Source of the DNA: Phaeotremella fagi
Lineage: Eukaryota > Basidiomycota > Tremellomycetes > Tremellales > Phaeotremellaceae
Assembly (NCBI GenBank): GCA_001599715.1
Contig: BCHU01000007.1
Span: forward strand, 439,586-503,585
Direction: 5' to 3'
DNA: 64,000 nt
The first letter of the stretch is position 1, and every line of letters begins with the position of its first letter. The notes beneath the pieces were generated by a model that worked only from the letters and a program-made list of their open reading frames with translations, had not been told where the DNA came from and did no database searches. The translations under genes were made by a program, and so were the position numbers. This document shows, piece after piece, positions 1 to 64,000 of this stretch.

Positions 1-180
1 TGAGCTTTTGTATAGCTGATAAAGAGGCCTTCCTAAGTGCAATGTGGGACAATGGACTGACGATCCAAGGACTGATATCCAGAACCCTTCCATGACATTG
101 ACCGACATTGATGTCATTCACAGCACATCATCATCTTTGTGCACTACAACTTTGCCGGACAGTGTTTGGTTTAGATCTCT
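1..180 (-). pseudogene. decayed 5' segment of the left-cluster orphan gene family (partial)
   Basis: Nearly the same sequence as the 5' part of the intact-looking gene at 1102-1647, read on the minus strand: about 40 bases match almost perfectly, and similarity fades out beyond 180. Where the intact copy has ATG (1645-1647) this copy has CTG. The frame below it stays open to the window edge (residues like ALRKASLSAIQK). The body of the gene would lie left of the window. It could be a pseudogene, or a gene whose start lies elsewhere. Confidence 0.5.
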
Positions 181-1101
181 CTACCCTACATGGATAGACG
201 GATCGAGCCAGTCCTCAGGTCAAACTGCAGTGCAGGAATAGATAATCCGGTTTCTCGTCTGATCATAAGTAGAATTCACTTACCTGGTATCATCTGTATC
301 TTGAAGCCAGCAATATCTATTGAATACTGTAACTCCTTGCAACAGGTTCCGCTAGACTGATACTTTGAGTTGAGCAGAGTAACCTGGCGACGACTCGATA
401 TACTCTTACCCAACACACCCGGAAATGCTACATGCATTTCCCCTGCCATTGAAAAAGGTAAAAATTGTACTGAAATCAACATTTTTCTTGATGCATTTTT
501 CTGAGGACTTCTCAAGGAGAATAACAAGGTAGTTATGCAGTAGCTTGCCAGATTTATGTCAAAGAAAGCCGATAAAATAAATCAAGGAAGAACCATTGTG
601 ACATTTCATGAAGGTTAAGGTTTTACTATGATATTTCAAGCATCTCTCTTAGCTATAACTTTCCGAAGCAGTAACTGATTACTAGAAGCGTGGTTATCCA
701 CCTGGCAGTTGTTCATGACATGTGCTTGACAACTTGAGTCGGACAGGAGAAGGAAAAATCAAATGCAAGGTTAGATTTGTGGCGGATGTCAGACTGACTT
801 GAGTGGCACCGAGAGGATTTATGATGTACTCACAGTACCAAGTCCTTACCTCAGATAAATATGGATTACATGAATCCAAGGAAAGAACGCGACGACCACT
901 AGATTCTGAGGTAGCCATATACCGGGAGAGACTTGAAAGATTTGAACACTACAAAACTAAACTTGCCTCGTCGTGAACTGCCAAAAGTGTACTGAATAGA
1001 ATTCATGAGAAGGACTACAAAATCTAAGAAAGAAGTGAACTACTAGTGAAGCAACAACAAATACCGTACAACAAATAGCAAATAACTATTGAACCTAACT
1101 A
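181..1101. other. region without a recognisable gene; possible gene remnants
   Basis: No convincing gene. Two minus-strand open stretches (286-527 and 694-918) carry splice-like junctions: a perfect CAG|GTAAGT donor at about 286 and a polar stretch opening with MATSESSGRR at 918. I could not join them into a frame-consistent model. The stretch at 694-918 and one at 3168-3374 share a loose pattern (YC, then later a hydrophobic run ending in FP), which suggests remnants of one family. Nothing else seen. Confidence 0.2.
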
Positions 1102-1647
1102 TCAACTGTGATGAAGGGTCGATTTAGATACAGTATTTACAGACAACATGAGACTGACGGATGCATTAGGTTCCAAAACGGAAAAGAAAGGTTCTGAATC
1201 TGACCTGCCGAAAGTGAAGCCGGTTGACAAAGCCATGCCCACACAAAACTCTCCTTCTTTGTTCAGTCGAAATCCCTCTAGTGAAAACTCCCTGACCGAA
1301 AAATCTTTTTCACCAAGCTTGTCGGTCTTGTTTTTCATTCTGTCTAGTAGTTCCTCGCTGATCATTTGATTTGATTCTTTATCTTTGGAGAAGATCGTAA
1401 GCGGATTTTGATCTTTCAGGGTTGTGTATCCGTCTTCTTTTTTACTACAAACGTTTTCAAAAGTAAGGTAACATTTTGATGTTGTTGAAATACCTTCGGA
1501 AACCTTTTTGTAGCCTTTAACAAGAATTGTATCGATCTCACCACTGATGTATGGCTTTTGTATAGCTGATAAAGAGGCCTTCCTAAGTGCAATGGGGGAC
1601 AATGGACTGTCCATCAAAGGACTGTCAATGGAAGGACTGATATCCAT
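1102..1647 (-). CDS. orphan protein, left-cluster family member A (N-terminally shortened)
   Basis: I do not recognise this 181-residue intronless protein. It is a paralogue of the products at 2125-2694 and 3774-4343: shared points are the segment YISGEID (about residues 33-39), a KCYL(T/S)FEN motif about 25 residues on, an amphipathic LL-x-(R/E) stretch and a final beta-like tail. Compared with its sisters it lacks roughly 15-20 N-terminal residues. The sequence just upstream of the ATG still translates to something like the missing part but has an in-frame stop, so the original start appears lost and an internal ATG now opens the frame. No signal peptide or membrane segment. May be degenerating. 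No function can be assigned. Confidence 0.45.
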   Translation of the reverse strand: MDISPSIDSPLMDSPLSPIALRKASLSAIQKPYISGEIDTILVKGYKKVSEGISTTSKCYLTFENVCSKKEDGYTTLKDQNPLTIFSKDKESNQMISEELLDRMKNKTDKLGEKDFSVREFSLEGFRLNKEGEFCVGMALSTGFTFGRSDSEPFFSVLEPNASVSLMLSVNTVSKSTLHHS

Positions 1648-2124
1648 AACGGTTTCATGACTCCCGACAATGACATCATTAACAACTCGGCATTATCCTT
1701 CAGCAATCTCACTTTATCGGACTGTGTTTAGTATATTATTTCCAGCTAAGCCCTACTTTCGAAAAGAATTTAAAGCATCGTTCGCACCCTCTAGCCCATA
1801 CATTGAGAATCCCGTGTCTCAAGGATATGAAAAAACCCGAACTGTAAGTCGAAGACGTTGCCTTCTGTTGTAGATGACTCTTCGAGAGGACTGGGTGTCT
1901 AACGAAGTCTTGTACTAGAAGAAGACCAAGATTTTCAATCTAACGAACGAGGACGATGGATTGAACCTCGTAAGATGCCAAGAAGTGAAACTGAACCAAA
2001 TTTCATCAGAGATTAACCCTATTGAATATGTACAGTCTGAACAGAAAATACTGAAAATTATGGAGAACAACTATCTATGTCAACCTAAACGACTACTGAC
2101 CATTAAAGGTGAGAAAGGAAGGGT
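1648..2124. other. intergenic; upstream part of duplicated segment
   Basis: Positions 1648 to about 1735 continue the homology with window positions 95-180, so the duplicated unit reaches upstream of the present start codon. The rest shows no gene I can support; short open frames here look random. Confidence 0.4.
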
Positions 2125-2694
2125 CTACGGATTTATAGAGAACTGGAGATTGACGTAGAAATTGGTTTCAACATCGGGATACTCGTTGATCTTGATTTTA
2201 TATCCAGCACTGGTACTGATTGTACACTCCCCATTTTTAAGCGGCAACCCACCAACTTGAAACTCCGTAATTGAATAACCAGGCTCAGCGAGTATTTTAG
2301 CATGACCCTCGACTTCTTTTCTCCATTCGGATAGAAGAGATTCACCGATACATTGACGATCTTCTTGGTCTTCTGATAAGAAAGTGAGGGTTTCTTCTTT
2401 TAACTTTGTTTGACCGTCTTTAGATTTGTGGTGGATGTTCTCAAAACTAAGGTAACATTTTGCGGTTTTTTCAACACCTTTGGAAACCTCTTGAAAGCCT
2501 TCAACAACCTTTGTATCGATCTCACCACTGATGTAGGTCTTCTTGTTGTTGCTCCATGAGGCATATTGTGGATCTTGACGTTCATCATAGCTGAGGTCGA
2601 TACTTGAAAACGATGTTTTAAACTCATCGAACATGGTTTGTACAGTTTTGATAGCTGCTTCAGGGTCGACAATGAATGCTAACTGATCTGACAT
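2125..2694 (-). CDS. orphan protein, left-cluster family member B
   Basis: Intronless frame of 189 residues starting MSDQLAFIV. It aligns along its length with the product at 3774-4343 (both have a hydrophobic FIV/FVV run near residue 8, then SAI/AIK helices, a W near residue 47, a C-Y-L-x-F motif near residue 85, a helix with basic residues near 125, and a beta-like C-terminal tail), and with the shortened copy at 1102-1647. Acidic and basic residues are mixed and there is no signal peptide, transmembrane helix or known motif, so a soluble cytoplasmic protein is likely. The intact length of two copies argues for coding function. Role unknown. Confidence 0.6.
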   Translation of the reverse strand: MSDQLAFIVDPEAAIKTVQTMFDEFKTSFSSIDLSYDERQDPQYASWSNNKKTYISGEIDTKVVEGFQEVSKGVEKTAKCYLSFENIHHKSKDGQTKLKEETLTFLSEDQEDRQCIGESLLSEWRKEVEGHAKILAEPGYSITEFQVGGLPLKNGECTISTSAGYKIKINEYPDVETNFYVNLQFSINP

Positions 2695-2789
2695 TTCTTT
2701 GTGTGTGTTAAGGTACTGTATTTGTTGTAAGTAGAATGTGAATATGTCTGGGTTGGTTCTGATGAGTGGTTATCTTTGAAAGAATGAAG

Positions 2790-2804
2790 ATGAAAGTAAA
2801 AGAC
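2790..2804 (-). promoter_or_regulatory. 15-mer shared upstream element, copy 1
   Basis: On the plus strand the 15-mer ATGAAAGTAAAAGAC occurs exactly here, at 3089-3103 and at 4401-4415. This copy lies about 95 nt upstream of the ATG at 2694, in the leader or promoter of that gene. The next dozen bases are also alike between copies (AAGA, then AATTGC or GATTGC). Confidence 0.4.
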
Positions 2805-2826
2805 AAGAAGGCGATTGCAACTCTTC

Positions 2827-2945
2827 AAGTTTTTGTATACTTGATAAGGAAGCCTTCCCAAGTGCAAAGTGGGACAATGGACCGTCTAGCTGATCGAAGG
2901 ACGGATATCCATAATCCTTCCATGAAATTGTACAACGTCGGATGG
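2827..2945 (-). pseudogene. third copy of the family 5' segment, frameshifted
   Basis: Matches the start region of the gene at 1102-1647 and the fragment at 1-95. It retains an ATG (MDIRPSIS) but hits a TAG after eight codons, and the conserved PLSH/ALGKASLSSIQK stretch then lies in another frame. It runs into unrelated sequence at its downstream end, so it is a dead gene fragment, not an exon. Confidence 0.6.
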
Positions 2946-3773
2946 TAAATTGGGAAGGGATGAGGGTTGTCAGACTGTGTGTATATCTAGAGAATGAGTC
3001 CCGAGGTGGTACGACTGGAATGCGTTATTCTGACTGTGGGAAAACATCGATGTATTATCCACCGTGACTATTGAAGCCGTTTGATATGATGAAAGTAAAA
3101 GACGAGAGACAAATTAGAGAGTCATGATATTTTGTGAGCAAGGAATTGAATTGATCTCTTGGTCTTTTTATTCGATGTCCGAGGTTGACCACATCGGATT
3201 GCTCGGTGCGGTGATGAAAGGAAATGCAACATTCAGAGATGTTCGCCGCCACTTACGAATCGACTCACTGCCACCAGTCCCCAAGTAGGTAGTCGTGATA
3301 CGTATGTGCGCTGGGGATTTTGAGAAGGTACAGTAGTCAGTAGTAGAGCACTGCGTGTATGATTCAGGACTCATATGTTTATGGTGGTACAGACTGTCCT
3401 ACCTGATATGAAATCAATTTACGGCATGATTGGTAGTTTCATGTAACCTAGAGTCTCCTCTCAAGAGTGAAATTTCCGTAACAACATGATGTTACGGCAT
3501 GTACATACGAGAAACCTCGCCTGACAGCCTCGCATCTTGGAGGCAGTAATGAGAACTGAACACAAAAAACGAACAGAGACACATGATTCTGGGTATTCGA
3601 GGTTTGATGCTTTCAACCTTGCGATCTCACTTAACGCCCGAAGCTTTTCAAGAGCATGTTGTGCAGAGGAAGTTATGACAATTTATCTCACAGATAATTC
3701 CATCAACGATAACTGTATTTCGACAACAACTTACGGCACTACATAAAATATGACTTTCCCTTAGACTGGGAGA
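2946..3773. other. gene-free stretch with the second 15-mer copy and a hairpin
   Basis: Contains the exact 15-mer at 3089-3103 with no intact gene next to it, which fits a deleted family member. A 7-bp perfect inverted repeat (CCGTAAC / GTTACGG, 8-nt loop) sits at 3476-3497. An open minus-strand stretch at 3168-3374 may be a gene remnant. No supported gene. Confidence 0.35.
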
Positions 3774-4343
3774 CTAAATTAAGGAGAATTTAAGATCAAC
3801 CGCCAATCCATAAGTTCTCTCATCTTTGAGTTCTACCTGAGTATAATCTTTCTCTCTACCGGCAGCCATACTGATATGGGAGACTCCATCAACAAGAAAC
3901 AATCCTGACGTAGTGTATGGCTCAATCACTTGATTTGGATTACTGAATGAATCACCATGATCTCGTATTTTCAACTTGAATTTATTCAGTAAGTTCTTAC
4001 TGACGAGTTGGCGTCCCGACTCCTGCGATTGGAAGTTGAGCTTGGTGACGTTGTTCGAATTGTTTGATGTGTTTTTAGTACTAGAGTGGAATCTTAGATA
4101 GCAATACGCTTCTCTATCTTGAGCCTCAGCGGGTAGGCCGGAACCATAAAGCAGTTTTATCTTAAACTTTGGACTGACATATTCTCTTCCGGAACCTTCC
4201 CAAGAGACTTGGTCTGAATTCATACTTCCATCCTCTCTTCTGAGAGTGATGGTATTAGCTGATCGACGGAATTTTTTGATCATAGATTCAACAGCACTGA
4301 TAGCACTGTCTCGTTCGACAACGAAGGCGGTGGTTGTGGGCAT
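3774..4343 (-). CDS. orphan protein, left-cluster family member C
   Basis: Intronless frame of 189 residues, the same length as the product at 2125-2694 and alignable to it end to end, although identity is low. N terminus MPTTTAFVVERDSAIS, a WEG near residue 48, the family AYCYLRF motif near residue 85, a Ser/Asn-rich loop, a lysine-rich helix, and a C-terminal tail ending LAVDLKFSLI. No signal peptide, membrane span or known domain. Conserved length despite strong divergence suggests that the family is old and still coding. The 15-mer lies 58 nt upstream of the ATG. No function known. Confidence 0.6.
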   Translation of the reverse strand: MPTTTAFVVERDSAISAVESMIKKFRRSANTITLRREDGSMNSDQVSWEGSGREYVSPKFKIKLLYGSGLPAEAQDREAYCYLRFHSSTKNTSNNSNNVTKLNFQSQESGRQLVSKNLLNKFKLKIRDHGDSFSNPNQVIEPYTTSGLFLVDGVSHISMAAGREKDYTQVELKDERTYGLAVDLKFSLI

Positions 4344-4400
4344 TTTGAAGTTTTGGATAGGTATGTGAGTTGAGATCGGGGAGTTGTTTTGTCGAGATCA

Positions 4401-4415
4401 ATGAAAGTAAAAGAC
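4401..4415 (-). promoter_or_regulatory. 15-mer shared upstream element, copy 3
   Basis: Exact third copy of the 15-mer described at 2790-2804, here 58 nt before the ATG at 4343. Two of three copies lie just upstream of family genes, so a shared leader or promoter element is likely. Confidence 0.4.
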
Positions 4416-4635
4416 AAGAGGGGAATTGCGAAATCCACCAGCTTTGTATGAGTGAGAGTGGAAGGCTCTCTTCATTCAAACACAGTAAACAACAACAACG
4501 GATCTCACGGTGGTATTTTCAAAGGAAATGAAATTTCAAAGGGGATTCTGAAGGGAGAGCAATCTGCCACACCTGTCCTCCAGAGCTTTCCTACAGGTTA
4601 CTGTACAGTATGCTGAGGAAGGGAGGGGCGAGGAA

Positions 4636-4665
4636 GTGGTGGTGGTGGTGGTGGTGGTGGTGGTG
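4636..4665. repeat. (GTG)10 microsatellite
   Basis: Ten perfect GTG units between the orphan cluster and the end of TRS65. The surrounding 4344-4938 stretch has no other supported feature, except a perfect CRE-like palindrome TGACGTCA at 4891-4898. Confidence 0.9.
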
Positions 4666-4938
4666 TCCAAGGTCGTTGGATGTCAAGTACATGTAGACTA
4701 TGAGAATACTGTATCTTGTTGGGCGGCCCTTCTTTCGTACAGGATGTTGAGCAGAAAACAAACAGTGATGCGCAAAATCCCCAGGCTCATTATCGTAACA
4801 TTATGTATAAATACAAGATATTTAAGATGGATAGTATCAAACAACCTCACGTCCAAGTCCGACAACAACATCAAGCACGGGTCTACATTTTGACGTCAAT
4901 CAGTAAGAATACAAGTAAAGACGTGCTGCTAAAGTAAC

Positions 4939-7799
4939 TTACGAAACCACGAAATCAAATTGATCATCACCAAACCCAGTTATTCTCAAATTCTCGATTT
5001 TATGAACCCCGTTCTTTAAAGGCAAAAATTTGATTCTGGAAGAAAGACTTGAACCGGGTAGTAGTGGTCCACATCTGATATCGTTCTCCAATGGAATGAG
5101 TGATGGTGAAGTTGATGAATGCTTGATTAAGAGTTGTCTTAACACTACCACATTAAAGTTAAGATGGAATCATTTGAAGGTCACAACGAGGACATACCGT
5201 TATCGTCCAAACCCCAATTCTCCTCTTCAACAGTCTTCCTACGTCTCTTACCCCAAATCTCATTGATCTTCGCCGAGATCCCACCATTATTATGACTATC
5301 CAAATCAGATAACGGAACATGCAATCTAAATCTTTTAACAGATTCCGTCCGATTATAAACGAAAACCTCGATAGAGAACGGTTCCAGTAATCTAATAGTT
5401 TTATTCGTTTCATCGAAACTACCCAATTTATCTTCGATTTGTTCAACGAATCCTGGTCTTTGGGGTAACAGTCTAACTGATATTAACAGACCGTTTGATT
5501 CTGTTGTATTTTGGATTTTGTTTTGGGGGTTTGTGTTCAAAGCGGATGGTGGGTGTTGTTTGTATGATGGGATTCTAGGGTTTGGGTTCGGGTTCGAATT
5601 TGAATTCATGATTTGACTAGGCATAAGTGGACGTTGATTCTGACCAGAGACCAAACGGCGTTGTTGAATAGGTTGTTGGTTGCCATTCCCTCCAGACGTT
5701 GAATTCTGATCAGCTGATAATAGAGTGGCCAAAGAATATCGTTTATCACCTGCAATAGCATTAGGCGGTGAAGTCAAAATCGAAGTTGCAGATTTCGAAT
5801 TTCGCTTGTTTTGCGATGGAGTAGCCAAAGTAGCCGTTTGAATAGGATTCGATGGAGACGAAGCTAAAGACGCATAGAAAGCCGTTAGATCCAAATTGCA
5901 GTTCCAACGTGAATTGAATGTTGAGGTTGGATAAAACGTCTCTTCATGCTCGTCATCGTCACTTAGGAAAGGTTTACCGATGATGGTGATAGAAACCGGT
6001 CGTTGATCATCACCTCTACCAAGACTTTTGGCCACTGCGTCTTCAATACCAGTTGAAGAACTTGGATCGGGTGATGAAGCGATTTCAACAGCATAAAGTA
6101 GATTGTACTGTTCGATTGAAGATAATTTCAATGGGAACATCTGACCATCAACAACTTGTTGTTCAGGTTGACAGATGAGTTCAGCGGTGGCTTTCCCACC
6201 TTTCCCACCGACTTCAACAATGACTTTTTCAATCTCGAACCCGTTCTTCAAAGATCCAGTGACAGTATTTTCAATTTCGACACAAAGGGCGACTCTTCTT
6301 TCACCTTCGTCGTCAGTTAGATTTGGGTTCTCCGTTGAATTACCCTCGTTGGATTCAGTGACCAGCCTTTGAGGAGGTAGAAGTTGAGGTAAAAACAAAG
6401 TTCTCATACGAACTCTCAAACCTGACGACAGAGTTAAAATCCTTCTATAAGATTTACGAAGTGTAGTTGAAGAAGAACTAAGGATTGAATCGGGTAAATG
6501 ACCTCTTTCTCTCGATAGACCAGATGTTGATGCTGAAGGTATCGCAATCGATGGTGCTGTAATGGCACTAACAACAGATGGTGGTGATGAAGGGTTACTT
6601 TGTGGAATCGACAAATCGAGTCTTAAAGAAGGAGCGAGTCTGTTTCCAGGCATGATTTTATTTGCTACAACGTTAAAAACACGACACGAATCTAAAACTC
6701 ACGTCCAGCTAATCCACCAAGTAAATCAACATCATCTAAAGTAGCTAAATCAATCTCCTCCTCAACTTCATCATCAGATTCTTCAGTCCCATCAGTTCGA
6801 ACAGTCTCAGTCCCACTGGTAACCGAAGCCACACTATAAGCCCGTTGTTTCTTGATCAAATGTCTCTGATCAGATCCATCTCGGAGAGTAACAGAAGCTG
6901 TGAGAGCTAATAAAGGATTTTGGATTTGCGTTCGAACGTAGGCTAAACATCGAGGTTTTCTATAAACACAGTCTCTTTGGAAGTATAGAGAAATAACGTA
7001 CCAACAGGTAAATCACCTTTCCAGATGACCTGAAACCCATGATTATATTTGAAAACGACATAAGAATTCCTAGTTTTCGATAGAGTCTTCGAATCTGGAT
7101 TATCAATTTCGACATTCCCCTCCCAAACGGTTACACCGTCCACATTAGCGTATTGAGCCTCATGAGCTATCATAGCAGGGAAAGGGTTAGGTGTGATGGG
7201 CGGTAGATGATCATTGTTTCCAGCGTTACCAGGTCGATCCACGTATTGTGTGTTTGGGTTTGGGTTGGGTGAAAGTGATGCTGAAGGTGGTGCAAGTGAT
7301 TGAGATTGTTGAGGTGGTTTTGGGGTTAACAGATTATCTTTATCGAGTGGATGATGAGGTGGAACGAAGGATGCGTTCATAGTCAACTAACCAGTGCAAT
7401 GTTCAGCATTAATTGTCCCCTGGTGCTTAGTTGAGACCTACCTGAAGTCTAGAAATGAATTTCAAAATCTCATTAGGTATACCATTAGGATCTCCCGATG
7501 GCGATAAATTCAAACCAGAGATAGGTAAATACATTCCCACCATGTAAAACAATTTTTCATCTAAACAATCATCAGATACGATACTTGAAGGATGACTCAC
7601 CGAAGAATGCTATATCTCTAGTCGAACCGTTTTCGATTTTCTCCCACCATTCGTCCAGTCCCCCTCCTCCAGCCGTTGCTGCTGGTTCTGGATCATTTGA
7701 TAGATTCGATATATCTGGTATTAGAAGATCAACAGATGAAGAATGGAACAATGATTCGAATTGGGCTGCTGTTGATGACGACGATGGTGTTGAGGCCAT
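4939..7799 (-). CDS. TRS65: TRAPP II complex subunit Trs65-like protein
   Basis: Six exons (7799-7601, 7560-7442, 7386-7002, 6942-6703, 6664-5198, 5144-4939) give 871 residues with all phases closing. The C-terminal third (LLVSVRLLP-like start, then LLEPFSIEVFVYNRTESVKRF) resembles the Ig-like third domain of fungal Trs65, and the end (KFLPLKNGVHKIENLRITGF) is the usual closing strand pair of TRAPP Ig domains. The middle has a VCVEIENT/EIEKVIVEVGG Ig-like strand set and a long Ser/Asn/Pro-rich disordered linker. Trs65 holds together the TRAPP II dimer that activates Rab11-type Ypt31/32 at late Golgi. About 1.5 times the yeast length, mainly from linkers. The main alternative is a TRAPPC13-like Ig protein. 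Confidence 0.72.
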
Positions 7800-8436
7800 G
7801 GTCGGTGGATGGTTGTGATTGAAAGAACGATGTAACTTTCGAACAATACGGCTAACTTAACGTAACGCGTCTAATGGTTCTAAGAATTCATCTGTCCTCT
7901 TTACGCAAACAGCCAAATAACATTGTTAATCATTCATTTCATTGTTAACAGGGCACAGCCCATTACCACTACGACCACCACTATCAAGCTAGAGTAAAAA
8001 GCAACATATACCAAAGTCAACACCATCACCACCACCCCCGACTCCGACCTAAATATCATGACACAAACAAGTGACAAAAACAATTAATTCCAAGGAGACA
8101 TGAATCGATGATATAAAGGGAGAAGCAGTAAGTAAATAGTGATGATAGTATAAAGTAGAGTAATGGTACAAAGTAATATATATGTTATAAGAGGAAATGG
8201 AAACATGGTAATCGAATTAAGAGTGAAGGATACATGATATAATTGAATACTGATATAGAGGGAAGAAAAAATGCAATAATTGGAAAAAACGACTTTGAAA
8301 AAAAAATTGAAGAAATGAATCGTGTTATACGTGTATTTGAGTCGAACTGTTGAGGGAGATATACACAAATCTATATCGAATATATACAAGAAACCGACGA
8401 GCGAAGGTGAAAAAGTGAAAGCAAGTCCAATTCGAC
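7800..8436. other. TRS65 promoter and 3' region of the CBM21 gene
   Basis: Both flanking genes run on the minus strand. The left part (7800-8060) should hold the TRS65 promoter and includes a CCACC/ACCAC-rich run near 7975-8035. The right part is AT-rich and fits a 3' untranslated region. No gene seen. Confidence 0.4.
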
Positions 8437-11400
8437 CTAACCTTTAGCAGCAGCGATGGAGGGTGAAGCGTCACCATTCAATTGTCTTGACCAAGTATCA
8501 ACCTCTTCATGATTAGGGAAAGAGCTATCGCTTGAAGAATGAAGATTCATTCCTTTGACAGCAGCGACTAAACCGTTAGGTGGTGAAACGGTATGACTTC
8601 CATTAGCATTAGGACTAGCGCGAGGTGTAATACCGCTACCATTCGAAGTTCCATTCTTGGCATTAGGTTGAGTTTGATAGAAATTATAATCCTGTGAACC
8701 ACCTCCATAATGACCAGTAGGAGTTGGGGTGTTACGAGGAGAATTCGAAGCTCCACTTCCATAAAACGGGAAACCGGTTGGTGACGAATGACCAGAAAGT
8801 GGAATAAACGATGGTCGACTGAAGACAGGCGGATCTTCTAAAGCAGGTGTCATACTTGGAGATTGGAAGAAACAGAATTTATCAAGCTACACCGGTAGTC
8901 AGTACATTGCTATCAACCCGGTCGGAGCCGCACTTACGAATTCTTGATAACTGTTACTCAACATCTTGTAGCTTGGACCACCCATCATTCTACCTCTTTC
9001 CTCTGGATCAATCTCGACAGCGAGATTAGCCAAATCAGGAGTTGAATTACTGGAAACCGTATTGACAGGACTTGATTCACCAGTTGAAGTGGTGACCGAA
9101 GATTGAGATGGTGAAGCCGGGACAGGTAAACCAGAAGGACGCGGTGAAGGAGGTGACGAAAGTGTTGAAGATGGTGGAGTAATCAACCCTCCATCATCAC
9201 TCGTGACCAAAGCTTGAAGATTCCCTGTCGATCGTTTCAAACTTAAGGGTTGATGTTCAGGTGAGGAAGCGGCTGATGAATCTGAATCCAAACGCAATTC
9301 AGGTGATCTAGATCCAGCTGCCACAGGTGTCGACTCCCCATCTGCAGAACCAACAGTTGTCGTATCACTCTCCGCACCGTTAACACTACCATTTTCACCA
9401 GGTAAAGTATCAGAGAAGGTTTTCCATTCAGCTTGATCACCTCCTGTCCAACTCCTTCGTCGCTCATGTTGAGTAGGTGTGGCAATGGTAGCATAATTAC
9501 CACCAATGATATTCATAGTCTTCTTCTTTTCAGGCGAAGGGGTAGTAGATGTGTTATCGCTACCGTTTGGAATCGAATTCAGGACCAAAGGATTCGATGC
9601 GGAAACGGGAGGAATGGTGAAACCTTGCTCACGAGGAGGCGATTGTGGTGGTGAAGGTGCACAATATTTTTTGAGTTGAAGATGAGAATGAACGTCCGGT
9701 GGAGCAGGAGCAATAAAAGCTGCAGCAGGTGGTGGACTCTGTAGAGGTGAATCTGGTCTTGTAACGTTGTTGTCCAATCTGTCACCAAGACGTGGGAACA
9801 CCCAACTCTGTGGTCCAGAAGGTTTGGAAGCACCAAACGCTCGACTGATTTGAGAAGCCTGGGAAGGTCCCTTGTTACCACGTAAACCAGGTAGAGGTAC
9901 GGTTGCGTCTGTATCGTTGAGTCGCATGAAACCACCACCAAACGTAGTGGATCCAGTAGGTCTAGCAGGTCTTCTAGAACTCTTCTTGAAGGTGAATCTA
10001 TAATTCGAACCATCGTTTGAATCCCACCATTCCCTTCCATCCACCGAGAAACGAACACAAAGAAGTAATTGTCGTTCTTCAATTTTACGTTTGTAATCTT
10101 CAAGTTTGATTGAGAAACTGAATCTATCCCAACCTTCATCACCAGTGGTTGAACTTGGAACATGGCTGATATGTGTTCCCGAAACCTCCGAAACCGTTCT
10201 ACTCGAGGATCAGTCATTGTACTCCAACCCAAAGCAAAGAAACTTACTGCCAATGATCAAGCGTGAATCTAACAGCTACCCATTTCTGGAAAGAAGCATT
10301 CCTAACAATAACAGTCCCTTTCATCATGAGAGGACCGGTACTCTGTAACTCGACTCTCTCCAATATGACGTATTCAGAAGCCAACAAACCTCTCGTATCA
10401 GGAGCGAAATCCGTTCTAACACGAGGAACCCTACTTCCACCTTCACCGAAAGAAAGTTTTTCAGCCTCATCAGCAGCTAAAGCAGCTGCGTTCCTTCTTG
10501 TTCTGAATTGAACAAATTCAGATCCGTCCGTATCGTTTTCAGTTTCGGTTTCCGTATAAGCTCCAGCTCCATCCGGATCTGCAGCTTTACTGACAGCAGT
10601 AACTTTTTGTTCACGAAGGAATAAAACGACATGTTCCAAAGTTTCACCTTGAGCGTCATCTCCACCAGCGAAACGAACACTTTTCGCTCGTTCATCAGCT
10701 AAATTCGTTGCACTCCCCCGATCGGGTGATGAAGCAGCAGATTCATCACCCGGTCGACGAGTTAAATCAGGTGTAGACATCGATCGTTGTTTCAAAGAAG
10801 GTTTGACGACTTCACCTGATTTTTTACGAATCATCGAAGCAGTCGGTCGTAGGTAGGCATTGGAATTTGGATGAGGTGATGGCGGTAGATGAGGTGTGGA
10901 AGCTGATGAAGGTAGATCAATCTGTAAAGATCCAGTTTGAGCTTGACCACCACGATAATGTCCATTCGCACCAGAAGATCGACGAGTCGAAGATAAACTA
11001 GGACGAGCAGGCGAGAGACTACCTCTTGCCAACCTTGGTACTGGTTTGATCGAAGGTTCGAAAGTGGGATGGGAAGATGTTGTTGGTTTGACAATATCGA
11101 CGTTGAAATGTGAAGGTTCATCACCAGGAGTGTTGGGTAAAGATGACTCCGTCGTAGAGACTGAACTAACAGAATCCTTTAAACCTCGTTGCATTGAAGG
11201 AGCCTTTGTAGGGGAAACTCCATTGAGTTTCAAACCCAAACTACCACCTTCGCCGTTTGGTAAACCAGATATCCCATTAGTTGAACCGTTACTGCTTCTT
11301 CTGGGTAGACCTTCCATTGGCTTTGAAGCGACAAACGGAACAGACGATGAAGAAGCAGTTGGATGGTACGGATGAGGATGTGAAGAACTGGAAGAGCGAG

Positions 11401-11620
11401 AGACTGCTGGTGAAAGTCCACGTCGAGGTGTTGAAGCTGCCGAAGAATGATTGGAAGATGTTCGACGGGGTATCCCAGTCATTGGAGCTGTTGCCGATGA
11501 ATTCCAAAATTGTGAATCATCAATCGATGGAGGGGTGACATGTCCATATCCTCTACGAGACGAGGATGGATGTTCCTTTGCAGGTGAGGGTATGGGTGAT
11601 GTAGGTTCAGCGTAAGGCAT
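8437..11620 (-). CDS. protein phosphatase 1 regulatory subunit with CBM21 domain (Gac1/PPP1R3 type)
   Basis: Three exons (11620-10248, 10198-8938, 8886-8437), 1027 residues. Start chosen at MPYAEP, because the frame upstream has no ATG and an acceptor-like TTTACAG lies 14 nt before it. Residues 1-310 are Ser/Pro-rich. At 313-317 is KSVRF, a textbook RVxF docking motif for the PP1 catalytic subunit. Residues about 415-528 form the glycogen/starch-binding CBM21 domain, with WVAVRFTLDHW, a GWDRFSFSI stretch and the signature REWWDSNDGSNYRF. The C-terminal half is disordered. Known family members carry PP1 to glycogen and glycogen synthase, so a role in glycogen storage is expected. Other CBM21 regulators cannot be excluded. 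Confidence 0.85.
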
Positions 11621-11634
11621 GATTTTATATTGAA

Positions 11635-12327
11635 CTGTAAACAAAAGTGGTCAGTGAACTTTCATAAAATCAGATGAGATAATGGATAGGGAACACAACG
11701 GGATATCATGTAGAAAAAAAATGAAATCAAAGGATTACGACCATATCGTGATAAGGATAAATGTGAAAGGAGCCTTATCCCAGAGCTCACAATGGATTAA
11801 TTATCGTAACAGATCATTAAAGGTCGTCAAGTCGTGATAAGAAATGAGAAAGGAAGGTTTTATGAATTACAACTAAACATGGTCATGAATGAAAAGCGAT
11901 CATCGTCAAGATATGAGATATGGGGAGAAAGAAGAAAGTTTGTTTATGTGGAGAAAACCGTGAGAAAAAAATAAGAAAAAGCAACAGAAATCGTAGTCGG
12001 CCGACGTTGACGTCGATGTCATCAACATCAAAATCAATCACGCTAGTAGTGATACGCGTGATAGAATTTGAACATCGTGGTCATCAAAGGGGGAGGAGTG
12101 AGTTTCAACGTGAACACAAACGTGAAAATTATCACTGTTTGTAGTAATCACCATTGAATTGGGAGTTGATCGGATGTTTTAATAAAGTTAAAGATAAGAC
12201 GGCGTGTTTGATGGTGATGATCATGGGGGGGGGGGGGGGGGTAACGATGAAAACAGAATACACAACCCAGGTGGAGTACATCGATCGGGATAGATGAGTG
12301 CTTGAAAGAGAAAGGAATTCAACTCAC
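11635..12327 (-). other. putative 5'-leader intron of the CBM21 gene
   Basis: On the minus strand a GTGAGT donor (12322-12327) and a TTTACAG acceptor (ending 11635) flank 693 nt directly before the CBM21 start codon. This would be far longer than the coding introns. It contains the G17 run. Evidence is splice motifs only. Confidence 0.3.
12225..12241. repeat. G17 homopolymer
   Basis: Seventeen consecutive G on the plus strand (C17 in the transcript of the CBM21 leader). The longest homopolymer noticed in the window; likely length-variable. Confidence 0.9.
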
Positions 12328-12328
12328 T

Positions 12329-15300
12329 GATTCAAGTCAAAGACTTGATCGTTTTTGATGATTGAACAATTTAACGGTAGGTTTGGTTGTCTGTATATTG
12401 TTGATGGTACAACGGTTGTATGATAGTTGATAAAGGGGTTGTTGTGATAACGAGTGATAAAGAGGAACGAATGTGAATGAAGATATCGTTAAGTCGTGAT
12501 GAATGTCGTTGAAATCGTGATGAGACGAGATGGCGTTGAATGAAAATGAAAATTGAATGGATGTGAATTTTTTTGGATAGAAGTTGAGAATGAGTGGTAT
12601 GTGGAAGATAGGAGATGGGGAGGGGGGATGGGAGATATGGAGTGAGAGTGGGAGTGAGAGTGAAGTCAATGGAATAAAGACAGATGAAGAAAAGAATAAG
12701 AAAGAAATCAATAGTTAGTAAAGATATAAACAATATTTGCAGAGAGTAGGAGGTAACAAAAAACACAGTGACGTCGTAGATATTTGTGCGCCCTGCCCTG
12801 ATAACCAAAACCCAAAGGATCCTCTTTTCAACGCACAGACATTTGTAGGGTTAACAGTGTATCAAAGGATACCTCGTGATCCAAGTAATTACGCCAAATT
12901 ACCACCTCCCTTCGCTCAGACTCGTGAGAACATTCTTCGAATCAAAGCAAATCAAACAAACGTCCGTGAGAGCTTTGTTGCCCCGTGGGATGCAGTGCAG
13001 ATCCGTCTCCAAGAGATACTCGAAACAAAGACCAAAGGAAATGTGACTCACGTAATGAACAGAAACTTTATTTTTCCTGTGACGATCTGTAGATTCCAAG
13101 GTTGAACGTTGAATGTTGATGGGTGATGAAATGGAGAAGAAATCCAAAAGTCGCGTTGGGGTTGGTTCAGATCTAATATAAAAGGAAATAACCAGGTATA
13201 GGTCAGCTGTCAGTTCGAAAGACTAACGAGTCCCGATTGAAATTTCGACCAGCTATTTCCTGCCTCCCAAAAGTGTTGGGGAAATAGGGGATCTCCAAGA
13301 GAGTATACGAACGCAAACAAAGTTGTGTTGTGATCAACAATGTAATGTAGATCTCTGGTGAAAGTGGGAGGGAGAGTCAAACAGATTCAATTGACTCACG
13401 TTATGTGAAAAAAGAAATGGATTTCTTGTATCAACGTTCCCCTTTATCCAAATATAACAATCAATCTAAAGGTTTCCGATCCTTTCGTTTCTTCTATCCG
13501 TGTATCTAGAAATCCCAACCAATAACCAAGTTCGTTAATATCGTCAAAATCCTTGTCGTTCTCAGTAATAATAAATTCGATAACAATGACGGAATACAGC
13601 GGAAGAGAGAATCCCCGACGTTGTCACTAGATTATCGTCGACGTCGTTCTTGGTCGAATTGGGCGAAATGTTCCGGTGTAACAATGATTAGATAAGAATA
13701 AACCGTTTCTTCTTTATAATCGAATCATGAACAAGGATGTATTCCAAGGTCGATCTTGAAGAATCATCCAAATCAGTGAGAGAGAGAGAAAAGGAGTTTT
13801 TTTCTTTGGTGAATATTCTGCGACAAAAGAATTGAATTGAATTTGAATTGATTCGTAGGGTGTGTGACGATCTAATCCCTTTTCAGATTCGTTTTTCTTT
13901 TTTTTTTTGGATCGTAACAAAAAAGTGCGGGTTGAGAAATGGTGAAGAGTTGATATACCGTTGACTTTGCTTTTGGGTGGGATCTATAATATCGTATCCA
14001 GCGGTTGATTTAAGTTGAGGAGAGAAATAAAATTCAGGAAAATTCCAATTCAATATAAGTTTGACGTCGATGATGATTAAAATATCCTTCCTGAAGAATA
14101 TATTATTTGGTGTAATCCAATTGTCGTTGTTTTCACTTTCTGATCCCCAAGTGAATCACAAGTCGAAGATAGTAGTTGAAGAGAAAATAAATAATTTAAT
14201 TAGATATGGATCTATGAGAATAAACCTATCGGGGTGACGCGCAAAACGTGTGGGGGGAAGGGGGGATGATTAATCAATCCAAACAATCTTACTTGTATGG
14301 TAGTCAAAAAATGATTACTACGCAAGTATGTATGTGGTTGAAACCGATGTGGGGTCAACTTTGGGGATTTATCTGAGCGTGGGAAAAAAAATAAATCAAA
14401 GTATTGTATTGGTCTTGCACAGTTTGTAGGTTCGAAATATCCTAGATAACGTTTTTCGGGTGGTGTACGGAATCTATTCCAACCTAGGGGTTCGCAGTTT
14501 TTTGTACAAGTATTGGTACTACCTCTATTTAAGAGGCACTGGGTTGTGTTGGTAGTGTGGGAAAAATATTAATTATGAGTAAACAGATAAGAGGGATTAA
14601 CTATATAATTATCGAGAGTGAAATTATTTCTTGTTAACAATTTCATGATACTACTATTAACCTACGATTTGGCGTCTTACTTCAGCCATCGGTGAGACGT
14701 AACTTACGGTTTCCAAGGAATTAAGCACTGTGCACTGACTGACCGAGTAATTTTGCCACAGTCAGTGTCGAATGGACGCGTCAATGGCTTAAGCTTTGAT
14801 TTGGACCCTGAGCAATTCATGTTCGCCCTTAGGACTTTTTGGTTCCTCATAGGTGAGTTAAAATCTGAATGACGTACTACGATGTAGATTTAGGAATCCA
14901 GCTGAGTGAGTGTTCCAATCGAGGAAGAACCAGTGATGGTGTGGTGTGATGGTGCCACTACAAGTACTACAACCACAGTCCCAAGCTATAGTACGAGTAC
15001 AAAGCAAGTACCATAAATCCCATCTCCCAAATATCCAAATAAAACCCCCCACGGAAAAAGAAAAATCGGCAAAAAAAACACGTATCGAAATGAACATTAA
15101 CACTAATTATAAACTCTAATAAAAGAAGATAAAGGTCCGGACCTATCCCATAAAAAACGGTGCGAGAAAGCTTAAGTAAACCTCCAAGTTTGGGCTTGGT
15201 GACCCACTTCTCTAACCCCAGCCCCAGTGTCAGCGGCTCACCTCTTGAAACCCCCGGTGCGAATAACAATATGCATGCTTCTATTTCTCCGTCTGATCAA

Positions 15301-15870
15301 CTGAAAAACGGTTTGACATTTTTAAACTTAACTTTGTGATTTATACGTGACTGATTTTCAACCTTGTGTTTGTCTACTTTTATTTGAGTATTTGGACCTT
15401 CTTTTTGTGAAAGTCCAATTTCTCGAATTTTATGGGTAAAGAGAACTTGTTGAATTCTCCACATCTTCATAACTTGACAGTCTTTCCATCAAACCTCGAA
15501 TTCAGTCAATTGAGGAGCTAGTGAATATCAGAGAAATGAATTTGATCTGTTGGATTGATAAATCCAAAAATTAGTAGCAACAGAGGTCGAAATTGTCCTC
15601 CTCAAATCACGATTCATTCGTCCACCGATAACGCTCCTTCCCTCGATCGAAAAACTGTTCAATTGAATAACCATTCCATCCCGTCCTCAAATATTCCCCA
15701 AGACGTATACCACCACCTCCCTCTATCCAGACGCCCAATCCTCATCCCATGGCGAAAACCAAAAAAAAAAATCGTCATGCGTACAACGTACATCTTACAT
15801 TTTGAATCTATATCATCCCTCTCACCAGCGAAAAACCAATTCATTGCTATTCCCTGTACCTATCCTCAAC
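12329..15870. other. 3.5-kb gene-poor block
   Basis: No spliced or unspliced gene could be supported on either strand. Positions about 12330-12740 are strongly polypyrimidine on the minus strand, as in leaders and promoters of this group, and probably belong to the CBM21 gene. The longest open frame (12737-13105 plus, GTG/ATG-started, 122 codons) has no domain and looks accidental. The stretch near 13790-13910 has GA runs and T10. A pair of hairpins lies at 14672-14767. A long untranslated leader, a noncoding RNA or a diverged accessory gene are all possible. Confidence 0.35.
14672..14767. other. two adjacent hairpins
   Basis: Hairpin 1: arms 14672-14680 and 14692-14700 pair over 9 positions (two G-U type), 11-nt loop. 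Hairpin 2: arms 14733-14741 and 14759-14767 (CACTGACTG / CAGTCAGTG) are a perfect 9-bp inverted repeat with a 17-nt loop. They lie in the middle of the gene-poor block, so a structured RNA or a MITE remnant is possible. No flanking target duplication was seen. Confidence 0.35.
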
Positions 15871-16947
15871 CTAGAAATCACCACCACCCATATCACCACC
15901 ACCGAAATCATCACCTCCACCTCCGTAGTCGTTATTGTTGTCTTGTCCGTTATCGTATCCCTGTTGATAACCTTGGTTGTATTCCATTTGGTTATGCTAA
16001 AGGGAGGTGTTAGTGATTGATGACAACATAATTCAAGCCGAGGATATAATCCTTGGGACAAGGATGGATTTGAACGACTTTTCGTTTGAAAGTCCAAAAG
16101 ATGCTAAAGTACAAGAAAAAAATCCCACTTACGTCTGAAATCATATCACCGATCAACATTCCACCTAACAAACCACCACCTAAACCTAACGCAGCCTATA
16201 GAAATTGAAAGTCAGTATTAAGCCCAACCCCAATCCCCAACATCGACTCACACCACCCATAGGTCCCATCCCACCACCAGTTCTACCAGCCTGCTGTTGT
16301 TGCTGCTGTGGATAATAACCTTGCGGAGGATATTGTTGATATTGCGGATAACCCTGTTGCGGATAACCCTGTTGAGGATACCCTTGAGGAGGATATCCCT
16401 GTTGCGGATAACCTTGTTGTGGATATCCACCATACCCTTGTTGTTGTTGCCCACCGTTATTCTTTCCAGACAATTTGGAGAAAAATCCACCTAAACCTGA
16501 ACGTTGTTGTTGCTGTTGGGGAGGAGGTGATTGAGATTGTTGATAGACAGGTGATGAATTCGATAGAGGTGATTGATTGTAATCACCACGTTCTTTCTCT
16601 GATAGAGAGTTGGTATTGGATTTTGGAGGTGGTGGACCGGAAGGTGCAGCGAATGTAGTTTGTGCAGGTTCGTCATCGGCCGGACTTGAAGGTCTTAGCA
16701 ACATATATATAATTTTGATAAATTTTCGACTCACTGAGTCCATTGAGATTTTGGTCCACCAGGTGCATTTTTGTTAACGTAGAACCAAGTTTTATGTTCT
16801 TCATTGAATCTGATGTAGGGTGAGTGATTAGTAAGTGACATGAACTGTTGTTGCCACCGGTTGAAGATTGAGAATTGAGGTTGAGAATGCTTACTGAGTT
16901 ATCCAACCTGGTGGAAGAGTACGGGAATCTGGATTTGAGGTTACCAT
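15871..16947 (-). CDS. WW-domain protein with PQQGY repeats (Wwm1-like)
   Basis: Five exons (16947-16895, 16809-16735, 16693-16252, 16195-16133, 15996-15871), 252 residues. The WW domain is residues 10-44: LPPGW at 11-15, the aromatic pair WFY at 26-28, and the second conserved Trp at 41; it is split by two introns. It is followed by a Pro/Ser linker, a run of about nine (P)QQGY-type repeats, a GLGLGGGLLGG glycine stretch and a Gly/Asp-rich tail ending in GGGDF. WW domains bind Pro-Pro-x-Tyr ligands. The glycine-zipper-like stretch may bind membranes or self-associate. Similar small WW proteins in yeast (Wwm1) interact with metacaspase; that link here is only by analogy. Confidence 0.8.
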
Positions 16948-17547
16948 TGTGATGTGGAGTGGAGTGTCTGATTATGTATGTGATAGTTGATGTAGTGAAT
17001 GAGAGTAAGAATAAGAATAAGAAAGAAAGAGAAAGAGAAAGGGAAGTTCCTTCCATCGTTCCATCCATCTATCACTCAGCCAGTGCAGCCAGCCAGCTCA
17101 GCAACCGCCGCCAAGCACACAGCGGTCTCGGCGTTCAACGGAGTTCCAGTTGATTCCGTGACTACCACACCGTGCGAGAGTAATCTACCATATTGAAAAC
17201 AACTTCCCTGATTCAGTTGATCGTCATCGATCGAAAAAGTAGTAAAAGTAGTTGAGTTGAACATTTCAGTTATCCATTTATTCATTTCTTGGTTATCTTG
17301 ATACATTCACTTGATGATCTGGTATATACCATAGCAGCTTACTTCAACTGGAGAAATCAACTCACTTACCCTCAAAAACATATCACCCTACCCGTATCAA
17401 CTTGATTTTGATCAACAACAACAGATCTCAGACATACACATCGTCGTTCAAACGCCGGACATTTTCTTCCATTCAACAACATAACACCACTCCAACCACT
17501 TTTTTTCTGAATAATTACGCTGCCTTCCAGTGTGTACTAAAAGAATA
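16948..17547. promoter_or_regulatory. divergent promoter region, WW gene / BWC2
   Basis: Shared upstream region of two divergent genes. The WW side carries a purine-rich run at about 16990-17047 (CT-rich in the WW leader). The open frames here have no domain and I take them as noncoding. Confidence 0.5.
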
Positions 17548-19509
17548 ATGAGTCTAGTCCATCAAAATAGTAACAACAGCAATTCCAATTCTAATGGCGA
17601 TGAGAAAGAATCGGTGACAGGATTCGAGGTAGGTCAAAACAATCTATTAAGCGAGATGATGGTATTTGGCACTATCACTAATTCAGACCCCAGTTTACTA
17701 GACGGAAACGATGGCCTCAATTGATACTTCAAGAGATCGTCGGTGCTGCCCAATTCTGTTTGATCCCTACGTCGTACACTAGAGGTGAAAGTAGTAGTAA
17801 CGCCCCTGGATCAAGTCAGAAGAAATACGGATGGAAGGTGGGTTTCAACCTTTCATATAAAATTCGTTTGGTTGTTGAATGAACTCGAATAGATCCTTTA
17901 TGTCTCCCCTGGAACTGGTGATCTGCTTGGTCAACCATCTGTTAATCTTGAAGGAAGAGAATTCTTCGATCTAGTCTTTGGTAAATGTTTCGGTTTCACT
18001 TTTTTCAAATTACAAACTGATAACCCTGCCAGGACCTGATCACGATCAACTCCATAAACTTCTCAATCGTCTTATATCTCCCTCCCGACCACCGAACGTA
18101 ACCAATCACTCATCAGCCACCAACTCCACCGAATCATCTTCATCTGATTACTCAAACTGGCGAAAAACGACTTCATCATATGATACCCACACTTCATCCT
18201 CCCACACCATCTTCGTCCGACTACTCCACACAGATCAAAACCCATCATCACTAAACAACAACCTCTCCTCGTACTCATCATCAAACAATTCAAGTGGGAG
18301 TGGGAGTAACAGTAATTCCAGTGAGAACAAACTTCGTGGACCTAAAGTCTGGGAATTACGTTTACATTCCAGTGGGATCAATCAGAGTCCTGAAGGTGAG
18401 ATTGATGGTGGTTTCAATCCTGGTAATCAAGGGACCGTGGTTCCAGCTACGAACAGAGGTGATGTCGGGGATGAGGATTTGAAAGGGAAAGCTATTTGGT
18501 TGATGGGCAGGAAAGTCGTTGATTCGGATCATGACGGTAGTGGAAGTTTGAGCGGGAATGGGCATGCACACGGCGGCGGTAACGGGAATGTTAGTGGTAA
18601 CACCAAGTCGTGAGTTATACCTTTTTGGGCACTAGAATGGGGTTTTTATTGAAACTTTTGAAATCAGATTGGAAGCCTTTTTGGAACTCAAATTGGAGAA
18701 TGAAAGGTTGAGAGAGGAATTGAGGGAGTTACAGATGGATAATAGTGATTACGATGTAGATTGTAGGTTTTGCTTTAAGCCTTCTTTCTTTTTCACCTTC
18801 TGATGATCAATAATTGACACATATCTGACAGCTCAACGTGGTTCATATAACGAAACAAATCTACGAAACCCATACGACCTCTCGGGAGATTATTCTGATG
18901 ATTCAGAAAATTCATCTGAAGAATCGAATGAATCAGAAGAATCAGAAGAAGAATCCGAAGAAGATTTCAAACCTTCCACCAGTGGTCATCAAAGAACTGC
19001 CTCTGGATCCGGTACCGGACCAAACACAAACATGAACTTCCATCATCCAACGACAAGTGAGAACAAAGAGATCCAATCAAATTTGTTACCCACCATCAAC
19101 CGAAAATCAAAGAAATCAATCATCAAACTTGAAAAAGATGGACAACTTTCAGAGAAGAAAGTTAAAGACAAGATCAATAAGAAAGAGGTTCGGGAGAGGA
19201 AACGAATGAAGAAGAATTCTATGGAGGAATTCGGTGGTGGGGGTGTGCATGGTGGATTGATTGGACGGGGTGGGATACCGGAAGCGTTTGTTTGTCATCA
19301 GTGTGGGAGGACTGATAGTCCTGAATGGAGGAAGGGTCCTCTGGGACCTAAAACACTTTGTAATGTGGGTTTTGGGGATTACCTTTTTTTTTTGGTTGTT
19401 GATCGTTTTGCTGATATCCAACTCTTAGGCGTGTGGATTACGTTGGGCTAAGAGGAATAGTAATCAACCGACTAGGAAGGATAAGAAGACTGGCGAGAAA
19501 AAGGGTTGA
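17548..19509 (+). CDS. BWC2: blue-light regulator, White Collar-2 homologue (PAS plus GATA zinc finger)
   Basis: Seven exons (17548-17628, 17694-17837, 17893-17980, 18033-18609, 18668-18762, 18832-19364, 19429-19509), 532 residues. Residues about 28-115 form the PAS domain ([19 protein letters not shown], then ILYVSPG). It is followed by a Ser/Asn-rich disordered region, a short charged coiled coil, an acidic [10 protein letters not shown] patch and a basic stretch. The GATA-type finger is residues 483-508 with spacing C-x2-C-x18-C-x2-C, the WC-2 spacing rather than x17, and is split by the last intron. WC-2 proteins pair with the flavin photoreceptor WC-1/Bwc1 and bind GATC/GATA promoter sites to drive light responses, UV tolerance and mating control. 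The partner is not in this window. Confidence 0.85.
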
Positions 19510-19879
19510 TCGTTTGAATTGGATTGGGACTGGTAGATCTGAATAGATTAATACCTGGGTTAAAGGAGATATTCGTGGGTATCGAGATTGGAGAGCTTGT
19601 CAAAAGTCCGAGTTTGATTTGATATCAGATTTGTGTGTATTCATTAGGGGCATGGCATATAGGATCAATCATTCGGGATCTTGATGTATAATAATTTTCA
19701 CTCGATCATGTACGAGTCACACCAACAAGTACGATGTAGCTTATCCCATTCGGTGCTTCACTCGAATTGTTCACCAACACGATAACATCCATTAATTCCA
19801 TTTACTTGATAATATAAACTAGAAAGTCGATACCCAACTCCAAGGAACCATTGACAACCATCACACAAGTTCTTACCCC
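19510..19879. other. convergent 3' region, BWC2 / annexin
   Basis: Tail-to-tail intergenic space of 370 bp; AT-rich. Nothing else seen. Confidence 0.5.
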
Positions 19880-21501
19880 TCAGACCTGATCGATGATAGC
19901 TACTAAAGCTTTCTCGTATTTCCCCGTCGTTTCACCTTCAACTCTACGTCTAAGAGGTTTCCCATAAGTTCTCTGATAAGTATCTTTGATAGCAGCGAAA
20001 CGAGGTCTGTTCCAATGATTCCTAACTATTCTGTAGCATCTAAATCAAATAGTTAGTACGTTTTCTGAATTGGAAAGAGTTTGAACGTACAATCTCTCAT
20101 CTTTGGTTCCCATACCTGACATGGCATGTTCCAACATGTCACTATCACGTTTAACGCCTTGACCGTCAGCTTCGGCTCCTAGCGCTATGAAAGATAATGT
20201 ATCTCTCATGTGACCTGAGAATTCGGCGTGAATCCTGAGTGAGATAAAAAATTAGGTGAGAAGTGGTATGAGAAGGGAACCGAACTTACATCTGTGATAG
20301 GGCGTGACGATGTCTTTGGGGGTAGGCTGCTGCTAATGCGTTCAAGTGGGCTTCGGATCTTGATAGTAGGATTCCACAGATTGCTATTTCATCCTTGATA
20401 GTGTGGTATGTCAGCTTTTGTTTGGGTGATGTAGCTGAAATTTATACTTACCGTTCCGATTTTACCTGCACCTGCTCTATAAAGAGTTTCAACATCTTGT
20501 TGAACGAGTTGATGGTTGACATAAGGGTTTTCATCCCTTGTACCAGCTAATGCCATGTTGAAGAGTCTACCAATCAATCAGTACACACACACTCGCTCAT
20601 AAATCCAAACCCACCTCTCGGTCTTCATACTCAATTCACCTCTCACGACAGCAATCAAATCCTTTCCATAGACACGTTTATAACCTTCCTTCAATAAGAA
20701 AATCTCTTCGTTGGTTCGTCCGATTAGAATTTCCGTTAATAAGTCTTCATGGGTTCCGGCACCTTGACATGCACGATGTAAGAGATAGATGTCACCACCC
20801 AGTGGTCCTAGTGATAATAACACCAATGTGTATTCCAACCTGTAGTTTGGGTTTAGTGGTGTGATGGATTGGTATAGATGGGTGAGGAGAAATCACTTAC
20901 CATCCAGATAATTCTTTTTCTAAGGTCGTTTTCAAACTTTTACCAACCATTTGTTCGTATGTTCTACTGAGTACATCCACTTGGAATGCGTCAAGTGAGG
21001 AGAGTGTATCGATAAGTGTACGTTCATCAGTACCGAATCCCTAAATATCCAAATTAATGAGTTTCCAGTATGAAACAGAACAGAGTGGGTGTTTGAACTC
21101 ACCTTGGTAGCTTTCCTAATACGTTCAGCATCGAATTGTGGATTATACCCATTAAGATTCGAAACAGGTGGAGCAGGAGGTGGTGAAGGTATATTAACAC
21201 CGAGGTATCTCGGACCTGGATTGGAGAATGAATTGAATTGTTGAGCTGGTGGGGGTGGTGCACCCCACTGTTGCTGTTGTTGAGGAGGAGGATAACTCTG
21301 GACTGGTGGTGGTGGTCCACCGTATTGTTGCGGCGGCATACCGTAATTCTGTGGTGGTTGCTGATAATTTTGATTAGGATATTGTTGTGGTGGTGGAGCT
21401 CCCCATTGTTGCTGTTGTTGTTGTGGATATTGTTGATTAGGTGGTGGTGGGGGTGCACCGTATCCTTGTTGTGGATAGTTGTTTCCATATTGATTGTACA
21501 T
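19880..21501 (-). CDS. annexin
   Basis: Seven exons (21501-21103, 21040-20901, 20839-20615, 20566-20452, 20393-20290, 20234-20091, 20039-19880), 428 residues. Residues 1-115 are a Tyr/Pro/Gln-rich disordered head (MYNQYGNNYPQQGYG), like that of annexin A7/A11. The annexin repeats follow. Repeat 1 has the type II calcium loop GFGTDE after the DAERIRKATK helix. Repeat 2 has GAGTHEDLLTEILIGRTNEE. Repeat 3 has GAGKIGTDEIAICGILLSRS. Repeat 4 has GMGTKDERLIVRN and ends in LVAIIDQV. The family binds acidic phospholipids in a calcium-dependent way; roles in membrane traffic or repair are likely. Low-complexity heads of this kind can phase-separate. Confidence 0.92.
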
Positions 21502-22093
21502 TGTAGATGTGGGTGTAGATGTAAATGATAGAAATAGCGGCGAAGATCTATCCCTCTGACTAGTATTTATTCTTTAGTGATTCACATGTCACTGTCACAG
21601 CCTCGCCAAGAGTTCAGATTTGGATTACATCATACCCTTTTGCTAGTTGACTTTCAGGCCGAGTGAGCAGAGCAGAGCACAGCCTAACTCCTACTCCTGC
21701 TCCTGCTCCTGCTCCTGCTCCGTCACCGTCACCGTCACTCATTCACTCCGTTAGTCCGTCTCACTCAAGCACAGCCCCGACATGCATAAGTAATGGCTAG
21801 ATTGATGACGTAAGCAGTATTTTAATCACGTGACCTTTCTCATGCGGTGCCTAGTTTCAATCGTTCAACCAGCTACTCCTGTCTCTTGCTTGAAGATTAC
21901 AAGTTTAAGAATTATAAGGTAGATTCTTGTAGCCATCCTCAGCTCCATTCCTCTTCACCAGCTTCCATAGTAGTCAATTTTACATCCAGGAAACGACATC
22001 ACCATCATAATTCAATCACAAAGGTAGAATCTCCAACCCGAAAGAAAAAAGTAACCGACATTGTGAACTATCAACCAATCATTTAGGGCTACA
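21502..22093. promoter_or_regulatory. divergent promoter, annexin / SGF11
   Basis: Contains a hexamer tandem (CTCCTG units, about 21688-21722) running into short CGTCAC units to about 21738, a CRE/ATF-like TGACGTAA at 21806-21813 and an E-box CACGTG at 21827-21832. The last two are classic bZIP and bHLH sites; whether they are used is unknown. Leader sequence of SGF11 is likely in 21850-22093. Confidence 0.5.
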
Positions 22094-23369
22094 ATGTCGA
22101 CAGATCCAGAAATCAAGAACTTAGTAAGTACCATCTCATCACCAAATCAAACCCCATTTCCACTCTAACCTCCAACATCAGGCAGAAAAGATCTTCCAAG
22201 ACCTAATAACAGATCTAATCTTGACAACCTCCATCAAAGCGCATCGCGAAATCAAGAAAAATCAAGTCACTTGTGGGATATGTAACACCAAATGTCGGGT
22301 CAACCATTTCGTTCAACCCGCCCAAAATGTTTCTAAAGATTCTAATTCTGTAGCCTCATCTTCTTCTCGGGGTGGGACACCTGCACCTGCTCCTGGTGGT
22401 GGTGTGGGTGTTGGATATACTGTTGGACCTGAGAAGGGGACTGGGGGGAGTACGGGGATAGGATCGGGGAGTGGGAGGAACGATAGTTCTGGTAATGTGT
22501 TTTTCGATTGTTTGAGTTGCGGAAGACCTGTAGGTTATCCATATTATAATTAGGTGTTTCAACCGATTAACGATTTATATTCTCTCTTAGGTGGTCTCAA
22601 CAAAATACGCAGTGCATTTATCAAGTTGTTTGAACCTTTCAGGTTCGACTCGTAGAGGTGCTTCAAGAATGGCAGCTGCCAAAGCTAGATTCGGGAATAA
22701 CGATCGATCAAGTCCATCACCTTATGTTAACAGTGAGAACGGCGATTCCGACGCGGACAGTGTAACAGGTAGTAAGAGTAATAAAAGTTGGTCATCCCCT
22801 AAAGAAATACAATTCAACTTGATCCTCACTGATATCGTCAAATCAGAAATCAAACTTAATGGAACCCCGACCATCGGTAAAAGAGGGTTATCACCTTCGA
22901 AACCACCTCTCAAAAAATCAAAAACCTCCGGTACAGGTGAGTATAAAACCCCAACCCATCAATCCTAAGTCTAACCAAAAAACCACGATAGCCACACCCT
23001 CCCAACGACCTCCACATCCACCCTCCCGTCTAGGTAGACCACCAGCAACGGCCAATTCCACCCCATCCCCTAAATCCCTCTCGTTCCAACTTCCTTTATC
23101 CCAACAAACTGAATTATCTTCACCCATCTCTTCACCCGCTCGCTCGATTCAATCTTTACCTGTTTCGGTGGGTTCTGCTTCTGCTGGTACGGGTACGACT
23201 GGAAGAAAAACTTTACCTGGTCAGAGCCAAAACGTCGGTTTTGGTTTTAATAGTATGTTTTCCTCCGTCAATTTTGGATTTTTTGGGGGGTTGCCGCTGA
23301 TGATGCTGTTTGTTAGATCCGATCGTGATGGACGATGGGTCTTCGGATGAGGGTGCTGATGATTACTAG
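22094..23369 (+). CDS. SGF11: SAGA complex deubiquitinase-module subunit Sgf11
   Basis: Five exons (22094-22123, 22182-22529, 22591-22936, 22992-23252, 23317-23369), 345 residues. The N-terminal helix (residues about 10-40, AEKIFQDLITDLIL...) matches the helix that lies on Ubp8/Sus1 in the module. The Sgf11 zinc finger is C120-x2-C123, H135, C139 (DCLSCGRPVVSTKYAVHL) followed by RRGASRMAAAKAR, the arginine helix that contacts the nucleosome acidic patch. Unlike yeast Sgf11 (99 residues) this protein has a Gly/Ser loop before the finger, an extra Cys cluster (CGICNTKC, about residues 48-55), and a long Ser/Pro tail ending in acidic DDGSSDEGADDY. It activates removal of ubiquitin from H2B. Confidence 0.85.
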
Positions 23370-23775
23370 TTGGTTTTGAACCTTCCATGATGGCTTTACT
23401 CCCTTTTCCCCATATGTCTTGTATCATCGATCTTGCTTTCCCATTTCCTCATTTTTCATCGACATCATCATTATCATCATTACAAATATCACAGAATCAT
23501 TGACCAAAACGTCTTCATCATTTTATCCCCCGCAAACATTTCTTGTCTCTCTTCGGATAGGTCTTTGTATGTACTCGTACGGAGATGTCAATTATTGCAA
23601 CTTATTGAACAAAGGATCTGATAAAGTAATCCATACTCCAGGTTGGATGCGTTAGAATAACCATACATAAAGTATCACCCCAATTGTATAAATACAACAA
23701 AACGACAGAAATGGCTACAAATAAAATCAAAAATCCCTCATCTCTCATCTCTGCAAACAACCCACCACCCCACCC
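23370..23775. other. convergent 3' region, SGF11 / FIG4
   Basis: Tail-to-tail spacer of 406 bp with AT-rich stretches typical of 3' ends. No gene seen. Confidence 0.5.
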
Positions 23776-26700
23776 TCAAGCTCTTAACCAATTCTCATAA
23801 AATCCAACATTCCCACCCCCGCCATCCTTATCGTCCAAAGGACTACTAACGATCCAACCGCTCTCCAATTGATTTTGATCTATCAAATCTATATCCCCCA
23901 TAGCCAATCGCGCAGTCTTGGTATACAACAATAAATCCTTTGGTTCACCCAAAGTCTCAGATGATAGTAAATCGTTTGCGTGATAGTGTGTATACCTATA
24001 TCAACCATTAGTTAAACCCTCAAAAATTGAGTCTGAACAACTAACCAATCGTAATCTTTGATTCTTTGTTCGATATCCGGTGGATCTAATAACGAATCCA
24101 CTAGATTCATGATTGGATGATGTGGAATCTCGTTTCTGTAATTCTTCCTTTTCTCCTCTTTATCAACAGTGATTTCTTGATCACGATTTGAGCCAGGGAC
24201 TTCGATAGGTTGAGCCCATCGTCGTGCACTTTTGGATTTCGAATTTCTGTCGATCGAGAGTTAATTTGGTTTTTATCAATGTTTGATCCAGCATCAACTC
24301 ACGGTGAGATTGAATCCGTCGACGCCTTTAATGAAGTTGGAATTCGACTTTCGAATGGGCTCGCCAGTTGTTCGTTTTTCGGTTTACTGTCAAGTATATG
24401 AGTACAAATCATATCTCTCAGAAACGGTACTTACGCTGTAAATCGAGTGGTCGAATTCATCGTACTTCACGACCACCGATCAGTATGATTTCCGTAAACT
24501 ATGACAGACTTACAATGCATAAAGTCTCGCGAATTGAGACAAGATATGAGGTTTGTAATACTCTTTAAACACGGGGTTTACAGGGGCTAAAACACCTAAT
24601 TGCCGAGGTTCAAGATGAGACGGCGTGAACCATTGTCGGTAATGCGGTCGAGGAGTAGTAGATGCTTGAGATGGTTGGACACCAAGCTAAGCTGGATTAG
24701 ATTTCATCAATCCTAGGTGCACAGTAACATACGAAAAGATTGATGGCCGATTGTTTATCCGCATCTGGTATTGCATTCAGTATCGTGAATATAATTTCAA
24801 GTACATGGTAAACTTACCTAGTAAAGAATTGTTATAAAATCTTCGAATGTTTTCTGGGTTATCGTCAGCAAAGTAAAGAATACCGTTTTCAACACCTACC
24901 CAGCAGATCTCTGGAATGACTGCTCCATTGAGCAGCTTTCGTTCGTCTATACGTATCAACCCTGTTAACCAAAGCGCTACCGGTGTATTGCCAAGCCAAA
25001 GCTTCATACGATCAGCATCGAGCCATCAAAGAAAGAACGAGATGTAAACGTACTATCACCATGATCGTGATACATCTTCAATTATGTCAGTTACATCCGT
25101 TCATTTCATCAGGCAGGAACAACTGACCTCGGTCAAAACATCAACCGCATCACACGAGAACGGTAAATATGGGCTACCCAACATTCCAAGAGCGTACAGC
25201 TGATGACCAAGCGCACGTTTGGCTATCGCGAATTGCGCTGCGTTCGTCCTATCAAGACAATCAACGCAGTTGACTCGAAGTATGCCTTGCTGCAGGAGCG
25301 GTTGTCCACGGTGAGGTCCGGTCCTAAGATGAGAAGTCAAATGAATTTTGTTTATCAATTATTCGATAGACCTCTACTTACCCCACTTCATTCCGTGCCG
25401 GTCCACCATGAAAGTAATTCGTCATTTGTATACTCTCCTCACAAATATCTTCAAGTAAACCCATAACATCTTGATGACCACTGGAAAAGTATATTAACAA
25501 AACGCTAAGCATGAAGAACAAATCAATTTACCTTTTTGCAGCTTTAGCCATATCCCAAGCTATATATCTCATCTTTTTGCCCTCGGGCAAAAACTGATTG
25601 AGATATTCGACACATTGACCATATTCGAATAATAACTTCATTTCCCTTGGTACAGCTTCCTTGGACTTGATGAGATTAAGAATAAATATTGGCGGTCCAT
25701 AGCGACCGAGGAGATCATCGAAATGTTTAGCTGCTGGGGTATAGAATGGGTCCTTCACCGTTACTGGGAGTGGTTGTCAGATGATTGAAGGATCACTACT
25801 CATCTAACTTACTCTCAATCGGTGGTCTAGGTGTCATTTGGTTGGTCTCTTGATGCCACATTACTGGTATACTCCCTCGATATTGAACGAAGCTCGTGTA
25901 TCCGCCATACCCATTACCATAATCCGACGTGGGGTGGTGTTTCGATTTGATTCCAAATGGTGTTGCCAAAGGTTCGGAAACGCTACATGGGGATCAGCAG
26001 AAGTCCTGTCGATAGATAAAAGCTAAATCACATTTGTTCTGTTTCAACCTCATTGGCCACATGTCCCTAGGGTGCGTTAGCTGACTGGTCTACCTATTCG
26101 ACCACCAGCTGCGACTTACATCTTCATTCGCTCCTCTAGTTAAGAATCGCGCTCCAGCATAGTGTCTAGACCTTCTGGCGATCAAAGTCAAATAAACCGT
26201 ACGCGAGAATACATTAATTTCTGATGAAGGTAGCAAGGCAATGATCAGCTTAGTAGTCGTCGCAAGCCAATCAACAGCTTACTGGCTTGGTCAACAAATC
26301 CGTGAATCAAAGGTAACACCCAACGACTTTTCACAGTTGGTTCCTCAAGATCAAAAGCTGGCGATAGCAAATGATAGTTCCACATGAATCGGGTATTCCA
26401 TTTCCTCTCCGCGAAGGGTATTGTTAGATTGGTTTGGAGGGTGTTGGTGATGTCGTACGAATATCTATTACTGAGTTAAAAACATTTGATTTGACTGAGT
26501 TGAATTTGCTTACGAATAATAAAAGTTTTTCGTTAGATCGACATGTTGGAAAGTGCTCAGTAATCTGATGGATTCGATTAGTTTTATTTTCTGTGATAAG
26601 TACAATTTCACTTACTTGCTCTCTTGAGTTGTGCGTTCAGATTTGGTCGCTATTGTAAGGAGCTAAACGAGGGTTAGAAGTGAAGCTGATACCCGTGTGA

Positions 26701-27273
26701 CATACTGTTGTTTCGTCACAGTGATAGACTAGTTTGGGTTCCAGTCAATCATCATTGGAGATAAATACGAAACTTCTACTCACTGTAATGACCACCCAGT
26801 AATCCCACGACAGATCTCTTAGTAACCAGAATCAAATACCAACCAGCAGTGAATTTGACAAATCCAACAATACCACTAAGCAAATATCAGTCAGAAACAA
26901 TAGAATCTCCAACACCAAAGGGATGAACCCACTGAAATTCTAAAACCTTCTCCAGACCACCTTGACTTTTATTACCATCTTGAACCATCCGTAGTAAGAG
27001 ATCGAGTTCTGCATCATCGTAAATGGTGGAATCTTCGATGACGTGCAACACTGTTGGATCGGTTCTATCGATTTTCAAGACACGGTGGGTATCTGATGTT
27101 GAAGCTGTTATGTAGAAGCGACTGTTGGATTGGATTAGCATGGGGGAATTTGGACGTGATGGAGTGTTGAGGTTGACTAACCTCTTTGTCTCGAATAGAG
27201 TGAATTTGGATAATGAACTGAGAGACGAGGCCTCGTGTTGATCGACTTGTTGGTGATCTCCATGGGAGTCCAT
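23776..27273 (-). CDS. FIG4: phosphatidylinositol 3,5-bisphosphate 5-phosphatase Fig4 (Sac domain)
   Basis: Twenty-one exons whose phases all close, 824 residues (yeast 879, human 907). Exons: 27273-26933, 26875-26784, 26728-26706, 26662-26616, 26564-26514, 26470-26283, 26220-26120, 26066-26032, 25982-25813, 25763-25532, 25480-25382, 25323-25128, 25075-25054, 25001-24900, 24853-24818, 24764-24733, 24686-24514, 24464-24435, 24386-24303, 24246-24046, 23995-23776. ATG at MDSHGDHQQ; the frame upstream starts with GTG. The Sac N-terminal part has [20 protein letters not shown] and [16 protein letters not shown]. The catalytic CX5R loop is C479-V-D-C-L-D-R485 within [12 protein letters not shown]. 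Fig4 works with Fab1/PIKfyve and Vac14 on the vacuole membrane to set PI(3,5)P2 levels. Confidence 0.92.
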
Positions 27274-27854
27274 GACTGTGACTGACGCTGTCACTGTCAC
27301 TCTGTCTCTGTATTGACCACTAATTCTTTACCTATTGCTTTTGTCTTTGCTCCTGAACGCTGTCTCCCATTGTTATTGGTGTTGTTGCTTAATTTAAACG
27401 ATGACTGAATGGAATGCCGTCGGAAGTAAAACCCATTGACCAGTTAAAAACAACTACCTTATCCTTTAAACAATCCCCCCGTTTAATTATAGCCTTCCTT
27501 TGCGCCCTTGTTAGTATCCCTTTGGCTCTGTTCCTGGCGCATACTGGGCGTAAGAATTTACTTGAATATCTCTCTACCTTTGTTATCTCAAAAATCAACT
27601 TGTTCTATTACTAGTATCCCCAATGGCCCCACAGCTTTGAATCTCTTTTCCCTTCCTTCCTCTCTTTCTTTAATCTGTAACTATTCGCTCTTGATATCAC
27701 ATCTCTTCTCATCCTCAAACAAATGGACATTCGCCATTGAAAATCTTCCTTCAAAATACGGAATATACCGATAAGGTCTTCATTCGCCATCCCAACTGAA
27801 TTGGCATTGACTTCTTAACCTCTCTCTCAACCCTCTCCAGCCAATCATCTCATC
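27274..27854. promoter_or_regulatory. divergent promoter, FIG4 / alpha-arrestin
   Basis: Head-to-head region of 581 bp with CT-rich runs at 27640-27720 and 27780-27850 that fit the arrestin leader. No gene seen; the open frames on both strands lack any domain. Confidence 0.5.
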
Positions 27855-30800
27855 ATGGTGAAGAACTCCAATCAACCTCTCCAAATCCGACTGACGGAAC
27901 CTGTCATCTTCTTGAAAGGTCCATCGACTGGTATGGATTTCAGAGGTCGACCTCAAACTGTTTCAACAGATGGTCAACCTGCGATGTTGAGAGGTCTGTT
28001 GACTTTGAGATTAGCTAAACCTACTAGGATAAGGAAGATTGGTATCACGTTAGAAGGTAAAGCTAGGACTGAATGGCCTGAAGGTGAGTTTCAAAGGTCA
28101 ATATTCGCACCAACTGACATCTCCGTAGGTATCGGACCAAGACGAACGGACACATCTGAAGATCATGTCATCATCTCTGAAAGTACGACTTTCTTCGCTG
28201 CCCATCGTTCGACTTCCAGATCACAATCTACTCGACGAGCAACGTCTGTCGGACCTGGTATACCGTTATCGCAATGGGATTTGGATGATGATGATTACGA
28301 TGAATTGGATCTGGATGACGTGGACAATGATGAACGACTAGATTCTGAAATCGTTAATGGAAACGCTGGAGATGAGAATGGACGTGGGAGAGAGAGGACG
28401 AGGGGTGATCCACTTCGTTCAGCAAGTGCTATGCCTGGACTTGATACAGCTCTCTTCAATCGCGATTCACCTCGTCGATCAAGTTTTGGTCGGGAATCCG
28501 GTCGAGCGACTCTGAGTCTGGCTGAAATGACATTAAGAGAAAGAGGTCCATCGCCAGCTTATACCCCCAATCCAGAACCTTCAATATCTCAAGTCGCTAC
28601 TTCACGTCCTTCGCCCCTTAGGGATATGACATCCACCCGACACGAACAAATCTTATCACCAATAGCTTCAGCAGCTGTCTCCAGGGATCCATCAGAACGT
28701 GACGACAGCACTGAAACTGAACATCGACGAATTCGACCCTCAGCACCAACTCTATCCAGTGATATCCCACACGAAGCTCTACGTGAAGGTGGTACATGGA
28801 CTCCTCGACCTGATAACATCGAACTCAGTGATGAAACTCCAGATACTGCAGAAGACGCTCCAGTCATACGACCAATTTTAGGTGTACCTAATCATCAAAC
28901 TTCCGCAAGTGGAGTCAGATTTGAAGAGAATGTGCGTGAACATGAAAATCAGGAAACCGTACAAACCACACCTCCACCCGAAGATGAGAAAGATCCAAAT
29001 CATTTTACTGGTTTACCCGATGAAAAGGCCCCTGAGACGGAGGAACATACAGAAGAAGTTGGTGAGCCGAAAGTGGGTGAAGAAAATGGTCACGGTATCA
29101 CGGAATCACCAGGAATCATGGAAGAACCATCGCGCGTAGAATTCCTCAATGACCAAAATCAAATTACGCAACCTGCCGAACCACCTTCAGGACGAGCTGC
29201 TTCGATAAGAACAATGGCATCTCATCACTCTGCCACCTCATCACTTTCTGCTTCTAGTAACGACCATTCGACAGAAATTCATCATCCAGCATCATCTGCG
29301 ATCATGCCGATATCACTAGCAACCACACCTGCTGATACTCCCGCTCCTTCCGCTCCACCCTCTATCCGTGCTCGACAATCCACAGAGACGTTGTCTCTCC
29401 CCAACGGAACAACCCGTTCCAACTCGTCAGCTGAAACTCCTGCCAGTGAACAACCACCATCGTTTGACAGTTACGAAATATCCAATGGATCCCCTGGACA
29501 ACAACCTAGTTCATCCAGACGATCTAGCTTGCTTTCAAGAGAGGCTGTTCGAGCTTTACAAGAACATAGCGCTTCAAGTAGTGCTCATTCCTCTACGGCT
29601 GATTTAACTGAAATCAGAGTTGGTAAAAAATCACGTAACGGATCGGCTTCGACAATTGTTATGAGTAACGAACCTCCCTCAGGACCTTCATCAGGACCCT
29701 CATCTACCCACAGACAATCAGTTTCATCTAGTTTAAACCCGGAATCTAGAAATCGACAAGGTCAAAGAATCCCTAGTGGATCCGGATCAGCTCGTCCATC
29801 GATTGACCATCTAAAGCATGAATCTGATGATCAGCGTGGACGTAAATCTGGTAAATTCAGTTTATCAGCTGCGTTACGAGGCCTCAGTCAAGATGTCAAA
29901 GACAGGGTTCATAATGGAAGAGCGACTTCTAAATCACGTTCAAGAAACGATTCTAGTCTTGGTCCGAATCGAGCTCGAACGCCCAGTATAGCAGACTCTA
30001 CACATCAGGGATCATCAGCTTTCTCATCTTCCTCAGTCTCAGCTAGTCTCGCAAATCGTAGAGATTCTGGATCAGGTTTCGCACCATCTTTATTAAATGA
30101 ATCAGCGATTTTACGTACAGGAAGAGCAGAAAGTATTTCACAACCTGGTGAATTCCATCCACCTTTCGGTAGAGGTGGAGCAGGTAGACGTAGTAGATCG
30201 AGAGAACCTAGAACTAGTAGTCCTAACACTGGTTCTCAGGGGGAGAGAAGTGAATCTAGAGGTAGAGGTAGGAATAAGGGGATGAAAACTTTGACTGGGG
30301 GTTTGGGACGGAATGAAGAGTTTGAAGGTGGAGAGGATGGTCATAACTGGAAAGAATTCAAGAAGGGTAAGTCGACCGTCATACAAATTGTCATTCGTAG
30401 AAGCTGACTTTGGATTCACGTAGGCGTTTATAATTATCCAATCTCATTCCCTATACCTGTCGATGCTCCACCGTCTATTCATGCGGAATTCGGTAACGTC
30501 GTTTATAAACTCAAAGCGACTGTTGTCAAAGTCGGAGCATTAGTGCCCAATCTAGTTGAGGACATGGAAGTTATCATGATAGCCAGTCCTCAGGAGGACG
30601 ATACTGAAGAAACCGAGAATGTTATCGTGGAAAGACAATGGGAAGAGCAGATGAGGTGGGTAGTTTCAGTTGGTCATTGCTTACTTGTTTAGATATCAGA
30701 TCGCTCTCAGCGGTAAAGCTTTCCCTATTGGAGGTACAATGTGAGTACGACGTGGCTGTGGATGTTCCTCAGCTAACAACTTCTAGACCTATGAGTATTC

Positions 30801-31970
30801 GACTCATGCCTTTACTTAAATGTAAAATTCATCGATTGACGGTAGTTCTTGAAGGTGAGTGCCCTAACCTTTACTTCATGACTAACCAAATCCCGTAAAC
30901 AGAAAAAACAGACTATTACGCCCAAGAACGTAAAGTTGCCAGACACGAAGCACCACGTCGATTCCAATTAGTAGCTATCAAACAACCAGAAAAGAAAGAA
31001 CGTATCGAACCGCTTCTCCCGATCATTTCTGATTCACCAACGGCCGCACAAGATTCACCATTAGCTTCGATGGCGTTACAAGCTGCTTTGAACGAACCAC
31101 CGGGAGATTTCGAAATCGAAGGTGCACCACCTGTGGATAACACTTTTGCCAATCTGTTGAATCCGTTAGGACCTTGGCATTTGGAGAAGGAATTGACCGT
31201 ACCCGATTGTGCTAGTCGTGTTAAATTCACTACTAAGCATGATAAAACTAACATCGTTGTTGGACATTGGTTGAAGGTCACTATTAGAGTTGAAAGAGGT
31301 GATGATGTGGCTGTTGATGCCAAGGGAAGAAGAAAGCAATTTGATATCATCATGTAAGTGGATTTGCGGTTTATGTTTGGCGAGTAACTGACAATCGTCT
31401 AGTGAAACCCCAATCAAGTTATTGGATTGTCGAGTCAACTCACAATGGAATTCTCTACCTACCTACGCAGCAGTTAATCCAGGTTCATCAGGGGTGATAC
31501 CAGGTATATGTTCCGTACACGGTCGAGGAGGTGGTATCCCAACCAACACCAGAAGTGGTACCTCAGCATTCGAAATGATAGCAGCTCCCACCATAGCCGC
31601 CAGACCAACCAACGCCCCACCACCGTTCCACCGCGAGAATTCATCTTCACGAACCAGAGATCCGTTCCCTCAAGAAAGACGTCCTTCCGAACAACCTCAT
31701 CCTAAACCCCATACTCACGTCACCGACGAGGATACATTGTTAGAAAGAAATATCGTTTATGACAGATTGATGAGTGGTCAGGAAACTGAGACTGGAGAGA
31801 TTCCACCTAGTTATGGAGAAGCTGTTGCGGCCAGTGTTAGATCTCAATCTAGATCTCAGAGTAGGGCTCGGGTTAGGAGTCGATTGGGTGATGGGGCTAT
31901 GGGGGAGAGGAACGGTAGTCAGAGTGCTAGTAGAAGTAGAAGTCGATTGGGTAGGATCATCGATCCTTGA
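27855..31970 (+). CDS. alpha-arrestin (arrestin-related trafficking adaptor)
   Basis: Six exons (27855-30366, 30424-30655, 30693-30740, 30787-30854, 30903-31353, 31403-31970), 1292 residues. The arrestin N fold opens with QIRLTEPVIFLKG and GLLTLRLAKP...KIGITLEGKA, is interrupted by about 740 Ser/Arg/Glu-rich residues, and resumes at YNYPISFPIPVDAPPS...VVYKLKATV. The arrestin C fold follows (YQIALSGKAFPIGGTIPMSIRL, later HWLKVTIRVER). Near the C terminus is a PPSY motif (31803-31814), the docking site for Rsp5-type WW ubiquitin ligases, then an RS-rich tail. Such adaptors mark plasma-membrane transporters for ubiquitination and endocytosis. The insertion is full of SP/RxxS sites and is likely a phospho-regulated linker. 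Confidence 0.85.
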
Positions 31971-32215
31971 TCGGGGTGTGGTGGGGTTGATTTTCATAGA
32001 TATTAGATTTTTTCTTTTTTTGGTCTGGGTATTAAAATTACATTTTTCTTACACTATTATTCATATAATCCATTCGCTCTCATTCATAGATTATTGTTTC
32101 GTTTAGATGATTAACGTCGATTCCGATTCTGAGAGGTGGTTTTTCTTAATTATATAAACATATATTTGACATACAATACATTATACTATGCAATTCGTTA
32201 CATACAAAACCATGA

Positions 32216-33006
32216 TTATTCTTTCCCTTTACCTTTACCTGTATCATCCTCACCTTCAGACGGTAACTCGTCCTCACCTTCAAAAGCGTCATTAGGTATC
32301 CTACCCTGTCTAAAAAAGAATGTCAATATTCTCTTTGTTACAAGACTTACAATTCTGTCATGGACCCTTTGATGATATACAGGAAAGGCGAATCACCAGC
32401 TGGAGGTGGTGAAGTCTGATAAGCGACTTTTGGGATGTCAGCAATACTTCTATATCACAGGTAGAGTCGGAGTTGGGAATCGGACATACCAGTCGAACTA
32501 CATCGTGAACAATTGAAATGCTGTCGAACTTCAAGTTTGGCGATTCCTTTCCTAAAGTTAAAAATCAGCTTCAGATCACACCTCAACGAGATATCGCTGA
32601 GAACGTCGACCAGCAGTTGTGCTCATTCCCTGTATGAACGAGAGATGTATGAAAGAGATATAGATACACTTACCGTTTAATCAAACATCGTTGACCGGGT
32701 TGAGCGTTCAATTTAAATTTCCTAGCGATTTCACCGTTAACCCCATTCTGCGATCTGATAATATAAGCACCATCGGTTCTATCTCATTATCAGTAAACGT
32801 GTTCAAACTCATACGAAATATAGATCAATGAATTCTCTTGAAACTCGAACTCACTTCCTTCGTGGTAAACGGTCTAATTTCCCTTGACAGACTAGAATGA
32901 AATCTCCGCATAGACAGTAATAAGATCTTAAAACTGCTTTTGATGATTGGGTAGGACGATTCTGTTCTGATGAAGAGACTATGGCTTTTGAGACCACTTT
33001 TGGCAT
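32216..33006 (-). CDS. STEEP1-like zinc-binding protein (CXorf56/UPF0428 family)
   Basis: Five exons (33006-32855, 32778-32674, 32551-32490, 32426-32351, 32309-32216), 162 residues. MPKVVSKAIVSS is the invariant family N terminus. It is followed by YYCLCGDFILVCQGKLDRLPRRK with the first cysteine pair, then a domain ending in CSRCSSTVAYQT with the second pair, and an acidic/lysine tail. The acceptor of exon 4 was set at CCCAAAAG because only this restores the conserved VAYQT frame. Human STEEP1 helps STING leave the ER by promoting PI3P formation; fungi lack canonical STING signalling, so the ancestral role is likely in ER membrane or RNA metabolism. Intron 2 (122 nt) is longer than its neighbours. 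Confidence 0.75.
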
Positions 33007-33157
33007 TTTGATGGGTGATAATTAAGATAGGGAAAGAAAGTTGTTTTCGAAAACAACAGATCGTACTGTAAAACAAAGCTTTCATTTGATTGTGGCAATT
33101 TACTTCCGTCGATGGTATAATTGTGCATGGTATACAGTCCAATTTACTTCTCTACAA

Positions 33158-36100
33158 CTAAGATCTCATGATGACAAGCCCTACTTTCCTCATCCTCGAA
33201 CGTAAAGACAGCGCTTTAGGGTGTTTCCTTTTTTTAGTGCTTTTCACAGAATTCGATGAATTCCTTGTAGACAACAGTGGTACGTTAGGTGAAACTTCCT
33301 CAAGCGATTGACTGGTTCGTCCTTGACATTGTGGGACATCGAATTTAACTGGTGAAGATAAACATCCCGATTGACCTTCCCTACTGTGAGGTGGTCGAGG
33401 TCGACGCTCTCGATCAGCAGATAGAATGTTCCAAAGCGATCTCGCACTCGTCATCTGAACTTCCCGTTCGAAATGAACAGGTGAAGGTGGCGAAGTTTTC
33501 AATATCATCGGAGCTGATTCTGTATGATTGATACGATTCGGCGAAGAAGATTCATCAGGGATATCGGTGAGTGCAATTGATGAAGACGATCTTCGCCAGA
33601 GAGCTCTGATAGAGTCGTTCTCGGGAGATGAAAGTGGATTGAAGGTGTAGCCCAGGGATTGATGAGCGGTTTTGAGTAATTGCTTATCCGTCATCGCTAT
33701 TTTGACATGAGCACTACACGATGTAAGCAATTCTCGAAAGACTTACCATCAACCCATGATCTTTCTTTGGGATCGAATATTTTTTGAAGTCTTGGCCAAC
33801 GTAGTTCGTAATACTGAAATTGGGTTCAGCCAAAAACTCAATAATTTTTCAGCCTACTCACTTTCGACGAAGGTAATCTCTGAAAACCAGCCCCCATGAC
33901 CTCTCCACAAAGGGGAGACTGAAAGAGAACACTCGGAGGAATCATACCCAAAGGTAAATCATACGTCCAACTCAATCCCAACAAACGCTGAACAGCGTAA
34001 AAAGGTCCTTAATCAGCACAAAACTCCTTAATCGAAAAGTCATACTTACACGTTTTAGCGGATCATCTTTATCGAAAGGCTTGGTTTTCCAACGACCATA
34101 TCGTATGTTCTCGTTATAGATTTCTAAGCAATTCCTGTCCATCCCATAAGATGCTCTGAACAAGATCTCAAAATGAGGAGTCTGTTGACGTGCTCGAACC
34201 TTTTCAGGGTTGGTTAAGACGCCAACATAGAATGTAGTCAAGACAGAAGTGTCAACTGAGCACCTTATCAGCTGATTGTATTTTCTCATATTAACAAGCC
34301 AGCTGACCTCGAAGTTCTCTTGCTCTATCTATATCCCATCCCGCTCCCAGTATAACGAGGTCGATGCAATCCCCAAGATTCGGTATATAATCTTTCTAGT
34401 AAAAGTCTCAGTCACCTGAATGCTGCTACCTTTTGGACTTACTTTCAGTTTCACCCATCGCCATTTTCTATCCATATAAGTCGAGTCAGAGTATTTCAAA
34501 ACAAGACCCTCTTCGAGAAGTCAGTATTCATCCAATCCCTTCTCCTTACCTTCCTTAGCTTGGTTGCTCTTTTCAAAGGCAATCTGCAAAGCCTAAAAAA
34601 CTGTAAGGTTTTGCTTTACCATAACGAATTGATTGACCTACATCGTGTGCCAAGCTCCAATCATGCAGTGGTATCGGTGTTCGTTCAGCCAGATGACTCT
34701 ACGAAGAGTAAGTAGTGGTGCACAAAAGAACATATAGGACCAACTTACAAATCCTGCTATCACTCGTATCGTTTCTTCCAACAATTTTCTTCGCGTATCA
34801 TAGCTCTCCTTCGTTAGATTCCTACCATCAAGAAGCAAGATATCAAAAAATACAAGACAAAGATGGCGAGATGGATTAGAGGTAGACGTATACGAGCTAT
34901 CTGTCTGTCAGCTGTAATGCAACGACCTCATTGACTATGAACTGACATTTTGTTTTCCTTGCTGACACCAGCGGCGCCTAACCACCAGAACTCCTCTATA
35001 CCAGGTCGACGATGACCTTCCCTTTGACCTTCGTTGTAAGGTACTACTTCAGCTTCGAGAATGGTGGAGTGTCGCAAACGGTGCTTTGAACGATTCGGTG
35101 ATTGGGATAAACGTGAGACAAGGGAAGGATGTTGTGGAAGACTGGTAGAGACCGATAGACCTAGACTGGCTTGGATGATCCTAAAGATATATCAGCTTTA
35201 ATCAGATGCACTTATTGACAAACTGACGCATGGGTGTTAAGTCTGTCTAAAGTACTGTTCCGCTTGGATTTACTGAAAACATGGATAGTTGGTTCATTTC
35301 TTCCGTTCACTTGAACATGGATTTGCATTCTACAAACCATGGTCAGCACATGTCTCTTGTGGTCAAACGAAGACATATCTACCTATAGCCATCGTATTTG
35401 GTTTCCGCCCATAGAGTTTCCGACGAAGTTTGACCCAACGTGCAGAACCCATTGAGAGCATCTTTGATGGATCTACCCTTAAGGCATTTGGGTATCTAGG
35501 AAAAATCTGTTGGGCGTGTCTCTCTGAAAGGCGGCATTTGTGAACAAGACTCACCTGTACATTGACGCCAACCACAGGACCACTACAAACTATCTCCTCC
35601 CCATCTCGCAATGATTCCACATGATCCATGCAATAATCAAGTTCCCCTCTTCCATCCAGATATAGTTTCAAAACCCTTATATCAAACTTCGATAAAGCAT
35701 CGTACAAACTCAATTCAGCTGGTCCTTTACTTGAGGTAATCCTGAGTAAAGCTGTAGGATTTCTGACCTGCAAACGAGGAAGAGGTGATAATAATGGTCG
35801 TAGATCTCGAAGAATGATTTGAGTGAGAGTACATAAAGCGTAAGGCGACAAATTTGATTCTCGATATAATTTGCAGATGATCTCGGATTGTGTTAAGGTA
35901 GTTTTCCTGGTTTGAGATAATTGAGAGAAGGGTGATAATGATGCCAAAGCGTCAAGAAGATGGTCGATTTCTCGGATTGATATTTTTGATTTAGGACTTT
36001 CAGTGTCTTCACCGCGCTATCAAAGATTAAGTGTGAACTCAAGTATCAGAAATTCTGTACCTACCCTCGTCTTTATCAAAATTTCAACCTCCTTGCCCAA

Positions 36101-36468
36101 ACTCCCCATTCCTCCCTCACCACCATCCCAACAAACAGAATCCCATTTAGTCAACCCCGAAACGCCCAAAGCCTTCTCGATCTCTATAGCAAGTTTCTTC
36201 TCCTTGAGTCCGTATCTCCGTCTGCTCCCCTCATGTGGGAACAACAAGCGAAAAATCAATTTACCACTTCCAGGATGAAGCGGTTTCGGAAGATGGTTCA
36301 ACCAAGACGCGAAGATCTTGGATGGGGAGAGTTTATTGGAGGTCTGGGAGGTTTTGGATTTAATTGTTGGAGGTGATCCTAGACAGGAAACGAGTTTGAC
36401 GAAGCTGATCAAAGGATTAATGGGATGACATCGGAGCAGGGAGCTTACCTCTCGAAGGAGACGTCCAT
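33158..36468 (-). CDS. ATP-dependent DNA ligase, fungal-specific third type
   Basis: Fifteen exons (36468-36449, 36404-36065, 36016-35555, 35495-35383, 35329-35228, 35180-34947, 34896-34749, 34698-34642, 34592-34550, 34510-34443, 34395-34308, 34255-34050, 33987-33862, 33813-33747, 33696-33158), 870 residues. Start at MDVSFERFVKLVS. The adenylation motif is AETKYDGYRMQIHV with the AMP-accepting lysine at 307. Further nucleotidyltransferase motifs are FSKSKRNST, ILEAEVVPY, FFDILLLDG, EGLVLKY and KDYIPN. The OB-fold end has YYELRWPRLQKI. There is no BRCT domain, so it is not LIG4, and it is too divergent for LIG1/Cdc9. It matches in motif order the uncharacterised fungal ligase-domain family. 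The C-terminal 180 residues are Ser-rich with KKRK, likely nuclear. Confidence 0.8.
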
Positions 36469-36798
36469 GATGTGGGTGATAGACTGGTCGAGCAAGATAC
36501 AAGATTGTCAACAAGAAATATTGAGACCAGCTCCAAAATCAGTCAATATCTACAGGTAACATAGTTTATGAACAGGAATTTTTCAAGAGGAAAGTCGACT
36601 AAAAACAATTATTGCTGGAAGAAATCCAGAAATCATTAATTTACGAACGCGAACTGGACCGTGCCTAACTCTGACAGTATCAATAACCAAACCTTAAATC
36701 ATCCCTCCGCTTAAAGCTTGAACTACTGTAACTGTCTCTGGGCAATCCAAAAATCATCATCCTCCCTTCTCTTCTCTTGTCTTGTCTTCAATCCAAAA
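36469..36798. promoter_or_regulatory. divergent promoter, DNA ligase-like / CDC73
   Basis: Head-to-head region of 330 bp. CT-rich run at about 36755-36780 precedes CDC73. No other feature seen. Confidence 0.5.
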
Positions 36799-38521
36799 AT
36801 GTCACAACCATCCACAACTTCCCAATCAGATCCTCTTGATCTCCTACGTCAATCCATCTCAAGTTCAACCTTACCCTCACTCCTAACAGCAGCTTCAGAA
36901 CCATGTCCAACCCTTCAACTCGCATCTTACATTTCATTCCAATCTCCAAATGGTCCAATCAACATACCAAAAGATACTCCAACCAGGTACACTTCCAAAG
37001 CAGGATCTTCGGAGTTCTACAATATAGCTCAACTGTTTCTTGCATACACGGAACGTGAATCTGGTGTTAGGGAATATTTGATCAAAGGTCAAGCTGGTGG
37101 TGTCGGTTATGTTGCTATTACGGATCGTAGAGGTGTGTTGGAGTATTTGACGGGTGAGAATGATGGAGCTGGTAGGGTCATTCGAAAAGGGGAAGAGGGT
37201 GGGTTTTTGCTTTACTTTACCTTTGCATTGACTGACAATACTGTAGCAAAAGCAAAAGAACCAACTAAAGCAACTTCATCGCTTGTAGAAAGTATCCCAG
37301 CCGTCTTGGAATCAGGTATAGAAGCTGGCCCATCTCGTGTACAAACTTCCGTAAAAAGGACGTATGAAGTTGACGTTGCAGATAGAGAATTCTGTAAGAA
37401 GGTGAGTATATCCCCGTCGTATTGGCATTGGCTTTTACGATGATATAGTTGAGAACGGAAGAAATCGAATTGAGGAATAGAACTACCGTTCTGCGATCGT
37501 CAGGTGGTGGAAAAGTCAACGTCAGTCATAAATTGAATACGAGAGATAAGAAACTGAGATCAGGACAGAATTTCTCGACCTTTTTACAAACTGTCATGGC
37601 AGATAAGATTCGAACATTACGGAAATCTTTGGAACCTGCTAATGCCAAAGCAGCACCTGCTGTTCAATCGATCATTGGTCAGTTCCTTTCACTCGCCAAA
37701 CACGAAATGCAGAACTGACGAAAGCACTTAGATCCATCGAGAGGAGCTCGAAAGGCCAAATCAGTAAATCCAATCATAATGATCTCATCGTCACCGACAT
37801 CTTTGATAACGATGTGGAACGTCAAGAGATTCTTGGAGCAGGGAATGTGAGTGAATCCGTGTTCAGATAATATCATATCACTCATTGAAATTGTAGATTC
37901 GAACCATCCGAAACCGCTCGTCAGAATGAGGCCGCACAGGGAAATGTGAGAGCTGAAGACATGGTCCCTATAATCCGTAAAAGACCCGGACCAAATGGTG
38001 AGCTATAACCTCTAATACGTTCACCCTGTCATCATATGCTAAAGCTATCATAGGCGAGATATCACAGAAATACTACATAGTAGACGGTGTTGACGCACTA
38101 CAGAAATTTGGTCAAGATGCTTGGTAAATTTTTCCTCAATTGCTTTTGTTGAAGTGTTGAAACTGACGATTAACAGGGATCGAGTGATTTGCGTATTGAC
38201 AACGGGTCAAGCTTGGCAATTCCGTCCGTACAAATGGCAAGAACCAAAACAACTTTTCCGTCATGGTTGGTGTCTTCTCCTCTGTTAACGTTATGACTAA
38301 GCTAATGGTTTCTCAGTCAAAGGTGTCTACTTCCAATGGCATAACGAACCGTCAAACCCTGTCGTCAGAGATTGGAACGTTACAGAGATGAGGGTGTGTA
38401 AATTTGTATCGGTCATTGGGTATGTTACTGATAACTATAGATTGACCGAAATAAACGTCATATCGATCGTCAGGTTGTTGCAGAATTCTGGAGAGTTTTA
38501 GATGGATCTGGGCGTCGTTAG
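36799..38521 (+). CDS. CDC73: Paf1 complex subunit Cdc73 (parafibromin)
   Basis: Nine exons (36799-37198, 37247-37401, 37449-37677, 37732-37846, 37897-37997, 38054-38123, 38177-38265, 38317-38393, 38441-38521), 438 residues (yeast 393). The C-terminal Ras-like domain is unmistakable: NPIIMISSSPTSLITMWNVKRFLEQG, then IIRKRPGPNG...YYIVDGVDAL, WDRVICVLTTGQAWQFRPYKW, VYFQWH and IDRNKRHIDRQVVAEFWRVL. The N-terminal part has the conserved segment linking to the rest of Paf1C (YVAITDRRGVLEYLTG). Cdc73 binds RNA polymerase II through its C-terminal domain and promotes H2B ubiquitination and elongation; note that SGF11, in the same window, acts on the opposing deubiquitination step. Confidence 0.92.
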
Positions 38522-38807
38522 TTTGATCGAATATACGAAAGCTACCGGGTTTCTGTCAACGAAACATAATTCCATCTAAGACTTTTTGGATGCAGAATGT
38601 ACTGCATACTACCAACAATCTCGTATACTACTAACAACTACTGAAATCATAAACGACCAAACCAGTATGACAGACCTAACTAAATATATAGAATTACGAA
38701 GCTTTCGTTAACAATCGCTCCTTGGCCACCTATCCTCCTTCCCTCATCATGCCACAAATGCTCATAACGAGTACTATAGAGAGAGAGGGAGAAAGGTTGC
38801 GATCCCC
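38522..38807. other. 3' region of CDC73 and edge of accessory pocket
   Basis: No gene seen. A GAGAGAGAGGGAGA run lies at about 38778-38792 just before the duplicated unit starts. Confidence 0.4.
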
Positions 38808-39453
38808 GAAAACGATGGTGGAGCCATACAACAAAGGACCTGATGTGATCTTTTGAGTTGGTGTTGGAGCTCTTTGCGGAGTTCAGAATTGATTGATTTC
38901 ATGTGGATTATATCTATTCATTATCCTCTTCCCCTCTTTCTTTCACTACATCCATCAACTTCCAAGACACAATCAACAATGCCCAAAGTTGAATCCGAAT
39001 TCATAGGTTGTTCTCTCTCAGACATCAAGTCGCAATGCAGCCAAGCTACCTTCATTAGTAAGGGAAAATACGAAGAAGCTGCACAAGCAAAGATCATCAA
39101 TACTATCCAACGGATATCACATCTGGTTTCCCAAAGCTTACAAAACTCTCATCTTTATGCTCCCAGTCAAAGCTTCCGAATTGAAAATAATAAGTTCTTG
39201 TCACAGCACTTCTCTACCATTAATATTCTTACGGAATCAATTGGTAAAAAAATCAAAGATATCAAAACTACAGATATCGACTATAGCATCGATACCTTCT
39301 GTTCATCATATTATGGAGTATTAGAAGCTAAACAAAAAAGTAATTATTATTATATTCGTTGGAACAGGAGTGATATAGGAGACGAGCTCATACTGTAGTT
39401 GTGTTGTCCATACACCGTTTTCTGTATTCACATGTAAAGTTTTTGTCGTTGGC
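38808..39453 (+). repeat. tandem duplicated gene unit, copy 1
   Basis: About 645 bp, containing leader, gene and 3' flank, repeated at 40085-40722. Both copies begin GAAAACGATGGTGGAGCC. The last 55 bases after the stop codon are identical in the two copies. Similarity stops abruptly at both ends, marking the duplication breakpoints. Units are 1.28 kb apart. Confidence 0.85.
38979..39398 (+). CDS. orphan protein, tandem copy 1
   Basis: Intronless, 139 residues, starting MPKVESEFIGCSLSDIK. The frame is open for 42 codons upstream without an ATG closer than 38853; I chose the ATG that the second copy shares and that directly follows a conserved leader. The middle (IINTIQRxSxLVSQSLQNSH) is predicted helical, followed by INILTESIGKKIKDI and a FCSSYYGVLEAK stretch. 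No signal peptide, membrane segment or known motif. It does not align convincingly with the left-cluster family. Its sister at 40251 is about four-fifths identical with one codon gap. Function unknown. Confidence 0.65.
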   Translation: MPKVESEFIGCSLSDIKSQCSQATFISKGKYEEAAQAKIINTIQRISHLVSQSLQNSHLYAPSQSFRIENNKFLSQHFSTINILTESIGKKIKDIKTTDIDYSIDTFCSSYYGVLEAKQKSNYYYIRWNRSDIGDELIL

Positions 39454-40250
39454 TTCGTAGCACGTCTACTTCGTAGCACCTCATGCCTCTATAAGCACTA
39501 GCAAAACCTCTTGACGTGCAAAAAACAGCTTGGTTTTGTCTTTCAGTGCACAGGTGTAGGACCTCACCACGACTGTTATTAGGAAGTGTCAACAGTCACA
39601 ACCAGGGCACGAACCCCTACGCAAAAGGTTAGTTACTAAGCTCCATCTGCTGGATCTTAGTACTGTTGATATACCGCTTTTGCCCTGAGTGGGGTACGTT
39701 CCTGACAACTGTACACATTTCATTGCATGTCTACTGAAACAGACCAGGAAATAACGAAGCCGTCTACCAATTTCGTTGAATCCTTTTTCAACTCTCACGC
39801 CTCAACAGCTTGCCATGGGCTCTGAGGTCCTGTTTGTACTCTTTGGGGTAAGTTCATAGTAGTCGCCACCGAAAACGAAATCTATGGTGAGCGACCGTCA
39901 TTTTAGAACCTTTGAACGTAAGAAGAGTGGAGTTAATACCGAATGTATTGCTCTGATTGTAATCGGGAATTACAAGGAAGACTCATTTTATTCTAGAATG
40001 TACTACAGTATCGTGTACAGATTTCTCACTGCCACAAATGGGTATATGCATTGCAGAAGGATCGTGAAAGGATGCCATCACTGAGAAAACGATGGTGGAG
40101 CCATGCAACAAAGGACTTGGTGTGATCTTTTGTATTGGAGCTTTTTGCGGAGTACAGAATTAAATCAATTCATGTGGATTATATTTGTTCGTCACCCTCT
40201 TCCCCCTCTTTCTTCCATTACATCCATCAACTTTCAAGACACAATCAACA
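39399..40250. other. spacer between tandem orphan genes
   Basis: After the 55-nt shared 3' flank comes unrelated sequence with a short direct repeat (CTTCGTAGCAC twice, about 39453-39480). The minus-strand frame at 39589-39798 has no domain and is probably not a gene. From 40085 the second unit's leader begins. Confidence 0.4.
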
Positions 40251-40722
40251 ATGCCCCAAGTCGATTCCGAATTCATAGGTTGTTCTCTCTCAGAAATCAA
40301 GGGGCTACACAGCCAAGCTACCTTCAACAAGAGTAAATACGAAGCAGCGGCACAAGCAAAGATCATCAATACTATCCAACGAGTATCACGTCTGGTTTCC
40401 CAAAGCTTACAAAACTCTCATCTTTATGCTTCCAGTCAAAGCTTCCAATTTGAAAGTAATATGTTCTTGTCACAGCACTTTGTCACCATTAATATTCTTA
40501 CAGAATCAATTGGTAAAAAAATCAAAGATATCAACACTACAGCTATCGACTATAACATCGATACCTTCTGTTCATCATATTATGGAGTATTAGAAGCTAA
40601 ACATAAAGGTAGTTATAAATATAATTGTTGGAACAGGAGTGATATAGGAGACGAGTTCCAACCGTAGTTGTGTTGTCCATACACCGTTTTCTGTATTCAC
40701 ATGTAAAGTTTTTGTCGTTGGC
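40085..40722 (+). repeat. tandem duplicated gene unit, copy 2
   Basis: Counterpart of 38808-39453, in direct orientation. Leader is slightly shortened by a small deletion. 3' flank of 55 bases is identical to copy 1. Confidence 0.85.
40251..40667 (+). CDS. orphan protein, tandem copy 2
   Basis: Intronless, 138 residues, starting MPQVDSEFIGCSLSEIK. Frame, length and start are preserved relative to copy 1, with about 29 amino-acid differences and a single-codon deletion near residue 26. Nearly all nucleotide differences that I could place by eye change an amino acid; only a handful are silent. The last three residues (FQP versus LIL) and the YKYNCWNRSDIGDE segment differ most, while the central helix is constant. 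This pattern suggests diversifying selection on a functional protein. Function unknown. Confidence 0.65.
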   Translation: MPQVDSEFIGCSLSEIKGLHSQATFNKSKYEAAAQAKIINTIQRVSRLVSQSLQNSHLYASSQSFQFESNMFLSQHFVTINILTESIGKKIKDINTTAIDYNIDTFCSSYYGVLEAKHKGSYKYNCWNRSDIGDEFQP

Positions 40723-41306
40723 ATTGCTGCACGTCTCCATCTTTAAGTTGTCGCATTACACCCAAGAATTGTTGGTCTTGGTACCGTCCAGGACAGGAAG
40801 CTCAGAATTATGATTGACCGTTCTGATTCTCAATGCGCTATAATGATTCTCAGCTGAAGAAGCCTAAGAGATCATTATAGTTAAGAGGAGAAATCTATAT
40901 ACTGTAAAACCTAGTACAATAAGTTAAAATGAGAGGACGAAATGAGAGTCATTCCCTACACTACGGTACAGTTTGCACTCGATTTAAACTGGCTTTGCAG
41001 TATTGCTACAGTATAGAGAATCTGACCACCCGAAGAAGCTTCTGTACTTTCACCCGTACAAATTTCATTCTATGTCTCTTCCTTTGTGGCTGCCACGAAT
41101 GGTGCTGTACTCGGACTCTAAATTTGCTGGGCCCAAGGAAGCAACATTGCAGTTGAAGCTGGTTCGAGTCATGTCAAATCTATTTTTACAAGGATGCCAA
41201 TCAATTAACGCTACCCAATAACATCACTGAACTACCCAACGTATAAAAACTCCACCTCAAAGGAAAAAAAAACAAACCTCTGGCTATCTCTCATCCAAAG
41301 TTCAAA
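40668..41306. other. accessory-pocket spacer
   Basis: Beyond the duplicated flank (to 40722) no gene can be supported. Open plus-strand stretches at 40929-41221 lack domains. A TATA-like GTATAAAAAC at about 41241-41250 would suit a plus-strand promoter, but no gene follows it. Confidence 0.35.
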
Positions 41307-41729
41307 CTACTCTTCCCAAAGAACACGACCATTAATCGTAACCTCATGTGTATCTTCTGGATCGCCTTTCCATTCTCCCTTAACACAACCCGTCATAAAA
41401 ACGAAAGAACGGAGATCTGACGGGTCAATCGGTTTGGACGTGGCGAAACCGATTGAATGATGATTTTTCTTTCGATCAGAGTCATCATATGTGGTACTAA
41501 GCATGATTAGTTCTTTTCTGAAAAGTTTTTTGATCTTATCTGTTAACTCGGAACGGGCTGAGAGTTTTGAGTCTGAATAATTGATCTCGACTTTACAAGG
41601 GGTTTTATGGGTGATTTTTCCTAAACCGGACCAAGTGGAGGTGATGTCTAAAACGAGATCGACGGAGTGTAGTTGAGGTTTATCTTCGATGGTTGAGTTC
41701 GTTGAGGTTGTCTCTGTTTTACCGCTCAT
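41307..41729 (-). CDS. orphan protein of 140 residues
   Basis: Intronless frame starting MSGKTETTSTNSTIEDK. Beta-like strands (VDLVLDITSTW, KVEINYSDS) are followed by an amphipathic helix ELTDKIKKLFRKELIML and a tail HEVTINGRVLWEE. The order strand-helix-strand and the position of the K-rich helix recall the left-cluster family, but similarity is too weak to claim homology. No known motif. It sits between the tandem orphan pair and DAM1, in the same gene-poor pocket. Weak candidate: may be lineage-specific. Confidence 0.5.
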   Translation of the reverse strand: MSGKTETTSTNSTIEDKPQLHSVDLVLDITSTWSGLGKITHKTPCKVEINYSDSKLSARSELTDKIKKLFRKELIMLSTTYDDSDRKKNHHSIGFATSKPIDPSDLRSFVFMTGCVKGEWKGDPEDTHEVTINGRVLWEE

Positions 41730-42053
41730 CTTGACTTGGTAGTTGTAAAAACTATGGATTAGTAGAAGTAGGAAGAAACAACTCGAAGTTCAGTTAGAAG
41801 TCTTTATATCATATGTCGAAATGTTGTTACCACGATTCGTAACAAGGGAGTAACTCCCTTGATTCGTCAAATGGAAAGAAGTCACATCTTTCAAGTATTT
41901 GCCACGGATGTCGTGTTCCAACATCCCTGGTTGATTTTAAATTCTGATTGCGTTCGTTCGAGAGGAATTTGTTACGTCTACAGTGTGATATCCATTACAC
42001 GAGTACAACAATGATTTCTATCCTAACGGCCCAAAACCCGACTATGGTTGAAA
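41730..42053. other. intergenic, orphan gene promoter and DAM1 3' region
   Basis: Tandem minus-strand spacing of 324 bp. A short direct repeat (AAGGGAGTAACTCCCTTGAT, itself containing the palindrome AGGGAGTAACTCCCT) is centred near 41856. Nothing else seen. Confidence 0.4.
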
Positions 42054-43076
42054 TCAAGCTCCTAACCATTTGTACCAGGTCGTTCCCTTAAAGCAAATTA
42101 GTTGGCATTCTTTCGAAGGCGATACAAAATGACTTACTCCAACATTCACTTTTGTCACCAACTTCTTCGCTACCAAAGCAATCAAACATTTGTTCGCCCT
42201 TGGTTGAGGGAGATCCGGTGGTGCGACCAATAATTTTACTGTCGGATACTGCTTAGTACGGATAGAGGGAGAGATTAGGGATAACTTACGAGGTAAACCA
42301 TCAGGATTGTCCATAAGTTTCGTGATAACTTTTTCCATAGCAATACGGATCGTCTGTCACGTCAGTACGCAAAGTCAACAATCAACTTACAGGTTGACTA
42401 CCTCTGTATTCTAACGGTAAAGTATCGATGATAGCAGCGATCTCCAACTGACCCAGTTAGTCCATTTCATCTTCCATTACTCACCTCTTTCTTCCTTTTA
42501 CCAGCAGCAGCTGTTTTCTTAACAACACCGACTGGACCTTTTTTAACAACAGTTCGAGGTTTTGGGACGACGACTTGATCTTCGGTGATGTTCGTTGCAT
42601 AAGTTAAATCACCTAGATTCGTGCTGGGTTGAGAAGGTGGTGTAGCTGGACGTTGAAGTCTAGATTGAGGTTGAGGTACTGGGGGAGCTGATTGGTCAGT
42701 CCTATCGTAGACAAAACATACGCTTCAAAGATTCAGCTCTCGAGAATGAGTTCGCATCAGGTGCCTAAGGCTAAATCAATAACAGAAATTTGAAAAACGA
42801 CTGAATACATACCAAAGGCCATTCGACACAGAAAGCATTCATCTTGAGTGCATATAGATAACCTGCGAAACTCTCATTGAAAGTTCCTAGAGCGTCATGG
42901 AGTCTGGTCATCTGTTGGATGTTCGATGCTAACGTTGTACTCTCATCAACCAGTTCCGTCAACGCTGGCGTTAAAAAATCTAAACCTGAAGGTGAGGTAT
43001 GTGATCTATCCTGCGATCTGGCTAGGGATGACAATGAGCCTGTGGATATTCTTCTCAATGGATGAGGTGGTGCCAT
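42054..43076 (-). CDS. DAM1: DASH complex subunit Dam1
   Basis: Seven exons (43076-42813, 42764-42722, 42687-42485, 42447-42391, 42353-42290, 42238-42138, 42086-42054), 254 residues. The start MAPPHPLRRISTGSLSSLARS and the core GLDFLTPALTELVDESTTL...LHDALGTFNESFAGYLYALKMNAFCVEWP are the Dam1 signature. After a Pro-rich linker comes a conserved-looking C-terminal part (LPLEYRG...TIRIAMEKVITKL...ANKCLIALVAKKLVTK), which resembles a small winged-helix fold and is absent from yeast Dam1. DASH forms rings around spindle microtubules and couples kinetochores to them; Ipl1/Aurora phosphorylation sites of the RRIST/RRxS type are visible at the N terminus. The smallest intron is 34 nt. Confidence 0.88.
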
Positions 43077-43266
43077 TATGTTACAGATAGATGGGTGAAG
43101 AAAAGTTGATTGAACCAGAACCAGAATTTGTTATTGTTATTGTTTTTGGCGCGACGCGATTCCGAAACGACCTTATTCCATCCACCCCGTTAATGGTTAC
43201 AGTCATAAAGATGGTTTCACCGGTGTGTCATGTTTCAACTTCAACTGTACAAGTATTGGTATTGTC

Positions 43267-45314
43267 ATGGAATCAGACTTGGATGCTATAAGAGATGCCT
43301 TGAAGGCTACCTCTCTGAGTCAAGGTAGGTTACGGTTGGTATACCTATTAAGTCAAATGCTCATTCGTACAGACGACATCTCGCTGGATACAGTGTTACA
43401 TCGTCATTTGACATCGAAAGATGTTACCGTGCGTTTAGCTGGAATTCAAGCTTTATCAGAGATCCTACAAGGTGACGATAAAGATCCAGATACCACAGTA
43501 AGTCAGTATTTTACGTCTGGTTATACTGTTATTCACTCTATCACAGAAAAGTTTGATCCAAGATACCTCACTCCAAATCCTCCCGTTGATCTTACCACTC
43601 ACCGCTGATTCTCATCCCGAAATATCAATGGAAGCTAAATCAATATTCAATCTCTTCATCCTCAACGTGAAACCAAGAGAATTGATACTATCGTTAAACG
43701 GCGGTATCGAGAGTATAGAAGAAAGGAGTCAAGGATTCGAAGTCAGCGACGACGAAGATGGGTTCGAAGAAGACGACGACGGGATCAACTGGGACGAGTT
43801 GATTGAAGAATTAAGGATTATTTTGGAGACTTATAACAACGGTATGGGTGAAGTTTATCTGGAATGATAACTGACGAAATCAGTATTACCACGTCTAGAG
43901 AATCATCGAAGTACACCAACCCTACTTTCTTTATCTGACGCTATCAATCCGTTACTCCCTTTAATCTCTCATCATACTTCATCGAAACAGGCAATAGAGT
44001 TATTGGGAACAACGATCAAACTCATTGAAACTTGTTGGAATTGGTCGAATGGGAAAAGTGATGCTGGTGGTGAACAACGAGTAAGACTATCAGAAATCAT
44101 CTGGTAGGGAATATACTTACTCACGTTTTGCTTTAGGCTATCTTATGTCAATATCTTTACATGGTTGTTACACTTTTTGGACCTAGGGTTGAAGCCAATT
44201 TGATCAGGATTGTGTTTTTACGTGAATATCCGAGATACGCTGGATTACCTTCTGATGATCAAGATTCTGGAGTTGGAGGTCAGGAGGTGTTGAAGTTGGC
44301 GTGGGTGAGTATTCGTTGATTCAACACTTAACGGGATTGCTAACACTTCCACAGAATCTCACCAAAACACTCGCCGTAACCAAGGAACAACTTTTCAACA
44401 ATCTCATCCATCCTTCTTCAATCTCGCCTTATCAGTCTCTAGCAGCTTTGATACTTCTATCGTCATCGTTGATCGACGACGAAGAGACCATTGGGATTAT
44501 CACAAAATCGGATTCATCGTTATCAGATTCAATGCCAGTTCTATCAGCTGGATTAAGCAGTTCCTGTCTAGACGCCAGTTTGGTCTACACATTCGAACTA
44601 ATATCTTCATCAAGTAAACGAAACCTAGAAATCGAATTTGATCACGCAACGCTACTTCTTGAGGTAGGTTTTGTCTAACAATTAATGTATTCGGATTGAA
44701 TATTGACGTTGAACAACTAGTTACTTGTTCCACTGGCGTCGATCCAACCATCTCCAACAACCAGACTATCGATTTTCAAACTAATAAGCTCAATCGTCGA
44801 AACCTCAAGCCCACCCAACAAAATCCTGTTAGTCCAACAACTAATAGAAAAGAACCAACCATTCGATCAAATGCGAATCAGAGGGTTGAACATCCTCAAA
44901 GATCAAATCCTCTCCAAAACCATTCTAACACCATCCCTATTAAAAAATTTATATCCGCATATCTTCTTTATAGATCGCGAGTGGGAGGGGATGGATTTGG
45001 ATGAATTCGTTGGAGATGGGACATTGGATTGGTTGAATGATGTGGTTTCTTTGTTTAGGGTTTGGTATGGATTTGATCTGGAGGATAAGAGTGGGATTAG
45101 GGATGATGGGTTTATTCAGGGTGTTAAGAGGGATTGGGTTGGACCTGTGAGGATTCTTTTGGGGAGGTTGAGGGTGGAGTCTGGTGATGGGGTGAACGAT
45201 AATGGACATGGACATGATGCTCATGATCACCTTGGGGTTGGGGTTGGATCGGAATTCCTTCTGGATAGATTACAAGATTCTCTTGATAATCTATCAAACG
45301 TTATTGGAAATTGA
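43267..45314 (+). CDS. alpha-helical (HEAT-like) protein, possibly Ybp/glomulin family
   Basis: Six exons (43267-43497, 43547-43841, 43884-44080, 44137-44304, 44355-44663, 44721-45314), 597 residues. ATG chosen at MESDLDAIRDALK, since the longer frame opens with GTG. Successive helix pairs run through the protein (VRLAGIQALSEIL, LQILPLILPLTA, AIELLGTTIKLIETCW, RIVFLREYPRYAGL, SLAALILLSSSLI, LLVPLASIQPSP...LSIFKLISSIVE, DQMRIRGLNILKDQIL), which points to a HEAT-type solenoid. The DQMRIRGLNILKDQI stretch and the C-terminal FLLDRLQDSLDNL are reminiscent of the Ybp1/Ybp2-glomulin-ALF4 family (cullin or Yap1 regulators, central kinetochore in yeast). Divergent from DAM1 across only 190 bp. Family assignment is tentative. 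Confidence 0.6.
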
Positions 45315-45459
45315 AATTGGACGAAGGCGGTTGGATTGAATTTACCCTGCATGATTATTGTTTATAAATACGTAATGAAATAATGATAACGAAACAACAA
45401 TGATATTTGAAGCTATACAACCAAAAGCATACACCCAAATGACTGTCCAAAAGACCCAA

Positions 45460-47737
45460 TCAATGAAAACTCCAAACTTTCATCACTTCCTCCATCCTCC
45501 TCTCAGATCCAGAAGCAGCCACAAGTCCAACAATCTTCTCCTCATCAAAAGCCAATTGTCGAATTGATCTCGGTGGTCCCAACCCATCATCTCCATTATC
45601 GTTATCAAAATCCGTAGAGGGAATGACGAATTTCGGTGGTTGAGCTAAGAAAAAAGTTCTGGCCGCCGAAGAGATCGATTTCGGATTTGGTAATTCCATG
45701 TTAACGCTTTCTTGCGAGTCCAAATCCAACTCCGAATCCGAATCCAGATTCGGATCTGAGAGCTGGGGGTATTCCTTCCTACCTCCCTTTTTCACTTCGA
45801 CAAAATTGACAGTTTTACCTATTCGAGCTAACCCTTCTTCCTCTTCCTCCTGATCGAAACCATCTAAATCCCAAACCAAGATCTTGCCGTCTTTACTTGA
45901 TGAAACGCATCTACCTGAATTAAGGGAGATTGAGGTGACAGCGCTTGAATGTGCTAACAACGTTTGTGAATGTTTGATGGGGGTTGGGGGTGGGGGTGAT
46001 GGTGATGGTGATGGTGATGGTGTTGGAAGAGAATAGACTTGGATGGTATGATCTTTACCAGCTAGGACTACCCATCTACCGTCCATTCCTACACCGACTG
46101 CTCTGTCCCCACGTACACCTATTATAGGTTTGATCTTTCGAGGCCAACTTGTTTCGGATGATTCATCACCTTGACCCACGTTCCAACATTCTCCTCTTTG
46201 GATGTCTCCATCTATTTCAGAGATTTTGTTTCGATGGGAGTTGAGATTTATAGATAGTTCTTGGACGGCTATTGTCCATGAAGATGGGTATAGTGGTGTA
46301 CAGTAGGTGAGAGCTGCTTTGAATTTTGAATTGTTCATTAAAGAGGACGTTATGGTATCGTCTTGATCTGATGGGATAATTGATAGTGCTGCAGGATGAA
46401 ATGATACGTCCGAATGTAGAGTTTGAAGATGTTTCGGGAAAGATGGTTGTCCATTACTAGACGTGGGTATCGTGTAGACACTAAGATGAAATGATAGAGT
46501 GCAAGATATCAACACTGGATAATACATTGAAGCCAGTACCACTGGATCTTCGTTATCAACTTCGTACGTTGTACGTCGTCGAAGTGATTTAGGTCGGTTA
46601 CGCGGTGGATGTATCGATTCTCTAACCCAACTTATCCGAGATAGCGATGTTGATACTGTACGTTCCACGACCAATTTCACATTCAGTACAACGAATCCAC
46701 CAGATTGATAGAAGACCACTAAACGAGCGGGTAAAATCGGTTTAGACTTTTCGTCACCTTCCTCAGAGAGGATTACCGATTGATCGCCAGTTATAGCAGT
46801 CACGTTATCAGGTCTTGATGGTGATGACCATCCAGGGGGTGGGGGTATGATACCAATTGGAGCTTTGTCTGTGGTGTTATCCGAAGTGGATAACGGTGAT
46901 GATTGATGAACATGAACCAGAGGTGATTCAGGATTTGAGGTGAATATGAAAGATGGAAATAAAGCTATATGCTGTTCCGTGTATGGTGGTTTCCTCGATT
47001 GTCGATTGATCGTAACCTCCGGACTTGGCGGTAAAGCAACGGTTGTTTGAGAGACTGCATTCCCATTCGACCTAAAAGTATGAGAACAAATCAAGGAAGA
47101 CAACTCACCAATTAGCACCAAGTTTCAACATCACTTTCCAATCGACGCCATCGTTTCTCACACCATATCCAACATCTTCATGACCAGACCTACTAGACAC
47201 GGATCCATGGTTCTCTCCGTCTACCTGCCGTATCGATCCAGAAGACGAACGAGAGGGTGAAGGCGGTGGGAAAGCTCTTGAAGGTAATCTAGCTATCGGA
47301 CGTAAATTCTTAGTTGGCGTACTGGATCCACTAGGCGTTGAGGAATGTATCAAACGATGTGGATGGGGATATCGAGCTATCAGCACGATTAGCTTGATTC
47401 TACTTTCTAGTCCAGCCAAATCGTGACTCACATAGATATAATCTTTTCCATAGCTAGAAGAGAAAATCGATTGAACACGTTCAGCAAGGGACTAACATAT
47501 TTTCATTGGGATTGAACGAAGAAGGGGAGGTATGGGTTTTTGACTTACTTGAGGATCTAGACTCATTTTTGACCAGTATTTGTTGACTGATTGGATGGCT
47601 GCCAGTTCGGAGGGGGAGAGGAAGGAGAGTATCCTTAGGAATATCTCTTGGAATGGGAAGAGGTCTGCTATGGAGTGGGGGTTGGGATGGGTGGTGGCCA
47701 TGTCATTGTATGACCTCTTGTTGTTGTGTTGGGACAT
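45460..47737 (-). CDS. F-box and WD40-repeat protein
   Basis: Four exons (47737-47549, 47453-47432, 47376-47109, 47071-45460), 696 residues. The F-box is residues about 24-70 (LFPFQEIFLRILSFLSPSELAAIQSVNKYWSKM...LWKRLYL), split by a 22-nt exon. The C-terminal half has degenerate WD40 strands (VLISCTLSFHLSVYTI, RWVVLAGKDHTIQVYSL, SSAVTSISLNSGRCVSSSKDGKILVWDLDG). I chose the ATG at 47737 because it has A at -3; an in-frame ATG at 47810 would add 24 residues. Such proteins bring substrates to SCF ubiquitin ligases. A (SP)n run is coded by GGTGAT repeats near 46000. Substrate unknown. Confidence 0.8.
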
Positions 47738-47977
47738 TGTGGATGATGGAGTTGAGTGTAGAGTGTAGACAATGGATGGGTGTGAGATCGGTGAATTGCC
47801 ACTCGTCATCAACTGCCACTAATCGGTAATATAAACCTAACCCCGTCAAACCCAAGAAACTCGAAATTAACTTAAAAGATCCCCCCCGAAATTAAGAAAT
47901 ACTCCCCTCCCACTGCGAATCGTCTATCTCTCTTTTCTTCTCTTTCTCTTTTCTTTTTTCTACCTTATCCATCTAAT

Positions 47978-48600
47978 ATGCCTCCTCAAGTCAAGTCAAA
48001 GGGTGAGTTACAACATGACCTTGATGGAATCGAGCGATAACTGACAAAACTTTTTCTTCTTCAGCTCAAAAGGCCGCCGCCGCCCAGGCTGGTTCTAAAT
48101 CAGGGTACGTTTTTTTTCGTCGGTGATCTCGTGGATATGGATTGGGAGGGGAGGATGGAATCAGATCGACGTTGAGATGGTTCAATCTTGAATTCGGTTG
48201 GAGAGGGATGATATGGATTGTCGTTGTCGAACGAGGGATCAACTAAACATGGATTTTTACTGATATCACATAATTTAACAGAAAGAAGAAGAAGTGGTCA
48301 AAAGGAAAAGTTAAGGACAAGGCAAACAACGCCGTCATCCTCGACAAAACTACCTAGTATGTCATACTGAATCCTTTATCACAAATGAAGATTTCTAACA
48401 ACTTCTCCAGCGACAGAATCTTGAAAGAAGTCCCAACATACAAACTCATTTCTCAATCAGTTCTCATTGACAGACACAAGATCAACGGTTCCCTCGCCAG
48501 ACGTGCTATCGCCTACCTCGAGAAGGAAGGTTTGATCAAACGTGTCGTTCACCACAACGCTCAACTCATTTACACTCGTGCTACCGCTGCCAAGGAGTAG
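47978..48600 (+). CDS. RPS25: ribosomal protein eS25 (Rps25)
   Basis: Four exons (47978-48002, 48065-48104, 48282-48356, 48411-48600), 109 residues. Start MPPQVKSK, Ala-rich linker, then [22 protein letters not shown] and the winged-helix core [41 protein letters not shown], ending [10 protein letters not shown] 40S subunit component next to the head. A long pyrimidine tract (about 47920-47965) precedes the ATG, as in other ribosomal protein genes. Intron 2 is 177 nt, three times the local average, a place where fungal snoRNAs are sometimes found; I saw no clear box motifs in it. Confidence 0.95.
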
Positions 48601-48768
48601 ACGGCTTTTTCACTAGTTCAGGTAGATAATGGGTTACGGGAGTTTGTAGGATAGTTTGAGATGGATATCATGCTTTCTGCCTTGTTTCTGACAGTGTGCA
48701 TTGAGGTTTATATCGTTAAACATGAGATTGAGCTTGTCATAAAAATATTCATATGACTAGTTGAACCC

Positions 48769-50153
48769 CTATCCCCTCGTTCCCACCACTGAACCTCCTG
48801 TTCTTCCATCTAACCACTTCCAAACCCCTCTCCCAACATCCATCATAACCCGTCGAACCTCCTCTTCCCCCTTATCAGAACCAGCAGAAACCAAAACCGG
48901 TCGCCCCCCATCTCCACCATCACTAACAGCACTAATCAACGGTAATTTCCCCAACACATCCAACCGTAAATCGCTAGCTGCTTGTATGAATTTACTGGGG
49001 TTGCCAAATAGTTCATGTGGTGTGGTACAAGTTGGACAGATGTAGTGTGACATGTTTAACAACAGACCTATTATCTACGTTTCTTTAATTTAGTTGGTTT
49101 GACAAGGGGACAGGGGAAAACTTACAGGAATAGAAACTTTTTCAAACATCTTCACTCCTTTTTTAGCATCTATCAAAGCTACATCTTGCGGTGTTGAAAC
49201 TATGACTGCTCCTACGAAGTTTTAGAAGGGTTGATAGATTTTTTCGACTTACCATCGACAACTACGAGTTGACCTAGGGATAGTTGGACATCTCCAGTTC
49301 CAGGTGGCATGTCGATCACTAAAACGTCTAGATCTTCTTTACCGTTTGAAGTGTTCGTTGTCCAGTCTACGTCGAATAGGAGCTGGTGTCGATGGGTCAG
49401 AAGATATCTTATGGTTGGATGGGGAAGATTTACCTGTTGAACGGCTTTCATCACCATCATACCACGCCATACGACCGGTGTATCGTTATTTGGATTTTCA
49501 GCTGAATACAAGGTCTAATCAATAGCTATTTCTCGATTGAAAGGTAGAACTGACGTAGAAGATATCCAATGGACATGGTTTTAATCCCATGATTCTGGAG
49601 TGGGACGAGTTTGTTCTCTAACAGTAACAAGTTAAGCTTTTAAATGAAATGTTTTGTTCGACATACCATCAGATAATTCTGGATCACCAGCATTCTCCAA
49701 CCCCATAAGTTTGGGTACAGACGGACCAAAAATATCTAAATCCAATAACCCAATCCTAGGGGTTTTACCTTTCTCAAAAGTGTGTAAAAGGGATAAAGAT
49801 AAATTAGCTATCCTAGCGATATATCAGTCAAACACAACCAAAAAAGATTGCCAAAACTACACACCAGCAATGGTACTTTTACCAACTCCACCTTTCCCAC
49901 TAGCCACCACAACGATCTGTTTCACACCTTTAATCCGTGATTTCTCAGGTGGTCCAGTACCACGTCTAGGTAATTTCGGCGGTGGGTTGGCTAATTTTCT
50001 TGGGATACCTAAAGGGTTTTCATGGGATTTGGTGATTGGGTGAGTTGAGAATTTTTGGTGGTGGAGATTGAATTTTGGGTTTGGGGGATGGGGTTTTGTT
50101 ATTGATCTGGAGGAGGTTGATATCCTTCTTAGTGTTGTTGTTATTGTTGTCAT
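48769..50153 (-). CDS. IND1: mitochondrial iron-sulfur assembly P-loop ATPase Ind1 (NUBPL)
   Basis: Seven exons (50153-49865, 49807-49667, 49617-49555, 49501-49434, 49382-49253, 49211-49126, 49074-48769), 360 residues. Residues 1-40 are an Arg/Thr/Ser-rich, acid-free mitochondrial presequence ([20 protein letters not shown]). The deviant Walker A is GKGGVGKST at 86-94. The MRP/Ind1 signature follows ([17 protein letters not shown], then [14 protein letters not shown] and [10 protein letters not shown]) with the cluster-binding CxxC at C272/C275. It inserts 4Fe-4S clusters into respiratory complex I. This fits an obligate aerobe that keeps complex I. Confidence 0.93.
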
Positions 50154-50612
50154 TGGGTTTTGGTTTTCTTTTGAGATCAAGTTGTGGATGTGGTTGAGAA
50201 AAGTCTACATTTCGGTATGACGAATTTAACTCGGAACCGAAGTCGGTTTCACAGCTATTTACGCTATTACTTATAACCATACTGTAACCATATCCATATC
50301 CATATTCACTTTCCTTCCATTCATAAAAGTATTATTACTATAGTATTCATATCATATCATTCCAGCAGTGACAGTGACTTCATTCTCATCTTCATTTTCA
50401 TAACAGCATCATTTCATTCACCTTCCGAAGACCATTCATGAACAATAAACTGTAGCTTACTTTCCGCTTGAAAATCGTTTCATCAATCAATCAACCATCA
50501 ACCAGTCATCACAATCACATTTAACACATCACACGACTACATCTCAAACCTCATCCATCTCACACTTACCTCCAATCTCCTTCCCCTTTGACCCCCTTTT
50601 AACCCCCCTTTG
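50154..50612. promoter_or_regulatory. divergent promoter, IND1 / MAPKK
   Basis: Head-to-head 459 bp. CT/CA-rich sequence from about 50500 is the likely MAPKK leader. A frame at 50020-50280 on the minus strand lies mainly inside IND1 in another frame and is not a gene. Confidence 0.45.
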
Positions 50613-52763
50613 ATGTCCGCCCCACCACCTCCACCACCTAAACGACCAGGAGGTGCACGAGTCCCAACGGTGAGAACACCCATCCCACCAAAACTAGAGA
50701 TACCACCTGGTAACGTTCGTAAGTCCTTTAATCTTATTTTTCACTCAACCAGATCTAATTTCAACTAAACACCACTTCTCTAGCTGGTATGAACGTTGAT
50801 CAAAATAACGAAGGTGGTTGGCAACAAGTTCCAGCGACTTTACCGAATCTAGCTCTGAGACCTATGAGACCCTCACCAAGTCCTGGATCATCTTCTCGAC
50901 CGAAACTATCGTTATCAGGGATCCCATCACCTCTACCTTCACCATCGCTTTATCCAATTTCACAAACTGTCCCAACCCTTCGTCCACCTTTATTAAACGG
51001 ACCATCGTCATCTTCCTCAAATCCATCAAGATCTCATACACCGTCCTTGAAACTTTCTATACCAGGTCTTAACGGGATCTCAAGTAATTTCAATAACAAC
51101 AACGACTATCCACCAACCTCAAACGAAGACGATTCAAATCTAGTCAATGAATCATCGTTGAAAACCCCTTTAGCTTATCATGAAGATAAAAATCCAACGA
51201 TGAGAGCGGGTAGTTACGATGGAGATGGAGAATCATCTTATGGCTACGGTGGTAATTTCAATTATAACTCGAACAATCAGTCTACCAACAACGGTGATCA
51301 AATTTCAGCTATGACTGATGCGATAAGACAAGCAGTTTCCAGGAAAGGTTTCGATCATTCTCCCCAACCTTCGATCAACGGTTTACCTAGATCTAGAGCT
51401 GGTTCTTTAGTGGGTTCAGCTTCTGGTAATTCAAGTCGTAGAGGTAGCATAGCTCCGATGGATGAGTTGTTGTCGATAAGGAATCTAAATATTTCAAGGG
51501 AGAACCATCAATCGTTTTCCGCTAATAGTTCTGAAAATGGTGATGAGGGGAGAAGAAGTTTTGATAGTTTAGGTGGGAAACGTGGTTGTTCCAGTAATGG
51601 GGATCATGGGGAAGGGTTCAGTCCTCAACAGGATAGTCCGGTCTTTGATCCTAACGATTTGATAACTTTGAAGAGATTGGGTGAAGGAACTGGCGGTGCG
51701 GTTGAGTTGGTTCAGGATAGGAAAACTGGAAGATTAATGGCTAAGAAGGTGAGTTCTTGTTGATCTGAACAAATATTGGAATGGTACATGAACTGATTCA
51801 TGAAACCCAAGGTCATTGCACGAACAGCCAACCCAGCGATGCATAAACAATTGTTACGAGAATTAGAAATTCTGAACACCTGTTCTTCATCCTATATCGT
51901 CGATCATTATGGTTCATTCTTAGCGGAAAGGGATTCCCAAATCGGTATACTCATGGAATACTGTGAAGCAGGTTCTTTGGATACTTTATTACAAAGGATG
52001 AAGAAGACTGGAATGAGATGCTCGGAACATGTTTTAGGTAGAATCGCCGCCTCTGTAAGTGGTGTGGTGTCTGTCCTACTGTTGGATAGTTCAGACGCTG
52101 ATACCGTTAACGATAGGTTCTTCACGGACTAGATTATCTGCATGAAAGAAAAATCATTCATCGAGATATCAAACCCTCAAATATCCTCATCACTCGAAAC
52201 GGTGTAGTCAAACTATGTGATTTCGGCGTTAGCGGTGAATTAGTCGATTCAGTAGCTGGAACGTTCACCGGTACAAGTTATTACATGGCTGTAAGTTTTT
52301 GTTCATTGACTTCACTGCTGCAACCCCTTAAAACTTGACAGCCTGAACGAATCCAAAATCTACCGTATTCAATTAAAGCAGATGTCTGGTCACTCGGTCT
52401 AACCTTGCACGAAGTCGCTCATTTGAGATTCCCATTCCCACCAGAAGGTGAATCGCAGTATGTGGCCCCAATCGAATTGTTGTCTTATATCGTAACGGCC
52501 CCTGTTCCTGTTATGATCGATGATGAATCGGTGGGTAGGACTTGGTCTGAAGGGATAAAAGATTTCATGAGTGTTTGGTGAGTATTAGACTTTAGCTTTG
52601 ATTGAAAAAACAACCCCATTGACTGGTTAATCGTAGTCTTATAAGATCTGGAACTGATCGACCTTACCCTTGGCAACTGCTTAAACATCCTTTCATTCGA
52701 GCTTCCGAGGCTAAGAAGGTTAACATGGCTAAATGGGTTGCGGCACTTTGTGAATGGTCGTAA
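50613..52763 (+). CDS. MKK2: MAP kinase kinase, Mkk1/2 (cell wall integrity) type
   Basis: Six exons (50613-50718, 50784-51748, 51812-52054, 52117-52290, 52342-52577, 52637-52763), 616 residues. The first 320 residues are disordered and Pro/Ser/Asn-rich, starting [14 protein letters not shown]. The kinase domain begins near 328: Gly loop GEGTGGAV 335-342, ATP lysine K357 (MAKK), HRDIKPSN with D455, DFG D473-G475, and an activation loop with S483 and T487 in the SxxxT spacing of MAPKKs, then GTSYYMAPE. The end ([16 protein letters not shown]) is like Mkk1/2. It should phosphorylate the Slt2/Mpk1 MAPK below Bck1. A Ste7-type kinase is the less likely alternative. Confidence 0.8.
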
Positions 52764-53058
52764 ACCTGTGATCTGGATGGAGGAGAATGATGGTTTTCGA
52801 CTTTGAACTCCTTTCTACCAGGATGCTTCTGTTGAATATCATCTCACTGTATATAACGAGAACCAAGTACGAAAACATTAGGATATCATCATTTTATGTT
52901 ATTGTAATCTTAACTTTGACTCATGCATTGTCTTTACGAATCTTGGTGGTGGAGGTAGTTGGTTGTTCCCGGTTAAATCGGGCCAAGTGTCGTCAAGTGC
53001 AGTTCTTGGATCGTAGAATGGATTCGTGTTGATACCGTATTACCAATAAGATAAATAG

Positions 53059-54595
53059 ATGATACCGATAACATTCAGATATCTATTAAACACAAATAAC
53101 ATAAGAACGTTAAGATCGATCAAACCAACTTTATCAATAGCAAGTCATAACTTAAGGAAAATGTCTACCGAACAAGTTAAATTAGAACGTACAGATCCGA
53201 CAACAGTTTCCAATCCACTTGGTGAAGGGAATTACATAAAGTTCGTTAAATACTCTATTAGACATGAGATTAAAGCTAATTCTGATTGGTTTATAGGACC
53301 GCTGGTTGTTTGATCATCGGTGATGAGGTTTTGAATGGGAAAACTAAAGATACTAATAGCAAGTGGGTATTGAATGTAGTCGTATTGTCATCCGAGTTGG
53401 AACTAATGGCGTACTGTATCTAGTTTCTTCGCTCAATTCTGTTTCGATCTTGGTATTGAACTGTAAGAATTAGTGTTTGCAATTCGTTAACAGTGAGATT
53501 GTAAAAGCTGATTGAGGTATTTACTTTTAGGAAACGTATCGAAGTTATTGCCGATGACGAAGATGAGATGTAGGTTCTTTCTTTACAATCTGAACCCAAG
53601 CTGATACGGCAGGATGATAGAGTCGAAGCTGCAAGACGTATGACCTCGAATTACGATTTCGTAGTGACCTCAGGAGGAATTGGACCTACTCACGATGGTA
53701 AATCCCCCACTTCAGACATATAAAATCAGAACTAAATCAACAAATCTAGATATAACCTACGCCTCCCTAGGAAAAGCGTTCAATCTCCCCCTCCAACATG
53801 AACCAGAAACTCTACGTCGTATGTGGGCATTAACGACCGCCGCTCGTCGAGAAGAACTTTCCAAAGCTCCACCAGCAGTTCGTGAAGCTAGAGAGAGAAT
53901 GGCTTTATTCCCCACCTCCCCTCTTGGACATTTCGAAACCGGAGACGGAGACGGGGGAGCGAGTAGTGAAGTCATCTTTGTTGAGGGTGATAAATGGGTT
54001 CCGGTCGTTAGACTTGGTGGCAAGGTGAGTTAAATTGGATCTTTCTTGATGAGGGAGATATTGATTGTGGTGTTGGTTTTATAGTTATGTATCTTCCCTG
54101 GAATCCCTTCGTTGTTTCAACAACTTTTATTGGGTTTGACACCTTATCTACCACTTCCACCTGCTTCTTCTAAACCTTTCAGACATCTTATCTTCACTTC
54201 GTACGTTCAATTGCATGCTGAGGTGAGGAAATACTAATGATGACTTGAACAGAAAACCTGAATCTGTTATCGCACCTTACTTGACTGAACTTCAAGCAAG
54301 AGTCAAGAAAGAAGGTATAAGAGTCGGTTCATGTAAGTCAGGAATTTCTCACTTGATTTGGCAGATGATTTCTGATTTAAAGATATCAGACCCATTCTTG
54401 TATTCTGGTGTTCATGTCAGTTTGATAGGTCATGATGTGGATCGTATCAAAGAATTAGGTCAAGAAGTAAGTGGCAGGTAGTCTTTATTCGTGTCGATGT
54501 CGCTGACCTACTGACAGGTCGCCAAAGAACTTGATGGCAAGGTCGTCTCAGAAGGTCAACTTGGTGAAGAGAAGAAGGAAGGCGCTAAAATTTGA
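53059..54595 (+). CDS. MoCF-biosynthesis-domain protein (FAD synthase/hydrolase-like), possible dual targeting
   Basis: Ten exons (53059-53240, 53297-53362, 53424-53462, 53531-53569, 53621-53697, 53750-54024, 54085-54200, 54253-54332, 54390-54466, 54518-54595), 342 residues, or 308 from a second in-frame ATG at 53161 (MSTEQVKLER). The fold is clear: TAGCLIIGDEVLNGKTKDTN, FDLGIELKRIEVIADDEDEI, and TSGGIGPTHDDITYASLGKAF, the molybdopterin-binding motif. It is followed by PVVRLGGKLCIFPGIPSLFQQLL and SKPESVIAPYL. It resembles the N-terminal FAD hydrolase domain of human FLAD1 and bacterial CinA; there is no C-terminal PAPS-reductase FAD synthase domain. The first 34 residues are basic, acid-free and amphipathic, like a mitochondrial presequence. 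Confidence 0.8.
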
Positions 54596-54769
54596 TCGTT
54601 ATATACCAATTGACTTCTGTAGTACTGTCTGAATTGATTGTAAATCTGTTGAACATAGAAAATCCGCCACCAAAAGTACAACGAACGAAAGAAATCAATC
54701 CCAAATTTATTGAACATCCCAAATACCCATCCATTCCTTCTTCCACTTTCATACAACCATCTGACCAGA

Positions 54770-57706
54770 ATGTCAGGAAAATTACCATTCTCATTGACAT
54801 CACTACGGTCTCATTCGATATTCATACCCCCGCACCAATCAACCTCTGAAGAAGGATGGGAAATAATCACTAAAAACAATCTAGAAGATGATCAGTTTAG
54901 TGAAATCGATCAATTCCCTAAACAGATATCTAATAAGTTGATTCTGAGGGATAAAGATCTATTCGTTGCTATGGGTAAAGAAATTCGGATGACTGGGTTA
55001 AATGGGAATGAGGGTTTGGAGGTTAAGAATGGTTTGATTGGGAGTTACAAGGTTGGTCAAAACTCTATACACAATTATTTCAGTTGTTGATGTTGGATTT
55101 TCTGTAGACTCTGAAATCCATTCATCTGACTTTCAACATTCTCTCCATCTCTCTCAATCCTACAGGAAGATTGTTAGCCGTTGTAGGCCATCATCAAATC
55201 GTTATTCTTGTATTACCAAAATCAGGATTCATCAGTTCGATCAATTCAGATATCAATTGTCGGTACGTCCAGCTAACTTCCAACCGTGAAAATCCATTAC
55301 TGACGATTTTGCAAATACATTCAGTGGATTCCCTGTTGACGAATTCCAACATTCCCCTTCTTCCACTGTAGCGATATCTAAAGTCATTTGGCATCCTTGG
55401 GGTGAAAGTGGGAATTCATTATGGGTTTTAACAGCTAACGGGAAATTATTGTACGTCCATCCGACCTCGTAAGATCAATTTGAGTCATCCATTAACCCAC
55501 TTCACAGCGAATACGATATCCTCCAACCTCAAGATCCAGTCCAAACTTTTAATTTCCTTCCTGACCAACCGACTCAATCAACCTCGAGATTCTCAGCCAT
55601 TGATCCGTTATCTCAGATAACGACTTCATTCTCTTTTTCCACTGACGATAATACCTGGGGTCCGTTGATGGTTTACGTGCTGTTAGGTAACGGAGATATT
55701 TACACCATGGGACCGATCTTACCTCTCCATGCTGAGATCCCTTTCAGATATATTACGACTTTGAAGGCTATCACTGCAATTCGGTTGAAACAGATCAATG
55801 AATCTCTGGAAAGTTCTGGCTCTGCGGAACATGCATCGTTAGTCGGAAGGAACGGGTTACAATCCCAATGGATAGAGAATCTGATACGACAAATCAATTC
55901 ATCTGAAGAATCCAAAGCAGACGATGAGAAGAAATATCAAACCCCTTCGAAAAGACTCTTGAATCGTTCGACATCAACGAGGTCGAGATCAGCTTCAGAG
56001 GTTTCATTAATCTCAGGATTGACTTCCAATTCGAAGTCAAAACTTTCTGATGGGATGGTTAGAGTTTATCCACCGCATTTAACGGAATCTGGGGGTCCTG
56101 CCCCGGGTGTACATAGGAATCTGTTACGACAGGGTCCATTGATTTTTTCGCCTTGTCCACCGGAGAATGATGATGATGATTACGATGATGATGAAATCGT
56201 TGCTTCTGATATTATCATTTTTGAAGCTTGTTCCTCTGAGGGTGATGGTGATCATGCGACTGTAATTGGGATCAGCTGGTCTAACGGGAAAGTGGACATC
56301 GGTTTGGAACAGGAATGTGAACCTCGATGGATAAGTTCGAGAGTAAGTGCATGGTTATGAGTTTAATTGACGTTTCAAGGATCCTTCACCGACTCTTCCG
56401 GTTCTTCCTATCATCGAATCTATCAATCTCAACTACCCTACTCAAGAGATAGACGGGAATGTACCTACGTTCATCAGAGATCCTCTCCATCGAGATATAT
56501 TCTATGTGAAACATTCGTTTGGCGTGGATTCAGTCCGTTTGACTTGGATTGATCAATTGGATGGGGTGGATGAATTGCCTTCAAGTGAAGTCATTCGTCT
56601 TGTTGAGTCTGGGTAGGTAAACTTTGAAATTCGTCGTACAGAATCTGATCGAGGATTATAGTGTATCACCTATCATTGGAGTCGTTACCTTCTCTAATAT
56701 CACGCTGGGATATGGACTTTTGGCATTAGCTTCAACCTATCAATTAGCATCCATTGAACTGGAACTACGCTCCATCATAACATCAAATCTGACAATCAAA
56801 GAACAAGAAACCACCGAACATGAATCAGAGCAAGATTCTAAATCTTTCTTGTCCGAATCCATAGATTTCGAAAAACTGTTCAATCAACTTCGACTCCCTT
56901 TGAACTATCCCAACACTCTGAAGAAACTGTCAACGTCCAATAAAGCGATTCAAAACATTGATGGAAATCATTTACGTTCAATTGGAGAGATATCCATCGA
57001 ATTTTCTAAAAAATTAGAAACACTCAAGAAAAACACATCGATAATAGAGAACAGATTAGATCTACAATTGAAAGAATATCAAAGACAGCTCCAACAACTC
57101 GTTGAATCTCGAAAATCAATCGAGGGAACTACGTTAACCAAGAATCAAGAGATTATCGAAAGGATCGATAAAGTTCTGGACAGACAGATGGGATTGGTTG
57201 AGAGGATGGATAAGGTTTTAGGGAGTTTGACGGAAGATTATCGACCTGGTATTGGGGTTGTTGAGAGGAAATGGTTTGAGGAACTTGAGAGATTAAAGAA
57301 TAGGGTGATTGGGGGTGGGAATGTTAAACGTGGAAACAGTTTATCTACTAGATCTCAGGTTGTGAGTTTTCGTCTCTATTTTTTTAGGATGTAAGATGTT
57401 TGTTAGGTCGTACTGATTTTCCGGGATTAGTTGAAGGAACAATATAAAATCGTTAAACCGATTATTGAATTAATGAAGGATGATGAGGATGAATCTTCTG
57501 AATACGGTAGTAGACAGTTGAAACCTTTAGAAGACGCTTTGAGTGTTAGGTAAATCAGGTTCTTTTTGGTTTTAATTTGATTGACCTTTGACTGATTGTT
57601 TTCACTTTTGAATAGATCAAACGAAATTGCGAGGTTGATGAAGAAAATTGAAAATCTTGGTAGTAGATTGGAAGCGGTGACGATAGAACCTGAAGAAGAG
57701 GAATGA
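54770..57706 (+). CDS. NUP82: nucleoporin Nup82/Nup88
   Basis: Eight exons (54770-55051, 55108-55262, 55325-55450, 55508-56342, 56380-56612, 56662-57361, 57431-57549, 57616-57706), 846 residues. The N-terminal half has beta-propeller strands (NILSISLNPTGRLLAVVGHHQIVILVLP, ISKVIWHPWGESGNSLWVLTANGKLLEYD, PLMVYVLLGNGDIYTM). Residues about 600-840 are long coiled coils (ISIEFSKKLETLKKNTSIIENRLDLQL...IDKVLDRQMGLVERMDKVL). This is the layout of Nup82/Nup88, the cytoplasmic-filament nucleoporin that holds Nup159 and Nsp1 for mRNA export. An acidic DDDDYDDDE loop is inserted in the propeller. Confidence 0.85.
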
Positions 57707-57799
57707 GGATTTTTGTACTCGTACATTCCCCAACAATCAAATTCATCAATGTATACATAACGATCCATGCTTGCTTTCTATACACAAGTCCTATATCCA

Positions 57800-59601
57800 T
57801 CAAAGAACAATCTTCATCATAACGCCCTTAGCTCTCGTTAACTGATCATAACCAAGTGTGGAAAGACTGATACCCCTTCCAGAATTCTTGACTCCCGTCC
57901 AAGGAATCGCTGGATCCAACGCATCAGCTCGATTCAAGTAGACAGTACCGCATTCAAGGTCTTCGACGAAATTGTTGAAAACTGTTAATGAATTTGGATC
58001 GGTTGGTGAGGTCCATATGGATGCTGTCTGACGTTGTTTTGTCAGTTGTTTGGGAGTTATCAGATGATATTGATGACTTACTAATCCGTAAGGTGAATCG
58101 TTCATCAACGTTAGAGCTTCTTCATCACCTTCAACTTTCATTATACCAATTACAGGTCCGAACGTCTCTTCGACCATGACGTCCATAGCTGGTGTGACGT
58201 TAATTTGGTAACTAAGCAAAAAGAATATTACTCACTGTGATCAACATTGATCAAAACTTGAGGACCGACCAATGTACTTCCTTCTTTAGCCTCTGGGAAG
58301 TTAGATTCACTGAGAACAAGCTCTGCCCCAGCAGCGACTGATAATCTCTATCAGCTTTCGTCCAAGTTCTCTAAGAGGATAGCTCACCAGCATCTTTAAC
58401 TTGTTTACGAATTCTTTCAGCTGAAGCTAAACTGACAACAGGTCCTAATGACGTATTGGTATCCATTGGGTCACCTAGTTTGTATGCTTTGGCAATTTCG
58501 ACGAACTTCTTGACGAACTCGTCGAAAATAGATGAATGGACGTAGATTCGTTCGACGGCACAACCTAAGTCTGATAAGCAGGGATCTAGGGTGAAGATCT
58601 AACAACAGCCACTCACACGATTGACCAGAGTTGAACATCGCACCTGGCAATCAGTACGGATCTGTAACATCTCCACCTACCATCAACAAGATTCTCCACA
58701 GCATAAGCTAAATCCGCATCCTCCCGAACATAAGCAGGATCTTTACCACCTAATTCCAATCCAACACCCTTGAACCCTTTAGCCTGAGCAGCAGCCTCCT
58801 GAACAGCTCTTCCGCCAGCAACACTTCCCGTGAAAGCGACAAAATCGACACGAGGATCGGCAACCAACGATTTAAGAGTGACTTCTTGCGATAAATGAAC
58901 TACCTGTAAGACGTTCGCTGGTAGATCACTCGATTGGAAGGCTGATAGAATTCGTTCGGCGGGGACTGGAGTTTGAGGTGCTGGTTTGATAATAACAGAA
59001 TTTCCCGCTAGTATCGCTGGAATTACTGAGTTGACCATACAGAGATGAGGGTAGTTCCAGGGTGAGATGACACTGGATTGATCAGTTATTTGATATGGGA
59101 CTAGGACTTACACGACTACTCCCAGAGGTTGTTTGACGATACTTCTTTTCGAAGCTTCAGTATCGGTATCGGTTTGTGGGATTGGTTTTAGACAGTCTCG
59201 AGCAATTTTGATGAGATGACGAGATCTGTACAAAGCACCTGCGATTTCACCTTTACTTGATGAGCTTGGTCTAAAAGGTTAGGCATGATACAACAATCAA
59301 TCCTCACCGTCCCATTTGAAGTGATAGATCTTCTGCCATCAGATCGGTAAGTTTCTCATATTCGACCTGTAGAGTAGAGTTGTGAGCTATTGATCTCTAT
59401 CAGCAACTGACAACAGCTTACGAGCCATTTCTCCGCGATAGCGATTCGTTCATCCAAAGGAACCTTCTTCCATGATTTTTGAGCTTTCACGGCTGAAGTG
59501 ATGACGGTGTTGAGTTCATTCTCTGATAGAAGTGGTCTTGTGCAGATTGGTTTTTGGGTGAAGGGTGAGATAGTAGTTTGGATTGAATCTTTGACTGACA
59601 T
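57800..59601 (-). CDS. NAD(P)-dependent aldehyde dehydrogenase
   Basis: Nine exons (59601-59422, 59366-59308, 59270-59112, 59072-58681, 58643-58617, 58564-58388, 58337-58236, 58188-58082, 58027-57800), 476 residues, the normal family size. Key parts: VVISPWNYP with the cofactor-site NYP, KPAPQTPVPAE, FTGSVAGGRAV (glycine motif), LELGGKDPAYV with general base E239, GQSCC with catalytic Cys at C273, and EETFGPVIGI. Start at MSVKDSIQTTISPF; upstream frame opens only with GTG. No targeting signal, so cytosolic. Closest in style to broad semialdehyde or succinate-semialdehyde dehydrogenases; substrate not determinable. Convergent with NUP82 at 93 bp and divergent from NHP2 at 217 bp. Confidence 0.92.
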
Positions 59602-59818
59602 TGTTGTTGTTGATGATGAAAGATTAGAAATAGATATAGACACAGAAGATAGATGATTCAGAGATGGAGTGAGTAATGCGGGGTAACGAAGGAATAGTAC
59701 GGGGTAATATTAAAGTATAATTCTTTTTATTTTATCCCATAAACAGAATTCTTTCTGTATGGTAAAATGAATCTAGTAGATTAGATTTCAGATAAATAAC
59801 ACCACCAACATCAACACA

Positions 59819-60745
59819 ATGGCTAAAGATCCAACACTGAAGAAGAAGAGAAAGTCAGAAGCTGCTGAATTAGATGTCGTCGAACCCGTAGCTGTACCAG
59901 CTGTAGAGGGTACGGCATCTGCTGAAGCTGTAGTTGCAGAAGTTGACGCTAAGAAAGCTAAGAAGGAGAAGAGAAAATCAGTAGCTGGTCCAGGTGAAGA
60001 AGAGAAGGTGAGTTGGTGTGATGACTCAAAGTCTCTCGTGAAGAAGGGTGGCGAAAGAGATAAAAAGCGAGCTCAACTTGGTCAGACGCAACGAGAACGA
60101 CGACTTTCCAATTCTCTCTTTCAATCTCTACAACCAGAAATAGGAAAGCTTGACTGACCATTATTCAGTCCGAATTCTACGTACCCCTAGAAGCGATCTC
60201 CCCTTTAGCCTCCCCCTTAGCCCCCAAAAAGCTTCAAAAAAAATTATTCAAAACCGTCAAGAAATCCTCTAAAAACCGTCAACTCAAAAGAGGTGTCAAA
60301 GAAGTCGTCAAAGCTTTACGAAAAGGTGAAAAGGGATTGTTACTGCTCGCGAGTAACATCACGCCTATCGATGTTATCAGTCATTTACCACTTTTGGCGG
60401 AGGAGAGTAAAGGTGTAGAGTTTGTTTGGGTTTTGAGCAAGTGCGTTTAGATTGGCGCTTTTTTTGGTGGCTGTTGGAGTTAGATGCTGATGCTGATTCT
60501 GGATTTTAGGGAGGAACTTGGTGTAGCTTCTGGAACGAAACGTGCTACTTCATGTGTACTGATTTGGTAAGTTTTTTATGAGTATCTCGAACTTGATCTC
60601 CCCTAACACCATCCACAGCTCCGCACCAGCAAAGAGAAAAGAAGGCGCCAAAGGTCCAACACCAGAAGAACTTAAAGATTGGAAAGAATCTTTAGAAGAA
60701 TGTGTTGAAGAAGTGAAAAAGCTTGAAACCGTTTCAGCTTATTAG
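59819..60745 (+). CDS. NHP2: H/ACA snoRNP protein Nhp2
   Basis: Four exons (59819-60007, 60169-60440, 60510-60566, 60619-60745), 214 residues. A lysine-rich N-terminal extension (MAKDPTLKKKRKSEAAEL) is followed by the L7Ae-type core: YVPLEAISPLASPLAPKKL, KRGVKEVVKALRKGEKGLLLLASNITPIDVISHLPLL, EFVWVLSKEELGVASGTKRATSCVLI, and a helical acidic tail. Nhp2 binds H/ACA RNAs with dyskerin/Cbf5, Nop10 and Gar1 for rRNA pseudouridylation. The extension is longer than in yeast (156 residues). Intron 1 is 161 nt, holds a candidate box C/D RNA, and stays open in frame for 49 codons. Confidence 0.9.
60014..60161 (+). ncRNA. candidate intronic box C/D snoRNA (NHP2 intron 1)
   Basis: A perfect C box GTGATGA (60018-60024) lies 10 nt from the donor and a D box CTGA (60154-60157) lies 11 nt from the acceptor. 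The flanks can pair weakly (TTGG with CCA). The intron is about three times the usual length. The internal C'/D' boxes are not clear, the 140-nt size is at the high end, and the CTGAC could simply be the branch point. Hosting of snoRNAs in snoRNP and ribosomal protein genes is well known. Confidence 0.3.
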
Positions 60746-60853
60746 AAACTTTATGATTTTGAGGTTGTGAGGGATCCTATGTATATCATTTTTATTTCGG
60801 TTACAGTAAAGAGTACAACAAGAGCATACATGACCGAACCCAACCGCCTCAAC

Positions 60854-63800
60854 CTAAATCATTGCCAAGATAGCTTCAGCTTGTCTAGCGATTTCCGCCC
60901 GTTCAGCAGCTTTCCTAACAGCTTCACTCAACATTCTCTCTTCTTCTTCCCTATTCCTCTCCTCCTCTTCAGCCAATTTCTGAGCCTCAATAGCAGATTG
61001 AATACTTCTCTCCATCAACAACGTATCCTCCATTCTTGCCGCCGCAGCCTCTTCCAGTTCAGCATTAGCAGCAGCCTCAGCTTCGAGACGATTCTGTTCT
61101 TCGTTGGCAGCCGCTAACGCCATCTCCATGGCTAGGGCTTGTGCCTCCTCCTCTTGTTGTTGTAATAATCCTTCTCTTACTGCCATGTCTATCGATCGGG
61201 CTAGTGTGTCGATTTTAGTTACGTTCAATGATCCTAGTGAAAGACAGCCTTCTGGTAGTAAATGAATATGACTTTTTGAAGTCATAGATTCGATTTGTGA
61301 TGGGGGTAAAAGTGTTGAGCTGAGTGATTAGTGGAGATTTAGATCATGACCTACCAATACAATCCAGTAGCTTTCCTCAGATGTATCCAAGAACCAGGTG
61401 TTTTCAATTTATTCACCAAAACATCATACAACTTCTCTCTGACACTTCTCAATCTATCCGCCATAGCTTTGATCTCAGCCAACCTAAACAATGTCAGCCC
61501 AAATAGATTGAATCGACTTACCAAGCAGGGAAAAGTTTTGAATCAGACAAAATTCGATGAGCAACATGAGCACTCCAAGGTGGTGGACGGAGATACATCG
61601 ATCGAGCGATTGATCTCAGTTGTGAATCGATTCTTTTCTTATCTTCAACATTCTGAGTCACTATGGAGACTATTGATGGTGATTCGGAATAAAGTCCCAT
61701 CATCTGACACGTCAGTGAAAAAGCTCTTCGACCTTCACTCACAGCATCGAAATTCTGACAAAGAACCACAGGCAAACCCTCCGTAACCATAGATCTCAAC
61801 GGGTGAGCATCCCGATTGGTATCGCCCGTAGCAAGTCCTTGAGTATTCATGATGAACAGAGGTATCAATTGTCTTTCCTACGAAACGTCAGTTCCTCTCC
61901 AAAAAGCCACAGAACTCACTTGAACGATCCCATTCAAAAGTCTCCATTGCGACGCAGACAATTCCGCCCCGGTAGGTATAGTACCACTAACTTGTAAAAG
62001 AACCACCGATTTAGGTAGAGCAATTTGTAAATCTTCTCTCAAACCCTCCCAATCGATTCCACCGATTTTCTTGTCGAAAAATCGATAACTCCTAATATCA
62101 AGACCACAATCTCTTAGAATCGACGTATCCTCTTCGGGAGTTGGATCTGGGATATAAATGATTTTGTTGAGGGGTAAAATGGGAAATTTGGATAAAAAAG
62201 TCGCTGCCAGACGTAAAGAACCGGTACTTGAGACTGTTTGGATGGACGCGATCTATCTGTCAATATCGTGTCAGAATTCTGACCTCACCTTTCCTTCTTT
62301 ATACACAGGTGTTTCAGCTCCATAAGCGAATTTAACACCAGCATCAAGAAACGGTTGATATCCCTGAACAGGGAGAACTTCTCTCATGTCATGTTTTAAG
62401 GTCTTCTCGACGTATCGTACGGTCGGTGGAATAAATATCTGATCGTTATCTTCTCTGAAACCTTGTAACGTCAAATTCAGTTTCACTGGATTGGGATCTT
62501 CTTCGTATGCCGAATCAGTTTGTGCAGACCTGAATGTCAGCTTGAACATCCTGTTACACTCACATATCAGGTTGAGCGAGTGGGACCAATGACCAAGTCT
62601 CTTTGATCTCAGCCAAACTAGCAGCGTCGACACCATTGGAACGACTCGCAGCGGAAAGCTGATATCAGCCATTTGAACTAGACCGCAACTCACCTGCTGT
62701 AAAACATCCAGCAACAAACTACCCTGCTGATCCTGACTCATTCCACTGATACCACCGAGAGACGTAGCATTCAAGGTAAGTTGATTCAAAGCGTTGGCAG
62801 CATCTTGTTGACCTAAATTAGCGGCTCTAGTCGCATGAATAATTGTATCCATCGCAGCAGTTGATGCTTGTTCGGGATTCATATTCGATCCTGAACGGAT
62901 CAACGATTCCAATGCTTGTACTCTTCGTCCGAGTTCGTAAGTGATTGGTACATCCGCGTTATCACTGTGATATCAGTATAATCATAACGAACAGTGACAC
63001 TCACCGTTTGCGTTTCTTCAATGGGAAAATTGGGACTTCAATACGACACATACTAGCAACACCTCGTTTGATACTATACCGTCAGCGTTGACCTAGAACG
63101 AGTTACTCACCATCGTTTGCAGGGAATGGTACGGTCACACTGATGGTTAGTAGGGAAACGCAAACATCACTTACATGTTCTATAAAGTTAGTTGAAATCC
63201 AGAAGATTTGAACTCACGTTTCTAAAAGTCAGCTCTAATCGTTAATCACAAACTTACTCTCCTGTGACATTCTTAAACACCAATATCAGCCAGACGTCTC
63301 CGAAATACAGACCAAAATCAAATGCTCACCTGTACAACTCCTAAGACATCAATCAGTGATGAAACAAAATAACAAAAACGGAGTAAAGAAACTCACAAAG
63401 TAGTCCTATTCCTCTTCCTCTTGTACCGACTCCCATCCCCAAATCGACTCTCATAATCATCGTCATCGTCAAATTCCTGACCCCCTTCTTCACCTTCAGC
63501 CTCATCTCCTTGTTGTTCAGTTTCCCTGTTACCCAGATTATCGACGAATTCCTGGACCTGTTCTGAAGTTAAGGCGGGTGGTAGGTCATCGACATTCGAA
63601 TCATCTTGAGGTTCCTGGTTATCATTGGGATCTTCGTTATCTTCATTGGTTTCGTTTTCGTTCTCGTTATCGTTGTCGTTATCGTTGTCATTACCAATTC
63701 TGGATAACGCAGCTAGATTGGCTAAAGTAGCCGGATCGAATTGTTCGAATCCATCCCCATCACCCTCGTCGACAACACCTTCATCGACGATCTCTTCCTG

Positions 63801-63986
63801 CTCCTGTTCCTGTTCTTGTTCTTGTTCTTGAACCTGTTCTCCATGTCCAAGACCATGCCCATCTGACACTTCCTCATCATCATCCCCAATGTGAACGATA
63901 GAATCGACGAAAGCTTGAATCCCATCATCCCCCTCCCCCTCTGCCGACTGGACACCGATTCCCCCAGAAACGAGATTATCGGACAT
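60854..63986 (-). CDS. Zn(II)2Cys6 transcription factor fused to an aminotransferase-fold pseudoenzyme
   Basis: Fourteen exons (63986-63397, 63340-63330, 63271-63258, 63221-63218, 63179-63175, 63139-63111, 63073-63005, 62964-62694, 62658-62564, 62529-62289, 62252-61920, 61877-61522, 61483-61355, 61319-60854), 870 residues, all phases closing. Residues 1-196 are acidic with EQ and ND/NE runs, ending in KRKRNR. The zinc cluster is C199-x2-C202-x6-C209-x5-C215-x2-C218-x8-C227, the exact Zn2Cys6 spacing, then KKRKR and a short coiled coil (LGRRVQALESLI). Residues about 374-768 follow the aspartate aminotransferase fold (DPNPVKLNLTLQGFRED, SIQTVSSTGSLRLAATFL, GLATGDTNRDAHPLR, KTPGSWIHL). The NPTG Asn is I535, the pyridine Asp is I563, the Tyr is T566, and the PLP lysine is A599. 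The last 100 residues are an Ala/Glu coiled coil. The start is 14 nt from the window edge, so an upstream extension cannot be excluded. Confidence 0.8.
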
Positions 63987-64000
63987 TATCCTAAAATCCG

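What the first reader, a model, noticed from the sequence alone, without database searches (positions are those of the whole stretch)
60854..63986. Zinc-cluster DNA-binding domain fused to a dead aspartate aminotransferase: a fungal MocR/GabR-like design
The spliced frame joins a perfect Zn2Cys6 cluster to a near full-length aspartate-aminotransferase fold in one 870-residue protein. Established: bacterial MocR/GabR regulators fuse a winged helix to the same fold and use PLP as sensor. Here the DNA-binding part is unrelated, so the design would be convergent. Unlike GabR, the four hallmark residues (NPTG Asn, pyridine-binding Asp, Tyr and Schiff-base Lys) are I535, I563, T566 and A599, so classical PLP chemistry is impossible. 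Inference: the domain serves as dimer scaffold or ligand sensor (amino or keto acid) controlling nitrogen or amino-acid genes. I know of no described family with this layout.
Basis: partly seen in the sequence, partly recalled or inferred. Interest (0 to 1): 0.9.

Follow-up and report, generated by a model that had tools for sequence, protein, structure and literature searches.

The report
Zinc-cluster regulator with dead aminotransferase
A yeast gene-control protein carries, fused to its DNA-binding zinc cluster, a metabolic enzyme that has lost its active site; the pairing recurs in many related fungi although automatic annotation often hides the DNA-binding half.

Summary
On the minus strand (63986 to 60854) one spliced gene joins a complete Zn2Cys6 cluster to a full aspartate-aminotransferase (AAT) fold. 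The family is conserved: 39 relatives aligned here, from at least three orders of Tremellomycetes. None of the 40 sequences keeps the Schiff-base lysine or pyridine-binding aspartate, and none that covers them keeps the NPTG asparagine or R266 or R386, while the fold is intact. A tree and three shared intron positions derive the domain from a mitochondrial-type AAT gene like two others in this genome, so the likeness to bacterial MocR/GabR is convergent. In 26 of the first 32 relatives, Cryptococcus neoformans included, Pfam sees the aminotransferase but no zinc cluster, probably because gene finders miss the tiny exons. Most likely: a DNA-binding factor whose pseudo-AAT is a dimer and interaction body; ligand sensing without PLP is possible, but the pocket is not specially conserved. 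Function is untested.

The parts
60854..63986 (-). whole coding region, 15 exons, 857 aa
63702..63737 (-). conserved DPxTLANLAALS motif (aa 84-95) in the acidic N-terminus, predicted helix in the folded relative; candidate activation motif (inference)
63046..63336 (-). Zn2Cys6 cluster C199..C227, spread over exons 2-7
63218..63221 (-). 4-nt exon 4
   Evidence: the residues it helps encode (KQH) are present in P0001, P0004, P0025, P0027, P0029 (KQQ in P0026)
63175..63179 (-). 5-nt exon 5; with exon 4 it encodes K206 Q207 H208 exactly
62901..63045 (-). basic stretch and YELGRRVQALESL helix after the cluster (coding parts of exons 7-8), candidate coiled coil
61193..62516 (-). pseudo-aspartate-aminotransferase domain (about aa 368-745)
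61977..61979 (-). codon I535 = Asn194 of AAT
61851..61853 (-). codon I563 = Asp222 of AAT
61842..61844 (-). codon T566 = Tyr225 of AAT
61743..61745 (-). codon A599 = Lys258 of AAT, last codon of exon 12
61602..61604 (-). codon R633 = Arg292 of AAT, kept in 37 of 37 covered sequences
61244..61246 (-). codon C728 = Arg386 of AAT
60857..61192 (-). C-terminal charged tail, predicted long helix (aa 746-857), conserved EDxLLMExSI motif

Best explanation
It is a conserved zinc-cluster transcription factor of Tremellomycetes. A mitochondrial-type aspartate aminotransferase gene was duplicated with its introns and joined downstream of a Zn2Cys6 DNA-binding unit; the active site was dismantled while the fold was kept. 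Shown by sequence: the single frame, the family, the dead site, the origin. Inferred: the protein is nuclear and binds DNA as a homodimer; the pseudo-AAT is the dimer and partner-binding body that sets the spacing of the two zinc clusters, helped by the helix after the cluster and the long C-terminal helix; the acidic N-terminus with its DPxTLANLAALS helix recruits the transcription machinery. It does no classical PLP chemistry.
Against: No expression, binding or localisation data. Dimerisation was not modelled (one chain only) and no interface analysis was done. In the model of P0025 the zinc-cluster stretch (154-184) has pLDDT of only about 40-45, so it neither supports nor contradicts the cluster fold. 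Only 6 of 32 relatives' gene models hold an intact cluster, so DNA binding across the family rests on my reading of the others as annotation errors. Some residues at old pocket positions are nearly invariant in the family, which could mean a ligand.
Confidence: 0.55

Rival explanations
1. Metabolite sensor: the emptied AAT pocket binds an amino acid, keto acid or other small molecule without PLP, and open/closed movement of the AAT subdomains changes DNA binding or activation, as in GabR but without the cofactor.
For: Fold and R292 kept; new near-invariant residues at old active-site positions (E484 at N142, 39 of 40; D485 at H143, 38 of 40; S607 at R266, 37 of 39 covered). In GabR, simulations indicate that GABA with PLP stabilises the closed AAT domain and couples it to the DNA-binding domain (PMC6917764, abstract and passages). 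The working hypothesis for fungal repressor QutR is an inactive enzyme that still binds the inducer (PMC10512348, passages).
Against: The 21 pocket positions are not more conserved than the domain at large (mean entropy 1.01 against 1.10; 32% of random sets as low). The alpha-carboxylate arginine (R386) and the phosphate arginine (R266) (roles recalled) are both lost.
Confidence: 0.28
2. The zinc cluster is not used for DNA binding in most transcripts: the 4- and 5-nt exons are often skipped, so the main product is a cytoplasmic pseudo-aminotransferase that modulates active AATs (for example by mixed dimers).
For: Skipping exons 4 and 5 removes exactly 9 nt in frame; 8 of 32 relatives' models lack exactly three residues at that point.
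Against: Cluster residues, basic flanks and following helix are conserved where present, and P0043 and P0044 hold the complete cluster. Tiny exons are a known annotation problem in Cryptococcus (PMC3990503, passages), which can explain the short models without biology.
Confidence: 0.1
3. Two neighbouring genes wrongly joined.
For: No transcript data here.
Against: Conserved linker and single predicted proteins in many species; P0043 and P0044 end near the LWSEVPQAEPET motif, the counterpart of which directly precedes the AAT part in P0047.
Confidence: 0.03
4. A decaying pseudogene.
For: The tested catalytic residues are gone except R292.
Against: Open through 15 exons; 53 of 383 domain columns invariant among 18 representatives; 64% identity to relative P0005.
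Confidence: 0.02

Closest known systems
MocR/GabR regulators (bacterial GntR family)
   Same: DNA-binding domain joined by a linker to an AAT fold in one polypeptide (PMC6917764 and PMC4944035, abstracts and passages)
   Different: Zn2Cys6 instead of winged helix; no PLP lysine or aspartate; domain derived from a fungal mitochondrial-type AAT with shared introns; acidic N-terminal region and long C-terminal helix added
Fungal Zn2Cys6 transcription factors
   Same: canonical cluster, basic flanks, helix after the cluster
   Different: AAT-derived domain; no PF04082 domain, which four of the zinc-cluster hits carry, was found here
QutR/GaaX/TanX repressors (AROM-derived)
   Same: fungal regulators related to a metabolic enzyme and thought to be catalytically inactive (PMC10512348, passages)
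   Different: separate repressor proteins encoded next to a zinc-cluster activator; here enzyme and zinc cluster are one protein, and the enzyme is AAT
Mitochondrial-type aspartate aminotransferase
   Same: whole fold, about 36% identity to two AATs of this genome, three shared introns
   Different: catalytic residues lost apart from R292; fused to a DNA-binding unit

Membership tests
[quoted passage not shown]
   Pfam finds Zn_clus and no GntR domain, up to E 1
MocR/GabR | C-terminal AAT fold | tested here: met
   window protein; model of relative P0025
MocR/GabR | PLP-binding lysine and aspartate | tested here: not met
   0 of 40 sequences keep either
Zn2Cys6 transcription factor | six cysteines with cluster spacing | tested here: met
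   C-x2-C-x6-C-x5-C-x2-C-x8-C; PF00172 27.5 bits over cut-off 21
Zn2Cys6 transcription factor | sequence-specific DNA binding | not testable with these tools
   needs a binding assay
Aspartate aminotransferase (enzyme) | Lys258, Asp222, Asn194, Arg386 | tested here: not met
   A599, I563, I535, C728
Aspartate aminotransferase (enzyme) | homodimer | not testable with these tools
   only single chains can be folded here
QutR-type AROM-derived repressors | AROM-derived domains | tested here: not met
   Pfam lists only Zn_clus, Aminotran_1_2 and a sub-cut-off PV-1 match up to E 1

The most novel reading that the evidence does not exclude
A eukaryotic one-component regulator that reinvented the MocR layout from a different DNA-binding domain and a local mitochondrial-type AAT, then gave up PLP altogether and senses its ligand, or its partner, with a rebuilt pocket; conserved through Tremellomycetes, human-pathogenic Cryptococcus included, yet hidden from transcription-factor lists by 4- and 5-nt exons.
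Probability: 0.28. Interest if true: 0.85.

Novelty: new variant of a known kind. Interest (0 to 1): 0.68.

Why it matters
It is a convergent eukaryotic counterpart of the bacterial MocR layout in which the enzyme half is dead in every relative examined, so it allows a direct test of what an AAT fold contributes to gene control once PLP is gone. It also shows a practical blind spot: exons of 4 and 5 nt break up the DNA-binding domain, so that in 26 of 32 relatives' models Pfam sees an aminotransferase and no zinc cluster, and some bear names such as PLP-dependent transferase or aspartate transaminase. The Cryptococcus neoformans model begins right after the cluster (P0024), and the deletion atlas of that species chose its factors by DNA-binding-domain prediction (PMC4391232, passages), so the gene may have been passed over; I could not check that paper's gene list.

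Tried and rejected
Rejected: the 870-aa model (intron 61742-61704 left in). Rejected as unlikely: two genes, pseudogene (see rivals). Tried without gain: pocket conservation as evidence for a ligand (not significant). Searches aimed at this architecture listed nothing that describes it (I saw listings and starts of abstracts, not the papers). A zinc-cluster activator fused to AROM pieces (QutA) was recalled as a precedent; the passages seen support only the QutR-type repressors as AROM-related, so I do not claim it. PMC2705460 (oomycete domain fusions) and PMC5415576 (dual DNA-binding factors) describe nothing of this kind in the passages seen. PMC13252557 (essential Cryptococcus factors) holds none of the words aminotransferase, transaminase, pyridoxal, zn2cys6 in its main text. 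GabR does not appear among the rows shown, but only 60 of 81, 50 of 1598 and 50 rows were shown, so that absence says nothing. The fold searches test the AAT part only; the helices between cluster and AAT were not searched alone, and the zinc cluster is not modelled with confidence. The tree has only seven intact AATs, and both the pseudo branch (1.55) and the bacterial row (2.36) are long. Each protein search scored only the roughly 8000 candidates sharing most words, so the family may reach further than shown.

Full report
What is in the window. The gene lies on the minus strand, from the start codon at 63986 to the stop at 60854. Comparison with relatives showed that 13 residues after A599 are absent from 35 of 39 relatives; the other four are metagenomic ORFs discussed below. 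The 13 residues come from a 39-nt stretch with a GTGAGT donor, a CTGAC branch point and a CAG acceptor (61742-61704), that is, an in-frame intron. The corrected gene has 15 exons and 857 codons, and its Pfam score for the aminotransferase rises from 79.5 to 88.8 bits. All 14 introns (34-58 nt) have a branch-point-like CTRAY near the acceptor, against 77 of 458 comparable sites over the window, real introns included.

The zinc cluster. Its cysteines (199-227) follow the standard spacing and are spread over exons of 11, 14, 4, 5, 29 and 69 nt. The 4- and 5-nt exons together encode K206-Q207-H208. Of the 32 relatives, 6 hold an intact cluster including these residues, 8 lack exactly three residues there (one of them, P0011, is also altered upstream), and 18 are broken otherwise or begin after the cluster. 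At E up to 0.001, 7 of the 33 members of alignment A2 (32 relatives and one insect AAT) match Zn_clus. A whole-genome exon-by-exon search for PF00172 listed 85 places and not this gene. C. neoformans genes have exons down to 1 bp that automatic annotation finds hard (PMC3990503, passages). I therefore read the short models as annotation errors, which is inference. An in-frame microexon switch remains possible; I put it near one in ten.

The family. Three protein searches found relatives in Kwoniella, Cryptococcus, Vanrija, Cutaneotrichosporon, Cryptotrichosporon, Saitozyma, Naematelia, Dioszegia, Kockovaella, Papiliotrema, Tremellales sp. Uapishka_1 and Filobasidium, plus metagenomic proteins. 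Taxonomy was looked up for three of them and gives Tremellales, Trichosporonales and Filobasidiales, all Tremellomycetes. Each search scored only the candidates sharing most words, so absence elsewhere is not shown. The linker and parts of both ends are conserved too, and P0043/P0044 (cluster plus linker, from metagenomes, no AAT part in the model) stop near a motif whose counterpart directly precedes the AAT part in Filobasidium P0047, a model that in turn begins right after the cluster. So the two halves belong together.

The dead active site. In 40 aligned sequences (window plus 39) no lysine stands at K258 (34 Ala, 2 Ser, 4 Thr) and no aspartate at D222. N194 and R266 are kept in 0 of 39 and R386 in 0 of 35 covered sequences. 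Tyr225 is lost in the window (T566) but stands in 12 of 40. R292 is kept in 37 of 37. AAT residue numbers and roles are recalled and were placed through an intact insect AAT. Among 100 positions identical in five intact AATs, the family lost 12 of 20 pocket positions but 13 of 80 others. The rest of the fold is under constraint: 53 of 383 columns are invariant among 18 representatives. Against the sensor idea: the pocket as a whole is not more conserved than the domain (32% of random sets as low).

Origin. The search with the pseudo-domain found three more AAT genes in this genome (contigs C4, C9, C12), all with lysine, aspartate and the arginines in place (for C12 I removed an assumed intron by hand). 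In a tree of 25 rows the 18 pseudo-domains form one group with support 100/100, and a branch with support 100/99 parts them together with C9 and C12 from the other five intact AATs; identity to C9 and C12 is about 36%. Of the five introns inside the domain, three share codon and phase with both C9 and C12, one of them directly after the lysine codon; 6 of 200,000 random placements do as well. Four metagenomic ORFs (P0036, P0038, P0039, P0040) run on into V-S or V-G right after the same alanine, as expected if they share this intron (inference). The domain thus most likely came from a mitochondrial-type AAT gene by duplication with introns, not from bacteria, and the likeness to MocR is convergent. 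The label mitochondrial-type rests on closeness to solved mitochondrial AATs and was not tested further.

How it probably works. Shown: structure of the gene as far as splice signals and relatives show it, conservation, loss of catalytic residues, origin. Inferred: DNA binding through the cluster, dimerisation through the pseudo-AAT and helices, activation through the acidic N-terminus. GabR shows how an AAT body can steer a DNA-binding part: in simulations GABA with PLP stabilises the closed AAT domain and couples it to the DNA-binding domain (PMC6917764, abstract and passages). Here PLP cannot be held covalently at the usual place, so either the body is a scaffold, which I favour, or it answers to another ligand or partner. 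What genes it controls is unknown.

Known or new. I met no such protein in the ten searches of the open-access library; subscription papers are mostly not held. It is a member of the Zn2Cys6 class by sequence, works perhaps like MocR, and is not a MocR.

Noticed in passing
window 59820-60745, + strand: Intron-containing gene with an L7Ae-type RNA-binding domain (PF01248, 56.1 bits), probably Nhp2-like (name recalled).
   Followed up: partly
window about 58371-59605, - strand: Aldehyde dehydrogenase gene (PF00171, 140.5 bits in one open frame).
   Followed up: partly
window 63175-63221: Two consecutive exons of 4 and 5 nt that can be skipped in frame, removing three residues between the second and third cysteine of the zinc cluster.
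   Followed up: partly
window 60857-61192: C-terminal tail with a conserved EDxLLMExSI motif; no Pfam family above its cut-off in the window protein, while 7 of 33 scanned members of A2 match PV-1 (PF06637) at E up to 0.001, perhaps only through charged helix. Function unknown.
   Followed up: no
G000:C9 about 303-306 kb and C12 about 153-157 kb: Two mitochondrial-type AAT genes that share most of their intron positions, apparently duplicates of each other.
   Followed up: partly
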